Below are positions 1 to 32,975 of a stretch of 32,975 nt of DNA, piece by piece. The position numbers were made by a program, and so were the translations under genes. Source of the DNA: Eggerthellaceae bacterium (GTDB lineage: Bacteria > Actinomycetota > Coriobacteriia > Coriobacteriales > Eggerthellaceae); NCBI GenBank assembly GCA_017440565.1, contig JAFSHA010000158.1, forward strand, positions 1-32,975. Reading direction: 5' to 3'. The notes under the pieces are model-generated. The model was not told the origin of the DNA and did not search any database. It worked only from the letters and a program-made list of their open reading frames with translations. The first letter of the stretch is position 1, and each line of letters starts with the position of its first letter.

Positions 1-97
1 ACGACCTGCGGGACGTCTCGCCGGTGAATGGGTTGAAGGCGCAGGCCTTGATGCTTCTCGCGTGGACGTCGAGTCCGATGAAGGTTGTATAATCCAT
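1..97 (-). CDS. IS110-family transposase, N-terminal fragment
   Basis: Reading the minus strand from the ATG at 97-95 gives 32 residues, beginning MDYTTFIGLDVHARSIKACA and continuing to the window edge. The F-I-G-L-D-V-H start is the typical first beta strand of the IS110 DEDD transposase domain, with the first catalytic Asp at residue 10. A purine-rich stretch (GAGAGGGG) lies upstream of the ATG. The rest of the gene lies outside the window, so intactness cannot be judged. IS110 elements usually lack terminal inverted repeats, and I see no clear element end in the adjoining sequence. Confidence 0.8.
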   Translation of the reverse strand, partial: MDYTTFIGLDVHARSIKACAFNPFTGETSRRS

Positions 98-294
98 GAG
101 CGAGCCCCTCTCGTGCGTGCGGCAACCTGGCCGATTGCCGGTTTTGGATAGACGCTGACCATTATCGGCCCCGACCCGCGGATTATTCGACTTGACGACG
201 GTACGAAGCAGGGGCTCGCAATGTTCTGCTCATATCGTCTTGAACGCGAGTGAGTTTGAGAGGTGGATCGGGCGAGTTTGTTTGATGGGGGACA

Positions 295-430
295 GTGGCC
301 GAGCTGGGCGTGGCGTTTGGCGGGGGCAGTGGCCGAGCTGGGCGGTGGCCGAGCTGGACGTGGCGTTTGGCGGGGGCAGTGGCCGAGCTGGGCAGGTTTG
401 TCTGACGGGGGGGGGTGGTGGCCGAACTGG
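295..430. repeat. 50-bp tandem repeat with GTGGCCGAGCTGG core
   Basis: Bases 295-343 and 345-393 are identical except at 308/358, giving two copies of a 50-bp unit. The 13-base core GTGGCCGAGCTGG occurs at 295, 329, 345 and 379, and once with a single change at 418. The core therefore appears twice per unit plus once in a partial third copy. Function is unknown; strand-slippage expansion next to an insertion sequence is a reasonable guess. Confidence 0.85.
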
Positions 431-468
431 GCGTGGTGGTTTGCGCCCGGAGGCGTACAATGGGGGTA

Positions 469-562
469 GACGTTTCGGCGCTTCGATGACGTTCGATTAG
501 ACGTCTCGACGTTTCGGCGCCTCGACAGCGCTCAATTAAAAGTATCGGCGCTTGGATGCGCC
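469..562. repeat. Degenerate short direct repeats upstream of the amidohydrolase
   Basis: Two 31-base copies starting GACGTTTCGGCGC (469-499 and 508-538) agree at 25 of 31 positions with a 39-base period. A partial third copy sharing CGGCGCTT and GATG follows at 546-558. They end about 25 bases before the amidohydrolase start codon, so they lie in its leader or promoter region. No function is evident. Confidence 0.6.
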
Positions 563-586
563 TTGTGTTGCGGAAAGGACCCTCCC

Positions 587-1882
587 ATGCTGTTTAAAGA
601 CATCGCCATCATCGACGAGAACTTCGAGTACCAAGAAGGCTGCTGGGTGGGCGTGACGGACGATCGCATTGCCTACATCGGCGCCGAGGCGCCAGCAGAC
701 GCCGCTGCGTACGGCGAAGTGTACGACGGCGCGGGCAAGCTTATGATGCCGGCTCTTTACAACGCGCACTCGCATGCGCCCATGACGCTGCTGCGCGGGT
801 TCGCCGAGAATCTGCCGCTCCAGCGTTGGCTCAACGAGAAATGCTGGCCCTTCGAAGCCAAGATGACCCCCGAGGACAACTATTGGGCCACCGTCCTTGC
901 CTGCGCGGAAATGGCGCGCTACGGCGTGGTGGGCTTCTCCGACATGTACTACGCCACGCCCGAGCGTGCGAAAGCCGTCGTGGAGGCGGGGCTTAAGGCG
1001 AACCTGTGCGAGGGCCTCATCGCCTTCGAGCCGAAGCCTTACGCTTCTTACCCTATTTGCCAGATGAACGAGCAGTACGTAGCCACGTTGCACGGCATGG
1101 CCAACGGGCGCATCCTCATGGACTACAACATTCATGCGGAATACACCTCCAATCAGCAGGTTTGCGAGGACATCGCCGCCATTGCGAAGGCGAAAGGCCT
1201 GCGTCTGCACATCCACTTGAGCGAAACGGCTTCCGAAGTGGCGGAATGCCGCGAGCGTCACGATGGGATGTCGCCCGTCAAGTACTTTGAGAGCATCGGC
1301 GTGCTCGACCTGCCCGTCACCGCCGCGCATTGCGTGTGGCTTGACGACGAGGATATGGACATCATGGCCGAGAAGGGCGTGTTCGTGGCGAACAACCCCG
1401 CATCCAACATGAAGCTCGGCAGCGGCTTTGCGCGCATTCCCGAAATGCTCGCGCGCGGTATGAACGTGTGTCTGGGCACCGACGGCATGGCGTCGAACAA
1501 CAGCCACGACATGTTTGCCGACATGTACCTCATGGGGCTTATCTACAAGGGATCGACGCTCGACCCGGCCGTGGTCACGCCGCAGCAGGTGCTGCGCGCC
1601 GCCACGCGTACGGGTGCGCTTTCGCAGGGCCGCGAGGACTGCGGCCTGCTGAGGGAGGGCATGAAGGCTGACGTGTGCGTGCTTGACGTGACGGGCCCGC
1701 AATGGTGCCCCATGACCGACCCCGTGTACAACGTGGTGTTCTCGGGTGCGGGCTCTGATGTGGTGCTCACCCTGTGCGACGGTCAGGTGGTGTATCGCGA
1801 CGGCGCATGGCCCACGATTGACCTCGAGCGCGCTAAGGCCGAGGTGGCGGCGCGCGCTAAGCGCATCATCGCCGAGCTGTAA
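587..1882 (+). CDS. Amidohydrolase, MtaD/SsnA-like (adenosine/cytosine-type deaminase superfamily)
   Basis: A 431-residue metal-dependent hydrolase of the TrzA/MtaD branch, whose characterised members deaminate 5'-methylthioadenosine, S-adenosylhomocysteine or similar purines. The metal-binding HxH is at residues 61-63 (NAHSHAPM), followed by the family's TLLRGFAENL segment. Further residues are HIHLSE near 208-213, His248 (TAAHC) and Asp299 (GTDGMASNN). Length is normal for the family. I chose ATG 587 over an upstream TTG at 563 because GGAAAGGA sits just ahead of it and the product then begins like its relatives. It is convergent with a minus-strand operon rich in SAM-using enzymes. Salvage of methylthioadenosine or SAH is therefore plausible, but the substrate is inferred. 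Confidence 0.85.
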   Translation: MLFKDIAIIDENFEYQEGCWVGVTDDRIAYIGAEAPADAAAYGEVYDGAGKLMMPALYNAHSHAPMTLLRGFAENLPLQRWLNEKCWPFEAKMTPEDNYWATVLACAEMARYGVVGFSDMYYATPERAKAVVEAGLKANLCEGLIAFEPKPYASYPICQMNEQYVATLHGMANGRILMDYNIHAEYTSNQQVCEDIAAIAKAKGLRLHIHLSETASEVAECRERHDGMSPVKYFESIGVLDLPVTAAHCVWLDDEDMDIMAEKGVFVANNPASNMKLGSGFARIPEMLARGMNVCLGTDGMASNNSHDMFADMYLMGLIYKGSTLDPAVVTPQQVLRAATRTGALSQGREDCGLLREGMKADVCVLDVTGPQWCPMTDPVYNVVFSGAGSDVVLTLCDGQVVYRDGAWPTIDLERAKAEVAARAKRIIAEL

Positions 1883-1895
1883 AGCGGCTGGAATC

Positions 1896-1947
1896 AACGG
1901 GGCCCTGCCTGGACGGTCAATCGATCGCATCCAGGCAGGGCCCCGTT
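1896..1947. terminator. Bidirectional hairpin terminator between convergent genes
   Basis: Perfect 18-bp arms (1896-1913 and 1930-1947, starting AACGGGGCCCTGCC) enclose a 16-base loop. The right arm is followed by TTGTT, and the left arm read on the other strand is followed by GATTCC. It lies 14 bases after the amidohydrolase stop and 20 bases before the stop of the minus-strand radical SAM gene, so it likely ends both transcripts. Confidence 0.85.
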
Positions 1948-1967
1948 TGTTGCTTAAAGCGCGCGAT

Positions 1968-2978
1968 CTACAGGTCGATCAGCGTGTCGTCTCCCAGCAT
2001 GAGTTTGGTGAAGCCGCATTGGCGCATGAACTCGCGGCAGGTGGGGATGTCGAGGCCGCGACTTTGGGAGGTCTCCTCGGCGGTGTCGCGCGGGTTTACG
2101 CCAGTTTCAGCGGTGATCATGTTCGCGCCTGAAATGTAGCCCATGGGCGTGTATTCGTGGATGCCTAGGATGGGAATGTTGCGGGCGGCAATGTTGGCAA
2201 GCGCCTGAACGGCAACGATATGCGAGAGCCTGAAGTCGGTGATGGTTCCCCTATCTGCAAACGGCGTGCCGGGAACGGGCGTGCGCTTCATGCAGCCGCT
2301 CTGAATGCTGCCAAGTTCGATGCTGAACAGAATGTGCTCGGCGAGTTCCTCGTTGGTGTGCTCGGGGCCGATGGGTTCGACGGCGTCCATGATGTCGAGG
2401 CCGGCTTCCTTGGCGTTGCGCATGGTCTGCTTGCGCTCCTCGGCGCTAAACGGCGTGACCTCGCCTTCGCCCAAGCGCCAGCAGTGGTACACCGCGTCGA
2501 CGCCCGCCTCCTTCATGCGGCGGAAATCCTCAACGCTCGAGTCGCCCACGTTCGAGATGATCTTCGTGGGGCCGGTCACGTTGGCCTTCACGAGCGCCAC
2601 CTTCTCCAAAAACTCGTCGATGCGATAGTCGGCCATCATCATGAGGTAGAGGCCGTACAGGTCGCCCCGTCCGGTGAAATTGCGCGTTGCCGCCACGATC
2701 TCCTCGTCGGTGAGTTTGACGCCGGAAAGACAGGTGTAGTCGGCTGCGAACGAGCAGAACTGGCAGTTGGCGCTGCACGGGTGCATCTCGAAGCCAATTT
2801 GACCGAAGATGGCCGCCGCATTGTTCGTGCGTGAGCGCATGCCGTGAGCCGCCGCGGAGCGCATGGCGAAGGCTTCTTCGGAATAGTCGGGCACGGAAAG
2901 CAGGGTGACTACATCATCCTTGGAAAGGGGCGTTTCGGAAAGCGCCTTGTCGATGAGGCGCTGGATATTTTGATTCAT
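1968..2978 (-). CDS. Biotin-synthase-like radical SAM protein
   Basis: A 336-residue radical SAM enzyme of the BioB/HydE/PylB-like group. The cluster-binding motif CSANCQFC is at residues 68-75 (CxxxCxxC). After it come a TIM-barrel segment and a C-terminal region resembling the biotin and thiamine synthesis associated fold. ATG 2978 is preceded by a strong GAAGGAGG ribosome site; an upstream extension of the frame overlaps the previous gene and is rejected. It is the last gene of a minus-strand operon, 32 bases after the ArsM-ArsS fusion. No bioA/D/F/H genes are nearby, so biotin synthesis is not indicated. The actual substrate is unknown; a role connected with the neighbouring arsenic- or metalloid-modifying enzyme is inference from context. 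Confidence 0.8.
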   Translation of the reverse strand: MNQNIQRLIDKALSETPLSKDDVVTLLSVPDYSEEAFAMRSAAAHGMRSRTNNAAAIFGQIGFEMHPCSANCQFCSFAADYTCLSGVKLTDEEIVAATRNFTGRGDLYGLYLMMMADYRIDEFLEKVALVKANVTGPTKIISNVGDSSVEDFRRMKEAGVDAVYHCWRLGEGEVTPFSAEERKQTMRNAKEAGLDIMDAVEPIGPEHTNEELAEHILFSIELGSIQSGCMKRTPVPGTPFADRGTITDFRLSHIVAVQALANIAARNIPILGIHEYTPMGYISGANMITAETGVNPRDTAEETSQSRGLDIPTCREFMRQCGFTKLMLGDDTLIDL

Positions 2979-3010
2979 GGGAATCCTCCTTCTAATGGTT
3001 GACGAGCGTA

Positions 3011-5203
3011 TTACTTTGCAGAATATTCCTTCACAAGCGAGCCGCCGCAGCTTGAACCGAATCCAGCTGCGCAGCTGTAGCACACCGGATGCGTGCGAAT
3101 GGCGCGTTCGGGAAGCGGGCCGCGGGCGAGGTCGAGCACCGTGGCGTCGCGTCCGTCGAGTTGGATGGGCAGATCGAGCACGTGGTTGACCTCGCAGTCG
3201 TACAGGCGCCCGTCGACGTCGACGTTTACCTGGTCGCGGCACATCATGCGTCCGACGGCTAGCGCGTTGAAGTTTTCCACCAGAAGCTTGAGGTACTCGT
3301 CGAACAGGTTGGCGTCGAGGAGGTCGTGCGCGAAGCGTCCCAGCGGGTAGTTGTTGAAGGCGAACAGCTCGTTAAACTCGATGCCCTCGCGCTCCTTCAG
3401 TTCGGCGCGGTAGAGGTCGGCCAGCAAATCCTGCGGAGGGGGCAGGAAGGGGCCGGATACGTTGTATACCAGGTCAAGCAGCAGCTCGCGGGGCTTTTCC
3501 GCGGCGTCTTCGCAGCTTGCCTCCGGAGCGCTGGCGCGCATTCCGGCAAGGCCGTAACCGCGTTCGTTGAGCTTCTTGATGGCGCGCATGGCACGTTCGA
3601 AGACGCCCTTTCCACGCTGCGCATCGGTGGCCGAGGAATCGAAGTAGGGAAGCGATGCCGTGATGGCAACACCCGTTTCCGCGTAAACATCGAGCAGCGG
3701 CTCGTAGGCGGGATCGTCGTAAAGCGTGAGGTTGGTTCGCATGATCACCTTGTCGGCAAGGCGCGAGGCCTCGCGCAAAAACCATGCGATGTCGGGATGC
3801 ATCTCGGCCGAGCCGCCCGTGACGTCCATCACCTTGAAGCCGCCTGCGGCAAAGCCGTCGAGGCAGGCCTGCAGTGTTTCGCGCGACATGAACTCGTCGT
3901 TTTTCGGCGAGCACTCCAGATAGCAATGGCGGCATGCCAGGTTGCAGCGGTATGTTACGTTGATTTGCATGGTGGAAGGGCCTGCCGTTGCCCTGAGCGC
4001 CTGCGGGGCACTCACGCGCTCCTCGAAGCTGGGTGCGCCGATGCGTTCAAGTGCGGCATCGAGGTACTCCAGGTCGACGGCCATTTTCCCGCGACGCGCG
4101 TTGACGGCGTCCTGCGCCCGCTTGAAGTCGAACTCTCCGCGATGCGCGCCTTTCGCCTTGATGTCGAAGTGGCGCCCGTAACGCGAATCCTCCAGCATGC
4201 GCGCCATGTTCGCGCTAATGGCGACGTCGCGACCTTTGATCAGGCGAATCTCGTCGGTGAGGTCGAAGTAGCGCGGCATCTCGGGGATGGTTCCCTTGTA
4301 ACGCGCGGTCTGATCGTAGTTCTCGTGGCGGTCCTCCAGACCGCGCGCCTTGATAGCGCGCACGGTGCGCGAGGTGAAGCTGGTGAAACCGAGCTTGGTC
4401 TCAAGGGCTAGGTCGCTCACATGGATGTCGTCGATGACGGTGTAGAGGAAGCTTTCCCAGCCGATTCGGGCCATCATGCGGCGGAAATCCTCCAGGTAGA
4501 TGGCGCCACCCAAGCATTCGCCGCGCAAAACGGGGTCGTTTCGCAGTTCCTCGGGCATGCGTCGATCGCAGAACACGTCGGAGAAGTACAGCTCTCCACC
4601 AGGTTTGAGCACGCGGTAGATTTCCGAAAACACCTGCTCCTTGAAGGGGGTCAGGTTGATGACGCAGTTCGAGACGACCAGATCGACGCTTTCGTCGGCG
4701 ATGCCCGCCGCAGCCAGGTCTTCGATATAGCCCGTGCGGAACTCGACGTTGGACTTTTCGAACCCGAACGCCTTCGCCTGGTGGTCCTGATAGCGGCGTG
4801 CCACTTCCAGCTGAGCGTCGGTCATGTCGATGCCGATGACGCGGCCGGTGGGGCCGACGAGCTTCGAAAGGACGTAAACGTCGCGGCCCACACCACAACC
4901 AAGATCGACTACGGTGCAGCCCTCGAGTGCGGGCGGGATGGGGCTTCCGCAGCCGTAGAAGCGGGCCATGATCTCATCCGCGATGCTGGGCATGACGTCG
5001 GTGACGTACTTCGGTGGCGCGTCGGTGGTGCAGCACGCGGCGTTGGTCTTGAGGTCGTCGGACCCGGCGAGGATGCGCCCGTAGTATTCGCGCACCTGCT
5101 CATGGATGGATTTTGCGGCATCGGGTTGCTGGCTGGCGTTAAGGCTCGGCAGCACGCGGGCGCGGGCCTCGTCTCCCGACATCCTGTGATTCACGTCGTG
5201 CAT
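3011..5203 (-). CDS. Fused ArsM-type methyltransferase and ArsS-type radical SAM protein
   Basis: A 730-residue protein that reads as two enzymes in one chain. Residues about 30-390 match the ArsM arsenite methyltransferases: SAM motif DLGCGVGRD at 100-108 and cysteines at 57/58, 180 (VSNCVINL) and 230 (GECLGGAIY), the arsenic-binding set of that family. Residues about 405-730 match ArsS, the radical SAM enzyme that attaches 5'-deoxyadenosyl to dimethylarsenite in arsenosugar synthesis. Here the cluster motif is CNLACRHC at 420-427, followed by the LLLDLVYN..GPFLPPPQ segment, MCR..VNVD..GRLYDCEVN, and a C-terminal CYSCAAGFGSSCGG at 708-721. The start ATG 5203 overlaps the stop of the upstream GTPase by one base (TAATG), suggesting translational coupling. 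Two consecutive steps of one pathway on one chain is inference. A selenium or other substrate remains possible, as related Cys-rich radical SAM proteins vary. Confidence 0.85.
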   Translation of the reverse strand: MHDVNHRMSGDEARARVLPSLNASQQPDAAKSIHEQVREYYGRILAGSDDLKTNAACCTTDAPPKYVTDVMPSIADEIMARFYGCGSPIPPALEGCTVVDLGCGVGRDVYVLSKLVGPTGRVIGIDMTDAQLEVARRYQDHQAKAFGFEKSNVEFRTGYIEDLAAAGIADESVDLVVSNCVINLTPFKEQVFSEIYRVLKPGGELYFSDVFCDRRMPEELRNDPVLRGECLGGAIYLEDFRRMMARIGWESFLYTVIDDIHVSDLALETKLGFTSFTSRTVRAIKARGLEDRHENYDQTARYKGTIPEMPRYFDLTDEIRLIKGRDVAISANMARMLEDSRYGRHFDIKAKGAHRGEFDFKRAQDAVNARRGKMAVDLEYLDAALERIGAPSFEERVSAPQALRATAGPSTMQINVTYRCNLACRHCYLECSPKNDEFMSRETLQACLDGFAAGGFKVMDVTGGSAEMHPDIAWFLREASRLADKVIMRTNLTLYDDPAYEPLLDVYAETGVAITASLPYFDSSATDAQRGKGVFERAMRAIKKLNERGYGLAGMRASAPEASCEDAAEKPRELLLDLVYNVSGPFLPPPQDLLADLYRAELKEREGIEFNELFAFNNYPLGRFAHDLLDANLFDEYLKLLVENFNALAVGRMMCRDQVNVDVDGRLYDCEVNHVLDLPIQLDGRDATVLDLARGPLPERAIRTHPVCYSCAAGFGSSCGGSLVKEYSAK

Positions 5204-6300
5204 TACCTGCGCCCCTCGTCGGTCATGCCGAAGCACTCGGTGAAGAAGATCTGGCAGTCAAGGTCGTAGCGGTCGCATACCTCGTCGACCGCGTCGTCGA
5301 CGATGCGCGCCAGCGGGCGCGACTCGCACACCGCGCGCGCGTTGATGATCATGCGCACCTTGTCATGCTCGCGCTCAAGCGTGCGCTCGTACTCGGTGTC
5401 GTAGTCGACACCGATGAGGGACGCCTTGCTGAAATCGCTACCATCTTCATGGGCGGTGGCGAACGTTTTGAGATGGGGGACGTTGCGCTTGCGCTCGATG
5501 AGCCCCATGCGGATGCTCTCGATCATGTCGTCGATGACGGCGTTGTAGTCGATGGCCGCACTGGAGTTGGTCTTGAAGAACAGGCGGCGGTTGTACCAGG
5601 TGAGCTTGCCTTCGGCTTGGTCGAACTTCTCGTCGTAGTTGACCTTGAAGTTCTTGACGGCGGAAAGCTTGGTGGTGACGAAGTCGACAAGCTCGTCGAT
5701 GTTGGTGCGCTCGCGAGCCGAAATGCAGATGACGGGAATGTCGGGGCAGGCGGTTTTGAGGAAGTCGACGTAGCGGGCGATGTCTTCCTCGGTAAGCAGG
5801 TCTATTTTGTTGAGGACCACGAGATCGGCTTCTTCGAGCTGCAGCTTCAGCAGGTAGACCAGCTCTTCGGGCAGGTTGATGTCGGCCTTCTCGGGCATGA
5901 TCATACGCAGGCGCTCGGGGTCGGCCACCACCATGAAGGGGGCAAGCGAGATCTCGTCGGCGCAGTCGCGTGCGAGCGGATGGTAGACGTGCTCAAGCGC
6001 GCCGACGCCGCAGCCGGGAATGTCGGACATGATGAAGCGCGCGCCGTCCTTGTCGCGCAGGCGTCGAACCTGGTCGACGAGGTTGTCCATCTGGTAGCAG
6101 ATGCAACCCGATGCGATTTCGACCACCTTGCAGCCGGTGGTTTGCGTGAGGTTGGTGTCAACCAAGTTGGCGCCCAGGTCGTTGGCGATGATGGCCGCAT
6201 TGCCGTTCCTGCCGTTTATGCACTCAGCCATGGCGATCATGGTCGTGGTCTTGCCGGCGCCCAAAAACCCGCTGACCACCATAAATTTCGTCTGACTCAT
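5203..6300 (-). CDS. G3E-family GTPase, CobW/HypB/UreG-like
   Basis: A 365-residue P-loop GTPase of the COG0523-like group. Walker A GFLGAGKTT is at residues 11-19, the metal-associated motif GCICYQ at 65-70, and the base-specificity motif NKID at 164-167. Characterised relatives deliver metals or energise insertion of metal centres, and some P47K-type members accompany corrinoid methyltransferases. The usual CxCC motif is present only as CIC-Tyr, lacking the third cysteine. ATG 6300 is preceded by AAAGGAG; the longer frame upstream is leader sequence. It is the first gene of the operon with the ArsM-ArsS fusion, and its stop overlaps the fusion's start. A helper role in metallating or supplying that enzyme is a guess from position. 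Confidence 0.85.
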   Translation of the reverse strand: MSQTKFMVVSGFLGAGKTTTMIAMAECINGRNGNAAIIANDLGANLVDTNLTQTTGCKVVEIASGCICYQMDNLVDQVRRLRDKDGARFIMSDIPGCGVGALEHVYHPLARDCADEISLAPFMVVADPERLRMIMPEKADINLPEELVYLLKLQLEEADLVVLNKIDLLTEEDIARYVDFLKTACPDIPVICISARERTNIDELVDFVTTKLSAVKNFKVNYDEKFDQAEGKLTWYNRRLFFKTNSSAAIDYNAVIDDMIESIRMGLIERKRNVPHLKTFATAHEDGSDFSKASLIGVDYDTEYERTLEREHDKVRMIINARAVCESRPLARIVDDAVDEVCDRYDLDCQIFFTECFGMTDEGRR

Positions 6301-6359
6301 GGTGACTCCTTTCGTAAAACTAAATTGGCTGCAACATGCAAATAGAGGATATAGTCTAA

Positions 6360-6392
6360 TAGTTGACGTCCAGTATATGACGATGTCCACTA
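6360..6392. promoter_or_regulatory. Operator-like inverted repeat over the operon promoter
   Basis: TAGTTGACGTC (6360-6370) and GATGTCCACTA (6382-6392) are inverted copies agreeing at 9 of 11 positions, separated by 11 bases that contain the -10 element. The spacing and position suit a dimeric repressor such as an ArsR- or TetR-type protein. No such regulator gene is adjacent, so the binding protein is unknown. Confidence 0.45.
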
Positions 6393-6400
6393 GTAAACAA
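6372..6400 (-). promoter_or_regulatory. Promoter of the GTPase/ArsM-ArsS/radical SAM operon
   Basis: On the minus strand, TTGTTT (6400-6395) and TATACT (6377-6372) are separated by exactly 17 bases, a good sigma-70-type fit. The region is clearly AT-richer than its surroundings. The predicted start of transcription is about 65 bases before the GTPase ATG. Confidence 0.65.
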
Positions 6401-6734
6401 TGGCCAATATGCGAAAGGCGAAAGAGGGGCATTCGAATGCCCGTGCCCTGCGCCTTGCGCCCAGCTCTCCGCTTCCTTGCGCCCGGGCTGTCCCCTTTGA
6501 AATTCGGCGCGCTGTCGTGCTTTGGGCTTGTATATGGCCCGTATGGGTGATGGGTGGGCGCCCCCTTCCTCGCTATTCTTTCCCATGCTGCGAGAAATGG
6601 GCCGTTGGGCGATGGATTGCCGAGGTAAATCGCCAGGCTTAAGCCGCGAAGCAGACGAGAGACGAGAGACTAGAGACTAGAGAGGCAGGGCGGCCTTCGT
6701 GCGGCCCCTTGCGAAAAGGAAGGGCGAGGACCCG
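6401..6734. other. Gene-free divergent intergenic region
   Basis: No coding gene is supported between the two divergent operons. The stretch holds a perfect 16-base palindrome, GGGCATTCGAATGCCC at 6427-6442, without a T-run, and a 7-base tandem repeat at 6653-6684. The promoter of the plus-strand radical SAM/importer operon should lie here, but I could not identify convincing -35 and -10 boxes. Confidence 0.55.
6653..6684. repeat. 7-bp tandem repeat in the leader of the radical SAM gene
   Basis: Four and a half head-to-tail copies: AGACGAG twice, AGACTAG twice, then AGAG. It ends 50 bases before the start codon at 6735. Such heptamer runs can change copy number by slippage, but nothing shows that this one affects expression. 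Confidence 0.8.
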
Positions 6735-7727
6735 ATGATCGTATCGTGGATGACCACCAACAAATGCAACCTTAAGTGCGTGCACTGCTACCAGGACGCC
6801 GAAGAGGCAACTGACAAGGAGCTTTCCACCGAGGAAGGCAAGAAGATGATCGACGAGATTGCCGCTGCGGGCTTCAAGATCATGATCTTCTCGGGCGGCG
6901 AGCCGCTTATGCGTCCCGACATCTACGAGCTGGTGGCTCACGCGGCCTCGCGCGGCCTGCGCCCGGTGTTCGGCAGCAACGGCACGCTCATCACGCCCGA
7001 GGTGGCGCGTCGTTTGAAGGAAGCTGGCGCGTGCGCCATGGGCATTTCCGTTGACAGCCTGGTGCCCGAAAAGCACGATCAGTTCCGCGGCCTTGAGAAC
7101 GCCTACGAGCTTACCATGGCCGGCATCGAGGCCTGCAAGCAGGCGGGCCTGCCGTTCCAGCTGCACACCACCGTGGTCGACTGGAACCGCGACGAGGTGT
7201 GCGACATCACCGATTTCGCCGAGCGCATTGGCGCCGTGGCGCACTACATCTTCTTCCTCATTCCCGTCGGCCGCGGCAAGTTCATCCAGGAAACCAGCCT
7301 GCAGGTGGTGGAGAACGAGGCGCTGCTCAAGGACATCATGCTGAAGTCGCAGCAGGTTTCCATCGACGTGAAGCCCACGTGCGCCCCGCAGTTCACGCGT
7401 ATTGCCAAGCAGCTTGGCATCGAGACGCGCTTCACGCGCGGCTGCCTGGCGGGTCTGACCTACTGCGTCATCGGCAGCGAGGGTATCGTGCGCCCGTGCG
7501 CCTACATGACCGAGGAGGCCGGCGACGTGCGCGAACAGCCCTTCGACGAGATTTGGCGCACGAGCCCCGTCTTCCAGAAGCTGCGCACGCAGGACTACGT
7601 GGGCGCGTGCGGCACCTGCGACTACAAGGACGGATGCGGCGGCTGCCGCGCCCGTGCGGCCTACTACCACGAGGGCAACTACATGGCGCAGGATGATTAC
7701 TGCGCGCATTCCCTGGGTCTTTGCTAA
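6735..7727 (+). CDS. Radical SAM/SPASM protein, NirJ2/AhbD-like
   Basis: A 330-residue radical SAM enzyme. The N-terminus MIVSWMTTNKCNLKCVHCY carries the CxxxCxxC cluster site at residues 11-18 and strongly resembles NirJ2/AhbD, the heme-pathway proteins that act on side chains of siroheme-derived tetrapyrroles. The glycine-rich SAM site FSGGEPL follows. The C-terminus is a SPASM-type domain with cysteines near GCLAG, RPCAYM and at 292, 295, 301, 304 and 323 for extra clusters. ATG 6735 has AGGA four bases upstream; a longer frame from 6699 is rejected because its first residues are unlike the family. It leads an operon with an FecBCD-type importer. No other ahb or nir genes are nearby, so heme modification is possible but peptide or cofactor maturation cannot be excluded. 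Confidence 0.8.
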   Translation: MIVSWMTTNKCNLKCVHCYQDAEEATDKELSTEEGKKMIDEIAAAGFKIMIFSGGEPLMRPDIYELVAHAASRGLRPVFGSNGTLITPEVARRLKEAGACAMGISVDSLVPEKHDQFRGLENAYELTMAGIEACKQAGLPFQLHTTVVDWNRDEVCDITDFAERIGAVAHYIFFLIPVGRGKFIQETSLQVVENEALLKDIMLKSQQVSIDVKPTCAPQFTRIAKQLGIETRFTRGCLAGLTYCVIGSEGIVRPCAYMTEEAGDVREQPFDEIWRTSPVFQKLRTQDYVGACGTCDYKDGCGGCRARAAYYHEGNYMAQDDYCAHSLGLC

Positions 7728-7770
7728 CGCGTTGCGGCCCGTGGTCTTTCGAAGCGGAGAGGAATCGCTC

Positions 7771-8763
7771 ATGTTGAAGAAAATTGCAATCATGGCGGCG
7801 AGCGCGGCGTTGGCGCTGTTGCTTGCGGGGTGCGCGGCGGAAGAACCGGCGCAGCCCGAGCAGGGTGGCGAAGGCCAGGCGGCCGGCGAGGTGGCGGCTC
7901 TGCATACGTTTGTCGACGACGCTGGCAACGAGGTTGTGGTGGAAAGCGCGAATCGCGTGGTTGCCTGCATGGGCAGCTTCGCCAACATGTGGGAGCTTGC
8001 CGGTGGTGTGCTGGTGGGCTGCTCGGATGATGCGTTTACGTTCGACAGCTTTGATATCGCCTCGCCCGGCGTGCAGAAGGTGGGCGATTTCTCCGGCATC
8101 AACCTTGAGGCGGTCATCGCGCTCGAGCCCGATTTCGTGATCATGACCTGCGGAACGGGCGGGCGTGGCGGCGATTCCAGCCAGCTTGACCTTGCCCCGG
8201 CGCTCGAGGCTTCGGGCATTCCGGTCGCCTATTTCGAGGTCACCACGTTTGCGGACTACGAGCGCATGATGGGCGTTCTGTGCGAGATCACCGGACGCGA
8301 TGACCTGTACCAGGCAAACGTCGCCGACGTGCGTGCCCAGATAGATGCCCTGGTGGCGGAAGTGCCTGCGGGCGAGGCACCCAGCGTGCTGTGCATGACC
8401 ACCTACTCGGGAGGTACCCGTGTGCAGTCAAGCGCCACCATGACGGGTGCCATGCTGGCTGAGCTGGGCGTTGCCAACCTTGCCGACGAGAATCGCAGCC
8501 TGCTTTCCGACTTCAGCCTGGAGTCCATCATCGAGCTCGATCCCGATTTCATCTTCGTGATCCCCATGGGCAATGACGCCGAGGCGGCCATGGCCGGCCT
8601 TGAGCAGGCGACCGCGGCCAATCCCGCATGGGCGACGCTCACGGCCGTGCAGGAGGACCGCTACGTGGCGCTTGATCCCAACCTGTTCCTCTACAAGCCT
8701 AATGCCAACTGGGCAGATGCGTACCAGTTCCTCTTCGATACGCTGTACGGTCAGGCTTCGTAA
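7771..8763 (+). CDS. ABC importer substrate-binding lipoprotein, FecB/BtuF-type (first importer)
   Basis: A 330-residue periplasmic-binding-type lipoprotein. The signal peptide ends in a lipobox, LLLAGC, with the lipidated Cys at residue 21. An acidic Gln/Gly-rich linker follows, then the TroA-like fold of the iron-siderophore/heme/cobalamin class (FVDDAGNEVVV, VGDFSGINLEAVIALEPDFVI, and LDPDFIFVIPMG near the end). ATG 7771 follows GGAGAGGA; an upstream in-frame extension overlaps the previous gene. It sits 43 bases after the radical SAM gene and 12 before the permease. The ligand cannot be told from sequence: ferric siderophore, heme or a corrinoid are all open. Confidence 0.88.
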   Translation: MLKKIAIMAASAALALLLAGCAAEEPAQPEQGGEGQAAGEVAALHTFVDDAGNEVVVESANRVVACMGSFANMWELAGGVLVGCSDDAFTFDSFDIASPGVQKVGDFSGINLEAVIALEPDFVIMTCGTGGRGGDSSQLDLAPALEASGIPVAYFEVTTFADYERMMGVLCEITGRDDLYQANVADVRAQIDALVAEVPAGEAPSVLCMTTYSGGTRVQSSATMTGAMLAELGVANLADENRSLLSDFSLESIIELDPDFIFVIPMGNDAEAAMAGLEQATAANPAWATLTAVQEDRYVALDPNLFLYKPNANWADAYQFLFDTLYGQAS

Positions 8764-8775
8764 GGCAAGCGGTGC

Positions 8776-9813
8776 ATGGTGGGAAGCATTCGCAACATGT
8801 TCTCGCGCATAGCGCAAGCACGGCCGTGCGGGTTCGCGGCCGTGCTCATGGCGTCGATTGCGCTGCTTGTCGTGCTTACGGCGGCGGCGTTTTTGGTGGG
8901 CTCGTCGTCGGTGAGCTTCGCCGAGCTTGCCGCGTGGGTGACAGGCGGGCAGGTAAGCGACGCGGCGAAGTCGATTTTGACAAACGTGCGCCTGCCTCGT
9001 GTGTTGGCCGCCTTGCTTGCAGGCGCGGCTCTGGCCGTTGCGGGCGCCGTTATCCAGGCGGTGCTTGACAACCCGCTGGCAAGCCCCAACGTCATCGGCA
9101 TCAACTCGGGTGCGGGTTTGTTCGTGCTGCTTGCCGCGGCCTTCTTCCCGCAGTACCTGTGGCTGCCGCCGCTGGCTGCGTTTCTGGGAGCGTTGGTCAC
9201 GGCGCTGCTGATCTTCGGTCTTTCGCTGGGCGCCAACATATCGCGCCTCACGGTGGTGCTTTCGGGCATTGCCATTACCACGGTGTTCGGCGCGGGCATG
9301 AACACCATCATGATCGTGGCGCCCGATGCCTATATAGGATCGGCGAACTTCCTGGTGGGCGGTCTGTCGGGCGTGCTCATGCGCGATTTGTGGTGGCCGG
9401 CGGCCTACATCGTCGTGGGCCTCGCCGTCGCGTTTACGTGCGGAAACCGCCTGAACATCATGTCGCTCGGCGATGATTCGGCCCATGCATTGGGCATGAA
9501 CGTGCGTGGAAACCGCCTCGGGCTGCTTACGCTTGCCGCCATGTTGGCGGGTGCTGCGGTGAGCTTCGCGGGTTTGCTGGGCTTCGTGGGCCTTATCATT
9601 CCGCATATCGTGCGCTTCTTCGTGGGGCATGACAACAGGCGCGTGCTTGTCATGTCGGCGGTGCTGGGCGCGGCGTTCGTAGTGGGATGCGATCTCCTGG
9701 CGCGCATCATGTTCGCCCCGTATGAGGTGCCGGTGGGCATTCTCATGGCGTTTTTGGGCGGTCCGTTCTTCGTCTACCTGATTATGCGGAACAGGAGGGG
9801 TGGCCTTGACTAG
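8776..9813 (+). CDS. ABC importer permease, FecCD/BtuC-type (first importer)
   Basis: A 345-residue multi-spanning permease. Family signatures are LPRVLAALLAGAALAVAGAVIQ..NPLASPNVIG near the N-terminus, LGMNVRGNR in the coupling region that contacts the ATPase, and GLLGFVGLIIPHIVRFFVGHDNRR. The hydropathy matches a ten-helix BtuC fold as a homodimer. No strong ribosome site precedes ATG 8776; ATG 8797 after GGGAAG is an alternative start that would shorten the cytoplasmic N-terminus. It overlaps the start of the ATPase gene. Confidence 0.9.
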   Translation: MVGSIRNMFSRIAQARPCGFAAVLMASIALLVVLTAAAFLVGSSSVSFAELAAWVTGGQVSDAAKSILTNVRLPRVLAALLAGAALAVAGAVIQAVLDNPLASPNVIGINSGAGLFVLLAAAFFPQYLWLPPLAAFLGALVTALLIFGLSLGANISRLTVVLSGIAITTVFGAGMNTIMIVAPDAYIGSANFLVGGLSGVLMRDLWWPAAYIVVGLAVAFTCGNRLNIMSLGDDSAHALGMNVRGNRLGLLTLAAMLAGAAVSFAGLLGFVGLIIPHIVRFFVGHDNRRVLVMSAVLGAAFVVGCDLLARIMFAPYEVPVGILMAFLGGPFFVYLIMRNRRGGLD

Positions 9814-10588
9814 CGAACGAGCCATCGAGCTTGCGGGCATCCGCTTCTCCTACAACCGCGAAGTGCCATTTATGAAGGGCCTTTCCGCGGCGTTTTCCCA
9901 TGGGAAGGTGACCAGCATCGTGGGTCCGAACGGGTGCGGGAAGTCGACCATGGTGAAGTTGATCGACGGGATCATCAGGCCCTTTGCGGGCGAGGTTCTG
10001 ATCGATGGGGAAAGCACGTTTGACATGGGGCATAAGGAGCGCGCCCGCAGGGTGGCCGTGCTCGCGCAGGCATCGCGCCCGCCGGCCATGACGGTCGAGG
10101 CGCTGGTGGCGTGCGGGCGCTATCCGCATTTGGAGCGTCAGGGACGTCTTGGGCCGCGTGACCGCGAGTTGGTTGAGGAGGCCATGTGCTTGGCGGGCGT
10201 CGAGCGTTTCCGCGGCCATGACCTGCGCCAGCTTTCCGGTGGCGAGCGGCAGCGCGCGTTCATTGCCATGACGCTTGCGCAGGACACGCGCGTTATCTTG
10301 CTTGACGAACCTACGACGTTTCTGGACATCGGCGCGTGCCATGACCTGATGCGCCTCGTTCGCCAGCTTAATGAGCAGCAGGGTAAGACCATCATCATGG
10401 TCATTCACGATCTCGATCTGGCTTTGCGCTATTCCGACGAGCTTCTGGTCATGGAACGCGGGCGCGTGACGTGCGCGGGTGGCGTCGAGGACGTGCTGGC
10501 CGAGGGCGCTCTCGAACGGGCCTTCGGCGTGAACGTAAGCGCGCACGAAGGCGCCTTCGGCAAAAACTACGCCATCTTCCCGAAGTAG
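9806..10588 (+). CDS. ABC importer ATPase, FecE/BtuD-type (first importer)
   Basis: A 260-residue ATPase with Walker A GPNGCGKST at residues 40-48, Q-loop LAQASRPPA, signature LSGGERQRA, Walker B VILLDEPTTFLD and switch His in VIHD. I place the start at TTG 9806 because AGGAGGGG (9793-9800) is five bases ahead. The in-frame GTG at 9800 overlaps that ribosome site. The gene overlaps the permease stop by eight bases, consistent with coupled translation. It energises uptake through the preceding permease and lipoprotein. Confidence 0.9.
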   Translation: MTSERAIELAGIRFSYNREVPFMKGLSAAFSHGKVTSIVGPNGCGKSTMVKLIDGIIRPFAGEVLIDGESTFDMGHKERARRVAVLAQASRPPAMTVEALVACGRYPHLERQGRLGPRDRELVEEAMCLAGVERFRGHDLRQLSGGERQRAFIAMTLAQDTRVILLDEPTTFLDIGACHDLMRLVRQLNEQQGKTIIMVIHDLDLALRYSDELLVMERGRVTCAGGVEDVLAEGALERAFGVNVSAHEGAFGKNYAIFPK

Positions 10589-10600
10589 GCGAATGCGATG

Positions 10601-10641
10601 GCCCAATGAGCCGGCGAATCAGGTTCGCTGACTCATTGGGC
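10601..10641 (+). terminator. Hairpin after the first importer operon
   Basis: GCCCAATGAG (10601-10610) pairs perfectly with CTCATTGGGC (10632-10641), and the interior contains a further GCGAA/TTCGC pairing. It lies 13 bases after the ATPase stop. There is no T-run, so it may be a structured transcript end or processing signal, not a classic intrinsic terminator. Confidence 0.5.
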
Positions 10642-10661
10642 GCGCGTCCCCGCGCCTGTCG

Positions 10662-10667
10662 TATAAT
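10662..10667 (+). promoter_or_regulatory. -10 element for the deformylase-like gene
   Basis: A consensus TATAAT sits 74 bases before the start codon at 10741. The best upstream match to a -35 box, TTGGGC at 10636-10641, is 20 bases away, which is too far for a typical promoter, so only the -10 is claimed. Confidence 0.45.
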
Positions 10668-10740
10668 AGGCAGCGCGAAAATCGCAAGCAGGGGCGTGCC
10701 TGCGTGGGCTGGCCCTTTCCGAAAAGATAGGATACGTTCC

Positions 10741-11160
10741 ATGATCAAAGACATCGTCAAAGACGAAGAGTTCCTCAAGCAGCCTTCCGAGCCCGCTACC
10801 CTCGATGACCTCGATGTGATGCAGGACCTTATCGACACCATGAAGTCGATGGGCGACAACTGCGCCTGCCTTGCCGCCAACCAGATTGGCGCGCTGAAGA
10901 ACATCATCGTGTACGAGTTCAACAGCAAGCTTTACGTCATGTTCAACCCGGTCATCAAGCAGGGCATCGTTCCCTACAAGGCGACCGAGGGCTGCATGAG
11001 CCTCGAGTACGACACCGAGAGCCGTCGTTACAAGCGCATCACGGTTGAGTATGATTCGCTTGAGAACGGCCAGCTGGTCAAGCGCACGCGCAAGCTTTCT
11101 GACTGGAACGCGCAGATCGTGCAGCACGCCATCGATCACTGCAACGGCATCTTGGTGTAG
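10741..11160 (+). CDS. Peptide-deformylase-like protein lacking the catalytic glutamate
   Basis: A 139-residue protein of the peptide deformylase fold, which removes formyl groups from nascent proteins. Motif 2, EGCMS (residues 83-87), keeps the metal-binding Cys85, and motif 3 keeps both His ligands, His129 and His133. Motif 3 reads HAIDH in place of HEIDH, so the general acid/base glutamate is Ala130 (codon GCC). Motif 1, usually GxGLAAxQ, is CACLAANQ at 41-48. The metal site may therefore form, but normal deformylation is doubtful. The protein is short compared with housekeeping deformylases (about 165-180 residues). AGGA precedes ATG 10741. Role unknown; a true deformylase is expected elsewhere in the genome. 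Confidence 0.8.
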   Translation: MIKDIVKDEEFLKQPSEPATLDDLDVMQDLIDTMKSMGDNCACLAANQIGALKNIIVYEFNSKLYVMFNPVIKQGIVPYKATEGCMSLEYDTESRRYKRITVEYDSLENGQLVKRTRKLSDWNAQIVQHAIDHCNGILV

Positions 11161-11204
11161 CATAAACGCCTTCGGCGCTTGCTGAAAAGCATGGGGGAGG
11201 GGCT

Positions 11205-12380
11205 GTGATTTACTCTGATATGACGGGAAACTGCGTTTCTCGGCTCGGGTTTGGAGGCATGCGCTTCCCCTTGCTGGAAGACGGGCGCATCGACGAGGCG
11301 CAGGTGCGCGAGATGGTGGCCGCCGCTATTGCCGGCGGTGTGAACTATTTCGACACGGCCTATCCCTACCACGGCGGCGACTCCGAGCGCGTTTTAGGTC
11401 GCATTTTGGCCGAGTATCCGCGTGAAAGCTGGTTGCTTGCCAGCAAATACCCGGGTCATCAGCTGTTTTCCGAAGGACATGACCCCGCAGGGGTGTTTGA
11501 GAAGCAGCTTGAGAAGTGCGGTGTGGACTACTTCGATTTCTACTTGCTGCATAACGTATACGAGGGGTCGTTGGCTACGTACCTCGACCCCGAAATCGGC
11601 ATCATCGAATATTTCAAAGAGCAGAAACGGCGGGGTCGCATCAAGCACCTGGGCTTCAGCACGCATGCGCAGACGCAGTGTCTGCGCAAGTTTTTGGACT
11701 TGCATGGCGCTGACATGGAGTTTTGTCAGATCCAGTTGAACTATCTCGACTGGACCCTGCAGGACGGAAAGGCCAAGTACGAGCTTCTGACCGAGCGAGG
11801 CGTGCCCATCGTGGTCATGGAGCCATTACGCGGCGGTAGGTTGGCGACGCTTTCCGACGATCAGATGGAGCGCCTGCGGTCGGTTTGGCTGGAGGAGAAG
11901 CCTGCGGCGTTAAGCTTCCGCTTCCTTCAGGATCTTCCCAATGTGCGTGTGGTGCTCAGCGGCATGTCCAATGTCTCCCAGATCCGGGAAAACGTGGCCG
12001 CGTTTGCTGGCTCGCAGCCTCTTTCCGCTGATGAAAGGGCGCTTTTGCTCGATCTTGCCGAGGAGATGAAGGAGTCGGTGCCGTGCACGGCCTGCCGATA
12101 CTGCTGCGACGACTGCCCCGCGGGGCTTGATATCCCGTATCTGCTCGAGGTGTATAACAACATGCGGTTTGCGCCGTCGACTAACGTTGCCATGAGCGTT
12201 GAGTTCATGGATCCCGAGAAGCGCCCCGAGAAGTGCACTGCGTGCGGTGCGTGTTCGCGCATATGCCCGCAGGGCATTGACGTGCCTACTGCGTTGGCCG
12301 ATCTGGTTGAACGGATCGGGGGCGTGACGCCGTGGGCAAGCGTATGCGTCGAGCGCGAAGCTGCCGCTAAGAGAGGATAG
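11205..12380 (+). CDS. Aldo/keto reductase with C-terminal 4Fe-4S ferredoxin domain
   Basis: A 391-residue oxidoreductase. The N-terminal TIM barrel has the aldo/keto reductase tetrad in context: Asp50 and Tyr53/55 in FDTAYPYHGG, Lys81 in LASKYPG and His116 in LLHNVYEG. The C-terminus has two cysteine groups, beginning at residues 294 (CTACRYCCDDCP) and 344 (CTACGACSRICP), that would hold iron-sulfur clusters. This architecture is common in anaerobes and is predicted to pass electrons between a carbonyl substrate and ferredoxin-like carriers. GTG 11205 has GGGGGAGGGG directly upstream. It starts 44 bases after the deformylase-like gene and may share its transcript. Substrate unknown. Confidence 0.88.
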   Translation: MIYSDMTGNCVSRLGFGGMRFPLLEDGRIDEAQVREMVAAAIAGGVNYFDTAYPYHGGDSERVLGRILAEYPRESWLLASKYPGHQLFSEGHDPAGVFEKQLEKCGVDYFDFYLLHNVYEGSLATYLDPEIGIIEYFKEQKRRGRIKHLGFSTHAQTQCLRKFLDLHGADMEFCQIQLNYLDWTLQDGKAKYELLTERGVPIVVMEPLRGGRLATLSDDQMERLRSVWLEEKPAALSFRFLQDLPNVRVVLSGMSNVSQIRENVAAFAGSQPLSADERALLLDLAEEMKESVPCTACRYCCDDCPAGLDIPYLLEVYNNMRFAPSTNVAMSVEFMDPEKRPEKCTACGACSRICPQGIDVPTALADLVERIGGVTPWASVCVEREAAAKRG

Positions 12381-12471
12381 CGGAGGCTTCGCGATTTGTT
12401 GGCTGCTTGCTGCGGGTTGGCTGTGGAGCTCTCAAATTTTCAGATTCCTGCAAACTTTTTCAAAAAAGGTC

Positions 12472-12499
12472 TTGCGTGAAATTGCAAAAGCAGTAATAT
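12472..12499 (+). promoter_or_regulatory. Putative promoter of tRNA-Ala
   Basis: TTGCGT (12472-12477) and TAATAT (12494-12499) are 16 bases apart in an AT-rich stretch, placing the start of transcription roughly ten bases before the mature tRNA. Neither box is a perfect consensus. Confidence 0.4.
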
Positions 12500-12517
12500 G
12501 TTCCTTGCACTTTTTAC

Positions 12518-12593
12518 GGGGCATTAGCTCAGCTGGGAGAGCGCATGGCTGGCAGCCATGAGGTCAGGGGTTCGATCCCCCTATGCTCCACCA
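12518..12593 (+). tRNA. tRNA-Ala (anticodon GGC)
   Basis: A 76-base cloverleaf. The acceptor stem GGGGCAT pairs with ATGCTCC (one G-T pair). The D arm is GCTC/GAGC, and the anticodon arm CATGG/CCATG has loop CTGGCAG giving anticodon GGC. The T arm AGGGG/CCCCT has loop TTCGATC. The discriminator is A and CCA is encoded at 12591-12593. Its 3' half is duplicated downstream. Confidence 0.95.
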
Positions 12594-12600
12594 TAATTCC

Positions 12601-12625
12601 AAGGGTCGCTACGGCGGCCCTTTTT
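12601..12625 (+). terminator. Terminator of tRNA-Ala
   Basis: AAGGGTCGC pairs with GCGGCCCTT (one U-G pair) around a TACG loop, followed by TTTTT. It begins seven bases after the tRNA CCA end. Confidence 0.85.
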
Positions 12626-12644
12626 CTTTGTCGGAAGACGCGCA

Positions 12645-12658
12645 GGGGATCGAACCCC
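12645..12658 (-). other. Inverted 14-base copy of a tRNA T-arm
   Basis: GGGGATCGAACCCC is the exact reverse complement of the T-arm core at 12567-12580 of tRNA-Ala. It could be the remnant of an oppositely oriented tRNA, but no other cloverleaf parts can be built around it. Confidence 0.45.
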
Positions 12659-12666
12659 GCGAGGGA

Positions 12667-12691
12667 AAAACAGCACTTAATGTGCTGTTTT
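12667..12691. terminator. Bidirectional terminator-like palindrome
   Basis: AAAACAGCAC (12667-12676) and GTGCTGTTTT (12682-12691) are perfect 10-base inverted copies around a 5-base loop. A-rich sequence on one side and T-rich on the other make it able to terminate in both directions. It lies inside the segment between the two tRNA tails. Confidence 0.65.
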
Positions 12692-12698
12692 ACGAGGA

Positions 12699-12746
12699 GG
12701 GCCCGAAAGGGCCCGACGAAGCGCGATTTCGCGAAGCGAAAGCGCA
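12699..12746. other. Cluster of small hairpins between the duplicated tRNA tails
   Basis: GGGCCC-GAAA-GGGCCC (12699-12714) forms a six-pair stem with a GNRA-type loop. It is followed by CGCG-ATTT-CGCG (12722-12733) and further GCGAAGCGAAAGCGC sequence. No gene is visible. It could be a piece of a structured repeat or of a decayed element. Confidence 0.45.
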
Positions 12747-12782
12747 TCGATCCCCCTATGCTCCACCATAATTCCAAGGGTC
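12747..12782 (+). repeat. Second copy of the tRNA-Ala 3' end and flank (att-like direct repeat)
   Basis: These 36 bases are identical to 12572-12607, which cover the T-loop, T-stem, acceptor 3' strand, CCA and the first half of the terminator stem of tRNA-Ala. The copies start 175 bases apart. The second lacks the 5' two thirds of a tRNA, so it cannot make one. Duplication of a tRNA 3' end is the usual mark left by site-specific integration into a tRNA gene. Confidence 0.8.
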
Positions 12783-12801
12783 ACAGTCGTGGCCCTTTTT
12801 T
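12776..12801 (+). terminator. Terminator after the second tRNA tail
   Basis: AAGGGTCAC pairs with GTGGCCCTT around an AGTC loop, followed by a run of six T. Compared with the first terminator, the inner stem has changed from CGC/GCG to CAC/GTG on both sides, so pairing is kept. The two are related but distinct terminators. Confidence 0.8.
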
Positions 12802-13220
12802 GTTCCGTCGGCCTGACGGCCGCCGGACCCCTCGACGCTGCGCGGGCCTGCGGCACCTCCAGCTGGCGCTTTCTCGCTTGCCTTCGCGCACCTTAGTGCG
12901 CTCAGCCGCGAGACGCGCCATCTGAAGGCGCCACAGGCCGCACTCGCTGACTTACTACGCCAACCCGCTCGTCCGTCTTTCGGGATCTTATTTGACACGG
13001 GGCCGGGCGTTTCTTCTTGAGGGAAACGCGCCTTTACGCCTTCGCTGCGGCAAACTTGCGATACACTGAAACGCAATCGGCTGAGGGGCATGAGTGTGGG
13101 GGCTCATGAAGCTGCCGCCCTGTGTCTCAAGGCTCAACATTGGGTTTTATTTGGCACGCGCGAGTCGCGCCGCCGACAATGAGAAGGCGCGACCGCACAA
13201 AACGAAAGTTGGTGGTCAAA
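12802..13220. other. Gene-free region before the EF-G-like gene
   Basis: No coding gene is recognised in about 420 bases; open frames here have arginine/alanine-rich translations without family features. A TTGACA at 12992 lacks a -10 at suitable distance. TACACT at 13062-13067 is a possible -10 about 155 bases before the next start codon. A GCGTTTC/GAAACGC hairpin lies at about 13008-13028. Confidence 0.5.
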
Positions 13221-15287
13221 ATGGCAGCTCCCGCTACCGAACATGTGCGCAACATTGTGCTTGTAGGCCAGGACGGTGCCGGCAAGACCTCGCTCGCCGA
13301 GGCCATGCTCTACGTCTCTGGCAAGACCCCGCGCATGGGTACTACGCATGATGGCAAGTCCTACCTCGACTACGACCCCGAGGAAATCAAGCGCAAGTTC
13401 ACCATCGGCACCTCCATTGCCCCCATCCCCTACAAGGACTACAAGATCAACGTGCTGGACACCTCCGGCCATCCCGACTTCATCGGTGACACGCTGGCCA
13501 CCATGCAGGCTGCTGAAATGGCTCTGTTCGTGGTTGACGCCGTTGCCGGCCCGCAGGTCATGACCACCAAGCTGTGGCGCGAAGCCGAGAACATGCGCCT
13601 GTCCCGCGCGGTTTTCATCAACCATATCGACCGCGAAAACGCCTCCTTCGACGCCGCTATGGCCATGCTGCACGCACGCTTCGGCAGCCGCCTGGGCGCG
13701 GTTAGCATCCCCATGGGCGTCGAGTCTGACTTCAAGGGCGTCATCGACGTCATTCGCATGAAGGCTCGCTACATCACCACGCACGAGCACAAGGAGCTCA
13801 TTGACGAGATTCCCGCCGAGTACATGGACGCCGCCCAGGAGGCACGCGACAAGCTTTGCGACCTCGTGGCCGAGGCTGACGACGAGCTCATGATGAAGTA
13901 CCTCGAGGGCGAAGAGCAGCTCACGCAGGAAGAGCTCGAGGGCCTGCTTGACAAGGCTATCGCCCAGGAGCTGTTCATCCCCGTGTTCGTGGGCTCCACC
14001 ATCATCATGCAGGGCGTCGTGGGCCTGATGGAAGACATCTGCACCTACTTCCCGAACCCTGCTTCCCACGGCCGCTTCCAGATGGCCGACGGCGTCACCG
14101 TCGAAATCGATGAGAGCAAGCGTCCTTCTGCGTTCGTGTTCAAGACGCTGTCCGACCCGTTCGTTGGCCGCCTGAGCTTCCTCAAGGTCCTCACCGGCGT
14201 TCTCGAGCCCGGCATGGAGCTTGTGAACTCCCGCACCGGCAAGAAGGAGCGCCTGGGCCATCTCTACGTCATGATGGGCAAGGAGCCCATGGACGTGAAG
14301 AGCGCCAAGGCCGGCGACATCATCGTCGTTCCGAAGCTTTCCGAGACCCGCTCCAGCGACACGCTTTCGCTCACCGGCGAGATTGCCATCGAGCCCATGG
14401 CGATGCCCACTCCGCAGTACCCGGTTGCCGTCGAGGCCGTCAACAAGAAGGACGAGGATAAGCTCGGCACCTTCCTGGCCCGTGCCGCCGAGACCGACCC
14501 CACCGTTAAGCTTTCCCGCAACGAGGAAACCAAGCAGACCATCCTTACCGCCATGGGCGACACGCAGGTTGATATGCTGCTCGCCCGCCTGAAGGATCAG
14601 TCCGGCGTCGAGGTCAAGCTCGTTCCCGTGCGCGTGCCGTATCGCGAGACCATCCGCAAGAAGGCCGAGGCCCAGGGTCGCCACAAGAAGCAGACCGGCG
14701 GCTCCGGCCAGTTCGGCGACTGCTGGCTGCGCCTTGAGCCCAACCCGGGCATGGGCTATGAGTTCCTTGACGAGATCAAGGGCGGCGCCATTCCCAACGG
14801 CCTCATCCCCGCTGTTGACAAGGGCGTTCAGGACGCCATGAAGGAAGGCTTCCTGGCTGGCTACCCGATGGTCGACATCAAGTGCGCTTGCTACGACGGC
14901 TCTTACCACTCCGTCGACTCCAACGAAATGGCCTTCAAGACGGCTGCTCGCATCGGCTTCCGTGCTTGCTGCGAGAAGGCTCAGCCCGTCGTCCTCGAGC
15001 CGATGGCCACGCTGGCCGTCACGGTGGGCGAGGACTACGCCGGCGCCGTCATGGGCGACATCTCCACGCGTCGCGGCCGCATTGTGGGCACCGACTCCGC
15101 CCAGGCTGGCGAGACCGTCATCAAGGTGCGCGTGCCTTACGCCGAGGTTGTCACCTACACCAAGGACCTGCGTTCCATCACCCGCGGTTCGGGTTCCTAC
15201 ACCCTGACCATCGAGGGTTACGAAGAGGCTCCGCACGACGTGACCAAGAAGCTCGTCGAGGAGTATCAGGCTTCTAAGAACGCCTAG
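13221..15287 (+). CDS. Elongation factor G-like GTPase (FusA paralogue)
   Basis: A 688-residue translational GTPase with the EF-G domain order. The G domain has P-loop GQDGAGKT at residues 16-23, G3 DTSGHPDF from residue 80 and G4 NHID from residue 134. These differ from the canonical AHVDHGKT, DTPGHVDF and NKMD, which marks the EF-G-like branch as distinct from housekeeping EF-G. Domain IV has RHKKQTGGSGQFGD and HSVDSNEMAFKTAA, and the C-terminus has GRIVGTD. ATG 13221 gives a start like relatives (residues before the P-loop are few); upstream in-frame ATGs at 13122 and 13179 are possible but lack ribosome sites. Codon use is strongly biased to C-ending codons, suggesting high expression. 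Precise role, such as ribosome recycling, rescue or stress translation, is not known from sequence. Confidence 0.88.
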   Translation: MAAPATEHVRNIVLVGQDGAGKTSLAEAMLYVSGKTPRMGTTHDGKSYLDYDPEEIKRKFTIGTSIAPIPYKDYKINVLDTSGHPDFIGDTLATMQAAEMALFVVDAVAGPQVMTTKLWREAENMRLSRAVFINHIDRENASFDAAMAMLHARFGSRLGAVSIPMGVESDFKGVIDVIRMKARYITTHEHKELIDEIPAEYMDAAQEARDKLCDLVAEADDELMMKYLEGEEQLTQEELEGLLDKAIAQELFIPVFVGSTIIMQGVVGLMEDICTYFPNPASHGRFQMADGVTVEIDESKRPSAFVFKTLSDPFVGRLSFLKVLTGVLEPGMELVNSRTGKKERLGHLYVMMGKEPMDVKSAKAGDIIVVPKLSETRSSDTLSLTGEIAIEPMAMPTPQYPVAVEAVNKKDEDKLGTFLARAAETDPTVKLSRNEETKQTILTAMGDTQVDMLLARLKDQSGVEVKLVPVRVPYRETIRKKAEAQGRHKKQTGGSGQFGDCWLRLEPNPGMGYEFLDEIKGGAIPNGLIPAVDKGVQDAMKEGFLAGYPMVDIKCACYDGSYHSVDSNEMAFKTAARIGFRACCEKAQPVVLEPMATLAVTVGEDYAGAVMGDISTRRGRIVGTDSAQAGETVIKVRVPYAEVVTYTKDLRSITRGSGSYTLTIEGYEEAPHDVTKKLVEEYQASKNA

Positions 15288-15310
15288 TCTCTGCCGATAG
15301 AGCAGATGCA

Positions 15311-15339
15311 GGGGCCTTCCGTAAGGGAGGCCCCTTTTT
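15311..15339 (+). terminator. Intrinsic terminator of the EF-G-like gene
   Basis: GGGGCCTTCC pairs with GGGAGGCCCC (one U-G pair) around GTAA, followed by TTTTT. It begins 24 bases after the stop codon. Confidence 0.92.
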
Positions 15340-15382
15340 CGTGGCAGAAGAGTGCAGTGCGTGAGCGTTAGCGACAGGATTT

Positions 15383-15410
15383 TGGAACAGGGCTTGCGGC
15401 CCCTGTTCCA
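15383..15410. repeat. Short palindromic element, GGAACAGGG family (copy A)
   Basis: TGGAACAGGG (15383-15392) and CCCTGTTCCA (15401-15410) are perfect inverted arms around CTTGCGGC. The same arms occur at 19835-19867 and 30734-30794. The loop sequence GGGCTTGCGG recurs in the outer arm of the last of these. Confidence 0.8.
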
Positions 15411-15420
15411 GTATCTGGAT

Positions 15421-15450
15421 TTTCAACGGCGCTGCGGCGGATGCTATATA
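15421..15450 (+). promoter_or_regulatory. Possible promoter of the small membrane protein
   Basis: TTTCAA (15421-15426) and TATATA (15445-15450) are 18 bases apart, about 70 bases before the start codon. The match is weak at the -35. Confidence 0.35.
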
Positions 15451-15518
15451 CTTATGCGATGCAAGATTGTCGTCGTTCGCTCACGACGGAAAAGCGCACG
15501 AGTTAGGGGATGAAGCGC

Positions 15519-15845
15519 ATGGCGAAGGGTTGGAAGAGCAAGGGCCAGAAGGGTGCCGAGCTGCAAATTGCCGAGCAGGAGCTGAAGCGTCGCAACGGCA
15601 TCATCAAGCTGGCTGGCGGCATCGGCGCGTTTATCGTGGTGGCCATCGTGCACTCGTGGATCATCCTCAATTCCGGCGGCGACGCCGACAACGTGTTCAT
15701 TCGCGGTCTGGTGTACGTGAGCGCCATGGTGTGCGCGGGCTTTGCGGGCTACGGTGCGCGCGATATCTACCGCGCCAACAATGCTATCCGCGACATTCGC
15801 CTCAACGTGAACAGGAAGTCGAAGAAGGGCTCTTCGAAGAAGTAG
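15519..15845 (+). CDS. Small two-helix membrane protein of unknown function
   Basis: A 108-residue protein, not recognised. It has a basic, glutamate-containing N-terminus (MAKGWKSKGQKGAELQIAEQ), two hydrophobic segments (about residues 30-50 and 65-85) joined by an acidic loop GGDADN, and a lysine/serine-rich tail. By charge the two ends should be cytoplasmic. I start at ATG 15519, which gives about ten bases to the AGGGG ribosome site; ATG 15510 is in frame but directly abuts that site. It is convergent with mscL and separated from it by a palindrome and a terminator. Confidence 0.65.
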   Translation: MAKGWKSKGQKGAELQIAEQELKRRNGIIKLAGGIGAFIVVAIVHSWIILNSGGDADNVFIRGLVYVSAMVCAGFAGYGARDIYRANNAIRDIRLNVNRKSKKGSSKK

Positions 15846-15864
15846 CTTGTGCGTGGGACGCAGG

Positions 15865-15933
15865 GTGGGACACAGAGTCCAGCTCGATGTCCCACAATGC
15901 AAATGGGACACCGAGCCGGGCTCTGTGTCCCAC
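15865..15933. repeat. Long imperfect palindrome with TGGGACAC core
   Basis: GTGGGACACAGAG (15865-15877) pairs perfectly with CTCTGTGTCCCAC (15921-15933). Inside, GCTC/GAGC and TGTCCCA/TGGGACA also pair, leaving a 9-base loop. It lies between the stop of the small membrane gene and its terminator. It resembles the other GGxACA palindromes of this window in style but not in exact sequence. Confidence 0.75.
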
Positions 15934-15938
15934 AAATA

Positions 15939-15965
15939 AAAAGGCGCCAACCTTTGGCGCCTTTT
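15939..15965. terminator. Bidirectional terminator between the membrane protein gene and mscL
   Basis: AAAAGGCGCCAA (15939-15950) and TTGGCGCCTTTT (15954-15965) form a perfect 12-pair stem with a 3-base loop. A-rich and T-rich flanks make it usable on both strands. It serves the convergent genes on either side. Confidence 0.92.
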
Positions 15966-15986
15966 CTCATGTTATGGCAGGGTTGC

Positions 15987-16439
15987 TTAGACGGCCTTGG
16001 CGGGTTCGGGCAGCTCGCCTGCGCAATGCGGGCAGCGCGTGGCGCCCTCCTTCACCTCTTCGAGGCAGAAGACGCAGGTAGGAGCGGGCGCGGCGGGCTC
16101 CTCGGCGGCTTCCTCTTCCTTCTCCTTGCCCGTGTCCTTCATCTTGTTGAAGGCCTTCACCATCATGAACACGCAGAAGGCAACGATAAGGAAGTTGATG
16201 ATGGCGCTGATGAACGCGCCGAAGTCGATGCCGTTCTCGGTGCCGGGCACGGGGATGGTCAGCCCCGCGATGCCGCTTGCCGCGTCACCGGTGAGAAGCT
16301 TGATGGCCGGGTTGATGATGTCGTTGGTAAGCGACGTGACGATGGCGGTGAACGCAGCGCCGACGATGACGCCGACGGCCATGTCCATCACGTTGCCGCG
16401 ATTGATGAATTCCTTGAATTCACCCATAAGCTTTTTCAT
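15987..16439 (-). CDS. mscL: Large-conductance mechanosensitive channel MscL with C-terminal zinc ribbon
   Basis: A 150-residue channel that opens under membrane tension to release solutes. The MscL core is clear: FKEFINRGNVMDMAVGVIVGAAF at the start, then IINPAIKLLTG, and a second helix GAFISAIINFLIVAFCVFMMVKAFN. After a charged Glu/Lys/Ala linker the C-terminus adds CVFC (122-125) and CPHC (136-139), a zinc-ribbon pair not part of the standard channel. ATG 16439 is preceded by CCAGGAGGG. It is transcribed away from menF and toward the small membrane protein gene. Confidence 0.93.
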   Translation of the reverse strand: MKKLMGEFKEFINRGNVMDMAVGVIVGAAFTAIVTSLTNDIINPAIKLLTGDAASGIAGLTIPVPGTENGIDFGAFISAIINFLIVAFCVFMMVKAFNKMKDTGKEKEEEAAEEPAAPAPTCVFCLEEVKEGATRCPHCAGELPEPAKAV

Positions 16440-16524
16440 GGGCCCTCCTGGTTGCGTTGCTCGGACGGCGCCCCTTGCGGCCGCCGAGTCGCGGTTCTCG
16501 TACGCGTCTTAGTATAGCCGTCAG

Positions 16525-16533
16525 TGCTACAAT
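16525..16533 (+). promoter_or_regulatory. Extended -10 promoter of menF
   Basis: TGCTACAAT is an extended -10 element, 36 bases before the menF start codon. No good -35 is visible at 17 bases, which is acceptable for extended -10 promoters. Confidence 0.45.
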
Positions 16534-16568
16534 CCACTCATCAATATCGGTTGTATGAAAGATCATCT

Positions 16569-17813
16569 ATGACGAAAATCCATTCGCTTACCGTGTCGCT
16601 TGATGCGGACATCGTCGATGCGTTCTGCTCGTTGCAGAAGGGCTTTACCGACCAGTTCGTCTACTATGACAAGGCGCGACCCGTGCGCTACATGGGCCTG
16701 GGGCGCTGCATTGCGATGGGAAGCCTCGAGGGCGTTGAATGGGAGTGCGCCGAGGTTGACCAGCCGCCGGTGTTCTTCAGCTTCAACCGCTTCGACGCCG
16801 AAAACCCTGCGCCAGCCGACGAGCTGTTCAGCTCGTTTCCGCGGTTGCGCTTCATGCTGCCCGAAATAGTGCTCATCGAGAACGAGCGCGGCTGCATGTT
16901 GCAGGTTAATTCGCTTGGACCGGTGTACCCGGGACGTGTCGAGCGCTTCATGCGCGCGAGCCTGGCTGCGCCTGAGCGCAAACGCGAGCTTATTCCGTAT
17001 ACGCTTGAGCAGGACTCGCGCGAGGAATGGCACGGCGCGATGGGCCAGGCGCTGGCCGCCATTGAAGAGGGGCGCGTGCGCAAGGTGGTGCTTTCGCGCA
17101 GGCAGAAGCTTACGGCTGCGCATCCGTTTTCCTCGAAGGATTTGCTGGTCAATCTTATCGATGGCAGCGCGCGTGGCACGGTCATCCTGTATCGCTACGC
17201 CGACGTGTTCTTCTGCGGCTGCACGCCGGAGCTTCTGGTGCGCAAGCGCGGGCAGGAGCTTGAGAGCATGTGCTTGGCCGGAACGTGCCCCGCGGGAGCG
17301 AACGAGGCCGAGCGCGCGGCGTTGGCCGAGGGCCTCATGAACGACGCGAAGAACCGCGCCGAGCATGAGCACGTGGTGCAGTTCATTCGTGATGTGTTCG
17401 CGCGTACCTGCTACGACGTCGAGGTGCCCGCCGAGCCTGAGATCATGTCGCTTGCGCACGTGCAGCACCTGCATACTCCAGCGCGTGCGAAAGTGCTCGA
17501 GGGCGTGAACCTGTGGGATATGGTGGGCGATTTGCACCCCACGCCGGCCACGGCTGGTACGCCGGTGGGAGAGGCGAAGATGCTCATTCGGCGCATTGAG
17601 AAGTACAACCGCGGTTTCTATGTGGGCGCGGCGGGTTTCGTGGACGCCAGCGGCGACGGCGAGTTCGCGGTGGCGCTGCGCACGGGCGTGTTCGACGGCG
17701 AGATGGGCTGGGTGTATGCGGGCTGCGGCATCGTGGCCGGCAGCGACGCCGACGCTGAGTTCGACGAGATAGACCTCAAGCTCAAAACAGTGCTCTCGGC
17801 ATTCGGCGAATAG
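16569..17813 (+). CDS. menF: Isochorismate synthase MenF
   Basis: A 414-residue chorismate-using enzyme that converts chorismate to isochorismate, the first step of the menaquinone branch. The C-terminal catalytic fold shows KVVLSR with the likely base Lys172, SLAHVQHLHTPA, LHPTPATAGTPVGEA, YVGAAGFVDASGDGEFAVALR and YAGCGIVAGSDADAEFDE, all typical of MenF/EntC. ATG 16569 gives the usual length; a longer frame from 16524 runs into the promoter. The ribosome site (GAAAGA) is weak. It is followed after ten bases by menD. Confidence 0.93.
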   Translation: MTKIHSLTVSLDADIVDAFCSLQKGFTDQFVYYDKARPVRYMGLGRCIAMGSLEGVEWECAEVDQPPVFFSFNRFDAENPAPADELFSSFPRLRFMLPEIVLIENERGCMLQVNSLGPVYPGRVERFMRASLAAPERKRELIPYTLEQDSREEWHGAMGQALAAIEEGRVRKVVLSRRQKLTAAHPFSSKDLLVNLIDGSARGTVILYRYADVFFCGCTPELLVRKRGQELESMCLAGTCPAGANEAERAALAEGLMNDAKNRAEHEHVVQFIRDVFARTCYDVEVPAEPEIMSLAHVQHLHTPARAKVLEGVNLWDMVGDLHPTPATAGTPVGEAKMLIRRIEKYNRGFYVGAAGFVDASGDGEFAVALRTGVFDGEMGWVYAGCGIVAGSDADAEFDEIDLKLKTVLSAFGE

Positions 17814-17823
17814 AGGTGCGAAA

Positions 17824-19662
17824 ATGGAGAGACTCTACACTCACCAGCAGACGACGGCCCTGTTCGTGGGGGCGTTTTTCGATGAGCTTACCCGTTGGGG
17901 CGTGTGCGAGGTGGTCATCAGCCCCGGCTCGCGTTCGACGGCGCTGGCAATGTGCGCTTACGAGCTGAGCCGCCGTTTCCCCGAGCGCCTGCGCGTGTAC
18001 GTCGACGTGGACGAGCGCGGGGCGGCCTTCTTCGCACTGGGCATGGCGAAGGCGGCGGGGCGTCCGGTGGCGCTTGTGTGCACGTCGGGAACGGCCCCGG
18101 CGAACTATTTCCCCGCGGTGGTGGAAGCAGCCACCTCGCGCGTTCCCCTGGTAGTGCTTACGGGCGACCGGCCGATGCGCTTGCAGGATTTGGGTGCGCC
18201 GCAGACGAGCGATCAGCTGAAGATGTTCGGCGGCTATGTGCGAGCGTTTCGCCAGATGCCCGAGCCGAGTGCCCGTGCGTGCGACTTGGCCTTTGCGCGT
18301 CAAGCGGCTCGTGAGGCCGTTTTGGCGGCCATGGGACCCGGCGCGCGCGGTCTGAGGGAAGCCGAGGCCGCTAAAGAGGGTGCGCAGTCGATTGCTTCGC
18401 GGGGCTGTGCCTACATGGCGGGTCCCGTGCACCTGAACTTCCCCTTCGATGAGCCGCTAAAGCCCGACTTTGAGGTTGAGGGCCTGTTTGAGCCTGCTTC
18501 GGCTCCGTCAATGCCGGGCGGCGCGCCTGTTTTCTCGGGCTACACGTTGCTTGACGCGAACGCCACCATTCCCCTTGAGATGATGACCTATGGACGCAGC
18601 GTACTCATTTTGGCTGGTGAAGGCACATGCGAGACGGCCTGGGAGGCGCGTGCTGTTCTGAATTGGGCGGCCGAGCGCAAGATTCCCGTTTTGGCCGACC
18701 CGCTTTCGGGCTTGCGCGGCTTCGACGTGCCGTGCGTCATCGACAATTACGACAACATTTTGCGATGCGACGATGCCCCGCTTCCCGAGGTGGTCATTCG
18801 CTTTGGGCGTTACCCGGTGTCGAAGGTGGCTTCGACGCGTCTTGCCCCCGCGGCGGTGGAAAACATCGTGGTCGACGTGGCCGAGACACGCGACTTCAAC
18901 AGTGCCACCGACGTGTTCGTGGCATGCACGCCGCTTGACTTCCTCTCGCAGGAATGGATGATGCCGGCTGATTCCGTGCAGGAGCGCTTCTTCGACGAAT
19001 GGGTTTCGCGCAATGACGTCGAGCGGGGGCGCATCCTTGCGGTGGACGCGGCAAACGATGTTGATGCGCTTGAGGGCGCGTATGTGCGCAAGCTGCTTGA
19101 GCTCATCCCCGAGGGGTCGCTTTTGTTCTCGGCCAACTCGATGCCCATTCGCGCCATCGACACGTTCATGGTGAAGGAGGGCAAGCCGCTTGCGATCTTG
19201 TGCAACCGCGGGCAGAACGGCATCGACGGTACGGTGTCGACAGCTCTAGGGGCGGCGCAGCATTTTGCGTCCACCACGTTTTTGACGGGCGATTTCACCT
19301 TGCTGCATGACCTGAACGCGCTTGCGCTACGACGCGAGCTCGATCGCTTCCACGGTCCCGATTCCGGCGAACCCGAGCGCACGGTGGTCATCGTGCTTCT
19401 GAACAACGACGGCGGAGCTATTTTCGACATGCTGCCTCAGGCTTCCGATGATGACTATTTCGAGCGCTTGTTCTTGGTTCCGCAGGATGTTCGCTTTGAG
19501 GATGCGGCGCGCGCCTTCGGCGTTGGATATGCGCGTGCGGCGACGGTGGCGGGCTTTGCGCGTGAATACGAGGCGGCGCTGGGAAAGCCCGGCATCAGCT
19601 TGATCGAGGTGAACTTGCCGCTTAGGGGCGTGCGTGAGCGTTACGCGCCGTATCAGCAGTAG
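17824..19662 (+). CDS. menD: SEPHCHC synthase MenD
   Basis: A 612-residue thiamine-diphosphate enzyme that joins 2-oxoglutarate to isochorismate. Evidence is the VISPGSRSTALAMCA start, the cofactor-activating Glu64 in VDERGAAFFALGMAKA, LTGDRP, and the ThDP/Mg site from GDFTLLHDLNAL (residue 489) to NNDGGAIF (residue 527). Length is slightly above the typical 550-590. AGAGGTG precedes ATG 17824. It lies between menF (10 bases) and menH (9 bases), so these three are surely co-transcribed. Confidence 0.95.
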   Translation: MERLYTHQQTTALFVGAFFDELTRWGVCEVVISPGSRSTALAMCAYELSRRFPERLRVYVDVDERGAAFFALGMAKAAGRPVALVCTSGTAPANYFPAVVEAATSRVPLVVLTGDRPMRLQDLGAPQTSDQLKMFGGYVRAFRQMPEPSARACDLAFARQAAREAVLAAMGPGARGLREAEAAKEGAQSIASRGCAYMAGPVHLNFPFDEPLKPDFEVEGLFEPASAPSMPGGAPVFSGYTLLDANATIPLEMMTYGRSVLILAGEGTCETAWEARAVLNWAAERKIPVLADPLSGLRGFDVPCVIDNYDNILRCDDAPLPEVVIRFGRYPVSKVASTRLAPAAVENIVVDVAETRDFNSATDVFVACTPLDFLSQEWMMPADSVQERFFDEWVSRNDVERGRILAVDAANDVDALEGAYVRKLLELIPEGSLLFSANSMPIRAIDTFMVKEGKPLAILCNRGQNGIDGTVSTALGAAQHFASTTFLTGDFTLLHDLNALALRRELDRFHGPDSGEPERTVVIVLLNNDGGAIFDMLPQASDDDYFERLFLVPQDVRFEDAARAFGVGYARAATVAGFAREYEAALGKPGISLIEVNLPLRGVRERYAPYQQ

Positions 19663-19671
19663 GGAGCTTTC

Positions 19672-20685
19672 GTGGGCCGCTTGGTAACGCATACGGGCAC
19701 GTTCGAGCATGCGGGCATCGACCTGGCCTTTACGCGCTGGGAGGCCTTGCGTGTCGAGGGCGTTGCGCCTGGCGTTGCCGGCGGGAGTTTGGCGAGCAGG
19801 TTGCCCCGGGCGCTTTCGCGAAAGGCCGCTGGAAAATTGGAACAGGGCTACGACCCCTGTTCCAATTGCGCTCCCTTGGTGCTGCTGCATGGTTTCGCGC
19901 AGAGCTCGGCAACGTGGGCCGAGGTGGCGCCTCTTCTTGCGCAGACGGAGGGGGCGGGCGCGGTGTATGCGCTCGAGCTTGTGGGCCACGGTGAAAGCAC
20001 GCGTCCGAACGACGCTGCGCATTACGGCATGGATGCCGTGTGCGCCTGCGTGCGTGACTTCTGCGCGTGGGTTGCTCGGCGTGAGGGGGCTCTTCCCGTG
20101 TTGACGGGCTATTCGATGGGCGGACGCGTGGCTCTTGAATGCCTGGTGCGCTTCGGGGAGCCTTCGAGCGTCCAGGATGCCTCGGCTCTTCCGGTGCGTG
20201 CCCTTGTGCTGGAAAGCGCGGGATTGGGGCCGGTTGATTCGGCGGCCCGCGAGGCTTTCCGCACGCGCAACGAGGATTGGGCGCAGCGCGTTCGTGCGGA
20301 AGGCGTGTCGGCGTTCATGGACTACTGGGAATCCCTGCCGCTGTTCGCGAGCCAGCGAAACCTTCTGCCTGCTGCGAGGGCGGCGTTGCGCGAGGCGCGT
20401 GAGCGAAACGACGCCGAGGCGCTGGCGCGCACGTTCGAGGGGACGGGCCAGCACCACCAGCATGTGCAAGCTGAGACACTGTCTGCGTTGGCCGGGGCGC
20501 CTGGGCTTTCCGTGCTTTATTTGGCGGGCGATCTTGATGCGAAATACGCTCAAGTTGCCGACGAGGTTCGCCGTGCGTGCCCGCATGCCTTCGTGCGCAT
20601 GATTCCCGGTGCCGGCCATAGCGTTCACCTCGAGCAGCCCGCCGCTTTCCTTCAGGAACTTCAGAGGTTTCTCCAGGCTCAGTGA
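19672..20685 (+). CDS. menH: SHCHC synthase MenH with palindrome-derived insertion
   Basis: A 337-residue alpha/beta hydrolase that removes pyruvate from the MenD product. The triad is Ser148 (GYSMGG), Asp289 (GDLDAKY) and His316 (GHSVHLEQP), with the oxyanion region LLHGFAQSS. It is 60 or more residues longer than typical MenH. The extra part lies before LLHGF, roughly residues 25-68, and residues 55-66 (KLEQGYDPCSNC) are encoded by a short palindromic element that left the frame open. GTG 19672 is preceded by GGGAGC. The insertion sits at the N-terminal edge of the fold, so activity is probably retained. Confidence 0.88.
   Translation: MGRLVTHTGTFEHAGIDLAFTRWEALRVEGVAPGVAGGSLASRLPRALSRKAAGKLEQGYDPCSNCAPLVLLHGFAQSSATWAEVAPLLAQTEGAGAVYALELVGHGESTRPNDAAHYGMDAVCACVRDFCAWVARREGALPVLTGYSMGGRVALECLVRFGEPSSVQDASALPVRALVLESAGLGPVDSAAREAFRTRNEDWAQRVRAEGVSAFMDYWESLPLFASQRNLLPAARAALREARERNDAEALARTFEGTGQHHQHVQAETLSALAGAPGLSVLYLAGDLDAKYAQVADEVRRACPHAFVRMIPGAGHSVHLEQPAAFLQELQRFLQAQ
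19835..19867. repeat. Short palindromic element inside menH (copy B)
   Basis: Perfect 13-base arms AATTGGAACAGGG (19835-19847) and CCCTGTTCCAATT (19855-19867) surround CTACGAC. The 25-base core 19839-19863, reverse-complemented, matches 30752-30776 at 24 of 25 positions. The element length keeps the menH frame open. Confidence 0.88.
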
Positions 20686-20737
20686 CGGGCCTGAGGGCAT
20701 GGCGGAAGGCGGCATGCAGCCTTCAAGCTCGTTCATA

Positions 20738-20773
20738 TTGGGTTTGCTACGAAACTGATACCCAAGATATTGT
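20738..20773 (+). promoter_or_regulatory. Possible promoter and inverted repeat upstream of menB
   Basis: TTGCTA (20744-20749) and TATTGT (20768-20773) are 18 bases apart and each match four of six consensus bases. TTGGGT (20738-20743) and ACCCAA (20760-20765) form an inverted repeat overlapping them. This would give menB a separately controlled start within the menaquinone cluster. Confidence 0.35.
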
Positions 20774-20862
20774 GCCTGAGAGCAAATTGTGGGGCGCAAG
20801 AGGCTCTCGGCGCGGTACCATATAGGCAATCGCAGCTTAATCACACTACAACCTTATTGGCA

Positions 20863-20894
20863 GGTGCACGGCGCGCTTTCGCGTGGCGTGCACC
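20863..20894 (+). other. Hairpin in the menB leader
   Basis: GGTGCAC and GTGCACC close a 14-pair stem with one mismatch and a TTTC loop, 62 bases before the menB start. There is no T-run directly after it. It could act as a transcript-stability or attenuation structure; no known riboswitch is recognised. Confidence 0.5.
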
Positions 20895-20955
20895 TTGCTC
20901 TGCATTTGAGACACTGCCTCCTGCGCTCGGCATGCGCGGGTGCGAAAGGAGCTTC

Positions 20956-21795
20956 ATGAGCGAAATCCAATGGCAGAAGGGCAAGGAATACCAGGAGATC
21001 ATCTACGAGACCTACGAGGGTATTGCCAAGATCACCATCAACCGCCCGCATCGCCGCAATGCCTTCACCCCGCTCACGAACGCCGAGATGTTCGATGCGT
21101 TCACCATTGCCCGCGACGACGCCTCCATCGGCGTTATCCTGCTGACTGGCGCCAACCACGGCGGCGCTCATGAGGACGAGGCCTTCTGCTCGGGCGGCGA
21201 CCAGAAGGTGCGCGGCAACGGCGGATACGTGGGCGAGGACACCATCGCCCGCCTCAACGTCCTTGACCTGCAGCGCCTTATTCGCGTGGTTCCCAAGCCG
21301 GTTATCGCCATGGTCAACGGATACGCCATTGGCGGCGGAAACATCCTCACCATGGTGTGCGACCTTACCATCGCGGCCGATACCGCGAAGTTCGGCCAGA
21401 CTGGCCCGAAGGTGGGCAGCTTCGACGCTGGTTACGGTTCGGGCTTGCTTGCGGCTATCGTCGGCCAGAAGAAGGCCCGCGAGATCTGGTTTCTCTGCCG
21501 TCAATACAGCGCCCAGGAAGCGCTCGAGATGGGTCTGGTGAACAAGGTGGTGCCTTTCGACGAGCTCGAGGCCGAATGCGTGCAGTGGGCGCGTGAGATC
21601 ATGCAGATGTCGCCGACCGCTATTCGCTTCATCAAGGCTTCGCTCAACGCTGCCACCGACGGTTTGGCCGGTCTGCAGCAGCTTGGCGGCGATGCAACCA
21701 TGCTGTTCTACACCACCGACGAGGCCAAGGAGGGCCGCGACGCCTTCAAGGAAAAGCGCGAGCCCGACTTTACCCAGTTCCCCAAGTTTCCGTAG
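20956..21795 (+). CDS. menB: 1,4-dihydroxy-2-naphthoyl-CoA synthase MenB
   Basis: A 279-residue crotonase-fold enzyme that closes the naphthoate ring of o-succinylbenzoyl-CoA. Signatures are [27 protein letters not shown], the oxyanion segment [20 protein letters not shown], and [13 protein letters not shown], which is characteristic of MenB. ATG 20956 follows GAAAGGAG; a longer frame from 20770 covers the leader and hairpin and is rejected. A 270-base gap separates it from menH and a hairpin separates it from the menE-menC gene. Confidence 0.95.
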
Positions 21796-21809
21796 GAAAC
21801 AGCGCGCAT

Positions 21810-21856
21810 GGCGGTCGGGACGCCTGACCCGCTTTGGATTCCGACCGCCTTGTTTA
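21810..21856 (+). terminator. Terminator-like hairpin after menB
   Basis: GGCGGTCGG (21810-21818) pairs perfectly with CCGACCGCC (21841-21849), followed by TTGTTTA. The loop is long (22 bases). It may partially end menB transcripts before the downstream gene. Confidence 0.5.
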
Positions 21857-21902
21857 TTGCAGATTCCTTGAAGCCACCCTCGCGAAAGACACCGAATTAC
21901 CG

Positions 21903-24758
21903 ATGATCGACACCTTTGAGAGCACGGCACGCGTATATCCCGACAGGGAATTCGTCACGTGCGTCGACGCGGCTGGGAATGAGGAGTCGCTTACGTATCG
22001 GCAGGCGCGTCTGCTTGCCGCGGCTATGGCGCGGCGTTTGCGCGAAAAGGGCGTGCGCGAGGGCGATTGCGTTTCGATCGACCTGCCCAATTGCTTGGAA
22101 TACGTGCTGTTGGCGCTGGCGGCGGGGTACGGCTCGTTTACCTTGGTGGCGCTCAATCACCGCTTGACGGAACCTGAGAAGCTCGCACGCCTGATGGAGC
22201 TTGAGCGCAGTGGCGTTCGCGTGGCCCTGCGCGTCGATGCCGAACGGGCGGCGCGCCTGATGGAACATGTTCGTTCGGCGCTTGCCTTTGGCGGCGCTCA
22301 GGCCGAACGCGTCGACGACGGCATCTCTGCGATAAGGCCCGGCCGCGGACCCAGACACGCGGCGCCGCATAGCGGTTCGGCGTATGTGCTGCGGCAGAAG
22401 CGCGCGCGGTCCATCATGGGCGAGCGCGAGGACGCCTTGCGCGAGATCATTCACTTTGCCGAGCGAGCGGCTCATTTGTTCGAGGCGAGCCGCGATGCGC
22501 TGTTGATGTTCACTTCGGGCACCACGGGGAAGTCGAAGGCGGTTCGGCTTACGTGGACGCAGCTGGTGGCGTCGGCGCGCGCTGCTAACCGCGTGCTCGG
22601 TTCGGGCGCGTGCCTGTGGCAGGCTACGTTGCCGCTGTACCATGTGGGCGGCTTTCAGATTCTCACGCGCAGCATCGAGGCGCGCCGTCCCCTTCGCCTG
22701 TACCAGCGTTTCGACGCGCACCTTATCTTGGGTGATGCGTCGCGCGTGGGGGCCACGCACCTTTCGGTCGTCGACAAGATGCTGCAGGATTTGCTTGCCG
22801 CCGACGCGCGCGGGGTGCTGGCGACGTATCGCTGCGTGCTTTTGGGCGGCGGGCCCTTAAACGGCCAGACGCTTGAGCGTGCGCGTCGGGCGCGCGTGCG
22901 CGTGTACGCGAGCTATGGCATGACCGAAACGGCAAGCCAGGTTGCGAATGCGCTGGTCAACGATGCATTTTCGGGAGGGCTTGCGCTTATGCCCGGCTAT
23001 GAGGCGCGCATTGTCGACCCCGATGAGCGGGGGTTTGGAAGCCTTGCCGTCAAGGGCCCGGGAGTGTTTTCGGGCTATGTGAACGCTCAGGCTGCGTTTA
23101 CGGTCGACGGTTACTTCCTCACGGGCGACGTGGCGGCCTTGCGCGGTGGCCTGATGTATTTGCGTGAGCGGACAAGCGACATGTTCATATCGGGTGGCGA
23201 AAACATCTACCCCGCTGAGATTGCCGCTGCGCTCAAGCGCGTACCCGGTGTTTCCGACGCGCATGTGTTCGGGGTGCCCGATGCCACGTGGGGCCGTCGG
23301 CCGGTGGCCGTGGTCGAGCGGTCTCGCGCAAGCATGTTGGCGTTCGAGCCGCTTCTGACGGAAAATGCCGCGCGCGAAATCCTTTCCGCATCGCTTTCTA
23401 AGGTCTACCTACCCGATCGCCTGTGCTTTGTGGACGAGCTGCCGCGTGCGGGTATTGGCAAGATCGATCGTGCGGCCGTCGAGGAACTGTACGCCAAGCG
23501 CATCGAGGTCGAGCGCGTTATCCTGCATCGTGTGCGCCTTCCGTTTACGAAGCCGTTCAAAACAGCCAAGGCGACGCTTACCCATCGCGAGCTCATTATC
23601 GTCGAAGTGGTCGATGGTTCTGGGCGACGTGGCTTGGGCGAGTGCGTCTCGTTCGAAACCGACTGGTATCTGCCGGAAACCGTCGCGCAGGATTGGCTTG
23701 CGCTCGAGGGAATTATCGCGCCGATGGTGAAGGGCGCGGCATTTCTGCATCCGCGCGAGGTGAGCCGCCTGTTTGTTGCCGAACCGAAGCTGAGAGCCCT
23801 GCCCATGGCGTGCGCTGCGATGGAAAATGCCCTGTGGGATTTGTACGGACGTATCGTGGGACGACCGCTGTGGCAGCTGCTGCGCGAGGAGTACGAGCGC
23901 GTCGAGACATGCTTGCTCGAGGAGCTTGCAGCCCTGCCTCAGCTTGAGGGCATGATGGTGAAGCATCCGCGCAGGGATACCTCGGCCCTTTTGGGCGAGA
24001 CGCGCGCGATGGTGCCGGCGGGTGCGGTAGTGGGCATGGGAGGCGCCGAGGAGGTGCTTTCCGGCGTACGCGCTTGCGTTGAGGCGGGGTATCGGCGGGT
24101 GAAGATGAAGGTTTCGCCTGGCGAGGGGCTCGATGCCGTGCGAGCCGTGCGAGCGGCTTTTCCGCAGCTGCTGGTGACCCTCGATGCTAACCAGAGCTTT
24201 CCGCCGTATGCCGAAGCGGGAGTGCGCGCCTACGACGAGTTGGGCATTGGCTGGATCGAGGAGCCTCTTGCCCCAAGTTGGGGCTGCTCGGCGACGGGCC
24301 GCCCGGCATTCGAGCGCCTCAACCGCCTGCAGCAGGGCGTTGCGACCCCGGTGTGCCTCGATGAGTCGTTCGTCAATGTGTGGCAGGCGCGCGAGGCTCT
24401 GGCGTTTGACGGCTTGCGCTGCCTGTGCGTGAAGGCGGGCAAGTTCGGTGGCGCGCAGCCGGCGCTCGAGTTCGTGTGCCTGGCTCAGCTGCTCGGCCGC
24501 GAGGTGTGGATGGGCGGCATGTACGACACGGGCGTGTCGAAGCGTTTGCACGCGGCGTTCCAGACGATTCCCGGCTTGGTGGTTCCCGGCGACATAGGCT
24601 CGACGTCGCGCTACTTCGCTACCGATATCACACTGCCGGCCTACGAGGCCAGCCACGGTTACGTGACCCTTAATCCGTATGGCTACGAGTCGGGCCTTGG
24701 CTGCACGCTCAACAAGGAGGCGCTCAAGCGCGTGCGCGTCGAACGCCGCGAACTGTAG
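21903..24758 (+). CDS. MenE-MenC fusion: o-succinylbenzoate-CoA ligase and o-succinylbenzoate synthase
   Basis: A 951-residue bifunctional protein. Residues 1 to about 535 are an acyl-adenylate-forming CoA ligase (MenE): FTSGTTGKSKA near 203-213, YGMTETAS, TGDVA, and the C-terminal catalytic Lys in GIGKIDR near 518-524. From about 538 onward it is an enolase-superfamily o-succinylbenzoate synthase (MenC): KMK at 734-736, metal ligands Asp761 (DANQ), Glu786 (EEP) and Asp820 (DES), and Lys844. MenC makes the substrate that MenE activates, so the fusion links consecutive steps in reverse gene order. ATG 21903 is chosen over TTG 21834 because the latter lies in the menB terminator; the ribosome site is weak in either case. 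Confidence 0.92.
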   Translation: MIDTFESTARVYPDREFVTCVDAAGNEESLTYRQARLLAAAMARRLREKGVREGDCVSIDLPNCLEYVLLALAAGYGSFTLVALNHRLTEPEKLARLMELERSGVRVALRVDAERAARLMEHVRSALAFGGAQAERVDDGISAIRPGRGPRHAAPHSGSAYVLRQKRARSIMGEREDALREIIHFAERAAHLFEASRDALLMFTSGTTGKSKAVRLTWTQLVASARAANRVLGSGACLWQATLPLYHVGGFQILTRSIEARRPLRLYQRFDAHLILGDASRVGATHLSVVDKMLQDLLAADARGVLATYRCVLLGGGPLNGQTLERARRARVRVYASYGMTETASQVANALVNDAFSGGLALMPGYEARIVDPDERGFGSLAVKGPGVFSGYVNAQAAFTVDGYFLTGDVAALRGGLMYLRERTSDMFISGGENIYPAEIAAALKRVPGVSDAHVFGVPDATWGRRPVAVVERSRASMLAFEPLLTENAAREILSASLSKVYLPDRLCFVDELPRAGIGKIDRAAVEELYAKRIEVERVILHRVRLPFTKPFKTAKATLTHRELIIVEVVDGSGRRGLGECVSFETDWYLPETVAQDWLALEGIIAPMVKGAAFLHPREVSRLFVAEPKLRALPMACAAMENALWDLYGRIVGRPLWQLLREEYERVETCLLEELAALPQLEGMMVKHPRRDTSALLGETRAMVPAGAVVGMGGAEEVLSGVRACVEAGYRRVKMKVSPGEGLDAVRAVRAAFPQLLVTLDANQSFPPYAEAGVRAYDELGIGWIEEPLAPSWGCSATGRPAFERLNRLQQGVATPVCLDESFVNVWQAREALAFDGLRCLCVKAGKFGGAQPALEFVCLAQLLGREVWMGGMYDTGVSKRLHAAFQTIPGLVVPGDIGSTSRYFATDITLPAYEASHGYVTLNPYGYESGLGCTLNKEALKRVRVERREL

Positions 24759-25038
24759 CGGCTGGGCTGGGGCCGTTTGGTTCTTTGCTGCCTCACCGCA
24801 TGATTCCGGTTCCCCAATGCTTTTGTGTGCCTTTGGAAGAGGGGCAATGATGAGGCTTGATATCAAGTATCATATACGGTTAGGTTTAGCCGAGGATTGC
24901 GGTTACGCAGCGGGGAAGGCCCGATCGTGCCGCGCGATGCGAAGGAGTAGCGTCGTTTGCCGTATCCGCAAAGAGTGAAATGGCGGATGTTTTTGGCGCC
25001 AAAGTCCTCGGCGCATATAAGGAGGTCTAAGCGGCTTA
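24759..25038. other. Intergenic region before the CNNM/CBS gene
   Basis: No gene is supported in 280 bases. A perfect 12-base palindrome CTTGATATCAAG (24856-24867) is followed by TATCATATAC, an AT-rich patch that probably belongs to the promoter of the next gene. Box positions are not clear enough to call. Confidence 0.45.
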
Positions 25039-26355
25039 ATGGATATCGCGATAAGTCTTGCACTCGTTGTGGTGTTCCTGCTGTTGAACGCGTTTTTCGT
25101 GATCGCGGAGTTTTCGCTGGTCCGCGTACGCAAATCCCAAATCGAAATGGCTATTGCCGATGGCAAGAAGGGCGCGAAGAACGCCAAGCTCGTCACCGAC
25201 AACATCAATGCCTATCTTTCCGCTTGCCAGCTGGGCATTACCCTTGCTTCGCTCGCCTTGGGCTTTTTGGGCGAGCCGGCTTTCTCGGCGCTCATTCATC
25301 CCTTCCTTTCCACGCTGGGTCTTTCCGACGCGCTCATCTCGGCCATTGCCATCGCGTTCGGCTACATCGTCATGACCACGCTGCACGTGGTGATCGGCGA
25401 GCTCATTCCGAAGTCGTTCGCCATCTTCTCCACCGAGAAGTACGCGCTGTTCACGGCCACGCCGCTGCACATCTTCTACAAGCTGACGTATCCCATCATG
25501 TGGGTGTTCAACGGCATCACCAACGCCGTGGTGCGCTTGGCCGGGCATGATCCGGCAAACGAGCACGAGATCTACTCGGGCGAGGAGATCAAGCTGCTCA
25601 TCGACGAGAGCACCGAGGGCGGCCTCATCGACGAGGACGCCAACGAGATCGTCGACAACGTGTTCGACATGGGCGAAAAGGACGCGTGCGCCATCATGAC
25701 GCCGCGCACCGACATGGTTGCACTCGACATCGAAGATGACCTGTCGGAAAACCTCGACATCATCAGGCAGTACAAGTACACGCGTTATCCGGTGTGCCGC
25801 GGCAGCAAGGACCATATCGTCGGCTTCGTGCATATCAAGGACCTGTACGATCTGGGTCGTGACGTGCCCATGAGCGAGTGGCCCGTACGCGAGATTCCCG
25901 CCGTACCCGAGACGGCGCCCATGATGAAGGTGCTCGAGATCATGCAGGAGCAGCGCACCGAGATTACAGCCGTGGTGGACGAGCACGGCGGTACGGCCGG
26001 CATCGTGACCATGAGCGACATTATGGAGCAGATCGTCGGGCGTATCGATGACGAGTATGTGCACGAGGCCGACGACGAAGTGGTGACGCTGGCTGACGGC
26101 AGCCTGCTTATCGACGGCAGCTTGCCGGTGGGCGAGATCGAGGACCTCATTGGCTTTGAGCCCGAAGAGGTGGAGGAGTGCGAGACGGCGGGCGGCTTGC
26201 TGCTGGCGCTGTTCGATCGCATCCCGAAGGCGGGCGACGCGGTCTCCATCGATCACCATAAGGCGTACGTCACCTTCACGGTTATGGACATGGACCGTCA
26301 TCGCATCGACAAGATTCGCATCGAGGTTGCGCCCAAGGAGGCCCCCGAAGCGTAA
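25039..26355 (+). CDS. CNNM/CBS-domain membrane protein (CorB/CorC, HlyC family)
   Basis: A 438-residue protein with a CNNM transmembrane domain (about 1-145, starting LALVVVFLLLNAFFVIAEFSLVRVRKSQIE). Then come a pair of CBS domains (about 190-320, with IMTPRTDMVALD and GIVTMSDIMEQIVG) and a CorC_HlyC transporter-associated domain at the end. Relatives export magnesium or are called hemolysin-like; export of divalent cations is the best-supported role. GGAGG lies 13 bases before ATG 25039, a longer spacing than usual. The gene is alone on its strand. Confidence 0.9.
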   Translation: MDIAISLALVVVFLLLNAFFVIAEFSLVRVRKSQIEMAIADGKKGAKNAKLVTDNINAYLSACQLGITLASLALGFLGEPAFSALIHPFLSTLGLSDALISAIAIAFGYIVMTTLHVVIGELIPKSFAIFSTEKYALFTATPLHIFYKLTYPIMWVFNGITNAVVRLAGHDPANEHEIYSGEEIKLLIDESTEGGLIDEDANEIVDNVFDMGEKDACAIMTPRTDMVALDIEDDLSENLDIIRQYKYTRYPVCRGSKDHIVGFVHIKDLYDLGRDVPMSEWPVREIPAVPETAPMMKVLEIMQEQRTEITAVVDEHGGTAGIVTMSDIMEQIVGRIDDEYVHEADDEVVTLADGSLLIDGSLPVGEIEDLIGFEPEEVEECETAGGLLLALFDRIPKAGDAVSIDHHKAYVTFTVMDMDRHRIDKIRIEVAPKEAPEA

Positions 26356-26416
26356 AGTGCCCGGTGCTCTAGGTTGTTTTTGCACAGAACCCGAGGCGGC
26401 GCGAGTTGGCTTCGGG

Positions 26417-27211
26417 CTAGCCTACCTTTACGTTCAGGTAGCGCTCGCAGTTGTGCCACAGGAGGTTTTCCAGCTCGTCATCGGAGAAGGGGAGCTGGGT
26501 GAGGCGCTCGAGTTCGGTGGCGGGGTTCCACATGGGGAAGTCGCTGCCGAACATGACGCGGTCGGTGCCGTATGCGCGTACGAGCTCAAGTGTGCGACGC
26601 GGCCCGAGGTATTCCATGGAGCTGCAGGCGTCGACGAAGCAACGCTCGCATTCCAGCAGCTCGAAGGCGTAGTCGTACACCGACCAGCCGCCGAAGTGCG
26701 CGGCGTTGACCACGAGATCGGGGAAGGTGGAAAGCACCTTCTTCAGGCGACGCGGATGCGAATAGTCGTAACGGTAGTCGCCTGTGTGCACCATGAGGGG
26801 AATACGTCCGGCGATGATTTCGTAGACGTTCATGAGGCGCGGGTCGTCAAGGTTTACCTCCTGCGTATCGGGGTGTAGTTTGATGCCCTTGAGCCCCATC
26901 TCGATGGCGCGGTTGATCTCGCGTTCGGGGTCTTCGTAATCCTGGTGCATGGTGGCGACGCCGATGAAGTTGGGGTGAATCTGGCACTGTTCGGCGATGA
27001 AGGTGTTGATGGTCTCGACGGTGGCTGGCTTGGTAGCGACCGAGCACACCACGTGATGCGTGATCGGCGTGTTCTCGCAAAGCTCGAGCAGCTTTGCGCT
27101 CGTGCCGTCGAGCGTGAACATGGGGATGTTGTAGAAGTCGCCAACGCTGCCAGCGGCGCGCTGGGCGATCTTCTCGGGGTAGATGTGGCAATGGCAATCG
27201 ATGACGGTCAT
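26417..27211 (-). CDS. Amidohydrolase-2 family TIM-barrel hydrolase
   Basis: A 264-residue protein of the amidohydrolase-related (PF04909-type) family, which includes decarboxylases and hydrolases. The metal-binding HxH is at residues 7-9 (DCHCHIYPEK), with GIKLHPD, LMVHTGD, VNAAHFGG and the C-terminal MFGSDFPMWNP bearing the conserved Asp. Substrate unknown. ATG 27211 is preceded by AAGGAAG on the minus strand; an upstream extension to 27304 runs over the promoter. It converges with the CNNM gene and is divergent from the CmpB-like gene. Confidence 0.85.
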   Translation of the reverse strand: MTVIDCHCHIYPEKIAQRAAGSVGDFYNIPMFTLDGTSAKLLELCENTPITHHVVCSVATKPATVETINTFIAEQCQIHPNFIGVATMHQDYEDPEREINRAIEMGLKGIKLHPDTQEVNLDDPRLMNVYEIIAGRIPLMVHTGDYRYDYSHPRRLKKVLSTFPDLVVNAAHFGGWSVYDYAFELLECERCFVDACSSMEYLGPRRTLELVRAYGTDRVMFGSDFPMWNPATELERLTQLPFSDDELENLLWHNCERYLNVKVG

Positions 27212-27302
27212 GTTCGCTTCCTTAGGCTGAGAGGAATGGATGCGGCCGCCTTGCGCTTGGCGTAGGCTGACCCTGTGCCGGGCGAAGTCGGCACGCTGAG
27301 AC

Positions 27303-27308
27303 ATTATA
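27303..27308 (-). promoter_or_regulatory. -10 element for the amidohydrolase-2 gene
   Basis: A perfect TATAAT on the minus strand about 90 bases before the start codon at 27211. No recognisable -35 accompanies it. Confidence 0.4.
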
Positions 27309-27355
27309 GTCGTGCGCTTTCATTGTGGGTTACGAAGGGGTGAACAAGGGCGCGA

Positions 27356-27361
27356 TATAAT
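27356..27361 (+). promoter_or_regulatory. -10 element for the CmpB-like membrane gene
   Basis: A perfect TATAAT 32 bases before the start codon at 27394. The -35 region is not convincing (TTACGA is 20 bases upstream). Confidence 0.45.
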
Positions 27362-27393
27362 GGCGGGTATCCAAGCATGTATGAGGAGATCCT

Positions 27394-28569
27394 ATGAGCA
27401 GCATTGTCGATGAATCGAGCATTTTGCAGAAGACCCCTTGGCCGCTCAAGCTGTACGGCGTTCTGTGTATCGTGGGCGGCCTGTCGGTTGTAGCCGACGT
27501 GGCTGCGGCGGCGTTTGCTGTGTTCGGCTCGGTTCGCGGCGGTCTTTTAAGCGAATACACGCTGGTCACGCAGGTGTTTATCGTGTTGCTCGGCTGCATT
27601 TCGCTTGCTGCGGTGGTCCTTCTCGTTCTCCTGGGCGTTCGCCTTCTGCGCAACAACCGACGTCGTGCGCGCCACCTAGCCGAGGGGCTTGTGGTGCTCA
27701 CCATCGCCTCGATGCTGTGCCTGACCATGCTTTTCGGCATGAGCGGCTACTTGGTTGTCCCCGGGGTTGTGCTGGCCGCCGAGATTGCCCTTCTGTCCTA
27801 TATCGACCCTACGCTTGCCGAAGAGCGCGAGCTGCAGCGCAAGCTGCGCGATATGGAGACGCGCAGCGACGTCGAGGAGGGCACGCTTGGACTCGATGAA
27901 ACCGGTAAGGGCTTCATTCGCCTCGACTTCTTCAACATCTTCTGGATATTTGTAGTGTGCTGCGTGCTGGGAATCGTGGTGGAGGTGGCCTGGCACATGA
28001 TCGTGGTCGAGCCAGGCGTATACGAAAACCGTACGGGCATGCTGTGGGGGCAGTTCTCGCCTATCTACGGCTTTGGCGCAGTGCTCATGACCGTTGCGCT
28101 CAATCGCTTCCACGACCGCAGCATTGTGATGATTTTCCTGGTCAGCGCGGTTATCGGCGGGGCGTTCGAGTTCTTTGTGAGCTGGTTTATGGAAGTGGCG
28201 TTCGGCGTGACGGCCTGGGATTATACTGGCACCTTCATGAGCATTGGCGGGCGCACCAACTTCATGTTCATGTGCATGTGGGGCGTGCTTGGCGTGGTGT
28301 GGGTGAAGTTCTGCCTGCCTCGTATGCTCAAGCTGGTGAACATGATTCCGTGGAAGTGGCGCTACTCCATTACCTCCGTCGCGGCGGCGCTTATGATCTT
28401 CAATGGCGTCATGACTCTCATCGCGCTTGACTGCTGGGCCGAACGGCTGGCGGGCGTCGAGCCCGACAACGCCGTTACCGTCTATTGCGCCGAGCACTTT
28501 GATGACGACTGGATGGAGAACCGCTTCCAAAGCATGACCATCAACCCCGACGGCACGGCGCGCGTTTAG
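27394..28569 (+). CDS. CmpB-type multi-spanning membrane protein (putative ABC-transporter type IV)
   Basis: A 391-residue membrane protein. The N-terminal part (1-150) has about four helices. A cytoplasmic Glu/Arg-rich segment follows. From about 175 the sequence FFNIFWIFVVCCVLGIVVEVAW, GMLWGQFSPIYGFGAV and the WDYTGTFMSIGGRTNF segment match the CmpB/DUF1113-like family of unknown function. The C-terminus is soluble and acidic. GAGGAG sits ahead of ATG 27394. No partner ATPase is nearby, so transport is a family label, not a demonstrated role. Confidence 0.8.
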   Translation: MSSIVDESSILQKTPWPLKLYGVLCIVGGLSVVADVAAAAFAVFGSVRGGLLSEYTLVTQVFIVLLGCISLAAVVLLVLLGVRLLRNNRRRARHLAEGLVVLTIASMLCLTMLFGMSGYLVVPGVVLAAEIALLSYIDPTLAEERELQRKLRDMETRSDVEEGTLGLDETGKGFIRLDFFNIFWIFVVCCVLGIVVEVAWHMIVVEPGVYENRTGMLWGQFSPIYGFGAVLMTVALNRFHDRSIVMIFLVSAVIGGAFEFFVSWFMEVAFGVTAWDYTGTFMSIGGRTNFMFMCMWGVLGVVWVKFCLPRMLKLVNMIPWKWRYSITSVAAALMIFNGVMTLIALDCWAERLAGVEPDNAVTVYCAEHFDDDWMENRFQSMTINPDGTARV

Positions 28570-28586
28570 CGGGTCATGCCGAGCGT

Positions 28587-28603
28587 GCGGCCGTTCGGGC
28601 CGC
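28587..28603. terminator. Hairpin between convergent CmpB-like and TetR genes
   Basis: GCGGCC-GTTCG-GGCCGC forms a six-pair GC stem in the 35-base gap between the two stop codons. There is no T-run, so its strength as a terminator is uncertain. Confidence 0.45.
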
Positions 28604-28604
28604 C

Positions 28605-29261
28605 TTAGCGCATGAAGTCCATGAAATGCACGATGGTGGCGATGCGCTCAAGCGCCACTTCGGGCGACACGCCCTGGGCAAGGCAGATCTGCTTGGTGAT
28701 GAACTCCCCGTTTTCCATGACGAAGTGGATGAGGGCGTCGTTTGTGCGGCTGTCGTCGCCTTCGCAGGGCTCTTGTCCTCTGCGCAGCGTTGCCGCCATC
28801 ATGCTGAGGATGCCGCCGACGTAGTACAGGATGATGGTCTGGGCTTCAGGTTTGAGAGGCGTCCCATCGGGGCAGAGGATGGAAGTCCATGTGGCAGCCA
28901 GCGAGTCAAACACCTTGTCGAAGGCGGTCTCGATGCCGGCGTGGTTGATCATGATGGAAAGGCGTCGCAGCTGCGTGCCGGCGATGATCCTTCTAACTGC
29001 TGCTTCGTCTTTGTCGCTGATGCGGAAAGTCAGCTCGGCAACGAGCCTTCTTTGCAGGACGTCGTCCGAGATAACCGAACGCAGCAGATCATCGATGCCG
29101 TTGAAGTGGTAGTAGAAGGTCCCGCGGTTGCAGCCTGCTTGCTCGGTGATCATGCTCACCGTGATGTCGCGCAGCTCACGTTTTTCGAGCAGGAACCACA
29201 GCGCCTCACGGATGCGCTGGCGCGCGTCGCCGCCGTCGGCTTCTTTTCGCGGTCTTGCCAT
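28605..29261 (-). CDS. TetR/AcrR-family transcriptional regulator
   Basis: A 218-residue regulator with an N-terminal TetR helix-turn-helix (ITVSMITEQAGCNRGTFYYHF, residues about 33-53) and an alpha-helical ligand domain ending in a TetR_C-like segment. The N-terminus MARPRKEADGG is basic, as usual. ATG 29261 is preceded by GAGGGGGG. It is on the same strand as the second importer operon, downstream of its terminator. Its own promoter carries a 13-base palindrome suited to self-regulation; the effector is unknown. Confidence 0.9.
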   Translation of the reverse strand: MARPRKEADGGDARQRIREALWFLLEKRELRDITVSMITEQAGCNRGTFYYHFNGIDDLLRSVISDDVLQRRLVAELTFRISDKDEAAVRRIIAGTQLRRLSIMINHAGIETAFDKVFDSLAATWTSILCPDGTPLKPEAQTIILYYVGGILSMMAATLRRGQEPCEGDDSRTNDALIHFVMENGEFITKQICLAQGVSPEVALERIATIVHFMDFMR

Positions 29262-29308
29262 GGCGATTTCCCCCCTCGGACAACGGGTGTACTCTTGCTA
29301 GACTCTGT

Positions 29309-29321
29309 GATTATGATAATC
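29309..29321. promoter_or_regulatory. 13-base palindrome, Fur-like or TetR operator
   Basis: GATTATGATAATC is a perfect 6-1-6 palindrome lying on the -10 of the TetR promoter. Its form fits the hexamer pattern of Fur-family sites and is also reasonable for a TetR-type operator. It is near an iron/heme/cobalamin-class importer, which makes iron control an attractive but unproven idea. Confidence 0.5.
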
Positions 29322-29341
29322 CAACAAGGTGATGGATTTAA
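29313..29341 (-). promoter_or_regulatory. Promoter of the TetR gene
   Basis: On the minus strand, TTAAAT (29341-29336) and TATCAT (29318-29313) are 17 bases apart. The -35 is weak. The palindrome at 29309-29321 overlaps the -10. Confidence 0.4.
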
Positions 29342-29387
29342 GAGGAACTTTTCCACGTTGAAGGGGCCTTGGAAGGGGTTGTCGATG

Positions 29388-29442
29388 GTGACAAATGACC
29401 TGTCCCCTTGTCACCGTGACAAGGGGACAGGTCATTTGTCAC
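29388..29442. repeat. 55-base near-perfect palindrome
   Basis: Two perfect 27-base arms (29388-29414 and 29416-29442) flank a single C. Each arm starts GTGACAAATGACCTGTCC or its complement. It lies between the TetR promoter and the terminator of the second importer operon. It is not part of a gene and resembles dispersed palindromic elements in style. Confidence 0.9.
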
Positions 29443-29487
29443 GGTGGTGTGCTAAAGCGTGTCGTTCCACTCGCTTCCGGAAATGCA

Positions 29488-29513
29488 AGAAAGCCCGGGT
29501 GACCGGGCTTTCT
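29488..29513 (-). terminator. Terminator of the second importer operon
   Basis: AGAAAGCCCGG (29488-29498) and CCGGGCTTTCT (29503-29513) form a perfect 11-pair stem with a 4-base loop, 31 bases after the binding-protein stop codon on the minus strand. Confidence 0.85.
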
Positions 29514-29544
29514 CGTGGAGGGGGAGGAGGGTTGTTCTAGGAGA

Positions 29545-30660
29545 CTACTTCAGCGGCAGGGCGCCTTCGACCAGCTCGTCGTATTCGGCGTCGGAAAGCT
29601 GGTATCCGTAGAACAGCTGATAGTACTCGGTGACCACTTGCTTGAGATCGTCGTCGTAGGCGTGCGGGTAGCATACGCGCGGAAGCCACTGCAAACCGAG
29701 GATCTGGTTGACGGTGGGCGGGTTATTCAGCCATGAATAGGGCTCGCTCGGCACCTCGAAGTAAGTGCCGGAGTCGATGGCATCGATGCCTTTCCAGGCG
29801 GGCATGTCGGCCACGGAGGAGTAGACGCTGTTGGGACCGAAGACGATGAGCTCGGGGTTCCACAGCGCGATTTGCTCGAGGCTTGACTCCATGCCCTGGC
29901 CTCCGCCCTTGGCGTTTTCCACGACGGCGAGGTTGTTGGCTACGATGTCGATGACGCCGCTTTGGAAGGAGTTGGCGGGAATGATGTTAAGGCCCGCGTC
30001 GCCCAGGAGGTAGAGCATGTTCACGCGCTCGTTTTCGGGGATGGTGGCCATGACGCTTTCGGTTTCGGCCCAAGCGGCGGCGCAGTAGTCGGCCAGCTGG
30101 TTGCCGCGCTCGGGCAGACCGAGAAGTTCGCCGAGGGTGCGGTAAGCTTCGTCGTAGCCGTCGAGGGAGGTCTCGATGAACACGACGGGGATGGCAAGCT
30201 GGGCCTGCAGGCTCTCAAGGTCTTCCTCGATGCCGTTTTTCTTCTCGCCCATGTCTATGATGACCTGCGGGTTTGCCGCCGCGACCGACTCTTTGTTGAA
30301 GTCGCCTTTGGCGTTGTAGTACGAACCCAGCACGGGCAGAGCGGAAAGCTCCTCGCCGAGGAACAGCTTCTCATCTTCTGACATGGCTTGGCACAGGCCC
30401 ACCATCATGTCGGGGGCCATGGTGATGAGCACCTGCTCGGAGGTGGAGCTAAGGGCCGCCACGCGTTCGATCTCGACAGGGACTCGCACTTCGCGTCCAA
30501 GTGAGTCGGTGAAGGTACGCAGCTCGACTACTTCGCTGGGTTCGGTGGGAACGGGGTCCTTTTCACCGCCGCCTCCGCAGGCCGTGAGGCCTAACGTCGT
30601 GCTTGCCAACAGCGCTGCAACGAGCACGCTTGCAAACACGGTTTTCAGGTTCTTTTTCAT
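29545..30660 (-). CDS. ABC importer substrate-binding lipoprotein (second importer)
   Basis: A 371-residue lipoprotein with an N-terminal signal ending in LGLTAC (lipidated Cys at about residue 28), a Gly/Glu/Pro linker, and an FepB/BtuF-like binding fold (FTDSLGREVRVPVEIERVAAL, ANPQVIIDMGEKKNG, WNPELIVFGPNSV). The C-terminal YSWLNNPPTVNQILGLQWLPR resembles heme/corrinoid/iron-complex binding proteins in this class. ATG 30660 follows AAGGAAAGGAAGG. It is the last gene of the operon, 139 bases after the ATPase, with a long palindrome in the gap that may reduce or alter its expression. Confidence 0.88.
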   Translation of the reverse strand: MKKNLKTVFASVLVAALLASTTLGLTACGGGGEKDPVPTEPSEVVELRTFTDSLGREVRVPVEIERVAALSSTSEQVLITMAPDMMVGLCQAMSEDEKLFLGEELSALPVLGSYYNAKGDFNKESVAAANPQVIIDMGEKKNGIEEDLESLQAQLAIPVVFIETSLDGYDEAYRTLGELLGLPERGNQLADYCAAAWAETESVMATIPENERVNMLYLLGDAGLNIIPANSFQSGVIDIVANNLAVVENAKGGGQGMESSLEQIALWNPELIVFGPNSVYSSVADMPAWKGIDAIDSGTYFEVPSEPYSWLNNPPTVNQILGLQWLPRVCYPHAYDDDLKQVVTEYYQLFYGYQLSDAEYDELVEGALPLK

Positions 30661-30733
30661 GAGCCTTCCTTTCCTTGTTCAACTACGTTGCAGATATTCA
30701 CGCTTCCTTCGACCTCTTTAACCTCTTGCTGTG

Positions 30734-30794
30734 CGGAACGGGCTTGCGGGTGGAACAGGGGTCGTAGCCCCGTTCCACCCGCAAGCCCGTTCCG
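30734..30794. repeat. Nested palindromic element between ATPase and binding-protein genes (copy C)
   Basis: Perfect 23-base outer arms (30734-30756 and 30772-30794) plus an inner GGGG/CCCC pairing make a 61-base hairpin. The inner 25 bases (30752-30776) are the reverse complement of copy B in menH with one difference, and the outer arm contains GGGCTTGCGG as in copy A. It looks like one element inserted into another of the same family. Confidence 0.9.
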
Positions 30795-30799
30795 GGATG

Positions 30800-31582
30800 C
30801 TACTTCCTGATCTCGTGAACGGGCACGCATACGCGCACGCGGTCGTCATAGAGCGAGTTCACCTCGACGTCGACACCGTACAAGTCGCTCACCAGCTCTT
30901 TCGTGATGACCTCCTGGGGCGTTCCGTAGGCGTGCACGCGTCCGTGGTTGATAACCAGCGTGCGATCGGAGTACAGGAACGCGTGGTCGGGCTGGTGGGT
31001 GGACTGCACGATGGAAAGTCCCTCGCGCGCCAGCTGACGAACGCATGAGAGCACGCGCACGGTGTTGCCGTAGTCAAGGGCGCTCGTCGGTTCGTCCATG
31101 ATGATGGTCTGCGCCTCCTGGGCGATGGCGCGCGCGATGAGCACGAGCTGCTGCTCGCCGCCCGAGATCTGGGTGTACGTACGGTGCGCCAGCTTCTCGA
31201 TGCCGATGCGCTCAAGCGCAGCGTAGGCGCGCTCGACGTGTCGTTTGCCCGGCGTGCGCAGCATGCCGAGATCGGTTCCGGTGCTCATGAGCACCACGTC
31301 GAGCACTTCGTAGTCATACACCGGCGAATGCGACTGCGGGATGTAGGAGATCTCGCGGGCGCGCTCTTTGATGGAGAGGTGCCGCATGTCCTTGCCGTTG
31401 ACGATGATGTTGCCCGTGTAATCGGGGTTGAGCCCCAGGATGCAGCGGAATAGGGTGGACTTGCCCACGCCGTTAGGGCCGAGCACGTTTACCAGCGTGC
31501 CGTCGGGAATCTCCACGTTGATGTCGTGGAGGACTTGGTGACGCCCGTAGGAGAAGTTGAGGTGTTGGATTTCGATGCTCAC
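30800..31582 (-). CDS. ABC importer ATPase, FecE/BtuD-type (second importer)
   Basis: A 260-residue ATPase with Walker A GPNGVGKST at residues 35-43, Q-loop IPQSHSPV, signature ISGGEQQLV, Walker B TIIMDEPTSALD and switch His in STHQPD. The only suitable start is GTG 31582, nine bases after the permease stop, with AGGGGGC upstream. It powers the adjoining permease. The first importer's ATPase is clearly different in sequence, so this is not a recent duplication. Confidence 0.9.
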   Translation of the reverse strand: MSIEIQHLNFSYGRHQVLHDINVEIPDGTLVNVLGPNGVGKSTLFRCILGLNPDYTGNIIVNGKDMRHLSIKERAREISYIPQSHSPVYDYEVLDVVLMSTGTDLGMLRTPGKRHVERAYAALERIGIEKLAHRTYTQISGGEQQLVLIARAIAQEAQTIIMDEPTSALDYGNTVRVLSCVRQLAREGLSIVQSTHQPDHAFLYSDRTLVINHGRVHAYGTPQEVITKELVSDLYGVDVEVNSLYDDRVRVCVPVHEIRK

Positions 31583-31591
31583 GGCTGCCCC

Positions 31592-32770
31592 CTAAAGCTT
31601 CTTCTTGCGGGTGATGAGGTACAGGAAGAACGGCACGCCGATGAAGGCGGTCAGGATGCCGATGGGAATTTCGGCCGAGGTTGCCAGGCGCGCCACGTCA
31701 TCGACGATGAGCAGGAAGCTGGCGCCAAGAAGCGCGCTTGCGGGGATAAGCTTGCGGTAGTCGCTGCCCACGATCATGCGCGCGAGATGGGGGACCACTA
31801 GGCCCACGAAGCCGATGATGCCTGACACCGACACGCTTGCCGCGGTGACGAGCGTTGCGGCCAAAAGCACGATGTAACGGGTGTGCTTGGCGTTGATGCC
31901 CATGGTGGAGGCTTCGTCGTCGCCCATGGTGAGGATGTTGATGCGCCAGCGCATGGCGAATAGCACCGCCATGCCGATAGCCATGGGGATGGTCGGGCGC
32001 GCCACATCGGCGAGGCTGGTCACGCCGGAAAGGCTTCCCATGAGCCAGTAGGTGATGGCGGGCAGGTCATCGGCGGGGTCGGCCACCAGCTTGCAGAAGG
32101 ACACGCCCGACTGAAACAGGCTTGATACCATGACGCCGGCAAGCACCACCACGAGCACGCGGTTGCCCTTGGCGTGGTTGCTGATGACAAGCACGATGAG
32201 CACGGTGATCATGGAGAACGCGAACGCGAAGGTCGAGGTGGCAAATGCGCCGCCAACCGTGAGGATGGCGAGCGCCGCGCCGAAGGCCGCGCCTTGGGAT
32301 GCGCCCAAGATATCGGGCGAGACGAGCGGGTTTTGGAAGGTGCCCTGGAAAGCGGCGCCGGCGGCGGAGAGGCAGGCGCCGATCAGGAGCGCGAGCAGGA
32401 TGCGCGGCAGGCGCACGTTCATGAAGAGCGAGTACTGCTGGTCGGTCCATGTGGGCTCGATGGGGAGGAAAAGCGAGCCGATCATAGCCAGGGCTTGGCC
32501 GGGCTCGATGGGGAAGCGTCCCAGCATGAACGAGACGAAGGTGGCCACAACCATGAACACAGCCAGGCCCGTGATGGTGAGCACCGCACGGCGCGTGGCC
32601 TTCGACTGGTAGGCGCGCCCACGGGCGGGCGGCTGGGCTTCGGCGCCCGCGTTGGCGTCGGCCGCCTTGGCAAGCGAACCCTCCGTTTCCAGCTTGACGG
32701 CTTCGAGGGCCTCTGCGTTGCCCTCTGCCGCCAACGTATCGACGCGAGAGGAAACCTCTCCGATGTTCAT
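31592..32770 (-). CDS. ABC importer permease, FecCD/BtuC-type, with hydrophilic N-terminal extension (second importer)
   Basis: A 392-residue permease. Residues from about 62 match the BtuC fold: VRLPRILLALLIGACLSAAGAAFQGTFQNPLVSPDILG, the coupling sequence MGINAKHTRY, and GIIGFVGLVVPHLARMIVGSDYRK. Before the first helix there are about 60 hydrophilic residues rich in Ala and Glu (DTLAAEGNAEALEAVKLETE), absent from the first importer's permease; their purpose is unknown. AGGAGGAGGAAGG lies ahead of ATG 32770. It is the first gene of the operon. Confidence 0.9.
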   Translation of the reverse strand: MNIGEVSSRVDTLAAEGNAEALEAVKLETEGSLAKAADANAGAEAQPPARGRAYQSKATRRAVLTITGLAVFMVVATFVSFMLGRFPIEPGQALAMIGSLFLPIEPTWTDQQYSLFMNVRLPRILLALLIGACLSAAGAAFQGTFQNPLVSPDILGASQGAAFGAALAILTVGGAFATSTFAFAFSMITVLIVLVISNHAKGNRVLVVVLAGVMVSSLFQSGVSFCKLVADPADDLPAITYWLMGSLSGVTSLADVARPTIPMAIGMAVLFAMRWRINILTMGDDEASTMGINAKHTRYIVLLAATLVTAASVSVSGIIGFVGLVVPHLARMIVGSDYRKLIPASALLGASFLLIVDDVARLATSAEIPIGILTAFIGVPFFLYLITRKKKL

Positions 32771-32800
32771 GCCGCCTTCCTCCTCCTGCGACGCGATGAA

Positions 32801-32820
32801 TTATTCTCAAATAGGAATAA
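32801..32820. promoter_or_regulatory. Operator-like inverted repeat in the leader of the second importer
   Basis: TTATTC (32801-32806) and GAATAA (32815-32820) are perfect inverted copies eight bases apart, located just after the predicted transcription start and before the ribosome site. A metal-dependent or TetR-type repressor is plausible given the cargo class. Confidence 0.45.
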
Positions 32821-32833
32821 CTCCTTGGAGGGA

Positions 32834-32862
32834 ATTATATTCTTTCGTGGATAATATGGGAA
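32834..32862 (-). promoter_or_regulatory. Promoter of the second importer operon
   Basis: On the minus strand, TTCCCA (32862-32857) and a consensus TATAAT (32839-32834) are exactly 17 bases apart, in an AT-rich patch. The predicted start of transcription is near 32827. Confidence 0.65.
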
Positions 32863-32949
32863 GAGAAAACGCTTCCAGAATGGCGATGGCCTTTCCGCTC
32901 TTCGCATCCGCATCCCGGGATCAGCGTGCTATGCCCGAAAGGGGTCGGG

Positions 32950-32975
32950 GGATTGCGGGCATGCGCCCGCAATCC
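32950..32975. terminator. Strong hairpin at the window end
   Basis: GGATTGCGGGC and GCCCGCAATCC form a perfect 11-pair stem around ATGC, ending at the last base. Whether T-runs follow cannot be seen. It probably terminates a gene lying beyond the window. Confidence 0.5.

What the first reader, a model, noticed from the sequence alone, without database searches (positions are those of the whole stretch)
1968..6300. Three-gene operon: G3E GTPase, ArsM-ArsS fusion and a BioB-like radical SAM enzyme
Seen: a shared promoter at 6372-6400, a one-base stop/start overlap between the first two genes, a 32-base gap before the third, and a terminator at the end. Known: ArsM methylates arsenite and ArsS adds 5'-deoxyadenosyl to dimethylarsenite to make arsenosugar precursors; G3E GTPases handle metals; BioB-like enzymes insert sulfur or rearrange carbon skeletons. 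Inferred: a pathway for an organoarsenic (or related metalloid) compound in an anaerobic gut-type actinobacterium, with a second radical SAM step and a metallochaperone not present in the described ArsM/ArsS pair.
Basis: partly seen in the sequence, partly recalled or inferred. Interest (0 to 1): 0.72.

Follow-up and report, generated by a model that had tools for sequence, protein, structure and literature searches.

The report
Arsenic-sugar operon with GTPase partner
A gut-type bacterium carries an operon that very probably turns arsenite into an arsenic-containing nucleoside; its GTP-binding protein recurs next to arsenic-biosynthesis enzymes in several unrelated bacterial groups, which points to an undescribed helper protein in making organic arsenic compounds.

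Summary
The three genes are real and closely packed: G3E GTPase 6300-5203, ArsM-ArsS fusion 5203-3011, HydE/PylB/BioB-fold radical SAM enzyme 2978-1968, then an 18-bp hairpin. The fusion keeps all four arsenite-binding cysteines of ArsM and passes the ArsS cut-off. The linkage is conserved. Of 43 family genomes with this G3E, 36 have it within 3 kb of an ArsS domain; most others are cut by contig ends. A relative of this G3E also sits beside ArsL and/or ArsM in arsinothricin-type clusters of Streptomyces, Priestia, Alicyclobacillus, Pantoea and Enterobacter. The BioB-like clade was found only in genomes with ArsM and ArsS and is operonic with ArsM, G3E or ArsM-ArsS in four, in differing order. 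It lies within 5 kb of ArsS in 9 genomes (0.44 expected); in one genus a purine nucleoside phosphorylase sits between them. Best reading: arsenite is methylated and 5'-deoxyadenosylated, then deaminated and phosphorolysed to an arsenoribose; G3E handles As(III) or a metal; the BioB-like step is unknown. All chemistry is inferred. The kind is known (ArsM/ArsS arsenosugar biosynthesis); this is a new variant.

The parts
6343..6392 (.). 50-bp imperfect palindrome upstream of the operon; candidate operator overlapping the suggested promoter
   Evidence: the repeat finder, 75% complementary; sigma-70 scan finds no site here
5203..6300 (-). G3E (CobW/HypB/UreG-type) GTPase, 365 aa; P-loop GFLGAGKTT at residue 11, NKID at 164, CxC at 66/68, clade-specific C349 and C356
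   Evidence: Pfam cobW 78.8 bits against cut-off 20.7; alignment A1; cysteine comparison; genome survey
3011..5203 (-). ArsM-ArsS fusion protein, 730 aa
4121..5116 (-). ArsM domain (residues 30-361): arsenite methyltransferase with C57/58, C85, C180, C230 at the four CmArsM cysteine positions
   Evidence: phmmer to arsenite methyltransferase structures, E about 1e-87, residue alignment
3035..3976 (-). ArsS domain (residues 410-723): radical SAM CxxxCxxC at 420/424/427 plus DUF3641; Cys719 in the GFGSSCGG motif
   Evidence: TIGR04167 318.4 bits against cut-off 300; PF12345 137.8 bits
1968..2978 (-). HydE/PylB/BioB-fold radical SAM enzyme, 336 aa, CxxxCxxC at 68/72/75, no auxiliary cluster cysteines conserved
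   Evidence: Pfam Radical_SAM; AlphaFold2 model pLDDT 89; Foldseek HydE 5few E 1.9e-18, PylB 3t7v E 1.1e-15; clade tree
1896..1947 (.). perfect 18-bp inverted repeat between convergent genes, probable bidirectional terminator
   Evidence: fold energy -51.7 kcal/mol, z -6.6
587..1882 (+). amidohydrolase of the MTA/SAH/5'-deoxyadenosine deaminase family, convergent with the operon; recurrent neighbour of ArsS
   Evidence: Pfam Amidohydro_1; NCBIfam PRK06038/PRK07228 below cut-offs; PDB TM0936 E 9e-66 and MTA/SAH deaminase 4f0r E 3e-59; linkage statistics

Best explanation
This is an organoarsenical (arsenoribonucleoside to arsenosugar) biosynthesis operon. [quoted passage not shown] Inferred: the neighbouring deaminase, with a purine nucleoside phosphorylase (adjacent in some relatives, elsewhere in this genome), converts the adenosine to its inosine analogue and splits it to an arsenoribose 1-phosphate while also recycling SAH. 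Inferred: the G3E GTPase uses its CxC motif and the extra C349/C356 to hold and release As(III), or a metal, for the synthase. Inferred and least certain: the HydE/PylB-fold radical SAM enzyme performs an optional radical tailoring step on the product.
For: ArsM half matches solved arsenite methyltransferases at E about 1e-87 with all four cysteine positions kept. ArsS half passes TIGR04167. G3E: one copy in each of 43 of 138 family genomes; 36 of 43 within 3 kb of an ArsS domain; 6 of the 7 others are on a contig without an ArsS hit, several at a contig end; 1 is truly separate. G3E relatives in ArsL/ArsM clusters: Streptomyces, Priestia, Enterobacter (ArsM only, no ArsL in the stretch), Pantoea and Alicyclobacillus plasmids. 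Deaminase within 5 kb of ArsS in 9 genomes, 0.44 expected, directly downstream of ArsMS in two other families of the order; phosphorylase between ArsMS and deaminase in G090 and G091, with the same neighbours at a contig edge in G092. BioB clade: 10 of 10 carrying genomes also encode ArsM and ArsS; operonic in four.
Against: No arsenic chemistry was measured. No ArsR, arsenite permease or arsenate reductase is apparent in the operon. Arsinothricin is made in E. coli with ArsL and ArsM alone (PMC8552651), so a G3E GTPase is not needed for that chemistry. The G3E tree has two separate arsenic-linked groups, and relatives in Planctomycetes, Chloroflexi and Bacteroidetes showed no ArsM neighbour. 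The BioB-like gene's nearest relatives (G390, G039, G040) are not next to ArsMS. The deaminase is a near-universal single-copy gene in the family (107 of 138), so it has a general role as well.
Confidence: 0.62

Rival explanations
1. The deaminase and phosphorylase only recycle by-products: SAH from ArsM and 5'-deoxyadenosine or MTA from radical SAM enzymes. They sit near ArsM-ArsS because such operons generate much SAH, not because they process the arsenonucleoside.
For: The family deaminates MTA, SAH and 5'-deoxyadenosine (general knowledge of the family; the best solved matches include an MTA/SAH deaminase). The gene is present in 107 of 138 genomes, many without ArsM-ArsS.
Against: Does not by itself explain why, in one genus, a 6-oxopurine nucleoside phosphorylase lies between ArsMS and the deaminase. 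Other radical SAM genes were not tested as a control for such linkage.
Confidence: 0.45
2. The operon is a detoxification device: methylate and adenosylate arsenite and export or discard the product, with no defined natural product.
For: ArsM alone is a known detoxification enzyme; ArsM and ArsS would suffice. No glycosyltransferase of the arsenosugar type is apparent beside it.
Against: Efflux is the cheaper defence and no efflux gene is in the operon. Recurrent GTPase, deaminase, phosphorylase and radical SAM partners look biosynthetic.
Confidence: 0.25
3. The BioB-like enzyme is a passenger: it acts in another pathway and sits in the operon by chance in this genome.
For: Its relatives in G039 and G040 stand alone inside the menaquinone locus, and in G094 and G304 it is not near ArsMS. 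Order and position differ between genomes.
Against: The clade is well supported (100/97), was found only in genomes with ArsM and ArsS, and joins ArsM, G3E or ArsMS in four genomes at different positions, which suggests repeated recruitment.
Confidence: 0.3
4. The substrate is not arsenic but another element such as selenium, tellurium or antimony.
For: Many ArsS relatives in this family are probably selenoproteins, read through one in-frame TGA, and G3E relatives in Oscillospiraceae sit with TrsS and a DUF5714/MbdU-like protein instead of ArsM.
Against: All four arsenite cysteines of ArsM are kept, and G3E relatives sit inside ars operons with ArsR, ArsB, ArsC, ArsD or ArsL.
Confidence: 0.08
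5. The G3E GTPase inserts an ordinary metal, for example zinc, into a partner protein and does not touch arsenic.
For: G3E GTPases of known function are metal chaperones or insertases (general knowledge); CxC/CxCC is their usual metal motif; relatives without ArsM neighbours exist.
Against: ArsM, ArsS and ArsL have no known metal need beyond the iron-sulfur cluster (general knowledge); the association spans two different radical SAM enzymes whose shared feature is arsenic; C349 and C356 are invariant together only in the ArsMS-linked group.
Confidence: 0.35

Closest known systems
ArsM/ArsS arsenosugar biosynthesis (Synechocystis SsArsM and SsArsS, mentioned in PMC8552651; ArsS studied by Cheng et al. 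2021, cited in PMC12159101)
   Same: Same two enzyme families, predicted product a 5'-deoxyadenosyl dimethylarsenical
   Different: Here the two are one polypeptide with a GTPase partner, a deaminase (and in relatives a phosphorylase), and an extra HydE/PylB-fold radical SAM enzyme; no arsenosugar glycosyltransferase apparent beside it
Arsinothricin cluster arsQML (Burkholderia gladioli, PMC8552651) and the ArsL-type clusters on Priestia, Pantoea and Alicyclobacillus plasmids and in Streptomyces
   Same: Radical SAM plus ArsM forming C-As bonds; the ArsL clusters seen here contain a G3E GTPase of the same subfamily
   Different: ArsL transfers the aminocarboxypropyl group, ArsS the deoxyadenosyl group; the published B. 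gladioli cluster is described without a GTPase
G3E GTPases (CobW, YjiA, ZigA, HypB, UreG)
   Same: P-loop, NKxD and a cysteine motif in the cobW domain
   Different: CxC instead of CxCC, extra C-terminal cysteines, no equivalog model passes its cut-off; partner is ArsM-ArsS
HydE / PylB / BioB radical SAM family
   Same: Fold (Foldseek E down to 1.9e-18) and CxxxCxxC
   Different: 14-20% identity in the fold matches, no equivalog passes, no sulfur-donor or auxiliary cluster cysteines conserved

Membership tests
ArsM (arsenite methyltransferase) | Full-length match to solved ArsM | tested here: met
   E 1.6e-87 over residues 30-361
ArsM (arsenite methyltransferase) | Four catalytic cysteines (CmArsM C44, C72, C174, C224) | tested here: met
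   C57/58, C85, C180, C230 at those alignment positions
ArsM (arsenite methyltransferase) | NCBIfam arsenite methyltransferase cut-off | tested here: not met
   PRK11873 187 bits against 263 for the fusion; this is a convenience model, not a defining feature, and the match to solved ArsM is far stronger
ArsM (arsenite methyltransferase) | Methylates arsenite | not testable with these tools
   needs an assay
ArsS (arsenosugar biosynthesis radical SAM) | TIGR04167 above cut-off, CxxxCxxC and DUF3641 | tested here: met
   318.4 against 300; PF12345 137.8 bits; C420/C424/C427
ArsS (arsenosugar biosynthesis radical SAM) | Transfers 5'-deoxyadenosyl to dimethylarsenite | not testable with these tools
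   needs an assay
G3E GTPase | cobW domain with P-loop and NKxD | tested here: met
   78.8 bits against 20.7; motifs at 11 and 164
G3E GTPase | Canonical CxCC motif | tested here: not met
   CxC in the Coriobacteriia and Oscillospiraceae group, CxCC in the ArsL-linked group
BioB (biotin synthase) | Second iron-sulfur cluster as sulfur donor | tested here: not met
   only C68, C72, C75 invariant in the clade; TIGR00433 30 bits against 225
PylB / HydE | Equivalog cut-off | tested here: not met
   PylB 46 bits against 348, HydE 27 against 255
PylB / HydE | Same fold | tested here: met
   HydE TM about 0.78, PylB 0.77
Arsenosugar biosynthesis gene cluster | Sugar glycosyltransferase (TIGR04283 type) beside ArsS, as annotated in Hymenobacter | tested here: inconclusive
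   present at NZ_CP095063.1; none apparent among the ORFs beside the window operon, but the rest of the genome was not searched
ars resistance operon | ArsR and efflux permease beside it | tested here: inconclusive
   none of the ORFs around the operon reads as one; no dedicated search was run

The most novel reading that the evidence does not exclude
The G3E GTPase is a dedicated GTP-gated As(III) chaperone shared by two unrelated organoarsenical pathways (ArsM-ArsS and ArsL-ArsM), and gut Coriobacteriia make a new arsenic natural product whose nucleoside is deaminated, phosphorolysed and then rearranged by a HydE/PylB-fold radical SAM enzyme.
Probability: 0.25. Interest if true: 0.82.

Novelty: new variant of a known kind. 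Interest (0 to 1): 0.6.

Why it matters
If right, it adds a GTPase to the toolkit of arsenic biochemistry, gives a concrete candidate for the step between the arsenoadenosine and free arsenosugar, and predicts organoarsenical synthesis by common gut actinobacteria, which bears on how dietary arsenic is transformed in animals. It also ties together ArsS- and ArsL-type pathways through a shared accessory protein, a claim that can be tested with purified proteins.

Tried and rejected
Sulfur insertion by the BioB-like enzyme: rejected, no donor-cluster cysteines. A sigma-70 promoter at 6372-6400: not supported by the scan. A wider regulon from the palindrome: the half-site pattern I wrote found nothing in the window (it also missed the source site, so it was a poor probe). 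Counting all long ArsS fusions in the family as ArsM-ArsS: rejected after the tree split them and the second class proved to carry a different N-terminal domain. A single arsenic-specific G3E clade: not supported, two arsenic-linked groups with unlinked relatives. A companion second ArsM (F4), usual next to G3E in relatives: not found in this genome. Literature searches found no paper linking G3E GTPases with arsenic biosynthesis, within an open-access library only.

Full report
Observation. The three genes lie on the minus strand exactly as described: G3E GTPase 6300-5203, fusion 5203-3011, radical SAM enzyme 2978-1968. The stop of the first and start of the second share one base; the gap before the third is 32 bases. 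A perfect 18-bp inverted repeat at 1896-1947 folds at -51.7 kcal/mol, far below shuffles, between convergent genes. The promoter claim is weak: no sigma-70 site, but a 50-bp imperfect palindrome lies there (6343-6392).

Identity of the fusion. Residues 30-361 match solved arsenite methyltransferases at E about 1e-87, with the four arsenite-binding cysteine positions kept. Residues 410-723 pass the ArsS model TIGR04167 (318 against 300) and carry DUF3641. Many stand-alone ArsS relatives in the family are read through one in-frame TGA, as expected for selenoproteins; I did not align that position with the window's cysteines.

G3E linkage in the window's family. I searched 138 genomes of the family. 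The record L126, which groups with these proteins, is titled Eggerthellaceae, so I infer that family name; the handles carry none. G3E occurs once in each of 43 genomes. It lies within 3 kb of an ArsS domain in 36; six of the others are on a contig without an ArsS hit (several at contig ends, for example G060, G092, G093, G113), and G050 is a true separation. In the tree of long ArsS fusions, all ArsM-ArsS fusions form one clade that includes the window and members of two families of the order. Common arrangement in relatives: second ArsM (F4) - G3E - ArsM-ArsS. F4 keeps only one of the four arsenite cysteine positions. The window genome lacks F4.

G3E linkage elsewhere. In two Streptomyces genomes the order is ArsL - GNAT/FemAB-like protein - G3E - ArsM; both ArsL proteins pass NF040542 (478 and 489 against 450). 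Plasmid records give the same association: Priestia (ArsL, aquaporin, G3E, ArsR, ArsN1, ArsB, ArsC), Pantoea (ArsL, ArsM, G3E, aquaporin, ars genes), Alicyclobacillus (ArsM, ArsL, G3E, ArsN1) and Enterobacter (ArsM, G3E, aquaporin, ars genes; no ArsL in the stretch shown). I opened five of the seventeen plasmid hits; the fifth, Leptolinea, is not arsenic-linked. In the G3E tree the ArsMS-linked and ArsL-linked groups are separate, and unlinked relatives sit beside the latter, so arsenic linkage is recurrent rather than a property of one clade. Oscillospiraceae relatives, which fall within the Coriobacteriia group, sit with the radical SAM protein TrsS and a DUF5714/MbdU-like protein. A search of 396 genomes of the phylum with the Streptomyces G3E recovered only the window and G066 at E below 1e-25. 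CxC is invariant throughout; C349 and C356 are invariant together only in the ArsMS-linked proteins compared.

The BioB-like enzyme. The predicted structure (pLDDT 89) is a full HydE/BioB/PylB fold (HydE 5few E 1.9e-18; PylB 3t7v E 1.1e-15), but it passes no equivalog model. Only the three cluster cysteines are invariant, so BioB-type sulfur insertion is unlikely. Its clade is supported at 100/97. It was found in ten genomes (window, G039, G040, G086, G094, G112, G304, G370, G390, G414), all of which encode ArsM and ArsS; the background in the family is 59 of 138 genomes with a strong ArsS hit. It is operonic with arsenic genes in four genomes and within 8 kb of ArsS in G112. Its order varies, and the window copy's nearest relatives are not next to ArsMS, so recruitment probably happened more than once.

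The deaminase. The convergent gene 587-1882 belongs to the MTA/SAH/5'-deoxyadenosine deaminase family. It is present in 107 of 138 genomes, nearly always once, yet lies within 5 kb of ArsS in 9 genomes where random placement predicts 0.44 (Poisson p about 1e-9, not corrected for shared ancestry; three of the nine, G090-G092, are one genus). In G304 and G370, of other families in the order, it directly follows ArsM-ArsS in the same direction. In G090 and G091 a purine nucleoside phosphorylase lies between ArsM-ArsS and the deaminase, and the same neighbours are seen at a contig edge in G092 (PRK08202 323 against 218). The window genome has a relative of that phosphorylase on another contig (46% identity). 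The order fits deamination followed by phosphorolysis of a 6-oxopurine nucleoside; it fits SAH and 5'-deoxyadenosine salvage almost as well.

Mechanism. Shown by family membership only: methylation of arsenite and 5'-deoxyadenosylation. Inferred: processing by deaminase and phosphorylase; As(III) or metal handling by G3E; radical tailoring by the BioB-like enzyme. That E. coli makes arsinothricin with ArsL and ArsM alone (PMC8552651) means a G3E protein would be an accessory that improves or protects, not a required catalyst.

Verdict. Real, conserved operon; a new variant of the known ArsM/ArsS type with an accessory GTPase for which I found no published link to arsenic in the open-access library searched.

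Noticed in passing
L115:7237-9249, L089:9119-11155 and 12 related loci: A second class of long ArsS proteins in this family carries a divergent calcineurin-like phosphoesterase domain (about 370 aa, below Pfam cut-offs) instead of ArsM, and is followed by an SSS-like membrane protein.
   Followed up: partly
L133:4420-8913, L134:4414-8905: Streptomyces clusters ArsL - GNAT/FemAB-like - G3E - ArsM, probably arsinothricin-like biosynthesis with accessory genes.
   Followed up: partly
L127:1022-2461, L128:6241-9351: Oscillospiraceae place a relative of this G3E GTPase beside radical SAM protein TrsS and, in L128, a DUF5714/MbdU-like protein.
   Followed up: partly
L043, L045, L048, L055, L219, L221: Other BioB-like clades (F5, F6, F33) sit with NMT1/THI5-type or other ABC transporters, often as two neighbouring radical SAM genes.
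   Followed up: no
L036:6218-7228, L037:7644-8657: In-family relatives of the window's BioB-like gene (62-63% identical) lie on the opposite strand between genes that match the window's menB- and menH-like ORFs.
   Followed up: no
window 6699-10588: Divergent neighbour genes: a radical SAM/SPASM protein passing the NirJ2 model (537 against 500) followed by what reads as an iron/haem-type ABC transporter; not linked to the operon here.
   Followed up: no
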